From: Anaerolineaceae bacterium
Lineage (GTDB): Bacteria; Chloroflexota; Anaerolineae; Anaerolineales; Anaerolineaceae
NCBI GenBank assembly: GCA_016927865.1
Contig: JAFGLU010000087.1
Span: forward strand, 1-33,093
Direction: 5' to 3'
DNA length: 33,093 bases
Part shown: positions 1 through 33,093 of the stretch, in pieces
Layout: each line of letters starts with the position of its first letter
Numbering within the stretch: the first letter of the stretch is position 1
Program-made: the position numbers and the translations under genes
The notes under the pieces: model-generated
Seen by the model: the letters and a program-made list of their open reading frames with translations, nothing else
The model's database searches: none
What the model was told of the DNA's origin: nothing

Positions 1-105
1 AAACCTTTTCGGTTCGTTTATTCGATTTTTAATGTACTACCCTGCTTTTTGCAATCGCATGGTTATTTCGTGTTGTCAAAAGTCCAACTAATGAGGTCAT
101 ATATC

Positions 106-474
106 TTAACCTTCGAGACCCATATCCTCTGCCAGTTTTTTCCCAACAGGTGTTGCTCTAAACCAGCAAATTTCACCAATATCAGGCATCCTTCCTAATT
201 TAACCCATTCACTATCAATGAACTCCATAGCCTTGTTTGTAGACATTGGTAGTGGTTGAAAAGTAATTTCGTTATTTCTGGAGACCATGATACCGATTTC
301 TATCCATCCATTTTCTAGCATTTCCTTTATGATCTCTAGTGATTTCCTTCGAACGATCTCTGGCTTTTCCTTTATCGTATCTGAATTGGTAATTCTCCTT
401 GGGATTATCCAGAGCCCCATATCATCATGCGCGCAATAACCTAAAAGCCCTTTATGAATTTCCTCAATTACCAT
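106..474 (-). CDS. Putative immunity protein of an orphan toxin-immunity pair
   Basis: This is a 122-residue soluble protein with no signal peptide or membrane segment and no family I recognise. It begins 9 nt after the stop of the small gene at 484-720. A perfect AGGAGG ribosome binding site overlaps that upstream stop codon, so the two genes are translationally linked in the order toxin then partner. Small size, acidic stretches, lower GC than most of the window and position directly behind a toxin-tip-like protein are the usual signs of a polymorphic-toxin immunity gene. The role is inferred from context and not from a motif. It could equally be an unrelated small cytosolic protein. Confidence 0.5.
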   Translation of the reverse strand: MVIEEIHKGLLGYCAHDDMGLWIIPRRITNSDTIKEKPEIVRRKSLEIIKEMLENGWIEIGIMVSRNNEITFQPLPMSTNKAMEFIDSEWVKLGRMPDIGEICWFRATPVGKKLAEDMGLEG

Positions 475-483
475 GAAAACCTC

Positions 484-720
484 CTATGGCAGATGAATCT
501 TATCTATTGGCACGCCGGGTATTTTGACATCAATTACTGGGCCACCTGATTTGCTTCCGTAACGCCACCCGACAGTACCTCCGCCCGGCAAACTATACAT
601 TTGACCATCATAAGGTCGAGCGTTTATTGGTGTAGCGTTTACAATCAACCTGCTAAATGTGTTTTGTAATTGGGCTACATCTTGAACTGTGCGAATGCGC
701 GGAGATTTGTTGTAGGTCAT
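484..720 (-). CDS. Orphan C-terminal tip of a polymorphic toxin (Rhs/CdiA-CT-like)
   Basis: This 78-residue protein has its recognisable part in the last 40 residues: a glycine-rich stretch (SLPGGGTVGWRYGSKSGG) followed by IDVKIPGVPIDKIHLP. That arrangement resembles the extreme C-termini of Rhs, CdiA and related secreted toxins, where a small nuclease-like module ends a very large protein. No delivery domain is present. An in-frame stop lies about 15 nt upstream of the ATG, and the start has no Shine-Dalgarno sequence, while the following gene has a perfect one. It therefore looks like a displaced toxin tip kept with its immunity gene, or a remnant of a larger toxin gene. I cannot name a catalytic class. 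Confidence 0.45.
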   Translation of the reverse strand: MTYNKSPRIRTVQDVAQLQNTFSRLIVNATPINARPYDGQMYSLPGGGTVGWRYGSKSGGPVIDVKIPGVPIDKIHLP

Positions 721-748
721 AAAACCGGTTAATTAATTTCGGTTTCCC

Positions 749-776
749 TTGACAGCCGTTCAGAATCTGTTAAAAT
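749..776 (+). promoter_or_regulatory. Consensus-like sigma70 promoter pointing into a hairpin
   Basis: TTGACA at 749-754 and TAAAAT at 771-776 are separated by 16 nt on the plus strand. The predicted start, near 783, falls exactly at the left arm of the hairpin at 784-822. No plus-strand gene follows, and the next gene runs the opposite way. Transcription would be antisense to the 3' end of the gene at 810-1787. Confidence 0.4.
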
Positions 777-783
777 ACTGTCA

Positions 784-822
784 ATCACCGGCCTGGGTGT
801 CCCCCTCATTCAGGCCGGTGAT
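784..822. terminator. 12-bp perfect hairpin at the 3' end of the 810-1787 gene
   Basis: ATCACCGGCCTG (784-795) and its exact complement (811-822) surround a 15-nt loop. The right arm contains the last codons of the minus-strand gene, whose TGA is read from 812 to 810. On the plus strand the stem is followed by ACTTTT. On the minus strand it is followed by a looser T-containing stretch. It may terminate in either direction, but neither U-tract is strong. Confidence 0.5.
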
Positions 823-1787
823 ACTTTTAACCGCTCCTGCACGCGCCAGAGCAAGAGGGTGATCCAGCGTGAGGGTAGTTTCTTTTGCCCAAACTCCCAA
901 TCCTTCCACTGCATCCACACCGACTCGGGCGTAAAGTGGCCTTCTGCGTCTGCTTTCTGCAGGGCAATGTCCAGCATGTTGGCAAAGCGTGGGTCGCTGC
1001 GCGCCGCTGGGAACAGGCTGAGGGCGTCCAAGACGTGCAGCAGGTCGTACCACACCAGCGGGGCCTTGAGCTTGCAAAAATCCGTGCCCATGTAGAAGAT
1101 GTAAGGGTGTTGGTCCTGGCGCTGTTCCCACAGGGTGAGCAGGGTTTGCACGCCGGTTTCAGCGGCTGGGCTGCTGCGCAGTTCGTCCATCTGCCCGAGG
1201 GCTTTGAGCATGGCCAGGTTGGCATAAGGGCAGGGGTCGCCCTTGCGCCCCGGCCCGCGCCAACTGCCCAGTTCGGGTGAAACCGCGCAAGGCCAGCCGT
1301 TCTCGCGCACCAGGCCGGTCAGAAAGCCCAGGGCTTTTTGCACGGCGGGGTGATCGCCCAACCCCAGGCGGATGAGGGCGTAGACCTGCAGGGGCGCGTC
1401 GCACAGGGCCCAGGCCAGGCGGTCCTGGCCGTCTCCGCCGTAGGCTGCGCCAATGTTCATGGGCAAGGCGAAGGGGCCCTGCTCGGACTGCGACGAGAGG
1501 ATGCGCTCGACGATGGCTCCCAGGCCGGGGTCGGCAGCCGTCAGGCCCAAATCGGTCAGGAAGTTCAGGCGGTGATAAGCCTGCCCGGCGGACTTGTGGC
1601 TGGACAGCACCGTGCCGGGCCAGTCGGCCAGCCCGGCGATGACGAATTGCACTTGCGGGTCGGCCAGCATGTCCTGGCGGGCTTGCACAACCAGCGCGTC
1701 GCCTGGGTCCTGGTGCAGTAAATCCAACCGGGTCCGGTAGGTGACCCAGGCTGGACCGGAGAGCAGCCATTGGAGAGGTGGGTTCAT
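810..1787 (-). CDS. Uncharacterised protein, possible alpha/alpha-toroid fold
   Basis: A 325-residue protein starting at the Met of MNPPLQWLLSGPAW. An upstream in-frame ATG at 1886 would add 33 residues that do not look like protein. The sequence is a run of amphipathic helices with a middle section rich in Gly, Trp and Pro (NGWPCAVSPELGSWRGPGRK) and then a Tyr-rich helical end. Spacing and composition recall prenyltransferase/squalene-cyclase-like alpha/alpha-toroid proteins, but no DxDD motif or full QW repeats are visible, so no cyclase activity is claimed. It stands alone, with a hairpin over its stop codon. Its function is unknown. Confidence 0.65.
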   Translation of the reverse strand: MNPPLQWLLSGPAWVTYRTRLDLLHQDPGDALVVQARQDMLADPQVQFVIAGLADWPGTVLSSHKSAGQAYHRLNFLTDLGLTAADPGLGAIVERILSSQSEQGPFALPMNIGAAYGGDGQDRLAWALCDAPLQVYALIRLGLGDHPAVQKALGFLTGLVRENGWPCAVSPELGSWRGPGRKGDPCPYANLAMLKALGQMDELRSSPAAETGVQTLLTLWEQRQDQHPYIFYMGTDFCKLKAPLVWYDLLHVLDALSLFPAARSDPRFANMLDIALQKADAEGHFTPESVWMQWKDWEFGQKKLPSRWITLLLWRVQERLKVSPA

Positions 1788-2142
1788 GTTTGACTCGCTT
1801 GAGGGGAAAGGGAGAGATCTTTGATAAATTATAGCGCAGCCGGGGCCGATATGGTTGTTCAGTAGTGTGTTGGGGTAGGGGCACAAGGAATGGCTTAGGC
1901 CAGGGTACTATCATCGAACCCCGTGCCCTGGAATAGACGGCACGGGGGTAGCGTGGCGGACTGTATGGATTGCGCAATCCCCGTGCCGCTACGCGGAGAT
2001 ATGTGCCCCCGAAGCGGCGAATCCGAGATACGATTTTTATACAGCATGCATCAAAAAAGATATATAATGAAAATAGTTGACATTGGGCAGGCCGGTGAAC
2101 GCCTGCCCCGGTTTGTAAGTTTTCGCGATACAGGGAGTGACT
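1788..2142. other. Intergenic stretch with interlocking inverted repeats and a -10 box
   Basis: No gene is evident in this 355-bp gap. CCCCGTGCC occurs at 1919-1927 and 1979-1987, and its complement GGCACGGGG at 1939-1947, so the central copy can pair with either flank. A perfect palindrome GGATTGCGCAATCC lies at 1967-1980, and GTAGCG (1948-1953) can pair with CGCTAC (1987-1992). A TATAAT at 2063-2068 in an AT-rich stretch is a plausible -10 for the plus-strand gene at 2143, giving a leader of about 70 nt. Its -35 is not convincing. Confidence 0.5.
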
Positions 2143-3060
2143 ATGAAATTCTTGCGCCGTTTACTAGGAACTTTGGTGATGATCGCGGGGTTGTTAGGTT
2201 TGGTGATTAGCCTGGCCGGTTTGGTAGGCCTGTGGGTAGTCCGGCCTGTTCTGACCACATCCCTCAACACCATCATCACCACCCTGTCCACCAGTGTTGA
2301 CACCAGCCAGAAAACGATGGTGATCACTAAGGACGCCCTGGGGGCTACCGTGAAGAGCGTGGATGCCCTTTCAGAGATGTTGAGCACCACGGCATTGACG
2401 GTGGGCGATACGCAGCCGGTGATGACGCAGGTCAATACGATGATGAGCGAAACGCTGCCCTCCACCATCGAGGCTGCCACTTCTTCATTGGAAGCTGCAG
2501 AAATGGCTGCGCAGTCGTTGGAAAGCGCGATGAAGTCGTTTGACACATTCCGCTTCATGCTATCCTCCATACCGTTGATTGGCAGTGCTGCTTCCACAGA
2601 TGCATCCTATAACCCGGAGAAGCCGCTGGCCGATTCGCTGGGCGAACTGACTGAAAGCATTCAGGATATGCCAGAGACCTTCAAAGACATGTCCGTCAAC
2701 CTGGATAAAGCGGACGATAACCTGGATATGATCAAAACCAACCTGGATACGATGTCGACCAGCGTTGCTTTGATCTCGACCAGTTTGAGCCAGTACCAGA
2801 CGATGATCGGCGAGTCTCAGGCTTCGATGGACAATTTGAAAACCATGCTGGCCAATATCCAGAGCAACCTGGGCAGGATCATCAACTACGCGACCATTGG
2901 CTTGGCCCTGTTCTTCTTCTGGCTGCTGGCGGCCCAGGTGGTGATCTTCAGCCAGGGGTTAGAACTGTATCGGGGCACGGCAGGGCGCATGGAGGGCGGC
3001 GAGGTGAAGTCGGAACCCGCGCCTAAGCCTGAGCCCGAAGTTGAAAAGTCTGCGGATTAA
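2143..3060 (+). CDS. Membrane-anchored coiled-coil protein of unknown function
   Basis: A 305-residue protein. The ATG at 2143 is preferred to a GTG six bases earlier because AGGGAG (2132-2137) is correctly spaced from it. There is one hydrophobic segment near residues 8-34 and a second near residues 245-270 (IINYATIGLALFFFWLLAA). Between them lie about 200 residues rich in Ser, Thr, Met and Leu with heptad-like spacing, predicted to be coiled coil outside the membrane. The tail is charged and Pro/Glu-rich. The architecture recalls methyl-accepting or tail-tape-like helical rods, but no signalling domain is present. It is followed after 74 nt by the 74-residue gene at 3135, probably in one transcript ended by the hairpin at 3375-3422. 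Confidence 0.8.
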   Translation: MKFLRRLLGTLVMIAGLLGLVISLAGLVGLWVVRPVLTTSLNTIITTLSTSVDTSQKTMVITKDALGATVKSVDALSEMLSTTALTVGDTQPVMTQVNTMMSETLPSTIEAATSSLEAAEMAAQSLESAMKSFDTFRFMLSSIPLIGSAASTDASYNPEKPLADSLGELTESIQDMPETFKDMSVNLDKADDNLDMIKTNLDTMSTSVALISTSLSQYQTMIGESQASMDNLKTMLANIQSNLGRIINYATIGLALFFFWLLAAQVVIFSQGLELYRGTAGRMEGGEVKSEPAPKPEPEVEKSAD

Positions 3061-3134
3061 GCCGGTGCGTGACCGGGCTTAATGGAAAACTGCGGAGATA
3101 CCCAATTCACTTGTTTTGATTTAGGAGGATAAAA

Positions 3135-3359
3135 ATGGCATTCACACTGGATACCCCAATCGGCACACTGTTAGACAATCCCCAAGCCAAGGCGATCATC
3201 GAGCAGTACATTCCGGGGGCCTCGACCAACCCGATGGTGGCGATGGTTAAAGGCATGACGATCAACATGGTTTTGGCCATGCCCCAGGCTGCCCAACTGG
3301 GTCTGACCAAGCAAAAAGCTGAGCAGATCCTGGTGGAAGTCAACAAAGTCGTCAAGTAG
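3135..3359 (+). CDS. Small stand-alone protein resembling a glycosidase accessory domain
   Basis: A 74-residue protein with an excellent AGGAGG site at 3123-3128. It starts LDTPIGTLLDNPQAKAIIEQ and continues as a short helical bundle ending in KK/VVK-type charge. The opening resembles a small helical module appended to the C-termini of some glycosidases. The rhamnosidase in this same window ends with a comparable segment (TTLDELQDDPQAYAAVIKLF). That link is by eye only. No catalytic residues are apparent, and it is probably a small cytosolic helical protein. It lies downstream of the coiled-coil membrane protein and directly before a strong terminator. Confidence 0.8.
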   Translation: MAFTLDTPIGTLLDNPQAKAIIEQYIPGASTNPMVAMVKGMTINMVLAMPQAAQLGLTKQKAEQILVEVNKVVK

Positions 3360-3374
3360 ATCGTTTGGTTGATT

Positions 3375-3422
3375 CCAAAAAGCATGAATGCGGCGCGAAA
3401 GCGCCGCATTCATGCTTTTTGG
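3375..3422 (+). terminator. Perfect 22-bp terminator hairpin with GAAA loop
   Basis: Arms 3375-3396 and 3401-3422 are exact complements around a GAAA tetraloop. The stem core is GC-rich (CGGCGC/GCGCCG) and its distal part ends in AAAAA/TTTTT, so it works as an intrinsic terminator in either direction. It closes the 2143-3359 transcription unit. Confidence 0.85.
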
Positions 3423-3454
3423 AAGGTAACTGCTCACCTAGAGGTGGAGGAGGC

Positions 3455-3509
3455 CCGATTTTGATGTGTTAGTGGGGTGCTTTGCACCCCACTAACACAT
3501 CAAAATCGG
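3455..3509. repeat. Hairpin-repeat family copy 1 (26-3-26)
   Basis: A perfect 26-bp stem (3455-3480 with 3484-3509) has a 3-nt loop TTT and the apex GGGGTGC/GCACCCC. Around it lies a larger imperfect inverted repeat running from TAAC at 3427 to GTTA at 3536, about 110 bp. The left 27 nt (3427-3453) match the left flank of copy 3 at about 21 of 27 positions with identical spacing to the stem. It is intergenic, between the 3375-3422 terminator and ada. Confidence 0.8.
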
Positions 3510-3631
3510 TAACTTTTCCCACCCTCAGGGCGGTTATTTTGGGAATCAAGTTTGAATTTGCTTTTCGGATAGTTTTCGTCCTGAGTATCCGGTATGATAG
3601 GCGAGTGATCATTTGGTGACAGAGGATAATA

Positions 3632-4687
3632 ATGGAAACAATCCAGAAGGATGTAAATCTATTTTGGCGGGCTGTGCAAGAGAGGGACGCGGCCTGGGAC
3701 GGGCGCTTTGTTTACGCGGTGCGTTCAACGGGCGTGTACTGCAAGCCCTCTTGCGCTTCTCGCCGCCCGCGCCGAGAACTGGTCGACTTTTTCGCCGGGC
3801 CCGATGCTGCCGAGCAGGCCGGTTTTCGCGCTTGCAAGCGCTGCAATCCGCGCCAGGCGGCTGCGCCGGCCGAGTTGATTCGGCGGGCTTGCACCTGGAT
3901 CGAGGACAACCTGGAGCGCGCCTTCTCTCTGGACGAGTTGGCCGCAGAATTACAGATGACTTCTGCGGCGCTGCGCCGGTTGTTCAAGGATGCGCTGGGC
4001 GTCACGCCGCGCCGCTATGTCGAAGGGCTGCGCCTGGCAAAGTTTAAATCACAGGTCAAGGCCGGGCAAGACGTGACCGGGGCGCTGTACGAGGCCGGGT
4101 ACTCCTCCAGCAGCCGCCTGTATGAGCAAGCCAACCGCAAGCTGGGCATGACCCCGGCTATTTATCGCCGAGGAGGACAGGGCATGGACATTCGTTATAC
4201 GTTGGTGAATACAGAACTGGGGCGCATGTTGGTGGCGGGCACCGCGCGCGGAATTTGCGCGGTCAGCTTTGGCGAGGAGGACGCGGCCCTGGAAACTTTT
4301 TTGCGCGGCGAGTATCCCGCGGCGGAGCTCAGCCGGGACGACTCTGCTCTGGCGGATTGGGCGCGGGTTTTGGTGGAGCATCTCTCTGGCGCGCGCCCGC
4401 AGCCCGGGCTGCCCCTGGATGTGGTGGCGACCGCGTTCCAGTTGCGCGTGTGGGAAGAGCTGCGCCGCATCCCTTACGGTCAGACGCGCAGCTATGCCGA
4501 GGTGGCGGAGGCCATCGGCAAGCCGCAGGCAGTGCGCGCGGTGGCGAACGCCTGCGCGGCCAACCCGGCTGTATTGGTCACCCCCTGCCACCGGGTGGTG
4601 CGCAGCGATGGCAGCCTGGGCGGGTATCGCTGGGGCGTGGAGCGAAAAAAGGCTTTACTGGAACGGGAAACGAGTCAATCCTCGTAA
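3632..4687 (+). CDS. ada: Ada: methylphosphotriester/O6-methylguanine-DNA methyltransferase and activator
   Basis: A 351-residue protein, the usual length for full Ada, which repairs alkylated DNA and activates the adaptive response. The N-terminal zinc domain carries C37, C41, C68 and C71 in the expected pattern (GVYCKPSC, ACKRC). One of these accepts methyl groups from phosphotriesters in E. coli Ada. An AraC-type helix-turn-helix covers roughly residues 82-180, ending GMTPAIYRR. The C-terminal O6-alkylguanine methyltransferase domain has the acceptor motif PCHRV with C319, preceded by a Y-G-x-T-R-S-Y helix region. GAGGATAAT precedes the ATG. The 3' end overlaps the convergent peptidase gene by 13 bp. 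Autoregulation is known for the family and inferred here. Confidence 0.95.
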   Translation: METIQKDVNLFWRAVQERDAAWDGRFVYAVRSTGVYCKPSCASRRPRRELVDFFAGPDAAEQAGFRACKRCNPRQAAAPAELIRRACTWIEDNLERAFSLDELAAELQMTSAALRRLFKDALGVTPRRYVEGLRLAKFKSQVKAGQDVTGALYEAGYSSSSRLYEQANRKLGMTPAIYRRGGQGMDIRYTLVNTELGRMLVAGTARGICAVSFGEEDAALETFLRGEYPAAELSRDDSALADWARVLVEHLSGARPQPGLPLDVVATAFQLRVWEELRRIPYGQTRSYAEVAEAIGKPQAVRAVANACAANPAVLVTPCHRVVRSDGSLGGYRWGVERKKALLERETSQSS

Positions 4688-5424
4688 ATCAAGGCCATGT
4701 TTCCCAGTACACCCCAGGAGTTTTCAAATACCTCGATGGGAACGTCGTAAAACTTTCCGTTGTTGGTGTAGCGGATGGAGGTTTCGTTGTAGCCGGTGAG
4801 GATGACCACATGCTCGTAAGCCGCGACCAGGACGCTGTCGCCTTCCTGGTCGGTATAGGTGGCGGGGACGCCGCCAACCATGTTGCCGATGACCCACACG
4901 ATGACCGGCTGGTCTTGGGCCAGCTCGGCCTTGATTTGCTCTACGGTCAGGCCCTTGAGCCCGGCAGCGGGCAGGCCGTATTGCCGCAGCAGGTCGGCCA
5001 CAGGCGCAGCATGGACACCATAGGCATAGGGCGGCACCTGTCCCCAGGGGCCGTTGACGTCGCCGACGAAGCCCTTATCGGGGTTGTCGGAGAGGGGCAG
5101 CTCGTATTGAAAGTTATACTCGTTGATCTCCACGTCAAAATAAGCGGCCCAATCGACTGCTGCTTTGGCCTCGCAGCCCAAGGCAAAATATTGCCGACCG
5201 CCGTCGATGCTCAGATAATGCTCGAGCGGGATGGGCGTGGCAGAAGGGGGCAAGGTGGGGGTGGAAGAAGGTTGGGGGGTGAAGGTGGCGGCGGGGGAGG
5301 GCGTAGCGGTCAGGGGAATGTTCTTTGCCAGTGGGGTGGGCGCTGCTGTGCCGGTGGGTATTGCGGCAGCGACAGAGCAGGAGGCCAGGATCAAAACCAG
5401 TAAGATAGATAACAAGATTTTCAT
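4675..5424 (-). CDS. C39-like papain-fold peptidase lipoprotein
   Basis: A 249-residue protein starting at MKILLSILLVLILASC. An upstream ATG at 5538 would place the signal peptide internally, so it is rejected. Residues 1-16 form a lipoprotein signal with the lipobox LASC (C16). Residues 21-66 are a Thr/Pro/Ala-rich linker, followed by a C39_2-type peptidase domain. The candidate nucleophile is C84 (GCEAKA) and the candidate base H205 (YEHVVILTGY), with Asn near 221. It is probably exported and anchored on the outer face of the membrane. It lies 26 nt downstream of the radical SAM gene on the same strand, and its stop overlaps the 3' end of ada. The substrate is unknown. Confidence 0.85.
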   Translation of the reverse strand: MKILLSILLVLILASCSVAAAIPTGTAAPTPLAKNIPLTATPSPAATFTPQPSSTPTLPPSATPIPLEHYLSIDGGRQYFALGCEAKAAVDWAAYFDVEINEYNFQYELPLSDNPDKGFVGDVNGPWGQVPPYAYGVHAAPVADLLRQYGLPAAGLKGLTVEQIKAELAQDQPVIVWVIGNMVGGVPATYTDQEGDSVLVAAYEHVVILTGYNETSIRYTNNGKFYDVPIEVFENSWGVLGNMALIYED

Positions 5425-5450
5425 AGGGTGTAAGTTTACCCTGATTCTGT

Positions 5451-6344
5451 TCAGGTAAAAATGCGCATACCGGCCAGAATGGCCTGGGGATTTCCGCGAA
5501 AGGCCAGGGACATCTCCGTATAGGGCGAGAATCCACATTTTGAACAGTCCACCGCGGCGCGGCCCAACAGGTAGCAGCCCTGGGTGATGCTCCCGTCGGG
5601 GTTGGTCGAGGCGATCAGCCAGGGCAGGCAGCGCCAGTGGTTATCTTTGAGGGCGCGCAGAGCGGCGGCCGAGTTGAGGATGGGCAGTCCTTCACGCTTG
5701 AGGGCGATCAGTTGGTTGATCAGCGCGCGGCGCTCAGGCCAGGGCAGGAAAAGGTCGTCTTGATTCCCGTAAGGGTAGTAAAACTGAACGGTGACGCCTT
5801 TGACCAGCGGGCGGATGAAGCGCGCCAGCGCGGGGATTTCGGCGTGGTTTTGGGCGTTAGCGGTAATGTGGGCGTAGAGGCGGGGATGGGGCGAGGTGCG
5901 CAGGTGCTCGACGACCCGCTCGAAAATCTCGGCACCGCGCAGACGGTTGTGGGTGGGAGCCAACCCATCCAGGCTGACCCAAACCGCATCGGTGTTCACG
6001 TCCAAGGGCAGGGTGCCGTTGGTGGTCACGCCCACAAAGTCGAAGCGTTTGCGAGTATACTGGGCCACATCGGTGAAGGTGCGGGCCCCGTCATGCCACA
6101 GCAGGGGCTCGCCGCCCTCGAAGATGATCAGGCGCACACCGCGCCGGGCTAACTCATCCAGGGTGCGGCAGACCTGGTCAAAAGGGGCATCTTCGCCGGC
6201 GTAATCGACAAAGGGGCACTGCAAACAGCGCAGGTTGCAGCGGTAGGTGAGCTTGTAGCTGGCCAGCAGCGGGCGGCGGCGTGTGGTCAACAGGTGCTGG
6301 AAGAGGACGTGCCCGGCCAGAAGAAGTGGAGAGGTTCGGGGCAT
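5451..6344 (-). CDS. Radical SAM enzyme with C-terminal cysteine-rich region
   Basis: A 297-residue protein from the Met of MPRTSPLLLAGHV. ATGs at 6359 and 6404 are alternatives, and none has a clear ribosome binding site. The radical SAM cluster motif is C36-x3-C40-x2-C43 (CNLRCLQC), followed by the GGEP glycine motif and a TIM-barrel-like body containing VTTNGT and SLDG. The C-terminal 70 residues contain four further cysteines (HWRCLPW, GCYLLG, DCSKCG), which may hold an auxiliary Fe-S cluster as in SPASM or twitch domains. It is co-directional with the C39 lipoprotein gene 26 nt downstream. The reaction is not predictable from sequence. No short precursor peptide gene is visible beside it. 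Confidence 0.88.
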   Translation of the reverse strand: MPRTSPLLLAGHVLFQHLLTTRRRPLLASYKLTYRCNLRCLQCPFVDYAGEDAPFDQVCRTLDELARRGVRLIIFEGGEPLLWHDGARTFTDVAQYTRKRFDFVGVTTNGTLPLDVNTDAVWVSLDGLAPTHNRLRGAEIFERVVEHLRTSPHPRLYAHITANAQNHAEIPALARFIRPLVKGVTVQFYYPYGNQDDLFLPWPERRALINQLIALKREGLPILNSAAALRALKDNHWRCLPWLIASTNPDGSITQGCYLLGRAAVDCSKCGFSPYTEMSLAFRGNPQAILAGMRIFT

Positions 6345-6415
6345 ATCTTCATTGTACATCGGGGCGGCGTGATAAAATCCTTGCAACGGTATTTGCAATC
6401 CCAATTTTCACGATT

Positions 6416-6464
6416 TCGCGGGGCTGAAGCCCCTGCTCAGGTCATGGAAGCCCTACGGGCTGAA
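6416..6464. repeat. Small tandem hairpins with GAAGCCC units
   Basis: GGGGC-TGAA-GCCCC (6420-6433) is followed by AGCCC-TAC-GGGCT (6449-6461). Both contain GAAGCCC, and the second is followed by GGGCTGAAG again. This looks like a short REP-type intergenic repeat just upstream of the AEC transporter gene. It is distinct from the other two palindrome families in the window. Confidence 0.4.
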
Positions 6465-6529
6465 GATTTGCATCCCTGCAAAGTTTTTCATCCGTTATCA
6501 CGAACAATCTCCTTTTCCTGGTAGGTTTT

Positions 6530-7498
6530 ATGGATAATTTCCTCTTCGCCATCAATGCGGTTGTACCACTTTTTCTGATCGTGGCGGTGGGGTATTTTAT
6601 CCGCGCCATCCGCCTGGTGGATGACCATTTTTTGGAGATGGCGAACCAGTTTTGTTTTAAGGTGGCTTTGCCTTGCCTGCTGTTTAAGAACATCTATGCG
6701 CCAGGCGCAACCCTGGGCGAATTCGACCCTGGGCTGATGGTTCTGCCGGTGGCGGGAACGCTGGCGGCGGCGCTGCTGGCCTGGGTGCTGGCTCCATGGA
6801 TGGTACGCGAGCGGGCTCAGGCAGGGGTGGTGGTGCAGGGCACTTTTCGCTCCAACTTTGTGCTCTTTGGGCTGCCGTTGGTGGTGAATGTGTTCGGCCC
6901 CGAAGCCGCCACGCCCACTTCGATTGTCATGGCGGTGGTGGTGCCGCTGTTCAACGTGCTCTCGGTCATTGCTCTGACGACCCTGGGCCCGCAAGATGGC
7001 CCTCTGGCAACCCAAAGCCGCTCCGCCGCGCTGAAGGGCATGCTGTGGAGCATCGCCAAGAACCCCTTTATCATCGCGGTGGTCATCGCCGTGTTATTTT
7101 CAATGATTCGCCTGCCATTGCCTGGGGTGGTTACCCGCGTGATCAGCGACCTGGGCCAGATCGCCACGCCGCTGATGCTGGTGGTGCTGGGCGGGCAATT
7201 CAAGTTCCAAAAAGTGACAGCCAACCGCAAGCCGCTGGTGTTCACCACGCTCAGCAAGCTGGTGGTGTTGCCGGGCATGATGATCGCGGCGGCGGTGCTG
7301 GCCGGTTATCGCGGAGCGCAGTTGGCCCCGGTATTTGGGGTGTTTGCCACCCCCACGGCCATTGCCAGCCTGGTGATGGCCAACAGCATGGGCGGGGATG
7401 GCGACCTGGCCGGGCAGATCATCCTGGTGACGACCCTGTTTTCGGTGGTCACCATCGTGGGATTTGTGTTCGCGCTGCGGGTGTTGGGGGTTGCGTAG
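6530..7498 (+). CDS. AEC-family transporter (auxin efflux carrier-like permease)
   Basis: A 322-residue integral membrane protein with about ten hydrophobic segments in two halves separated near residues 140-170, the normal length and layout for AEC permeases. Diagnostic features are the N-terminal VVPLFLIVAVGYFIRA helix, the NQFCFKVALPCLLFKNI segment and the C-terminal GVFATPTAIASLVMANSMGG stretch. AEC proteins export or exchange small organic anions such as malate or amino-acid-like compounds. The substrate cannot be called here. The start has only a weak GGTAGG site. A RAYT-family palindrome at 7504-7550 follows the stop almost immediately. It stands alone as a transcription unit. Confidence 0.9.
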   Translation: MDNFLFAINAVVPLFLIVAVGYFIRAIRLVDDHFLEMANQFCFKVALPCLLFKNIYAPGATLGEFDPGLMVLPVAGTLAAALLAWVLAPWMVRERAQAGVVVQGTFRSNFVLFGLPLVVNVFGPEAATPTSIVMAVVVPLFNVLSVIALTTLGPQDGPLATQSRSAALKGMLWSIAKNPFIIAVVIAVLFSMIRLPLPGVVTRVISDLGQIATPLMLVVLGGQFKFQKVTANRKPLVFTTLSKLVVLPGMMIAAAVLAGYRGAQLAPVFGVFATPTAIASLVMANSMGGDGDLAGQIILVTTLFSVVTIVGFVFALRVLGVA

Positions 7499-7503
7499 GG
7501 GAG

Positions 7504-7550
7504 GGGCGTCATGTAGGAGGCAATTCATGAATTGCCCCTACATAACGCCC
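7504..7550. repeat. RAYT-type palindrome, distant copy
   Basis: GTAGGAGGCAATTCA joined to TGAATTGCCCCTAC forms a long hairpin with a one-base bulge (A at 7518). Outer pairing GGGCGT/ACGCCC extends it to 7504-7550. The core matches the palindromes at 29446-29495, 29792-29813 and 30084-30125. The sequence from 7551 to 7675 has further GC-rich inverted fragments (GGGCAGGT near 7575, ACCTGCCCC near 7655) and no gene. Confidence 0.75.
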
Positions 7551-7675
7551 TTGCAGACCCGCCGGGTTGGGTAACCGGGCAGGTTTGGCGGGTGTGCCCA
7601 TGTTCCTTGCCCGCCGTTGATTTGGGCAACCAGGCGGCCTTGCCTGCATTAAAGACCTGCCCCTACCCGGCAATG

Positions 7676-8212
7676 CTACCGCCGGGTCATTTTCCAGGCG
7701 AAGGCGGTCATGGCGAAGAAGCCTGCGCCTACCAGGCCAATCAAGATTGGGCCCTGCCAGCGCAGGGCGGTGCTGGAAAATGATTCGATGCGCGCTTCTT
7801 CCGGCTGGTCGGGCAGGTAGCGGATGGTCACCGATTGGCCAGGCTCATAATCCATCGTGCTGCTGCCTTCGTTCACTTGCACGGTCTGGCGGGTTCCATC
7901 CGTTAGGGGAAATTCGATTACAGGGAAGTAGAACTCGTTGCCGTTTTCATATTCGCCGATCATCAACTGGGTGACCACGCCCTGAACCTGGACCTCATTC
8001 AGGGTTTTTCGGTGGATATTCAACGCTATCAGAATGGCAATAAGCGACAGGAGCAGTCCAACTCCGCCGAAGATGGCCAGCATCATCTTGGTGAAGCGGT
8101 CGGATTGGCGCATTAACTCCTGCTCATCCGGCAGGGACGGGGCGGGTAAGTCGCCGGGTGAATCTGGGCGGGGCTTCTGCTTGGGGCGGTCTTCTCTGCG
8201 TTTATTCGCCAT
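7676..8212 (-). CDS. DUF3592-like membrane protein
   Basis: A 178-residue protein with a charged Pro/Arg-rich N-terminus (about 35 residues) and a membrane helix near residues 42-66 (MMLAIFGGVGLLLSLIAIL). A beta-rich extracytoplasmic domain follows, containing the DUF3592 hallmarks V-x-G-V-V near the start, FYFPVIEF, YEPGQSVTIRYLPDQP and E-A-R-I-x-S-F. A second helix lies near residues 152-172. The domain has no known activity. It is the last gene of the minus-strand ABC-exporter cluster, 4 nt after the NTF2-like gene. A small GC hairpin overlaps its stop codon. Confidence 0.82.
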   Translation of the reverse strand: MANKRREDRPKQKPRPDSPGDLPAPSLPDEQELMRQSDRFTKMMLAIFGGVGLLLSLIAILIALNIHRKTLNEVQVQGVVTQLMIGEYENGNEFYFPVIEFPLTDGTRQTVQVNEGSSTMDYEPGQSVTIRYLPDQPEEARIESFSSTALRWQGPILIGLVGAGFFAMTAFAWKMTRR

Positions 8213-8216
8213 TTGC

Positions 8217-8597
8217 TCAACCCTTGACGTATGACAGCTTCTCGACGATCAGCCCATTCCGCACGGTGTACACGTCTACCCCGCGGATATGTCCGCTCTG
8301 GCCGTTGGCATCTGTCCAACGGTAGGTCCAGCGCATGACACAGCGGTCACCCACGGCAAAAATTTCCTCTGGCTCAATCACCGAGCGGGCGGAGCTTTGG
8401 AAGAAATTTTCCCAAAACTTGCGCACGGCCTCCTGCCCGGCAAAGCGGGCACCATTCGGTGGGGGTGCGGTGTTTTCGAAGACGCAGTCAGCGGTCATCA
8501 TTCGCATCATGCCGTCCAGATCGCGGCGGTTGAGAGCCTCGTTGAAGGCCAACACCAACTCAATGATCGAGTCGTGAGCGGCGGTAGCTGTGTTCAT
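8217..8597 (-). CDS. NTF2-like (SnoaL/DUF4440-type) protein
   Basis: A 126-residue protein of the NTF2-like alpha+beta barrel superfamily. It has an N-terminal helix pair (IIELVLAFNEALNRRDLDGMMRMM), then TADCVFEN, the G-x-E-AVRKFWENFF helix and the strand set ending GVDVYTVRNGLIVEKLSYVKG, which is the typical end of SnoaL-like proteins. Family members include polyketide cyclases, isomerases and many small-molecule binding proteins without catalysis. No residue here settles the activity. Its start overlaps the stop of the upstream ABC permease by 4 bp and its stop lies 4 nt before the DUF3592 gene, so it is part of the exporter operon. Confidence 0.88.
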   Translation of the reverse strand: MNTATAAHDSIIELVLAFNEALNRRDLDGMMRMMTADCVFENTAPPPNGARFAGQEAVRKFWENFFQSSARSVIEPEEIFAVGDRCVMRWTYRWTDANGQSGHIRGVDVYTVRNGLIVEKLSYVKG

Positions 8598-9787
8598 TCG
8601 TAGCGGAAACGCAGGACCCCAATCACGAAGAAGACCACGGCGAAGCCCATTAGCACACCGGCATGGGGGAGAATGTCTTCCAGGCCCTGCCCGCGGTGGA
8701 CGAGGTTGAGCAGACCCTGCATGGCCCAGTTGGTAGGCAGGATTTTGGACGCATTTTGAACGGCGGGCGGGAAGAGCTCAATGGGATACCAGCAGCCGCC
8801 CATCAGGGCCATGACCATGCCCAGCATCATGCTCAACCCGCTGGCCTGCCCTTCAGTTTTCACAAAGGTTCCCAGGGTGGTGCCCAGGGCGGCGGAGGCC
8901 AGCGCAAAGGAAATCAGCATGACCGCCAGACCGGCTGGGGACTGGCCCCAGTTTAGTTTCATGACCAGGATGCCGAAGCCCACCAGCAGGAGCATTTGCG
9001 CGATGGCGGTGAGCACCTGGCCAGTGATGGTGCCCAGCAAGAAGATGGATTTCTGGGTGGGGGTGGTCAGCAGGCGGCGCAGGGTGCCCTGCTGGCGCTC
9101 ATAGGCAAAGCCGCCCGAGATGCCCAGCAGCGGGATGAACACCCAGGTGATGAGCTGCCCGGCGGAAGAAGAAGCGCCCGGGTCGTAGTCAATGCCGGTA
9201 GACGTGCTGCCGACGGTGGTCTCCAGGCGGTTGGGGGCGCTGTCAATCTCCTCTTGGGCGGCATCCAGGGCAGCGTTGAAGTATTGCAGCCGTTCAGTGT
9301 CGGTGGCAAACGGGCGCAGCGCTTCGGCTTCGCTTGTGGCCTGAGAGGCGATATCGACCGCGCTGCTGACGCGCTGGAGGATGGCGCCGACCGCTCGCCC
9401 GGCGATGGAGGCGTTCATGTTGTTGGGCTGCTGGCGCAACTCCAGCTCTATGCGGCCTTGTTTGAGTGTGTCCAGATCAAAGTCCGGTGGAATGATCAGG
9501 GCGACCGAGACTTCACGGGCCGAAAGCTGCCCTTCGGCCTGACTCAAGGACATGACATCGGGGCGCACCGTGTCGGATTCTTCCAGCGCGGCGATCAATT
9601 CGGCGGAAAGGTCTGATTGGGCCTGGTCGGCGATGGCCAACCGCACGCGGGTGTCTCCGGTACCACCGGTGCCACCTGCCAAAACCACCGTGAAGACGAT
9701 GGGCAGAATCAGAAAGAACAACCATTCGGCGGGGCTGCTAAAGCGCAGCACGAGGTCTTTCCACATGATCGAGAAGATTTTCTTCAT
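8594..9787 (-). CDS. ABC-2 type transporter permease (second of two)
   Basis: A 397-residue permease. It has an N-terminal cytoplasmic helix and first membrane segment (WLFFLILPIVFTVVLAGG), then about 190 extracytoplasmic residues, then five closely packed membrane helices from about residue 220 with the ABC2_membrane_3-type motif RQQGTLRRLLTTPTQKSIFLLG. This matches the YhhJ/DrrB-like exporters with a large periplasmic-type loop. It probably forms a heterodimer with the permease encoded 12 nt upstream (9800-11044), energised by the ATPase at 11056. The substrate is unknown; drugs or lipids are typical for the family. Confidence 0.92.
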   Translation of the reverse strand: MKKIFSIMWKDLVLRFSSPAEWLFFLILPIVFTVVLAGGTGGTGDTRVRLAIADQAQSDLSAELIAALEESDTVRPDVMSLSQAEGQLSAREVSVALIIPPDFDLDTLKQGRIELELRQQPNNMNASIAGRAVGAILQRVSSAVDIASQATSEAEALRPFATDTERLQYFNAALDAAQEEIDSAPNRLETTVGSTSTGIDYDPGASSSAGQLITWVFIPLLGISGGFAYERQQGTLRRLLTTPTQKSIFLLGTITGQVLTAIAQMLLLVGFGILVMKLNWGQSPAGLAVMLISFALASAALGTTLGTFVKTEGQASGLSMMLGMVMALMGGCWYPIELFPPAVQNASKILPTNWAMQGLLNLVHRGQGLEDILPHAGVLMGFAVVFFVIGVLRFRYE

Positions 9788-9799
9788 GGCGCTCTCCTG

Positions 9800-11044
9800 T
9801 TACCGTTGGCCAAACCCGCGCCGGTTGATGATGAAAACGGATATGGCGAACAGTGCTACGCCCATGATGAGCAGCGCCAGGATGGGCGTGAGGATGTTGG
9901 CAAGCCCGCCGCCCAATGCCAGCGTGTTGAATCCGTCCAGGCCCCAGGCGTTGGGGGTAATTTTGGCAATGACACGGAACCAGTTGGGCATATTATCGAG
10001 GTTGATGAAGCTGCCGCCGAGGATGCCAAAGCCGAGCATGAGGGCCGAGCCGACTGCCGAGACCTGGCCGGGGGTGCGCGCCAGGGCGGTGATGATCATG
10101 CCCCAGCCCACCGCGCCGACGACCGCAGCCAGTACCAACAACAGCACTGCCAGCGGGTCGCCCCAGTTGAGTTGGAAGAACAACGTGCTGGCGACGATGA
10201 GAATGAGCATTTGCGCCGCGCCGGTGAGGAAGATGCCCAGCACTTTCCCGCCCAGCACCTGGGTGGTGTTGACGGGGGTGGTGAGCAGGCGGGGCAGGGT
10301 GCCCAGGCGCTGCTCGGCGAGCAGTGAGCGCCCGCCGTTGGTGGTGGTGAACATGAGGAACATGAGGGCCATGCCAGGAGCCATGTAGGCCAGGACATCG
10401 AAATCCACCTCGGCCCCGCTTTCGGTGACGTTTTTGAGGGTTAGAGAGGAATTGCTCGCTCCGGCTTCGGACTGCTGCTCCGCCATGCGCTCGGCTGCCG
10501 CGGCAACTTCTTGCGGTTGCAAGCGCCCGGTGGACAGCAACTGCGTCAGCGTCACCTCGCTGCCCGCCCTGATCATCTCAGCCCGGGCCAGGAAGCTCTC
10601 GAGGATGGTGGTGATCACGCCTACACTGGTGGGGCGGGCGGGGTTTGAATAGAGCTCAATGGCAGGAGCCTCGATGGAATCCTGGCTGGAAAAAAAGCTT
10701 TCGGAAAAACCGGCCGGGATGACGATGACCGCCGCGAGTTTGTCCTCATCGACCGCCTGGCGGGCCGCGACGGGGTCGGAAGCGGAGGACGGTTCCAGTA
10801 AATCGGCCATGTCTTCGGATTCAAACACCTTGACCAGTTCGGTTCCCAATTGCCCTTCATCTTGATTGACGATGACGAAGGGGATATCACTGATGCCGGT
10901 GTTGGAAGAGCCCGAAAACCGACCGGTAACCAACCCCAGGCCGAGGGTGAGCAGGAACGGAGCTGCCAGCATGAGGAGCAGAGCGGCCCGGTCACGGAAC
11001 GCCAGTTTGACGTCCTTCCAACCGATCAGGAAGGCTTTCTTCAT
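9800..11044 (-). CDS. ABC-2 type transporter permease (first of two)
   Basis: A 414-residue permease with the same plan as its neighbour: one N-terminal membrane segment (ALLLMLAAPFLLTLGLGLVTG), a long extracytoplasmic domain (residues about 45-230) and five or six C-terminal helices. The coupling-type sequence EQRLGTLPRLLTTPVNTTQVLGG aligns with the equivalent stretch of the gene at 8594. The two permeases look like diverged duplicates specialised as heterodimer subunits. The gene begins 11 nt after the ATPase stop. Confidence 0.92.
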   Translation of the reverse strand: MKKAFLIGWKDVKLAFRDRAALLLMLAAPFLLTLGLGLVTGRFSGSSNTGISDIPFVIVNQDEGQLGTELVKVFESEDMADLLEPSSASDPVAARQAVDEDKLAAVIVIPAGFSESFFSSQDSIEAPAIELYSNPARPTSVGVITTILESFLARAEMIRAGSEVTLTQLLSTGRLQPQEVAAAAERMAEQQSEAGASNSSLTLKNVTESGAEVDFDVLAYMAPGMALMFLMFTTTNGGRSLLAEQRLGTLPRLLTTPVNTTQVLGGKVLGIFLTGAAQMLILIVASTLFFQLNWGDPLAVLLLVLAAVVGAVGWGMIITALARTPGQVSAVGSALMLGFGILGGSFINLDNMPNWFRVIAKITPNAWGLDGFNTLALGGGLANILTPILALLIMGVALFAISVFIINRRGFGQR

Positions 11045-11055
11045 GGTCCGCCTCC

Positions 11056-12003
11056 TTAATCGCGCAGCGCCCGGCCGGTGAGGTGCAAGAAGACCGCTTC
11101 CAGGTTGGGTTCCTGGATGTCGATGGCGTTAATCTTGATGCCTAACTGGTTGGCCAACAGGATGGTTGGGGAGATGATGCCTTGCGCATCGGGGGTGATG
11201 GTGGTGATGGTGTGGTCGATGACATCGGCTTTCAACACGCCGGGTACGGTCTTGAGCTTGTCGGCCAGGATTTGCGGGTCGTCGGTCTCGGCAACTGCGA
11301 GGACCAGGGTTTCGTTCTGCCCAACCTGGCTCTTGAGTTCGGCCTGCGTGCCCAGAGCGATCAGCTCGCCGTGGTCGATGATGCCGACCCGGTCGGAGAG
11401 TTCCTGAGCTTCTTCCATATAATGGGTGGTGTAGAGGACGGTCATGCCCTGGCGGTTGAGTTCCTTGACCGAGTCGAGGATGGCACGGCGGGATTGGGGA
11501 TCAATGCCTACGGTGGGCTCGTCCATGAACAGCAGGCGAGGGCGGTGCAAGAGGCCAACGCCAATGTTGACGCGGCGCTTCATGCCGCCGGAGTAGGTTT
11601 TGACGCGCTGGTTGGCCTTATCGGTCAGGCCAATTTGCTCCAGGACTTCGTTGATGCGGGTGGCGAGGGTCTTGCCGCTGAGGTTGTACATCTGGCCCCA
11701 GAAGGAGAGGTTTTCGCGGGCGGTCAGGTCATCGTACAGAGCCAATTCCTGGGGCACGATGCCGATGATCTGGCGGACGGTCATGGGCTCGGCGAAGACT
11801 GAATGCCCGCCGATGGTGGCGCTGCCGCCGGTGGCGGTGTAGAGCGTGGAAAGCACGGAAATGGTGGTGGTTTTTCCGGCCCCGTTGGGGCCGAGCAAGC
11901 TGAAGATTTCACCTTCTTTGATGTCAAAGCTAATACCTTTGACAGCGGTAAAATCGCCATATTTTTTGACCAGGTTTTGGACTTCGAGAATTGGCGCCAT
12001 CAT
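11056..12003 (-). CDS. ABC transporter ATP-binding protein, DrrA/CcmA type
   Basis: A 315-residue ATPase, the first gene of the five-gene exporter cluster. The start is at 12003 or the adjacent ATG at 12000. Walker A is GPNGAGKT (residues 38-45), the signature YSGGM (137-141), Walker B LLFMDEP (157-163) and the H-loop TTHYMEE (near 195). A C-terminal extension of about 90 residues, ending IDIQEPNLEAVFLHLTGRALRD, is characteristic of the daunorubicin-resistance DrrA subfamily. It drives export through the two permeases encoded downstream. Its promoter should lie in 12004-12230, but I see no convincing -35/-10 pair there. Confidence 0.95.
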   Translation of the reverse strand: MMAPILEVQNLVKKYGDFTAVKGISFDIKEGEIFSLLGPNGAGKTTTISVLSTLYTATGGSATIGGHSVFAEPMTVRQIIGIVPQELALYDDLTARENLSFWGQMYNLSGKTLATRINEVLEQIGLTDKANQRVKTYSGGMKRRVNIGVGLLHRPRLLFMDEPTVGIDPQSRRAILDSVKELNRQGMTVLYTTHYMEEAQELSDRVGIIDHGELIALGTQAELKSQVGQNETLVLAVAETDDPQILADKLKTVPGVLKADVIDHTITTITPDAQGIISPTILLANQLGIKINAIDIQEPNLEAVFLHLTGRALRD

Positions 12004-12231
12004 TCTTTATCATCTCCTAGCTTGGGTTTGAGAATGACCCAGATTGTTTCGTTTTGTTTCATATTTATATACGAGGTGCGAGGCGTAAAGTTGCGCGCGC
12101 CCTTCGATTCGCGTCGAAGCCAAGGCGTTTGCACGCGTATTATACCTTGCCCACGGAACTTGCCGCTGATCTCTTGATGAAAGGGGTTATTCCCCTTACT
12201 CATTTCACGGAGCCTGCTTTTCTGTTGGTTC

Positions 12232-12272
12232 TTGACAAGTATCGCCTTATATCGTAAAATAACGATATAAGG
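12232..12272 (+). promoter_or_regulatory. Promoter and overlapping palindromic operator of the arsR-like gene
   Basis: TTGACA (12232-12237) and TAAAAT (12255-12260) are separated by 17 nt, a near-consensus sigma70 promoter. A perfect 11-bp inverted repeat, CCTTATATCGT (12245-12255) and ACGATATAAGG (12262-12272) with a 6-nt centre, covers the -10 region and start site. The ATG follows at 12277. Binding of the repressor here would block RNA polymerase, the standard ArsR/SmtB autoregulatory design. Confidence 0.85.
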
Positions 12273-12276
12273 ACCC

Positions 12277-12606
12277 ATGATGGACAAAGAACATCCGCCC
12301 GTACGAGATCTATCCCGCGATGAGCTGCGCCTATCCCAAATGCTCAAGGCTTTGGGCAACCCGCTGCGTTTTCGGATCATGCGCTACCTGGCAGAAAACC
12401 AGATGTGCATTACCGGGGATATCGTCGAGTTTTCTGGGCTGGCCCAGTCCACGGTCAGCCAGCACCTCAAGGTGCTGCGTGAGGCGGGGTTGATCGAGGG
12501 CGAGATTGAAGGCCCGGCGACCTGCTACTGCATCAGCAGCACGGGTGTGCGCTTTTTGAAGGCGCAGATCGAGGGCTGGCTGCCCTCTTGCTGCGAGAAC
12601 GAGTGA
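12277..12606 (+). CDS. ArsR/SmtB-family repressor, probably arsenic-responsive
   Basis: A 109-residue winged-helix repressor. The helix-turn-helix core runs through KALGNPLRFRIMRYLAE, then SGLAQSTVSQHLKVLREAGL, then the wing IEGEIEGPATCYCISS. Cysteines at 44, 83, 85, 105 and 106 are candidate soft-metal or arsenite ligands. The usual ELCVCDL metal helix is replaced by QMCITGDIVEF, so the sensing site probably uses the wing or C-terminal Cys pair (LPSCCENE). AAGGA precedes the ATG. The palindrome over its own promoter indicates autorepression, and the ArsM-like gene 58 nt downstream indicates arsenic as the ligand. That ligand assignment is inference. Confidence 0.9.
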   Translation: MMDKEHPPVRDLSRDELRLSQMLKALGNPLRFRIMRYLAENQMCITGDIVEFSGLAQSTVSQHLKVLREAGLIEGEIEGPATCYCISSTGVRFLKAQIEGWLPSCCENE

Positions 12607-12630
12607 ACGCCTCTTTTTTTGCAAATCTAA

Positions 12631-12646
12631 ATCGTATTTTTGCGAT
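12631..12646 (+). promoter_or_regulatory. Possible second operator before the methyltransferase gene
   Basis: ATCG (12631-12634) and CGAT (12643-12646) lie in an AT-rich context, AAATCGTATTTTTGCGATAAA. This resembles a degenerate version of the operator at 12245-12272 (ATATCGT...ACGATAT). It lies in the 58-bp gap before the methyltransferase gene, just upstream of its AAGGAG ribosome binding site. It may be a secondary repressor site. Confidence 0.35.
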
Positions 12647-12664
12647 AAAACCAAGGAGAACCCC

Positions 12665-14077
12665 ATGACCATGACGCCTGCTTCATCCACTTATTTTAAA
12701 GAAAACGCTTCGCGCTGGGACCAACTGCGCACGGGTTACTTTGGCGAGGAGGTCCGCCGGACCGCCATTGCCAAGGCCTACCTGCGCCCTGAAATGGTCG
12801 TGGCCGATGTGGGCGCGGGAACGGGCTTTTTGTCGGCGGGGCTGGCCCCGCTGGTGCAGCGCGTTTACGTGGTGGACGGTTCGGCTGAGATGCTGGAGGT
12901 AGCCCGCCAGAACTTGGCCGGGCTGGACAACCTAGAATTTCATCACGCCGACGGCCTGAACCTACCCTTCCCCGAGGAAAGCCTGGACGCTGTTTTTGCC
13001 AACATGTACCTGCACCACACCCCCGATCCGCTGGCGGCGATCCGCGAGATGGTGCGGGTGCTGCGCCCGGGCGGGCGGCTGGTCATCACCGATATGGACG
13101 CGCATCCCTACGAATGGTTGAAAGAGGAGATGGCCGACACCTGGCTGGGCTTTGAGCGGACGCAGATGCGGGCCTGGTTTGCCGAGGCAGACCTGGTGAA
13201 TGTGCTGGTAGATTGCACGGGCGAATCTTGCTGCGCCGAATCGGCGAACCCATCCATCCATGATGCGCAGGGGCGGCTAGCAGAGATTAGCGTGTTTTTG
13301 GCGACGGGCACTCGGCGCATGGCGATGCGCGAGCAGGTGCAGGAGGAATATGCGGCCCACGCCCAGGCCGGTACCAGTTGTTGCGGTGATTCGAGCTGCT
13401 GCGGCGACTCGAGCTGTGCTTGCGGCAGTGACGCGGCTGTGGCGAACGGCTATGCGGTGGAGGATTTGCTGGCGGCTCCGGAAGATGCAGCCGGGCTCTC
13501 TCTGGGCTGCGGCAACCCCCTGGCGCTGGCCGGGCTCCAGCCGGGCGAGGTGGTAATGGATATTGGCAGCGGGGCGGGGCTGGATTCGTTCCTGGCGGCC
13601 AAAAAGGTTGGCGAGAGCGGCAAGGTGATTGGCGTGGACATGACCCCGGCCATGCTGGAGCGCGCCCGGGCAACCGCGGAACGGGCGGGCATTGCTAACG
13701 TGGAGTTCCGCCAGGGCTTTGCCGAAGCGCTGCCGGTGGAAGCGGGCACGGTGGATGTGGTCATTTCCAACTGCGTGATCAATTTGAGCGAAGACAAGGG
13801 GCGGGTGTTCCGCGAGGCGTTCCGGGTGCTCAAGCCGGGCGGACGGCTGGAGTTGAGCGACGTGGTGACCGGGGGGGCGCTGCCTTTTGAACTGCGCGAA
13901 AACTCGCAGGGTTGGGCTGAGTGCGTTACTGGGGCGCTGCCCGAGCAGGAGTACCTGGATTTGATCGAGCAGGCCGGTTTTGGGAAACCCATCCTCCGGC
14001 GCAGCCCAAGCATAGGCAGCGCGGCGGGGGTGGCTGTTTACAGCGCGATTGTGTCGGCGGTCAAGCCGGTTGAATGA
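12665..14077 (+). CDS. Two-domain SAM methyltransferase with ArsM-like C-terminal half
   Basis: A 470-residue protein with two class I methyltransferase domains. Domain 1 (about residues 1-215) has motif I VVADVGAGTGF around D48 and resembles UbiE-type enzymes. A linker follows at 216-260 with three six-residue repeats (SCCGDS, SCCGDS, SCACGS). Domain 2 (about 261-470) has SAM motif VMDIGSGAGLDS around D299. It also has the arsenite-binding cysteines of ArsM: C282 (GCGNP), C370 (ISNCVINLS) and C420 (WAECVTGAL), with the last two 50 residues apart as in known ArsM. The likely reaction is SAM-dependent methylation of As(III). The role of domain 1 is unknown. AAGGAG precedes the ATG, and the gene is probably co-transcribed with the repressor. 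Confidence 0.88.
   Translation: MTMTPASSTYFKENASRWDQLRTGYFGEEVRRTAIAKAYLRPEMVVADVGAGTGFLSAGLAPLVQRVYVVDGSAEMLEVARQNLAGLDNLEFHHADGLNLPFPEESLDAVFANMYLHHTPDPLAAIREMVRVLRPGGRLVITDMDAHPYEWLKEEMADTWLGFERTQMRAWFAEADLVNVLVDCTGESCCAESANPSIHDAQGRLAEISVFLATGTRRMAMREQVQEEYAAHAQAGTSCCGDSSCCGDSSCACGSDAAVANGYAVEDLLAAPEDAAGLSLGCGNPLALAGLQPGEVVMDIGSGAGLDSFLAAKKVGESGKVIGVDMTPAMLERARATAERAGIANVEFRQGFAEALPVEAGTVDVVISNCVINLSEDKGRVFREAFRVLKPGGRLELSDVVTGGALPFELRENSQGWAECVTGALPEQEYLDLIEQAGFGKPILRRSPSIGSAAGVAVYSAIVSAVKPVE
13376..13429 (+). repeat. Three tandem 18-nt units encoding a Cys-rich linker
   Basis: In-frame units at 13376-13393, 13394-13411 and 13412-13429 encode SCCGDS, SCCGDS and SCACGS. The near identity suggests local duplication that multiplied metalloid-binding thiols between the two methyltransferase domains. 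Confidence 0.8.
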
Positions 14078-14105
14078 GGGTTATTGCTCAAATAGTGTAG
14101 AAGGT

Positions 14106-14160
14106 TCTCAAATTAATAGTATGCGGGGTGCGAAGCACCCCGCATACTATTAATTTGAGA
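14106..14160. repeat. Hairpin-repeat family copy 2 (26-3-26)
   Basis: A perfect 26-bp stem (14106-14131 with 14135-14160), loop GAA, apex GGGGTGC/GCACCCC. It occupies the 85-bp gap between convergent genes: the left flank starts just after the methyltransferase stop (14077), and the right arm ends 2 bp before the last base of the minus-strand gene at 14163. The left flank (14081-14105) loosely matches those of copies 1 and 3. It may serve as a bidirectional terminator. Confidence 0.8.
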
Positions 14161-14162
14161 CT

Positions 14163-14756
14163 TTATTTGGTTGAGCGGTGGAACAACAGCGTGATCTGGC
14201 CGGCCAGGAAGATGGCCAGCAGGAGCAGCAGGACGAAGAAGATTTGGATGCGGGCGGAGCCGGATTGGAAGATGGGCGAGTCGGGGTGCAGGATGTTTTC
14301 GATGCCGCCCAACACCCACCACAGGGCCACGCCAAAGACCAGGTTGACCGCTGAAGCGATGAAGGGTTGGTTGAACAACCACAGCGCCACTTGAATGAGC
14401 AGGGCCGCCACCCCAAAGGCCAGCGGGATGCGCCAGCGGGGCTCGTCCCAAAAGATGCCGCCCCAGTTGACCTGCTGGACGACCAGGGACATGGGCAGGT
14501 AGGTGAGCCAAATGACCAACCCGGCGCGGCCCAGGGCCAGCGACCAGCCGGCCCACTTTTGTGAGCGGGCAAGCAGGGCGGCCAGGCCGGCCAGCGCGGC
14601 GCAGGCAAAAGCAATCTTCCCGGCCCACACCCACGCGCCGTGCAGGTAGACCAGGCGAATGCGTTCGCCGAGAGTCTTTTCCAGGGGGGCGAAGGCCGTC
14701 ACCAAAGCGATGGCAACCAGGGTACATGCGAAAATGAGCCATGACTTCCAGCGCAT
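14163..14756 (-). CDS. CcmC/CcsA-like membrane protein (divergent)
   Basis: A 197-residue protein with five or six membrane helices. Two features recall the heme-handling cytochrome c assembly proteins CcmC and CcsA: ERIRLVYLHGAWVWAGKIAF, comparable to the RIMYIHVPAAW segment, and NWGGIFWDEPRWRIPLAFG, which aligns with the tryptophan-rich WWD heme motif (WGxxWxWDxRLT). Both match only partly, so the protein is a diverged member or a convergent look-alike. AAGGAG precedes the ATG. It is the last gene of a three-gene unit with an Rrf2 regulator, which fits redox or nitrogen-oxide-linked heme chemistry. That fit is inference. Confidence 0.55.
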   Translation of the reverse strand: MRWKSWLIFACTLVAIALVTAFAPLEKTLGERIRLVYLHGAWVWAGKIAFACAALAGLAALLARSQKWAGWSLALGRAGLVIWLTYLPMSLVVQQVNWGGIFWDEPRWRIPLAFGVAALLIQVALWLFNQPFIASAVNLVFGVALWWVLGGIENILHPDSPIFQSGSARIQIFFVLLLLLAIFLAGQITLLFHRSTK

Positions 14757-14778
14757 GGGTCAACTCCTTGAGACGGCT

Positions 14779-15033
14779 TTACTCGGCCAGACTGCGCGGG
14801 TATTCGGGCAGGTTGTTGAAGTAGACGTTCAGCGCGTCGTACTCGTCCACGTGTCCGAGACGCTTGAGCCAGTCCAGGTCGCTTTCCTGGGCGCGGTGGC
14901 TCACGTCGCTTTCCGCGGCTTCAAAATACTCGCCCTTGCGAATATCCAAAAATACCCCGGCGCTGTAATCGATGGCGGCAACGCCGCTGCGCAGCATCAC
15001 CACAAACGACCGGGGTATGGGAACTCCTCGCAT
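14779..15033 (-). CDS. Conserved-looking small protein of unknown function
   Basis: An 84-residue protein with a basic, weakly hydrophobic start (MRGVPIPRSFVVMLRSGVAAIDYSAG) and an acidic second half rich in Asp, Glu and Tyr (YEYDALNVYFNNLPEYPR-like ending). No family is recognised. It starts 24 nt after the Rrf2 stop and ends 22 nt before the CcmC-like start, so it is the middle gene of a three-gene minus-strand unit. It has no clear ribosome binding site and may be translated by coupling. The Met at residue 13 is an alternative start. Confidence 0.6.
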   Translation of the reverse strand: MRGVPIPRSFVVMLRSGVAAIDYSAGVFLDIRKGEYFEAAESDVSHRAQESDLDWLKRLGHVDEYDALNVYFNNLPEYPRSLAE

Positions 15034-15057
15034 GGGCTGTCGCGGTATCCGGCGAGG

Positions 15058-15459
15058 CTAGTTGTTCAGGACTGCGGCGAAGGTGGTGCTGCGCAGTTTT
15101 TCGACCAGCTCATTCTGGGTTTGGCACCAGATGGGGCGCAAGGGACAATTCTCGCCGAAGATACAATTTCCGGAAATGGCGGTGCATTCGTTGAGGGCGA
15201 TGGGGCCATCGATGGCTTCGACGACTTCGAGGACGGAAATTTCCTCGGGGGTGCGGGCCATCGAAACGCCGCCGCGTGCGCCGCGCGATGTGTGGATCAA
15301 GCCGGCGATGGAAAGCTGGGAAATGATCTTGGCTAAGAAAGAGGGCGGGATATGCTGTACTTCGGCGATTTGGCTGGTGGCAGCTCGTTGTCCGGGTTCT
15401 AAGCGCGCCAAATAAATCATTGCGCGAAGCGCGTAATCGGCCTGACGGGTTATTTGCAT
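15058..15459 (-). CDS. Rrf2-family transcriptional regulator with Fe-S-type cysteines
   Basis: A 133-residue Rrf2 protein beginning MQITRQADYALRAMIYLA, the family's standard start, followed by the winged helix (IPPSFLAKIISQLSIAGLIHTSRGARGG). Cysteines C92, C99 and C105 have the IscR/NsrR-like spacing expected to bind a [2Fe-2S] or [4Fe-4S] cluster, and C112 is extra. Such proteins sense nitric oxide, iron-sulfur status or redox state. GAGG lies upstream of the ATG. It heads a unit with the 84-residue protein and the CcmC-like protein. The 220-bp divergent gap to the thioesterase gene (15460-15681) holds the likely operator, but I see no clear palindrome in it. Confidence 0.92.
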   Translation of the reverse strand: MQITRQADYALRAMIYLARLEPGQRAATSQIAEVQHIPPSFLAKIISQLSIAGLIHTSRGARGGVSMARTPEEISVLEVVEAIDGPIALNECTAISGNCIFGENCPLRPIWCQTQNELVEKLRSTTFAAVLNN

Positions 15460-15668
15460 TTTAAAACCTCAATTCGGATAAGAAGATATTATTTCTCCGG
15501 GATTAAATTAGTTTATTCCACTCCCATTTGTCCAACAAGTGATGGTTATCATCCCTTTGTTATGATTTATGACTAACTATGGTGGATTTCACCAATGTAG
15601 CTTCTGGGGGACCGATTTCTGCCAGAGGGTAAAGAGCTCCGAATTATCCGCCTCCTCGCTATCCATAG

Positions 15669-15674
15669 TATAAT
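15669..15674 (+). promoter_or_regulatory. -10 box placed for a leaderless transcript of the thioesterase gene
   Basis: TATAAT ends 7 nt before the ATG at 15682, so transcription would begin at or next to the start codon. There is no Shine-Dalgarno sequence before this ATG and no convincing -35. Confidence 0.5.
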
Positions 15675-15681
15675 TTTTCAC

Positions 15682-16122
15682 ATGAGCGAATTTCGATTTC
15701 ATCTCCCGATTGAGGTGCGTTACGGCGACCTGGACCCACAATGGCATGTTAATAATGCCCGTTATCTGACCTTCCTCGAGCAAGGGCGCATGGAATATCT
15801 GCGCATGCTAGGGCTTTGGGATGGCGAGGATTTCTTCAATTTGGGCTTGATTGTTGCGGATGTGCACATTTCCTACCTGGCGCCGATGTTCCTGGGGCAA
15901 AAGGTGCGTTTGGACATGCGCGTGGCCAAATTGGGGCGCAAGAGCCTGGTGTTCGAATACCGCCTGGTGGATGATGAGAATGAGAAACCGCTGGCAAAGG
16001 CTGAGTCGGTGATGGTGGCGTTTGATTATCGCGCCCATGCCAGCATCCCGTTGTCGGAGGATTGGCGCAAGAAAATTGGCGACTTTGAGGGGCCGGAACT
16101 GCTGCAGGAGGGAAACCGATGA
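15682..16122 (+). CDS. Acyl-CoA thioesterase, 4HBT hotdog family
   Basis: A 146-residue single-hotdog protein. The 4HBT signature VRYGDLDPQWHVNNARYLTFLEQGRMEYL carries the catalytic-type Asp (YGDLD) and the HVNNARY helix, and the second conserved region is VADVHISYLAPMFLGQKVRLDMRVAKLG. It hydrolyses acyl-CoA thioesters in the cytoplasm, with the chain length unknown. The start has no ribosome binding site but sits 7 nt after a TATAAT, so the mRNA may be leaderless. The stop overlaps the ATG of the M42 peptidase gene, so the two are co-translated. A shorter antisense reading frame in the same region is not supported. Confidence 0.92.
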   Translation: MSEFRFHLPIEVRYGDLDPQWHVNNARYLTFLEQGRMEYLRMLGLWDGEDFFNLGLIVADVHISYLAPMFLGQKVRLDMRVAKLGRKSLVFEYRLVDDENEKPLAKAESVMVAFDYRAHASIPLSEDWRKKIGDFEGPELLQEGNR

Positions 16123-17174
16123 ACATTCCTGTGATTGACACGACTTTTTTGGTCGATTTTTTGAGCGGGTTGCTGAACACGCCCAGCCCGACGGGCTTTA
16201 CCGAGCGGGCCGTGGCGTTTACGGAACAGGCCCTGGGTGTGTGCCCAGAAGTGCAGTTCCAGCGCACCCGCAAGGGGGCTTTGCTGGTAACCTTCCCGGG
16301 GCAAAAGAGCAATGCGCCCCGCGGCCTGACCGCTCACATTGATACGTTGGGCGCGATGGTCAAAGAGGTGAAATCGAACGGGCGGCTCAAGCTGACCAAG
16401 ATCGGCGGGTATGCCTGGAACACGGTGGAAGGCGAGGGTGTCAGGGTCTTTAGCCGCAAGAACGGCGTGGTGCGGGGGTCGCTGTTGCTGGCGAAATCAT
16501 CGAGCCACGTGCACGGCGGGGTAGTGAACGAGGCCAAGCGCGACGACGAGGCGATGGAAGTGCGCCTGGACGTGGTGACTTCCTCAGCGGATGAAACGCG
16601 CGCGTTGGGCATTGGGGTGGGGGATTTTGTGGCCTTCGACCCGCGCGTGGAGATGGTCAATGGGTTTGTGCGTTCGCGGCACCTGGATGATAAGGCCTGC
16701 GTGGCGTGCATCTTGGCGGCTTTCAAGGCGCTGCACGACGCGGGGTTGAAGCCCGTACAAACGGTTTATGCCTTGATCAGTAATTATGAAGAAGTGGGGC
16801 ACGGCGCGTCGGCAGGCTTTCCGGCAGACCTGGCCGAACTGCTGGCGGTGGATATGGCTGCGATCGGCGACGGGCAGACCTCGGACGAGTTTCACGCCAC
16901 GCTGTGCGTGAAGGATTCGGGCGGGCCGTATCATCACGGCATGAGCCAGCGCATGCGCGACCTGGCGGAAGAGAACGGGATTGCGCACAAGGTGGATATC
17001 TACCCGTTTTACGGCTCGGACGGCGAGGCTTACTGGCGAGCGGGCGGCGACGTGCCGGTGGCGCTGATCGGGCCGGGGGTGGACGCTTCGCACAGCTATG
17101 AGCGCACGCACCTGGATGCGCTGGTGGCGACCACGCAGTGGGTGTTGGCATACTTGTTGAGCACCCCCCTTTAA
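16119..17174 (+). CDS. M42-family metallopeptidase (glutamyl/tetrahedral aminopeptidase-like)
   Basis: A 351-residue dizinc/dicobalt aminopeptidase with the normal M42 length. Metal ligands and catalytic residues can be placed at H73 (TAHIDT, with D75), D190 (RHLDDKA), E224/E225 (NYEEVGHGA), D245 (LAVDMA) and H331 (YERTHLDAL). M42 enzymes form large tetrahedral or barrel complexes that trim oligopeptides in the cytoplasm. The start codon overlaps the stop of the thioesterase gene (ATGA). An imperfect 15-bp hairpin at 17175-17238 follows the stop. The family is secure, but substrate preference is not determinable. Confidence 0.93.
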   Translation: MNIPVIDTTFLVDFLSGLLNTPSPTGFTERAVAFTEQALGVCPEVQFQRTRKGALLVTFPGQKSNAPRGLTAHIDTLGAMVKEVKSNGRLKLTKIGGYAWNTVEGEGVRVFSRKNGVVRGSLLLAKSSSHVHGGVVNEAKRDDEAMEVRLDVVTSSADETRALGIGVGDFVAFDPRVEMVNGFVRSRHLDDKACVACILAAFKALHDAGLKPVQTVYALISNYEEVGHGASAGFPADLAELLAVDMAAIGDGQTSDEFHATLCVKDSGGPYHHGMSQRMRDLAEENGIAHKVDIYPFYGSDGEAYWRAGGDVPVALIGPGVDASHSYERTHLDALVATTQWVLAYLLSTPL

Positions 17175-17238
17175 TTCCCCCCATTTTCACCTGCCGACAG
17201 GCTGTAGACGGCGATAATGGGAGTGAAAATTGGGGGAT
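17175..17238 (+). terminator. Hairpin after the M42 peptidase gene
   Basis: The arm TTCCCCCCATTTTCAC (17175-17190) pairs with GTGAAAATTGGGGGA (17223-17237) with one mismatch, around a 32-nt loop that has its own small GC stem. It has no U-tract, so it may be a processing or Rho-type end instead of a classical terminator. Confidence 0.45.
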
Positions 17239-17258
17239 CGGGAGCGGATTCAGCTTTC

Positions 17259-17286
17259 TTGCGCGGGCGTTCAAATATGATATAAT
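17259..17286 (+). promoter_or_regulatory. Promoter of the tRNA-Ser pair
   Basis: TTGCGC (17259-17264), a 16-nt spacer and a perfect TATAAT (17281-17286) lie about 28 nt upstream of the first tRNA. The strong -10 with a moderate -35 suits a stable-RNA promoter. Confidence 0.6.
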
Positions 17287-17314
17287 GCGGAGCGTTGAGG
17301 GAGCACAGGGACCT

Positions 17315-17399
17315 GGAGGGATGGCCGAGCGGCCTAAGGCGCCTGTCTTGAAAACAGGTGTAGGGCAACCTACCGTGGGTTCGAATCCCACTCCCTCCG
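17315..17399 (+). tRNA. tRNA-Ser (anticodon UGA)
   Basis: The acceptor stem GGAGGGA pairs with TCCCTCC, and G73 is the discriminator as in serine tRNAs. The anticodon loop CTTGAAA gives UGA, and a long variable arm (GTGTAGGGCAACCTACC) is present as class II tRNAs require. The T-loop TTCGAAT is intact. CCA is not encoded. Confidence 0.96.
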
Positions 17400-17413
17400 C
17401 TGGAAGTGAATAT

Positions 17414-17501
17414 GGGGAGGTGCCAGAGTGGCCGATTGGGCTCGCCTGCTAAGTGAGTGCTGGGGTTAACTCAGCCGCGGGTTCGAATCCCGCCCTCCCC
17501 G
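17414..17501 (+). tRNA. tRNA-Ser (anticodon GCU)
   Basis: The acceptor stem GGGGAGG pairs with CCTCCCC, with G discriminator. The anticodon stem CTCGC/GTGAG encloses CTGCTAA, giving GCU. It has a long variable arm and the T-loop TTCGAAT. It lies 14 nt after the UGA tRNA and is surely co-transcribed with it. CCA is not encoded. Confidence 0.96.
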
Positions 17502-17578
17502 CAGGTACGATAAATTCCCTGGACGAGAGGTAAGAACGATGCACTGGGTTGGATCGCAACCAGTGCTTTGCCTCGAAC

Positions 17579-17614
17579 AAAAGCTGTTCCGATAATTTTC
17601 TGGAACAGCTTTTT
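17579..17614 (+). terminator. Intrinsic terminator of the tRNA-Ser operon
   Basis: AAAAGCTGTTCC (17579-17590) and its exact complement (17602-17613) enclose an 11-nt loop and end in a TTTT run. A smaller hairpin (GCACTGG/CCAGTGC, 17541-17566) precedes it. Its position shows that any protein-coding extension through here is not real. Confidence 0.85.
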
Positions 17615-17728
17615 GCGTTCTGTTGGAAATCGGCAAGGCAACACTCTCGCGGGATGGACATTGTCGATAGCTTTTTGAAATCCCGGAGAAAAAGTGCGGC
17701 GGGCGGAGGAGAATCGGATGTAGCGATA

Positions 17729-17734
17729 TATAAT
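17729..17734 (+). promoter_or_regulatory. -10 box placed for a leaderless transcript of the esterase-like gene
   Basis: TATAAT lies 6 nt before the ATG at 17741 in an AT-rich stretch. No ribosome binding site precedes that ATG. The nearby GGAGGAG leads only to an ATG followed at once by TAG. Confidence 0.45.
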
Positions 17735-17740
17735 AAACGA

Positions 17741-18946
17741 ATGTTCAGCAGACATCTCCTCATGATGGTCTTAGCCATCCTTGTCGTTGGAATCGCAACT
17801 GCCGTGGGTGCATTTGCTTACATTATCCTGGCGCTGATCACCCCCTCACCGTTCATTGACTTCACCTTACCGGTGCTGGTGTTCGCCGCAATTTGTTACG
17901 CAGGGTTGAGGATTGCGCTGAAAATCGGTTCTCATCGTTACCTTCGAGCAGCACTGCCTCTCAGCCTGACACTTACACTGGTTGCTGTTGGTCTGGTTGC
18001 GTCCCCAACCATTCGAGAAGCGTTGCGACCGCATCCTGATCTCGCCAGTGATGAAGTTATTGAGGCGCTGCAAGAGAACGCCTTCCCGCTTGCATCGGTG
18101 GATGCCGGGCAAGGCTTTGACGATTTGCAGCCGATGGCGCCTCTCCTGGCTGGAAAGCGCATAGTAGCCTTGGGCGAAGCCACTCATGGAACCAGTGAGT
18201 TTTTCCGGATGAAACATCGTTTGGTGGAATTTCTCGTGAAAGAGATGGGATTCCGGCATTTCGGAATGGAACTCAGCCAGCAAGACGGCAATCTGATCAA
18301 TAACTATATCCAGAGCAATGGAGCCAGTCCCAGGCGGGTGCTGTATTGGCCTTGGGCAACCCAGGAAGTGATGGATATGATCGATTGGATGCGCGGTTAC
18401 AATGCCAGCGTCGCGCCAGAGCAGCGCATCACTTTTCATGGGATTGATCCTATTATGGGTGAGCGCGACGTTGTCATGGCCCAGAATGTCGGTCGCATTC
18501 TGGAAGAATCTGGCCCGGACAGCAAAATCGTGCTCTGGGCGCACAATGCCCATATCTCGAACGGAAGCGGTTGGATGGGGAGCTACCTGAAACAAACCTG
18601 GGGCGACCAAGCCTATCTACTGGGTTTTGAATTTGATCATGGGTCTTTTACGTCTCGGATGACCACCATACATACCTACTCTGTCGGGCCAACCACCCCG
18701 GATTTCTATGCTCATGCCCTGGCCCGGCTGAACCAGCCGTTGCTGTACCTGGATTTCCAGACTTTATCGCAGACGCGGGTCTTGCTATCGTGGCTCGAAG
18801 CGCCGCAAAGCTCGCACGAGTTTCAGGAGATGCATGCCGTCTACCGCCTGAACCCAGATTGGTACACCTTGCGCACCAGTTGGCTGAATCTCTACGACGG
18901 TATGATCTTTATCGATCAGAGCACCCCGGCTGAACCGATCCGTTGA
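17741..18946 (+). CDS. Erythromycin-esterase-family protein with N-terminal membrane domain
   Basis: A 401-residue protein. The start at 17741 (MFSRHLLMMVLAIL) is chosen because the open frame to 17549 runs through the tRNA terminator. Residues about 5-90 form three membrane helices. The Ere domain follows, with the catalytic-type motif GEATHGTSEF (residues 145-154, E146 and H149), then FGMELSQQDGNLINNY, the MDMIDWMRGYN helix, HGIDPIMG and VLWAHNAHIS. Ere-type proteins include macrolide esterases, but many members are not resistance enzymes, and a membrane-attached form suggests another substrate at the cell surface. Resistance is therefore not claimed. The gene is followed after 115 nt by the secreted beta-helix gene. 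Confidence 0.85.
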   Translation: MFSRHLLMMVLAILVVGIATAVGAFAYIILALITPSPFIDFTLPVLVFAAICYAGLRIALKIGSHRYLRAALPLSLTLTLVAVGLVASPTIREALRPHPDLASDEVIEALQENAFPLASVDAGQGFDDLQPMAPLLAGKRIVALGEATHGTSEFFRMKHRLVEFLVKEMGFRHFGMELSQQDGNLINNYIQSNGASPRRVLYWPWATQEVMDMIDWMRGYNASVAPEQRITFHGIDPIMGERDVVMAQNVGRILEESGPDSKIVLWAHNAHISNGSGWMGSYLKQTWGDQAYLLGFEFDHGSFTSRMTTIHTYSVGPTTPDFYAHALARLNQPLLYLDFQTLSQTRVLLSWLEAPQSSHEFQEMHAVYRLNPDWYTLRTSWLNLYDGMIFIDQSTPAEPIR

Positions 18947-19061
18947 AACAGCGAAAATATTGGCTGGCGTTTTGATTCTGTTATTCCCGGATACCACGTC
19001 GCCGGATCGGTTAAAAGGTGACAGGTTATTCGCCGTCAATTGTGGAGGTACGAAAAATCTG

Positions 19062-21518
19062 ATGCGCTTCTCTCGCCTCTCCAGCTTTCTTGTAGTTATC
19101 CTTCTCTCTGCCGCCTTTTTTATTCCATCTATGGTTGTAGAGGCCGCCTCGCTCACCTATTACGTCTCCTCGTCTGGCGGTTCGGATGGCAACAACGGCC
19201 TTTCGGCGGCGGCTCCCTTTGCCACCATCGCAAAGGTTAATTCTCTCAACTTGCAACCCGGCGACCGGGTGCTTTTCATGTGCGGCGACACCTGGCGCGC
19301 CGAGCAACTGGTTCTGAATAAATCCGGGCTACCCGGCGCCGAGATCTACTTTGGTTCCTACCCTGCGGGCTGCGCCAACCAACCGGTTCTCTCCGGTTCG
19401 CGCCCGGTCACCGGCTGGACCCTCGACTCGGGCAGCGTCTACCGCGCGGACCTCTCACCGGCTCAGTTCCCAAACGGCATCAACCAGTTGTTCCGCTCCG
19501 GTCAACGCCTCACCCTTGGGCGCTGGCCCAACCTGGATGATCCCAATGCCGGTTATGCCTTCGTGGATGCCCACTCGGCAGGTTCCAACCAGATCACTGA
19601 CAATGAACTGCCTGCGGTCAATTGGACCGGCGCCATCCTCCACATTAAGAACATCCGCTGGTCGATGCTCGACCGCCAGGTGACCGCCACGAATAACCAC
19701 ACCATGACCCTGAACACGGGGCTGTCCTGCCTGGTATCGAGTTGGGCGGACTGCGTGGGTTGGGGTTACTTCATCAACAACCATCGCGCCACCCTCGACC
19801 GGGATGGCGAGTGGTACTACGACGAGAGTTTAAACTGCGTCTATCTTTTCTCGGCCTCAGGTACTCCCGCCAACATCGAGGCTTCCGTTGTCCTGGATGC
19901 TTCAGCTTCCACGCGTCATGGCGGTGTGATGCTCAGTGATGGCAGCGCCACAGCTTATGTCACCCTCGACAACCTGGCGGTGATCAACTGGTTCAACGAC
20001 GGCATTGGTACGCCTGCAGGGATGAGCGGCGACATATATCACCACCTCATTTTGCGTAACCTGACCATCCACGATGTGAACGCCGCCGGGGCCAACCTCA
20101 CCAGTTGGCTGGAACGCCCTTCGGACGGTGTCAAGGGGCATCGCGGTGGACATCACCTCCTCTTTTCCAACGTCGTGATCGATGGCGCCAATTCTTTTGG
20201 GGTCACCGGTTACTTTTCTGAGTCGACTTTTGAGAGCAACGTGATCAGTAATGTCGCTGTTCTCCAGAATCTGGGCAAGTCGGCCATGGGCTGCGGCTTG
20301 ACCGCCGACCAGTGCACCGAGAATGGGGATGGCTTCCGCATCCGCATGGATAAACCGCTCAACTCCGGCTTCGGCAACCATCTACGCTACAACTACTTTG
20401 ACACCATCGGTTATAACGGCGTGGATGTCTTCGCTCCTGAGACCACCCTGGAGCGAAACCTGTTCATCCGCACCTGTGACACAAAAGCCGATTGCGGCGC
20501 GGTGCGCACTTACGGCAAAGGTAGTCTCTCGACCACGACGGTTTATAACATCCACCTGATTGAAAATATCATCCTTGACATCCGCGGCAACGTAGACGGC
20601 TGCCATGCCTCTCGCCCGCCCTTTGGCATGGGACTTTACATCGACAACTACTCTCGGGATGTCGAGGCGCGTGGCAACATCATCATCGACACCTCGGTCG
20701 CCGGTATCAACTACCAGCGTTCCTCCGGTGTAATCACCGGGAACACCGTCTTCAACGCCTCGAACGGCACAGCCTTCAGCGCGCAGATCAGCCTTTCCGG
20801 CGCTGAGACGCGCGTCTCCCTGGACCACAACGTCGTTTACGGCCTGACTGCCAATGCCTGGACCTTTTATGTGTACTCTCCATCCACTAATATTGTTGCT
20901 TCAGACTGGAATGCCCTCTTCCATCCTTATGTCGACAAGCACATCGCTTACGGCCCTTCCTGGACGCGCCTGACGTTTTCTGGCTGGCAGAGCCTGAGCG
21001 GCAAAGATCAGCATTCCACCACCAACTGGTTCACCCAGCCGCTCGGGGAGGCTTCTCGCGGAGAGATCATCTACAACAAGACCTCCGCTCCGCTGACTTT
21101 CGATCTGGGCAGCCGCCAGTACCTCGATCTGGCGCAGGTGCCTGTTCTGGGCAGTTTAACCTTGCAGCCATACACTGCCCGTATCCTGGTGGATAATGGC
21201 CCGGTTGAACTGACCATCCTCGGCATGTCGCCGGCGTTTTCGGCGGTCTCTTCGGCGCAGGATTTCACACTTCAGGTGATGGGTGTCGGCTTCACCGACT
21301 TCAGCGTGGTGCGCTGGGACGGCGCCGACCGTCCGACCACCGTTGTGAGTTCCACTCGCCTCACTGCCGCCATTTCCGCGGCGGATGTCAATGCGCTGGG
21401 CGATTACTTAGTCACCGTGCGCGACTCGTATGCGCCGGGCGTCACGGAGACTCCGCCCCTTGTTTTCCGCGTGGTAGAGGTGGTCTATACAGTGTATTTG
21501 CCTGTCATTTTGCGTTGA
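19062..21518 (+). CDS. Secreted right-handed parallel beta-helix protein
   Basis: An 818-residue exported protein. The start at 19062 gives a good signal peptide (RFSRLSSFLVVILLSAAFF, cleavage near VVEAA). An upstream open stretch to 18960 is rejected. After YYVSSSGGSDGNNGLSAAAPFATIAKV, typical of polysaccharide-lyase-like proteins, the middle (about residues 300-640) is a beta-helix with repeated N/V/I ladder turns such as HLLFSNVVIDGANSFGV. Near residues 720-810 an IPT/TIG-like immunoglobulin domain appears. The last residues, VVYTVYLPVILR, match a tail often seen on exported Chloroflexota proteins. Lyase activity on a glycan is plausible but no catalytic residues are assigned. Codon use seems richer in third-position C than in neighbouring genes. 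Confidence 0.85.
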   Translation: MRFSRLSSFLVVILLSAAFFIPSMVVEAASLTYYVSSSGGSDGNNGLSAAAPFATIAKVNSLNLQPGDRVLFMCGDTWRAEQLVLNKSGLPGAEIYFGSYPAGCANQPVLSGSRPVTGWTLDSGSVYRADLSPAQFPNGINQLFRSGQRLTLGRWPNLDDPNAGYAFVDAHSAGSNQITDNELPAVNWTGAILHIKNIRWSMLDRQVTATNNHTMTLNTGLSCLVSSWADCVGWGYFINNHRATLDRDGEWYYDESLNCVYLFSASGTPANIEASVVLDASASTRHGGVMLSDGSATAYVTLDNLAVINWFNDGIGTPAGMSGDIYHHLILRNLTIHDVNAAGANLTSWLERPSDGVKGHRGGHHLLFSNVVIDGANSFGVTGYFSESTFESNVISNVAVLQNLGKSAMGCGLTADQCTENGDGFRIRMDKPLNSGFGNHLRYNYFDTIGYNGVDVFAPETTLERNLFIRTCDTKADCGAVRTYGKGSLSTTTVYNIHLIENIILDIRGNVDGCHASRPPFGMGLYIDNYSRDVEARGNIIIDTSVAGINYQRSSGVITGNTVFNASNGTAFSAQISLSGAETRVSLDHNVVYGLTANAWTFYVYSPSTNIVASDWNALFHPYVDKHIAYGPSWTRLTFSGWQSLSGKDQHSTTNWFTQPLGEASRGEIIYNKTSAPLTFDLGSRQYLDLAQVPVLGSLTLQPYTARILVDNGPVELTILGMSPAFSAVSSAQDFTLQVMGVGFTDFSVVRWDGADRPTTVVSSTRLTAAISAADVNALGDYLVTVRDSYAPGVTETPPLVFRVVEVVYTVYLPVILR

Positions 21519-21601
21519 TTTGCCAGGAAAAGATGGGAAACCCAAACAGTACCGGCAAACCGCCAGGCAGTAAAATCCCACCCGCGATGGAGGCGCCCGA
21601 T

Positions 21602-22042
21602 ATGGAAACGAGAGCGATACTTCTTAAGCAATTGACTGAGACGGTCTTGAAGTTGATTGACGTGTACGAAAACACGGTCGATCCTGATAGGGTAGTGTAT
21701 GAGGGGTGGACAGCCAAACAAGTTTTAGGGCATATCACTTTTTGGCATGAGAGTTTTGCCCGAAATGTCCGGGACATTGCCAACGACATTCAGCCAACAC
21801 CGTTGAAAGGAAAATACAGTGACCTTAATCAACGTTGCTTCGAAGAGATCAAGACGCAAACGGTGGACGATGTCCTGAGCAGGCTGCAAGCTGCCCATCG
21901 GGTGATTGAAGGGAATATCCTAAACGCCAAAGTGCAGATCATTCCATACAAAAAGGGGTCGAGGGATTATACGCCCGAGGAACACCTGGATCTTGTTATT
22001 AAACACATCCAGGCTCACTTAAGAGATATTAAAGCGTTGTAG
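21602..22042 (+). CDS. DinB/ClbS-like four-helix protein
   Basis: A 146-residue protein starting at METRAILLKQLTETV, with GGAGG at the right distance. The longer frame from 21515 has a Pro/Gly-rich non-protein-like start. The segment EGWTAKQVLGHITFWHESFARNV is the DinB/ClbS/DfsB core, where a conserved His and Trp lie on the first long helices. A C-terminal stretch, EEHLDLVIKHIQAHLRDI, supplies another His-containing helix. DinB-superfamily proteins include metal-dependent thiol transferases and the colibactin self-protection protein ClbS. The metal triad is not complete by eye. It stands alone after the beta-helix gene. Confidence 0.78.
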   Translation: METRAILLKQLTETVLKLIDVYENTVDPDRVVYEGWTAKQVLGHITFWHESFARNVRDIANDIQPTPLKGKYSDLNQRCFEEIKTQTVDDVLSRLQAAHRVIEGNILNAKVQIIPYKKGSRDYTPEEHLDLVIKHIQAHLRDIKAL

Positions 22043-22119
22043 GTGGGGCGAATTTTCTTGCGCCGCTTTTTGAAAGAGCAATGGAAATTGTATGCAGGCA
22101 ATGCTGGAGGGACCAAAGG

Positions 22120-22638
22120 ATGCAAAAAGAGATACCGATGAAGAAAGGTGGGTTTCGTTCTTTTTGGTTGCCCTTGCTGGTGATCCCTGTGGGTGGGTTA
22201 GTCACGATCGCGCTGACCCTGGCACTGTATGTGGGTCTTTATCTTTCGCTGGAGTCGCTGTTTTTCGCGAACAACCCGCAAGGGTTTCCCGCCGATACGT
22301 TGCGCAGGTGGAGCACGCTTGCCCTGGTTGGACTGTACCTGCTCTTATTGCGCACCCGGCTGCCGGAGTTGCTGAAAGCTATCCTGATGACCGGCCCATT
22401 GGCCGCAGTGATTATTACCACGGGGCATGCCCTTTATATGAAGCCGGTTGTATCGATTGCCGCCATGTTTGCGATGGTGATCATTTGCGTAGTCCTGCTT
22501 TACCGCTACAAGAAACCGTGGATTTATTACTATGCCGGAGCAGTAGCAGCACTGATTGGCCTGATCTACGCCTGGCCCCGACCGCATCTCAACGAACCGG
22601 GCTTTGCGCTTTTGGTACAATTGCTCTCCCGACTGTAA
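22120..22638 (+). CDS. Small integral membrane protein of unknown function
   Basis: A 172-residue protein with five hydrophobic helices. The start at 22120 (MQKEIPMKKGGF) is supported by GGAGG at 22106-22110. An ATG at 22081 is less likely. The helices run from PLLVIPVGGLVTIALTLALY through STLALVGLYLLLL, GPLAAVIITTGHALYM and AAMFAMVIICVVLLY to YYAGAVAALIGLIYAW. No conserved motif is recognised. It sits between the DinB-like gene and an aldo/keto reductase with no clear functional link. Confidence 0.72.
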   Translation: MQKEIPMKKGGFRSFWLPLLVIPVGGLVTIALTLALYVGLYLSLESLFFANNPQGFPADTLRRWSTLALVGLYLLLLRTRLPELLKAILMTGPLAAVIITTGHALYMKPVVSIAAMFAMVIICVVLLYRYKKPWIYYYAGAVAALIGLIYAWPRPHLNEPGFALLVQLLSRL

Positions 22639-22694
22639 TAGAGGTCTGGGATACTTTCTAAAGCTACCACAACAACATGAAAGAAGGGAACTCC

Positions 22695-23522
22695 ATGCGA
22701 TACGAAACCATTCACAAACTGCAAATCCCCAAAATTGGTTTTGGCACGTGGTCATTCGGCGGCACCACCGTAGAAGATCGCTCCAGCGATGCCGAGTCCT
22801 TGAGCGCTCTGCGCTCGGCCCTGGACCTGGGCTACATTCACTTCGACACCGCCGAAAGCTACTCCGCCGGTCACAGTGAAGAACTGCTCGGGCAGGCTGT
22901 GCGCCAATCGGGCGTGCCGCGCGAGAAGCTTTTCATCACTACCAAGGTTTCGCCCGAGCACCTGCAATTTGATGATGTGCTGCGCTCTTGCGAGGGCAGC
23001 TTGCGCCGCCTGGGCATGGATTACGTCGACCTGTATCTGATTCACTGGCCGCGGGTGGGTATGAAGCTGCCCGAGACGTTCCGCGCCCTCAACCAGCTTG
23101 TCCGTGAGGGCAAGGTGCGTCACATTGGCGTGAGCAACTTTAATCTCAAGCAACTCAAGCAGTCGGTGGCGTTGTGTGATACGCCGCTGCTCACCAACCA
23201 GGTTTCTTACAGCATCCCCGATCGCACCATTGTCAAGAACGGTGTTTTAGAATACTGTCAACAAAACAATGTGTTGGTGACCGCCTACAGCCCGGTCAAA
23301 CGCCGCAACGTCAAGAGCAACGCAGCGCTGTCGGCCATCGCCGCGGCTCGCGGCGCAAGCCCCCAGCAAATTGCCCTGGCCTGGCTGATTACCCAACCGC
23401 GTGTCATCGCCATTCCCATGTCGCACAACCCGCAGCACCAGGCCGAAAACCTGGCCGCCGGAGATATGCTGCTGACCGAGGTTGAGATGGAGCAGCTCGA
23501 CCAGTCAATAAGCCGCGTGTAG
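22695..23522 (+). CDS. Aldo/keto reductase
   Basis: A 275-residue NADPH-dependent oxidoreductase of the AKR superfamily. The catalytic tetrad is D51, Y56, K84 and H117 (FDTAESY, TTKVSPEH, LYLIHWPR). The barrel continues with GVSNFNLKQL, NQVSYSIPDR, TAYSPV and the C-terminal cofactor region IAIPMSHNPQHQAENL. The start at 22695 is preferred to 22677 because GAAGGG precedes it. It reduces aldehydes or ketones in the cytoplasm, with the substrate unknown. The stop codon lies inside the left arm of a small hairpin (23518-23545), which may end the transcript between this gene and the convergent rhamnosidase gene. Confidence 0.93.
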   Translation: MRYETIHKLQIPKIGFGTWSFGGTTVEDRSSDAESLSALRSALDLGYIHFDTAESYSAGHSEELLGQAVRQSGVPREKLFITTKVSPEHLQFDDVLRSCEGSLRRLGMDYVDLYLIHWPRVGMKLPETFRALNQLVREGKVRHIGVSNFNLKQLKQSVALCDTPLLTNQVSYSIPDRTIVKNGVLEYCQQNNVLVTAYSPVKRRNVKSNAALSAIAAARGASPQQIALAWLITQPRVIAIPMSHNPQHQAENLAAGDMLLTEVEMEQLDQSISRV

Positions 23523-23545
23523 GGGCCGGTCTCCCAGCCCCTACA
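23518..23545. repeat. Hairpin with GTAGGGGC ends between convergent genes
   Basis: TGTAGGGGC (23518-23526) and its complement GCCCCTACA (23537-23545) enclose a 10-nt loop. The arm ends GTAGGGGC/GCCCCTAC are the same as those of the RAYT-associated palindromes, but the centre differs (CGGTCTCCCA in place of AATTCATGAATT). It includes the stop codon of the aldo/keto reductase. It may be a related repeat and a terminator. Confidence 0.5.
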
Positions 23546-23556
23546 TCTGTTTTGAT

Positions 23557-26388
23557 TTACTTTTTGCGCAGTTCTGCCAGCACTTCCTCCAGCCGCGCGC
23601 CGACAGCCACCGGGTCGGGGTGCAGCCGGGCAGCTTCATGCAGGCTCATCCACAACTGCCCTTCCATGCGGTCGGTTAGCTCGTCGTTGAGGACGCGGAA
23701 CAGCTTTATCACCGCTGCGTAGGCTTGCGGGTCGTCCTGCAGTTCGTCCAGGGTGGTGTTCATCGACAATTCGATGCGCTTTTGGACTTCGGCCGCATAG
23801 GGTACAGACCAGTGGTGCTTCCCCGCGCCGATTGCGATCGGCTGCTCGTTCTCTTGCTCGGGCAGAAGCACCGTGCCGGTGGTGTTGGGCGGCAGGGTCA
23901 CATCCAGGTGGAACTGCCCGCCGGCGATTTTCCAGGATGATTCAGCCATGCCGTAAGGGGTGTTCAGCTTCGCGCGGGCATGGGTCAGCCCGCCGCCTGG
24001 CATGGGGCGGATCTCGATCTGGCGGTAGCCGGGGGCCGCCGGAGCCAGGCCTGCCACGCTGCGGTGCAGCCAGTCGGCTACCGCGCCCAGGGCATAATGG
24101 TTGAAGGAAGTCATTTCGCCGGGGTTGACCGTGCCGTCGGGCAGCATGCTGTCCCAGCGCTCCCAGATGGTGGTCGCGCCCATGGTTACCGGGTACAGCC
24201 AGGAAGGATTCTCGGTCTGCATCAGCAGGCGGAAGGCTGCCTCGGGGTGGCCCGCGTTGCACAGCGCATCGCAAACCAGCACGGTGCCCACAAAGCCGCT
24301 GCTGATGCGGTAGCGGTTGGCGCGCAGTAGTTCGGCCAGGCGCTGCCCGGCGGCGCGGCGTTGGTCTTCGCCCGGCAGCAGGGCAAACTGCAAGGCCAGC
24401 GAGTAGGCTGTGGCCGAATCCCCCAGGATGCGCCCGGCGGGGGTGACGTAGTTGTGATGGAAGGCGGCCCGGATGGCGGCTGCCAGCGCCCGGTACTGCT
24501 CTTCTTCCGCCGCCCGCCCCAGGAGGCCCGCGGCGCGGCTGACCAATTCGGTCGAGTGGGCAAAGTAAGCCGTGCACAAAACGTAGTTGGGCGTGCGCGC
24601 TGCGCCGGGCCGGTCGGGCGGGGCGGCCGGGTCCAGCCAGTCGCCGAACTGCGTGCCCTTATCCCACAGCAGGCTGGGGCCGGTCAGGCTGTGTATCTGT
24701 TCCACCCAGGCGCGCATACTCTCAAACTGCCGCTCCAGGATGCCCTTGTCGCCGAAACGCTGGAAGAGTACCCAAGGCACGATGACCGTTGCATCGCCCC
24801 AGGCTGCAGAAGGCGGGGTAGGCTCGGGCCGCGGGCTGACGATGGGCGCGTAAAAAGGCACGCTGCCCGAGGCGGCCTGTTCGGCGGCCAGGTCTTCCAG
24901 CCAGGAAGAGAGGAACCCGGCGCTGTTGTATAAGAATGAAGCGGTGGGCGAGAACACCTGAATGTCACCGGTCCAGCCCAGGCGCTCGTCGCGCTGCGGG
25001 CAGTCGGTGGGGATGTAGAAGAAGTTGCCGCGCATCGACCAGACCACATTCTCGTGCAGGCGGTTGACCAGGGCATCGGAGCAGTCGAACCAGCCGGTGC
25101 GTTCCATGTCTGAGTGGCAGATGACGGCCTGCACGTCGCCCGGATTGATTTCCCCGGGCCAGCCGGTCACCTCGGCGTAGCGGAAGCCGTGGAAGGTGAA
25201 GCGCGGCTCCCAGGTTTCCACGCCGCCGCCCTTGAGCGTGTACTGGTCGATGGCTTTGGCGTAGCGCAGGGTGCGCACGCAAACCTCGCCATGTTCCAGC
25301 ACCTCGGCGTGGCGCAGGGTGATGGTTTGCCCGGCAGGGCCTTGCACGCGCAGGCGCAGCCACCCGACCACGTTTTGGCCAAAATCGAGGATGGTTTTTC
25401 CGGAGGGAGAATGGATGATCCGGGCAGCGGGCCAGACCTCGATGCGCCGCACCGGCGGGGTGTAGGAAGCGAAGAGCGTATCCAGCGAGCGCTCCAACGG
25501 ACGAACCCCGGCCCAGCTTGAGTCGTCATACGCGGGCTGATCCCACCCGGCGCGTTCCAGGCGGGCATCGTAGGTTTCGCCGTCGTAGATGTCGCTGCCT
25601 TGAATAGGCCCGGTGGCGGCGCGCCAGCTCTCGTCGCTGACAATGCGCGCCGTACTGCCGTCGGCAAAGGTGATTTCAAGCTGGGCCAGCAAAGCCAGCC
25701 GGTCGCCGTAGATGTTGCGCCGCCCGCCGCCATAGCCCAGCCGCCCGCGGAACCAGCCGTCGCCCAGCATGGTCCCGATGACGTTCTGACCCGCGTGCAG
25801 CATGCCGGCGACGTCATAGGTCTGGTAGCCCAGGCGGTAAGGGTAGCTGGTCCAGCCGGGGGCCAGCACCTGGTCGCCGATCCCCTGCCCGTTGATCAGG
25901 GCTTCATACACGCCCAGGGCAGTGATATACAGGCGCGCCTGGCGCACAGGTTGGTTGAGGTAGAACTCGTGGCGCAGGAGCGGGGCAGGTTGGGGTCGGG
26001 TCAGGTCTTCGTCCCAAGCGGGGGTGATGAAGCGCGCCGACCAATCGCCGGGTTGCAGCAGGGCGGATTCGGCGGTGGCGGGCTCGCTCCAGGCCGAAGC
26101 CTGCCCATCCGCGCCCCACACGCGCACGCGCACCGAGGCTTGCTCGCGCGAGGACAGCGAGGCGAAGGGCCATGCCACCAGCACCGACTGGTCGGAGTCC
26201 ACCCGCCCGGTGGCGCCGAATGGTTGGCCTTTCCCGTCAAAGGCTTGAATTTCGTAGGCCTGCTGCATCCAGCCGGGTTGGGTGGTTTCGGTCATCCAGG
26301 AGATGCGCGGCCGGCCGGTTCCCAGGGCTGTTTCCTGATGAAAATGCTCAAAGCGGAGGTTGGTTACGCGGAGTGGATGTTGTGTCAT
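23557..26388 (-). CDS. GH78 alpha-L-rhamnosidase
   Basis: A 943-residue enzyme removing terminal L-rhamnose from glycans or glycosides. The N-terminal beta-sandwich domains (about 1-330) open with RVTNLRFEHFHQETALG and contain LYITALGVYEALINGQ and GDGWFRGRLGYG. The (alpha/alpha)6 catalytic barrel has the family hallmark PTDCPQRDERLGWTGD around residues 455-475, carrying the acidic residues of the inverting mechanism, followed by a C-terminal sandwich. The last 68 residues (from NTTLDELQDDPQAYAAVI) are an extra helical module. There is no signal peptide, so it probably acts inside the cell. AGGGAG precedes the ATG. No sugar transporter or regulator adjoins it. Confidence 0.95.
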   Translation of the reverse strand: MTQHPLRVTNLRFEHFHQETALGTGRPRISWMTETTQPGWMQQAYEIQAFDGKGQPFGATGRVDSDQSVLVAWPFASLSSREQASVRVRVWGADGQASAWSEPATAESALLQPGDWSARFITPAWDEDLTRPQPAPLLRHEFYLNQPVRQARLYITALGVYEALINGQGIGDQVLAPGWTSYPYRLGYQTYDVAGMLHAGQNVIGTMLGDGWFRGRLGYGGGRRNIYGDRLALLAQLEITFADGSTARIVSDESWRAATGPIQGSDIYDGETYDARLERAGWDQPAYDDSSWAGVRPLERSLDTLFASYTPPVRRIEVWPAARIIHSPSGKTILDFGQNVVGWLRLRVQGPAGQTITLRHAEVLEHGEVCVRTLRYAKAIDQYTLKGGGVETWEPRFTFHGFRYAEVTGWPGEINPGDVQAVICHSDMERTGWFDCSDALVNRLHENVVWSMRGNFFYIPTDCPQRDERLGWTGDIQVFSPTASFLYNSAGFLSSWLEDLAAEQAASGSVPFYAPIVSPRPEPTPPSAAWGDATVIVPWVLFQRFGDKGILERQFESMRAWVEQIHSLTGPSLLWDKGTQFGDWLDPAAPPDRPGAARTPNYVLCTAYFAHSTELVSRAAGLLGRAAEEEQYRALAAAIRAAFHHNYVTPAGRILGDSATAYSLALQFALLPGEDQRRAAGQRLAELLRANRYRISSGFVGTVLVCDALCNAGHPEAAFRLLMQTENPSWLYPVTMGATTIWERWDSMLPDGTVNPGEMTSFNHYALGAVADWLHRSVAGLAPAAPGYRQIEIRPMPGGGLTHARAKLNTPYGMAESSWKIAGGQFHLDVTLPPNTTGTVLLPEQENEQPIAIGAGKHHWSVPYAAEVQKRIELSMNTTLDELQDDPQAYAAVIKLFRVLNDELTDRMEGQLWMSLHEAARLHPDPVAVGARLEEVLAELRKK

Positions 26389-26550
26389 GGTTCTCCCTCG
26401 AGTTTGAATTTCGGTTGACTACCCTGTTATTGTCCTTGCCTTTTGCGGTTTTGGCAAGTGATGGCTGTTATGCGCTTCCAATGCAAAACGCACTACTTAG
26501 CGAGAGGAGAAAACCTCCTCTTCCACCACTGGCTACGTAGTTTCAAAAAA

Positions 26551-26575
26551 AACGCACCCAGTCTCTGGGTGCGTT
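26551..26575 (-). terminator. Intrinsic terminator of the VOC/SRPBCC unit
   Basis: An 11-bp perfect stem (26551-26561 with 26565-26575, core CGCACCCAG/CTGGGTGCG) is followed, on the minus strand, by a run of eight T (26545-26552 in plus coordinates). It lies 21 bp beyond the stop of the VOC gene. The remaining gap to the rhamnosidase start (26389-26550) holds no gene and a small GAGGAG/CTCCTC hairpin near 26502-26520. Confidence 0.85.
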
Positions 26576-26596
26576 ATGATCGTGATTTTTTTGTGC

Positions 26597-27013
26597 CTAC
26601 TGTTTGGCGGGGGCGATGTTGACCATCCAGTCGACGCCGAACTTGTCCTTGAACATTCCAAAGGTGTCGCCCCAGGGAGCCTTGGTGAGCGGCTCGACGA
26701 TCGTCCCACCGGCGGACAGTTTCTGGTAGTAACCGGTCAGCTCGGCCTCGTCATCCCCGCTGAGGGAAATGGTGAAATTGGTCCCCGGTTGGTATTCCAT
26801 GCGGTCGGGCGTGTCGGCTGCCATCAGCACGATGCCGTTGTCGGCTTGCAGCATGGCGTGCATAATCTTGTCGTCTTCGCTGGGATCCTGCGAGGCATGA
26901 TACTCCTTGAAGGTGCTCATGTTCAGTTTGCCGCCAAACACCGAGTGGTAGAACTCCATTGCCTGGCGGGTGTTGCCCTTAAAATTGATGTAGGGATTCA
27001 ATATGCTTTTCAT
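26597..27013 (-). CDS. VOC-superfamily protein, PhnB type
   Basis: A 138-residue protein of the glyoxalase/bleomycin-resistance/dioxygenase fold. It matches the PhnB subgroup: NPYINFKGNTRQAMEFYHSVFGG at the start, KIMHAMLQADNGIVLMAAD in the middle and APWGDTFGMFKDKFGVDWMVNI at the end. PhnB-type proteins have no established enzymatic role, and the usual metal-binding His/Glu set is only partly present. It lies 40 nt downstream of the SRPBCC gene on the same strand and ends before a strong terminator. This pairing of VOC and AHSA1-type genes is frequent in bacteria. Confidence 0.92.
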   Translation of the reverse strand: MKSILNPYINFKGNTRQAMEFYHSVFGGKLNMSTFKEYHASQDPSEDDKIMHAMLQADNGIVLMAADTPDRMEYQPGTNFTISLSGDDEAELTGYYQKLSAGGTIVEPLTKAPWGDTFGMFKDKFGVDWMVNIAPAKQ

Positions 27014-27053
27014 TTGTTCTCCTAAAATCGACAGGTAGATTGAGGGTGTTTGC

Positions 27054-27536
27054 CTAAATTCGGCGGAGTAATTCCGCCAGTTGGTCCGCGCATTGGCCCC
27101 AACCTGCGTGGAAGCCCATCTGCTCGTGGCGCTCGCGGTCGGCTACCGACCAGTGCAGCACGCGCGCCGTGTAACGAGTCTTGCCGCCCAGGTCCTCGAA
27201 GGTGAGGATCAGGGTCATGAAGGGCTGTTCGGAGGGTTCCCAGGCCCGGGTGTAGGCATCGGTGACCACCAGGCGTTCGTTTTGGACCACTTCCAGGTAC
27301 ACGCCGGGATTGGGGTAATCATCGCCTTCCGGGCTGCGCATGGTGATCAGGTTGGATCCGCCCGGGCGCACGTCTGTTTCCGCGAAAGGCGTCGTCCAGG
27401 GGAGAGGGGCGAACCACTGCTTGATCAGCTCAGGTTCCGTCCAGGCTCGGAAAACCTTTTCGGGCGGCGCGTCGAAGATGCGGGTCAAGACCAGTTCGCG
27501 GTCGGCAATTGAAGAGGGAGGGTGAGGTGTGTTCAT
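27054..27536 (-). CDS. SRPBCC (AHSA1-type) START-like protein
   Basis: A 160-residue protein starting at MNTPHPPSS; the in-frame ATG at 27554 is rejected because it lies upstream of the -10 box. The AHSA1 signature is complete: RELVLTRIFDAPPEKVFRAWTEPELIKQWFAP, VRPGGSNLITMRSPEG, then TLILTFEDLGGKTRYTAR and the C-terminal GWGQCADQLAELL helix. These proteins form a deep hydrophobic cavity that binds small lipophilic molecules, or act as Hsp90 co-chaperone-like domains. Partners are unknown here. A TATAAT 6 nt before the ATG suggests a leaderless mRNA. Often an ArsR regulator adjoins such genes, but none is here. Confidence 0.92.
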   Translation of the reverse strand: MNTPHPPSSIADRELVLTRIFDAPPEKVFRAWTEPELIKQWFAPLPWTTPFAETDVRPGGSNLITMRSPEGDDYPNPGVYLEVVQNERLVVTDAYTRAWEPSEQPFMTLILTFEDLGGKTRYTARVLHWSVADRERHEQMGFHAGWGQCADQLAELLRRI

Positions 27537-27542
27537 GAGATT

Positions 27543-27548
27543 ATTATA
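27543..27548 (-). promoter_or_regulatory. -10 box placed for a leaderless transcript of the SRPBCC gene
   Basis: On the minus strand TATAAT (complement of 27543-27548) lies 6 nt before the ATG at 27536. A TAGACA-like -35 stands about 18 nt further upstream. There is no Shine-Dalgarno sequence. Confidence 0.5.
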
Positions 27549-27661
27549 TACCAATAATGTATACTTTGTCTATATATTTAGAAAATTCGTTCGATTTTTT
27601 AAGGTTGAAGACACCCCCACCCACATAATCCATGGAAGATTTAAGCGGTTTACAAATCTTG

Positions 27662-28951
27662 CTAGAAATCGTTTTCAATTCGCGGCATCAACCAGATGGC
27701 ATCTTGCTGGCTTTTTTGGGAGTTATTTTCGTATGACCGAAACCAAAATCGGACGAAACGGCCTGAAAATTTAGTCAGGTCGATATCGATTGTTTGGGGG
27801 GCGTCGCTTTCTGGTTGCCACATTCCGAGAATCACATAGCCTCCTTCTTCAGAAAGTAGAAGAACTTCAAAGCTAATATCGCAGGCTGTAGAGGTATCCA
27901 GGCAGCCGATTTCGGATTTGAAGTGATCCCCTTCCAGCAGTTCGATGACGCCGAATGTGCCGGAAACTCCTTTAAGACCGGTAGTGGGTAACAGCAACGC
28001 CTTTCCTGTGCTTTGAAAACTGGAATACGGAGGAAGTGAGATAGGCCGCACGACCCTGGCATTTGGGACTTCTGTCTCGTAACAGGGCATATCCTCTCCC
28101 CAGGCATCCCATTCGGCATCGCAGCCGTGTTCGGCAAAGTTGTATCGCACGGTTCCTGCAGATGGAGTGATTTGCACTTGTTGCCACTTTTGGGCCTGCC
28201 GGGTCTCTCTGATCGTGGCCGTGCTGGTGGCTGCGGTGTGTCGTGCGATATTGGTGGGATTTACGTTCTGGAAAGGGCGTTCGACAAAAATGAATCGAAT
28301 GATCATCAATGCAATCAAGCAAAGCCAGGGCACGGCAAGAAAAAGGAGTTGTACTACGGAAAACAATGGAGCGTGGCGTGAATTTTTACGTTTCTTGATC
28401 ATGCGAATCGCCATCCAGAGCAATGTGCCGAGCAAAAGCCCGCAGAAACCGCCCAGTAAAAGCATAAACATCAGGTTGGACATTTCTCCGCCGTTCCTAA
28501 AAATTGCCCAACGCCACAAATCCCCGTCTTGGTCGATCCCATATATGATACTATCCGCCTCAACGCTGGCGAAGCTGATCGTGTAGACGCAAGAGGTCAG
28601 GTTACCAGGAGGGTTGAGCAATGAGGAAAATGCAACTCGATTTAGGTCACAAGGTCGAGCATCCATTTGATCGGGCAGCACAAACGGAATCCAACATTCG
28701 TCAGGTTTGAAAATGGAACAACGGAGTATTTTGTCGTCAGACGTCCGGATATAAGCAGCCCTACGGTCTCCATATACGATCTCTTGAGTGTTGCTGGGAA
28801 CGTGGGCAACGATCTCCCAGCGTTCAAACCAACCTCTCCATATCAGAATGGTGAAGACGCACGATAGAATGACTCCAAGAATGGAAGAGATAACGAGAAA
28901 GAGAGCAAGGTTTATCTCAGTTTTAAATTTGAAATTTGGCGATGAATCCAT
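27662..28951 (-). CDS. Orphan membrane protein of unknown function
   Basis: A 429-residue protein. The start at 28951 (MDSSPNFKFK) is preferred to 28990 because AAGGA lies 9 nt before it. One membrane helix near residues 14-40 is followed by about 110 residues with four Cys in possible disulfide pairs, then helices near 158-180 and 200-225 separated by a basic loop (RMIKKRKNSRH). A C-terminal domain of about 200 residues follows, with further Cys pairs and a beta-sandwich-like, jelly-roll feel (GVIELLEGDHF, GGYVILGMWQ, FSGRFVRFWFRSYEN). GC is lower than in neighbouring genes. No family is recognised, and horizontal acquisition is possible. Confidence 0.75.
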   Translation of the reverse strand: MDSSPNFKFKTEINLALFLVISSILGVILSCVFTILIWRGWFERWEIVAHVPSNTQEIVYGDRRAAYIRTSDDKILRCSIFKPDECWIPFVLPDQMDARPCDLNRVAFSSLLNPPGNLTSCVYTISFASVEADSIIYGIDQDGDLWRWAIFRNGGEMSNLMFMLLLGGFCGLLLGTLLWMAIRMIKKRKNSRHAPLFSVVQLLFLAVPWLCLIALMIIRFIFVERPFQNVNPTNIARHTAATSTATIRETRQAQKWQQVQITPSAGTVRYNFAEHGCDAEWDAWGEDMPCYETEVPNARVVRPISLPPYSSFQSTGKALLLPTTGLKGVSGTFGVIELLEGDHFKSEIGCLDTSTACDISFEVLLLSEEGGYVILGMWQPESDAPQTIDIDLTKFSGRFVRFWFRSYENNSQKSQQDAIWLMPRIENDF

Positions 28952-29126
28952 GCGAGGTTTCCTTATAATGCGTTTATCCCCCTTGACCACTGCCCGCCGA
29001 AAGCCTGTATAACTTTACGTGAGTATCTACGATAAATTTATTGTACTCAGAAACCTCCAATCACATCTGAAAGAAATCGTTTGTGGAAGTCTATTTCTGC
29101 TATGATTAATTCCGAGGAGGCGTCCG

Positions 29127-29457
29127 ATGAAACCCCTTTTGCAGGAACCACGCTTTGATTTCATTCCCGACCAGGATAAAGCCTTCATGGTCGCTTTCAA
29201 TGACGAGATGGCCCGCCTGGGTTATGATTTTGGCAATAAAATCGGCGACGGATACTGCTGGGGCAAATATATGGTCATTTACACCCGTACGGGGGTGAAG
29301 AGTAAAAACGTCTACACCCGGCTGTATTTTCGCGATCCGCGCATCATCCTGCGGCTGTTTCTGAGCGGCATCGATGAGCACCGCGCCTTCCTTGAGGTCG
29401 CCCCCGCGCGCCCTGTTCACCGAGTTTCACCCGGATCGTCGTCGGAGAGTGATTTAG
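29127..29457 (+). pseudogene. Small conserved-type gene with a C-tract frameshift
   Basis: The frame opens MKPLLQEPRFDFIPDQDKAF and reads well to DEHRAFLEV (about residue 91). There a CCCCC run at 29401-29405 seems to shift the frame. With one base removed it would continue APRALFTEFHPDRRRRVI and stop at TAG 29455-29457. Read without correction, the frame runs on through the palindrome at 29446-29495 and out to 29522, adding GAIHELP-type repeat-encoded residues. This is either a real frameshift or a sequencing error. The protein type, with YCWGKYMVIYTRTGVKSK, is recognisable as a small uncharacterised family that is usually longer. Its middle cysteine-rich part is absent here. Confidence 0.6.
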
Positions 29458-29495
29458 TAGGGGCAATTCATGAATTGCCCCTACTAAATCACTCT
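29446..29495. repeat. RAYT-associated palindrome, upstream copy (50 bp perfect)
   Basis: Two 25-nt arms meet with no loop at 29470/29471 and are exact complements. The core is GTAGGGGCAATTCA followed by its complement, with flanking AGAGTGATTTA. It lies 14 bp before the first possible start of the RAYT gene and overlaps the corrected stop codon of the frameshifted gene. Confidence 0.85.
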
Positions 29496-29509
29496 GACAG
29501 CGTAATACA

Positions 29510-30061
29510 ATGTTCCCAATGAAATACGACCCACAAAACTACCGCCGCCGTTCAATCCGTCTGCCCGGTTATGATTATTCCCAACCTGGCGCATATTTCG
29601 TCACGATCGTCACCTACAGACGCGAGGCCTTGTTTGGTGAAATTGTGCAAGACGAAATGCAGTTGAATGATGCCGGGCGCATCGTCTGGGATATATGGCA
29701 GTCCCTGCCAGAGCGGTATCCCCAGGTGCAATTGGGTGCGGCGGTGGTCATGCCCAATCATTTCCATGCGATTGTTGAAATTGTCGCTGCGGGGGCAATT
29801 CATGAATTGCCCCTACCCGAATTGTCCCAGCAAGAATCGCGCTTGAAGCGCCGCCGGATGACCATTCCGATGGTGGTTGGATATTTTAAAATGAACACAG
29901 CAAAACAGATCAACCTGTCGCTGGATTCGCCGGGTGTTCCCATCTGGCAGCGCAACTATTACGAGCACGTCATCGAGGATGATGAGGAATACCGGCGGAT
30001 TCACCTGTATATCGAAAGCAATCCATCCAATTGGTTGGAGGATGATGAGAATGCGTCATAG
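29510..30061 (+). CDS. REP-associated tyrosine transposase (RAYT, Y1/HUH family)
   Basis: A 183-residue single-strand DNA transposase related to IS200/IS605 TnpA. The start is at 29510 or 29519, neither with a clear ribosome binding site. The fold markers are in order: YRRRSIRLPGYDYSQPGAYFVTIVTY, the HUH metal site MPNHFHAIVE (H84, H86), and the C-terminal catalytic region WQRNYYEHVIEDDEEYRRI, where Y151 is the likely nucleophile, then YIESNPSNW. RAYTs cut and move REP-type hairpins in trans. Palindromes lie on both sides (29446-29495, 30084-30125). Residues 93-105 (AAGAIHELPLPEL) are encoded by another copy inserted in the gene, in a loop after the HUH strand. Confidence 0.92.
   Translation: MFPMKYDPQNYRRRSIRLPGYDYSQPGAYFVTIVTYRREALFGEIVQDEMQLNDAGRIVWDIWQSLPERYPQVQLGAAVVMPNHFHAIVEIVAAGAIHELPLPELSQQESRLKRRRMTIPMVVGYFKMNTAKQINLSLDSPGVPIWQRNYYEHVIEDDEEYRRIHLYIESNPSNWLEDDENAS
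29792..29813. repeat. RAYT-associated palindrome inside the transposase gene
   Basis: A perfect 22-bp palindrome GGGGCAATTCA joined to TGAATTGCCCC is in frame within the RAYT coding sequence and encodes the GAIHELP part. Only the core is present, without the outer GTA arms pairing. Confidence 0.85.
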
Positions 30062-30083
30062 GCGCACATCTGGTAAGGGTAAC

Positions 30084-30125
30084 TCATGTCGTAGGGGCAA
30101 TTCATGAATTGCTCCTACAACATGA
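30084..30125. repeat. RAYT-associated palindrome, downstream copy
   Basis: A near-perfect palindrome centred at 30104/30105 with the core GTAGGGGCAATTCA / TGAATTGCTCCTAC, one G-T pair and one C/A mismatch, extended by TCATGT/ACATGA. A further CATGAATTGC fragment follows at 30121-30130. With the copy at 29446-29495 it frames the transposase gene. Confidence 0.8.
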
Positions 30126-30159
30126 ATTGCTGCTCAAACCTTCTTGCGGAGTGTTATCC

Positions 30160-32133
30160 ATGAAGAAACCCCCCTTTCTCGCTTTCGCCTTTGCCATCTT
30201 ATGGCTGTTGTTCATCCAATCTGCGGGCACGCTGGTTGAGTCCATCTATATTCTGGATCTGCTCAACACCCAACTGGACGAAAAAGCCCTGGGGGCGCTG
30301 TTCTTCTTTGCCCCGCTGCTGGCGCTGCCCTGGTTCCGGCGCAGCCCGCGCGCGCTGGGTTGGGTCTTGTGTGCTGTTTTGCTTCTTGGGCGTGGGCTGA
30401 TGCCTTTCGTGAGCACCGCCAACCGCGTGCTGCCCGCCGGGATTGCCACCGCAGCCGTGCTGGCATTGCTGTTCCTGCTGTTGGCGGGTAAGCCAGACGA
30501 ACGCAGTCGCTCGCTGCAAGCCGCGGCGGGGCTGGCCCTGGCGGTGGGGCTTTCGGTGCTGCTGCGCACGGTTTACTTCGGCGTAGAATACTCGCTGACC
30601 TCTGCCGGGGGCTGGGTGGGGGTAGTTTTGGGCTTGCTCCTGGGCGGGCTGCTCACCCAATTGGACCTGACCCCTGCGCCTGAACTGCCGCGCGCGAAAA
30701 CACCCGTCACCGCGCCGCTGCTGGGCGTGTATTGGGTGCTCATCCTGGTTTATTTTGCCTTCTCCGCTCCGGCGGTGATTGTTCGCTGGACGCAATCCAG
30801 CTACCCGCTGGTGGTGGGCGCGGTCAGTTTGCTGTCGTTGGCTTGGGCCGGACTTGCTCTGCTAGCCCCCGGCTTGCTGGAGCGCATCACTCCGCGGGTT
30901 TTGCTGGCCTGGAACGGCCTCTTCACCCTCAGCCTTACCGCCACATTGCTGGCTCAGCGTGTGCCCTTTCCGCCCGCGCTGACCTCGCCCGAGGTGGTGG
31001 TGGGCGCACCCACTTTCTGGCAGCAAGTCCCCCTGGTGTTCATGCTGCTGCTCTTCCCGGTGTTGTTCGTCGACCTGCGCGTGCTGGCGGGGCGCATGGA
31101 AGGCAGCCTCTCGCCGCGCGGGCTGGTTCCCGGCGTGCTGCTGGGCGGATTGGTGTGGATTTTGCTGGTCTTCGCTCACATCTTCACCAATGTGTGGGGC
31201 TACATCGAGCCGGTCAGCCCGCCCTTCCGCAATGCCTTCTGGCTGCCGCACCTGCTGCCAGCGGCGGGCGTCTGTTTGCTGGTTGGACTGGCACGCAAGA
31301 GAGGCTCTGCCTCAAGTCAGGCGGCGCCTACGCGCTTCCCCTTTGGCTGGGCGGCTTTGCTGGGGGCACTGTTCCTGGTCACCGTGTTTGCCTCGCTCCC
31401 CCGCCCGCGAATTATCGAGAATGCCGCTCACAGAGTCTCTGTGCGTGTGATGACCTACAACACCCAGCAGTTCAACGACGAGAGCGGCGAGAAGGCCATC
31501 GACAAGCAGGTGGCGCTGGCCCGCAGCGTGTCGCCGGATGTGCTGGTCTTACAGGAGTCAGACTCCAACCGTATCTCGCTCAATAACAATGACTATGTGC
31601 GCTACTTTGCCGACCGCTTGGGCTACTATTCCTATTACGGGCCTACCCCGGTCACCGGCACCTACGGCACGGCCATTTTGTCCAAGTTCCCGCTAGAAAA
31701 CCCACGCTCGGTGTTTATCTACAGCGACAAGGATGAAACCGGCGTGGCCGAGGCCGAAGTGAACATCGACGGTCAGCGCTTCACCATCTTCAACGTGCAT
31801 CCCGATAGCTCTAACCCGGCCATGCTGGTCTTTGCCCAAACCCTGGTGCGGCGCGCCCTGGCCCAGCCCAACGCCATCGCTGCGGGTGATTACAACCTGC
31901 TTGATTATAAAGAGGCTTACCAGGTCATCAATGCCGAACTGGTCAATGCCTGGACCAGCGTGTACCCATCCAGGATCGGCCCGCACGGCATGGACATGTC
32001 GGGACGCAACCGCATCGATCACATCTTCTTTTCGCCTCACCTATGGGCAGATAATCCGATGTACGTGCTGCCGCCCGAATCGGCCACCGACCACCCCACC
32101 CATTGGGCGGATATTTTCTGGGTGAAGCCCTAA
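30160..32133 (+). CDS. Membrane-anchored endonuclease/exonuclease/phosphatase (EEP) family protein
   Basis: A 657-residue protein starting at MKKPPFLAFAF; a start at 30109 would lie in the repeat. About ten membrane helices occupy residues 5-405, and the EEP domain fills residues 426-657 outside or inside the membrane. EEP motifs are in order: VRVMTYNTQQFN, VLVLQESD (metal Glu), GTAILSKFP, FNVHPDSS, AAGDYNLLD, RIDHIFFS and SATDHPTHWADI (catalytic His). Such domains cleave phosphodiesters in nucleic acids, lipids or inositol phosphates. A large polytopic N-terminus suggests a lipid-linked or envelope substrate, but that is inference. It begins just after the RAYT locus and ends about 130 nt before hairpin copy 3. 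Confidence 0.88.
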   Translation: MKKPPFLAFAFAILWLLFIQSAGTLVESIYILDLLNTQLDEKALGALFFFAPLLALPWFRRSPRALGWVLCAVLLLGRGLMPFVSTANRVLPAGIATAAVLALLFLLLAGKPDERSRSLQAAAGLALAVGLSVLLRTVYFGVEYSLTSAGGWVGVVLGLLLGGLLTQLDLTPAPELPRAKTPVTAPLLGVYWVLILVYFAFSAPAVIVRWTQSSYPLVVGAVSLLSLAWAGLALLAPGLLERITPRVLLAWNGLFTLSLTATLLAQRVPFPPALTSPEVVVGAPTFWQQVPLVFMLLLFPVLFVDLRVLAGRMEGSLSPRGLVPGVLLGGLVWILLVFAHIFTNVWGYIEPVSPPFRNAFWLPHLLPAAGVCLLVGLARKRGSASSQAAPTRFPFGWAALLGALFLVTVFASLPRPRIIENAAHRVSVRVMTYNTQQFNDESGEKAIDKQVALARSVSPDVLVLQESDSNRISLNNNDYVRYFADRLGYYSYYGPTPVTGTYGTAILSKFPLENPRSVFIYSDKDETGVAEAEVNIDGQRFTIFNVHPDSSNPAMLVFAQTLVRRALAQPNAIAAGDYNLLDYKEAYQVINAELVNAWTSVYPSRIGPHGMDMSGRNRIDHIFFSPHLWADNPMYVLPPESATDHPTHWADIFWVKP

Positions 32134-32261
32134 AAGCCTAAAAATCGCCCCCCTAATAATTTTTGGCTCGAGCTTAACCCAGCCCGAAACCATTAAAACT
32201 TGCTCAGGTGGATGAATTCCCGTAAAATTATCATAACTTCTCAATCAGAGGCGGAAGAGGT

Positions 32262-32316
32262 CTGAATTTGAGGTGTATACGGGGTGCTTTGCACCCCGTA
32301 TACACCTCAAATTCAG
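32262..32316. repeat. Hairpin-repeat family copy 3 (26-3-26)
   Basis: A perfect 26-bp stem (32262-32287 with 32291-32316), loop TTT, apex GGGGTGC/GCACCCC. The outer unit runs from TAAC at 32234 to GTTA at 32342, about 109 bp. Its left 27 nt (32234-32260) align with copy 1 at about 21 positions. It sits between the EEP gene and mrpA; the rest of 32134-32398 shows no gene. Confidence 0.8.
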
Positions 32317-32398
32317 GGTCTTTTCTACCTTCTCAGTAGTTACAAACGATCGATGACCGCCCGGGTGGGAAAAATTTTGGAGTGGGATTACTAAGCTG

Positions 32399-33093
32399 AT
32401 GCAAACCACGGCCCTCGCGATCTTATGCGGATTTGCCATTGCTCCGGCAGCCTTGCTGGCTCGCCGTGTGTTCAAGCGCAATGCCGGATTCGTGATCGCG
32501 CTCTACCCCCTGGTTGTGTTTATCTTGTTCTTGCTGCACCTGCTCAAAGGCGCGCCCCCGGAAACCTTGCAGTGGCGCTGGATCCCCGCCCTGGGCGTGG
32601 ACCTCGTTTTCCACTTCGACGGTTTGAGCACCCTCATGGGCCTGATTGTTTCCGGCATTGGCACGTTGGTTGTGCTTTACGGCGGGGCCTACCTGGAAAA
32701 GCACCCGGGCCTGGAGAAGTTTTACGGCTTCATCATCCTGTTTATGGTGGCCATGCTGGGACTGGTCAGCGCGGGCAATGTGCTGCTGTTGTTCATGTTC
32801 TGGGAACTGACCGGCATCTCGTCCTTCTTCCTGATCGGCTTTGAGAACAACCGCCCGGCGGCCCGCGCCGCAGCCTGGCAGGCGCTGCTGGTCACCGGGG
32901 CGGGCGGGCTGGCCATGCTGGCTGGGGTTATCTTGCTGGCGCAAATTTCCGGCAGCTACACCATTCAGGATTGGATTGCCCAACCCGAGGTGTTCGTGTC
33001 CAACCCGCTCTCCGTCCCGGCATTCATCCTGATCTTGCTGGGCGCCATGACCAAGTCGGCGCAGTTCCCGTTCCACTTCTGGCTGCCCAATGC
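32399..33093 (+). CDS. mrpA: MrpA/MnhA, Na+/H+ antiporter subunit A (N-terminal part)
   Basis: The frame is open from ATG 32399 to the window edge, 231 complete codons, with no stop. It encodes the N-terminal third of a large proton-pumping-type antiporter subunit. After two leader helices comes DLVFHFDGLSTLMGLIVSG, then GTLVVLYGGAYL, LLLFMFWELTGISSFFLIGF and finally GAMTKSAQFPFHFWLPN. These conserved segments fit MrpA better than NuoL because of the FDGLSxLxxLIVxGIGxLVVLY block and the ELTGISSFFLIGF helix. Mrp complexes exchange Na+ for H+ and are encoded in six- or seven-gene operons, so mrpB-G should follow outside the window. The ribosome binding site is weak (GGAG too far upstream), and the start is uncertain. 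Confidence 0.88.
   Translation, partial: MQTTALAILCGFAIAPAALLARRVFKRNAGFVIALYPLVVFILFLLHLLKGAPPETLQWRWIPALGVDLVFHFDGLSTLMGLIVSGIGTLVVLYGGAYLEKHPGLEKFYGFIILFMVAMLGLVSAGNVLLLFMFWELTGISSFFLIGFENNRPAARAAAWQALLVTGAGGLAMLAGVILLAQISGSYTIQDWIAQPEVFVSNPLSVPAFILILLGAMTKSAQFPFHFWLPN

Follow-up and report, generated by a model that had tools for sequence, protein, structure and literature searches.

Three long hairpins in a stretch of DNA from an Anaerolineaceae bacterium (33,093 nt, hereafter the window; GCA_016927865.1, contig JAFGLU010000087.1, positions 1-33,093, forward strand) raise the question of how stems whose letters differ from copy to copy can all be perfectly paired. A preliminary description of the window had reported them as perfect hairpins of 26-3-26 geometry, and all three coordinates proved exact (Table 1); for a stretch of 33 kb, chance occurrence of even a single perfect 26-bp stem is arithmetically negligible (33093 x 4^-26). 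The source genome comprises 3,968,489 bases (3.97 Mb) in 147 contigs and is 84.5% complete. When it was searched for the apex, as had been recommended, the 17-letter pattern GGGGTGCNNNGCACCCC was found at 66 places and a reversed control pattern at none. Pairing extended outward from the apex at all 66 places, although at one of them the contig ends 8 letters further out. A sequence-only model built from 36 copies, R1, was run on the same genome, 150 of 1779 candidates being scored, and recognized at least 108 places, 99 of which were uncut by contig ends. R1 misses weak and very decayed copies, and copies far from the apex copies are under-represented because the model was built from the latter.

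In the aligned copies an A end is followed by a 27-bp stem arm and a 3-nt loop, after which come the other arm and a B end. Terminal inverted repeats GTAACTRCTCAG are present at both ends of the element, the two ends being related but distinct (A, GTAACTACTCAGCCAGAGGTGGAAGAGG; B, GTAACTGCTCAGAGGGTGGGGAAAGTT, inverted), and the central hairpin has mostly 22-29 pairs and as a rule a 3-nt loop, typically ~27-3-27. The flank noticed earlier as common to copies 1 and 3 is real and corresponds to the A end, that is, to one terminal inverted repeat; the unit length of about 110 bp given for it is close to the measured ~112 bp. Direct repeats of 8 bp flanked the elements with an identity of 0.857, compared with 0.321 ± 0.030 after shuffling (34 of 56 copies, those with clear ends), and for other lengths the excess over the shuffle mean was at most 0.09 (5, 6, 9, 10 and 11 bp) or the identity was 0.391 versus 0.285 (7 bp). 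Such target duplications identify a transposed element and show that the family is mobile. The hairpins of the window are thus members of a non-autonomous transposon family of ~112 bp (MITE), with inverted ends, a fixed 8-bp duplication, short length (~112 bp), no transposase and many copies. The suspicion of a mobile repeat family was thereby borne out by about 100 copies and by the target duplications, and other parts of the preliminary description were modified. Its constant apex is indeed the most conserved part of the element, but was exact in only 50 of the 99 uncut R1 elements, a set obtained without demanding it. Its variable outer stems do differ in their letters between copies, but are not unrelated, having diverged from a single 27-bp stem, approximately CCYGAATTTGAGGTGTRTGTGGGGTGC. 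Recent insertion with newly made stems, one of the two origins that it had offered, did not hold, since the stems are homologous and many copies have eroded 8-bp duplications or ends while their arms are still paired.

Table 1. Elements, target duplications and hairpins of the family in the window
Feature	Position	Strand	Details
MITE copy 1, A end left, GTAACTGCTCACC...GGTTAT	3426-3537	+	R1 match 3426-3536, E 2.1e-26
Copy 1, left 8-bp target duplication TTTGGAAG	3418-3425		Partner TTTGGGAA at 3538-3545, match 6/8; family-wide 8-bp signal
Copy 1, perfect 26-3-26 hairpin, loop TTT	3455-3509		
MITE copy 2, two decayed ends, intact hairpin	14080-14187	-	Boundaries approximate; outside the 108 R1 places
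Copy 2, perfect 26-3-26 hairpin, loop GAA	14106-14160		
MITE copy 3, ATAACTTCTCAATC...CAGTAGTTAC	32233-32343	+	R1 match 32234-32343, E 8.7e-26
Copy 3, left 8-bp target duplication AAATTATC	32225-32232		Partner AAACGATC at 32344-32351, match 6/8
Copy 3, perfect 26-3-26 hairpin, loop TTT	32262-32316		

Shortened forms of the element were also observed. A hairpin-less relic with an A-like end (GAAACTACGTAGCCAGTGGTGGAAGAGG...) lies in the window at ~26480-26550 (-), and hairpin-less elements with A and B ends occur at C15:8479, C5:70617 and C69:3666 (contig:position in the source genome) and in the relative G005 (59 and 48 bp); all of these are probably deletion derivatives. Two 80-bp elements of G005 (L228 and L240) lack one arm plus the loop, in either direction. 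A half element without the second arm begins at C115:57691, and by inspection none of the ORFs listed around it reads as a transposase.

Pairing of the arms was assessed in the R1 set and in the apex-selected set. Of the 99 uncut R1 elements, 71 had a 3-nt loop and all 23 pairs intact, the proportion being 47/50 with the exact apex and 24/49 with another apex. Mismatches were clustered near the loop, with 31 cells at positions 1-6 (enlarged loops included) and 3 cells at positions 10-20. Among the apex-selected copies (65 of 66, the contig-cut one being left out), which carry 38 distinct outer 16-mers, 62 had none of 16 outer pairs broken; exchange of arms between copies of this set generated 4.88 mismatches per 16. 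The target duplication provides a clock for the time since insertion, because its two copies are identical when the element inserts. Applied to the 64 of 83 elements of at least 100 bp that had recognisable ends and duplications (copy 1 was among the 19 left out, its B end scoring 8/12), the clock gave mismatches at 86 of 512 duplication positions, a figure from which elements with more than 4/8 mismatches are excluded, so that the decay of duplications is lowered rather than raised. At that rate 161 mid-stem defects would be expected in 960 positions, and 9 were observed, showing that the arms remain complementary for as long as it takes the duplications to erode. The distance from each stem to the nearest other stem grew with duplication age, from a mean of 0.95 to 2.31 letters (rho 0.31, p 0.013), and the distance between the two arms of an element was flat (rho 0.10, p 0.43). 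Change of the stems with age was below the expectation for purely neutral copying, indicating that some conservation is present as well; divergence was about 0.12 in stems versus 0.22 in flanks (all 55 rows of the alignment described below). A mid-stem defect was found in 9 of 22 elements with a damaged apex and in 3 of 77 with an intact one, which fits a need to fold back but would also follow from loss of function. At C132:10739-10795 the apex is lost and some 6 letters of the B flank have joined the palindrome, as though the opposite side had been written from the flank.

To follow how letters change, 55 of the 66 apex copies were aligned by MAFFT without regard to structure (10 copies lacking 62 flank bases and C62:4880 were left out). 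Covariation was evident: two-sided changes occupied 134 cells, as against 24.7 ± 7.4 after shuffling and no more than 27 when partner columns were displaced by 1-3 positions, a count that is not a probability because the shuffles keep relatedness. These changes were spread over 18 of the 27 pairs, and 98.5% of cells were paired versus 89.2% in shuffles. Mismatches at positions 7-23 of the R1 set amounted to 11 of 1669 cells (read on the A-left strand, 5 G.T and 6 A.C), with no sign that wobble intermediates are favoured. The fraction of transitions was 0.64-0.65 in stems versus 0.63 in flanks (55 rows), or 0.56-0.57 versus 0.76 when restricted to the 36 rows with good flanks; transitions are not clearly in excess in stems. 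Insertions and deletions were matched as well, the same 2 letters being absent from both arms in 7 of 55 copies (an eighth is gapped there in one arm only), with one further copy having 2 additional letters in both arms and another lacking 1 in both. The loop, read relative to the A and B ends, was purine-rich in 44 and pyrimidine-rich in 43 of the 87 clear cases among 97 3-nt loops. The nearest relative by flank shared the loop orientation in 39.1 of 80 uncut elements, the null being 39.7 ± 4.3, and elements C102:30658 and C27:4847, whose flanks differ at 2 of 56 positions, have identical arms and opposite loops. The loop would thus appear, judging from these comparisons, to flip faster than flanks accumulate substitutions; its inversion may take place in situ or be coupled to transposition.

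Repeated rewriting of one arm from the other, the other origin offered in the preliminary description, is the reading best supported by pairing, clock, two-sided changes, loop inversion and the lack of wobble bias. On this sequence evidence we consider it likely that likeness of the arms is maintained in the DNA itself, either arm serving as the template for its partner; the simplest means would be template switching, presumably during replication. A polymerase would switch template within the hairpin: intramolecular switching would rewrite one arm, and intermolecular switching would rewrite an arm and also invert the loop. Mutations would be either erased or copied into both arms, letting the stem drift while it stays paired. 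With a closed GC-rich apex (GCGAAGC) the strand could fold back on itself, and damage to the apex would be followed by decay of the stem. Homogenisation of arms, inversion of the loop and matched changes, the main features of the family, would all follow from template switching. Template-switch mutations at inverted repeats occur in E. coli too. The family would then display a known mutational process at work on a MITE, one unusually strong and visible here. Template switching between inverted repeats has been reported to cause arm homogenisation and spacer inversion (PMC8604942), and it has been put forward as a way in which RNA hairpins arise and are maintained (PMC8794818). These reports share with our observations arm homogenisation, spacer inversion and multi-base matched changes; the passages cited deal with yeast genes and RNA genes, whereas here ~100 copies serve as replicates with a built-in clock. 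Both marks of a template-switch hotspot, homogenised arms and spacer inversion (44:43), are thus present, homogenisation being weaker in the relative G056.

R1 matches were found in 6 of 60 relatives (both strands counted: G001, 2; G005, 30; G041, 5; G043, 50; G049, 9; G056, at least 61), and the exact apex was not found in four genomes of the same genus. Apex matches in G130, G061 and G103 belong to another repeat, those in G322 and G088 are not long hairpins, and all of these were discarded as family members. Elements of G005 and G056 have the same ends and 8-bp duplications with other stems of about the same size; one such copy was found in G043. Their loops occur in both orientations (G005: GAA 6, TTC 2 and one GCA; G056: GCA 7, TGC 4). 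Hairpins were perfect in 8 of 10 cases in G005, and imperfect in 10 of 20 distinct hairpin-bearing elements of G056, 8 of these being among the 17 whose duplications still match at 7-8 of 8 positions. Defects in such young copies count against the copying reading and imply that correction is slow or weak in G056, reflecting either weak correction in that lineage or fresh mutations still uncorrected.

A different account of the pairing would be selection on RNA, the hairpins acting as bidirectional terminators or mRNA 3' ends whose pairs are kept by compensatory mutation. It would explain why stems are slower to change than flanks and why some hairpins survive beside unrecognisable flank, and it is favoured by the position of copy 2 between convergent ORFs (12665-14077, +, and 14163-14756, -). 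According to crude calls (longest non-overlapping ORFs), copies are placed in tandem (34), divergent (25) or convergent (23) gaps, within ORFs (15) or at an edge (2); convergent sites hold 23 of the 82 clear intergenic copies as compared with 39 of 217 background gaps, an enrichment indicating that some copies, such as copy 2, may serve as terminators. Divergent sites hold 25 of the 82 in the same crude calls. Their stems are perfect in 23 of 25 cases, matching convergent (17/23) and tandem copies (23/34), so that sites without need of a terminator are paired no worse. Selection on RNA is also hard to reconcile with G.T being no commoner than A.C, with transversion-type changes as frequent in stems as in flanks, with indels matched between arms and with free inversion of the loop. 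The hairpins are probably not mainly terminators; RNA-level selection as their keeper is unlikely, and template switching fits better. Copies within ORFs were the worst paired class (6/15 perfect by the same calls), which copying alone does not predict; broken hairpins may let false ORFs run through.

Selection could act instead on DNA, if some host protein or process needed a perfect cruciform or single-strand hairpin of any sequence. The preservation of pairing rather than sequence, and the different stems of about the same size in G005 and G056, would agree with this, yet two independent changes would be needed each time, the 50:50 loop inversion and matched indels would be left without a reason, and 10 of 20 G056 copies are imperfect; we regard it as quite improbable. 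There is little to commend a restriction of arm rewriting and loop inversion to the moment of transposition. In G056 and G005, copies that resemble one another in their stems and have intact duplications do show both loop orientations, but 13 elements with 3-4/8 duplication mismatches show just 6 defects in 13 x 23 cells, and young G056 copies already bear defects. Collapsed or mirrored repeats in the assembly might likewise mimic perfect arms, the genome being fragmented (147 contigs, with 9 of 108 places cut by contig ends). Such an artefact is scarcely credible, as palindromy ends at the stem base, each copy has its own stem, flanks and target duplications, and the same architecture recurs in four assemblies (the source genome, G005, G043 and G056).

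Similar hairpins were also found in other frames: between GGACTTACGCA ends in G056 and G043, and, in the source genome, between TTTGGGAAT-like and ACCTATCC-like flanks, TTTGGGAAT-type ends being present in G043 too. Arm similarity was scored between single representatives, typed by hand, and compared with shuffles. It reached 13.5 between F1 (the MITE of the source genome) and the GGACTTACGCA hairpin of G056 (shuffled -1.2 ± 2.4) and 13.0 between two G056 frames (-1.5 ± 2.5); it was weaker between F1 and F2 (6.0; -1.4 ± 2.4), and close to p 0.05 for F2 or F3 against the GTAAC hairpin of G056. Frames with similar arms span three genera, with GTAACTRCTCAG ends (source genome, G005, G056 and one in G043), GGACTTACGCA ends and TTTGGGAAT-type ends. 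It is conceivable, if doubtful, that the hairpin is a passenger which repairs itself and passes from one MITE frame to another, unrelated one, its pairing kept by copying and serving no function. Were this so, covariation, the usual proof of a functional RNA, would arise without any RNA selection; why unrelated MITEs have one kind of hairpin in common is a question that these frames raise. No perfect hairpin of at least 18 pairs was present in samples of G002 (184,593 bases) and G001 (66,156 bases), in which the density of the source genome (71 or more perfect F1 stems over 3.97 Mb) predicts about 4 or 5. This census is weak: 3 of the 4 hairpins in its source-genome sample are in locus L066, picked with two places already known, and without L066 that sample has 1 in 79,802 bases. 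Palindromes of another type, GTAGGGGCAATT, have differing and perfectly complementary outer arms at window 29446-29495, C65:14163, C26:12850 and L170:802; those at C26:12850 and L170:802 are within TTTGGGAAT-type MITE-like flanks, as though they had entered a hairpin apex or taken its place.

The linked nuclease or transposase that had been looked for did not emerge from a search aimed at IS66. IS66 elements have ends that begin with GTAA and generate 8-bp duplications; an IS66 helper within the source genome was rejected, as the IS66 transposase domain (Pfam PF03050) had no match in the 84.5%-complete source genome. The exact A-end pattern was not found in a scan of the genome collection, which may exclude the source genome, and no autonomous element was recognised by its ends among 30 end-pattern loci, several of them overlapping, in G005 and G056. 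End loci in these two genomes had a partner end within 120 bp or none in the 3-kb locus (L242-L252, even numbers, and L254; by a laxer match L254 is a 48-bp element). We assume that a helper transposase would act in trans. Concerning empty sites, the 500 bases after the G001 orthologue (64% identity) of the gene before copy 3 are element-free and unlike those of the window, and G004 and G002 have no element within 350 bases upstream of their Ada orthologues, where local gene order may differ. No orthologous stem pair was found, hence no single parent-descendant event was seen.

The family resembles IS-derived bacterial MITEs in its terminal inverted repeats, 8-bp duplications, length of ~110 bp and many copies, and adds to them a perfect hairpin at the centre, whose loop inverts freely. 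No title or abstract opening naming it was found among the open-licence PMC papers searched. Mobile hairpins that change while keeping their pairing are known as mitochondrial double-hairpin elements; these are organellar and of other anatomy. GTAG REPs, short palindromic repeats connected with RAYT, have been reported in Chloroflexi among other phyla (PMC3733652). Our elements differ from them in having no GTAG tag, and in their inverted ends, 8-bp duplications and length of 112 bp. Identity with GTAG REPs was discarded, as the tag is missing from the element ends and the RAYT-like ORF of the window is adjoined by other palindromes. With ~100 replicates, a clock of age in the target duplications and a marker of direction in the loop, the family constitutes a natural experiment in which textbook base-pair covariation is best explained by copying of DNA. 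If this is true, covariation scores in bacterial intergenic hairpins can point to RNA genes that do not exist, and genome sequence becomes a means of measuring how fast templates switch and loops invert.

Some features of the window deserve mention. Two neighbouring tRNA genes, at 17315-17399 and 17414-17501 (+), were its only Rfam matches above gathering score, the hairpins matching no Rfam family. The RAYT-like ORF, at 29510-30061 (+), has a weak match to Pfam Y1_Tnp that is above cutoff (E 2.2e-5), and is surrounded by GTAGGGGCAATTCATGAATTGCCCCTAC-type palindromes at 29446-29495, ~29790-29816 (within the ORF) and 30081-30128. A different, perfect 24-bp hairpin with loop GAAA and A/T tracts, terminator-like, occupies positions 3373-3424 and adjoins the left duplication of copy 1. 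Hairpins of this kind also neighbour copies at C23:75993, C65:11629, C98:15914 and C108:58340, an adjacency that suggests a target preference.
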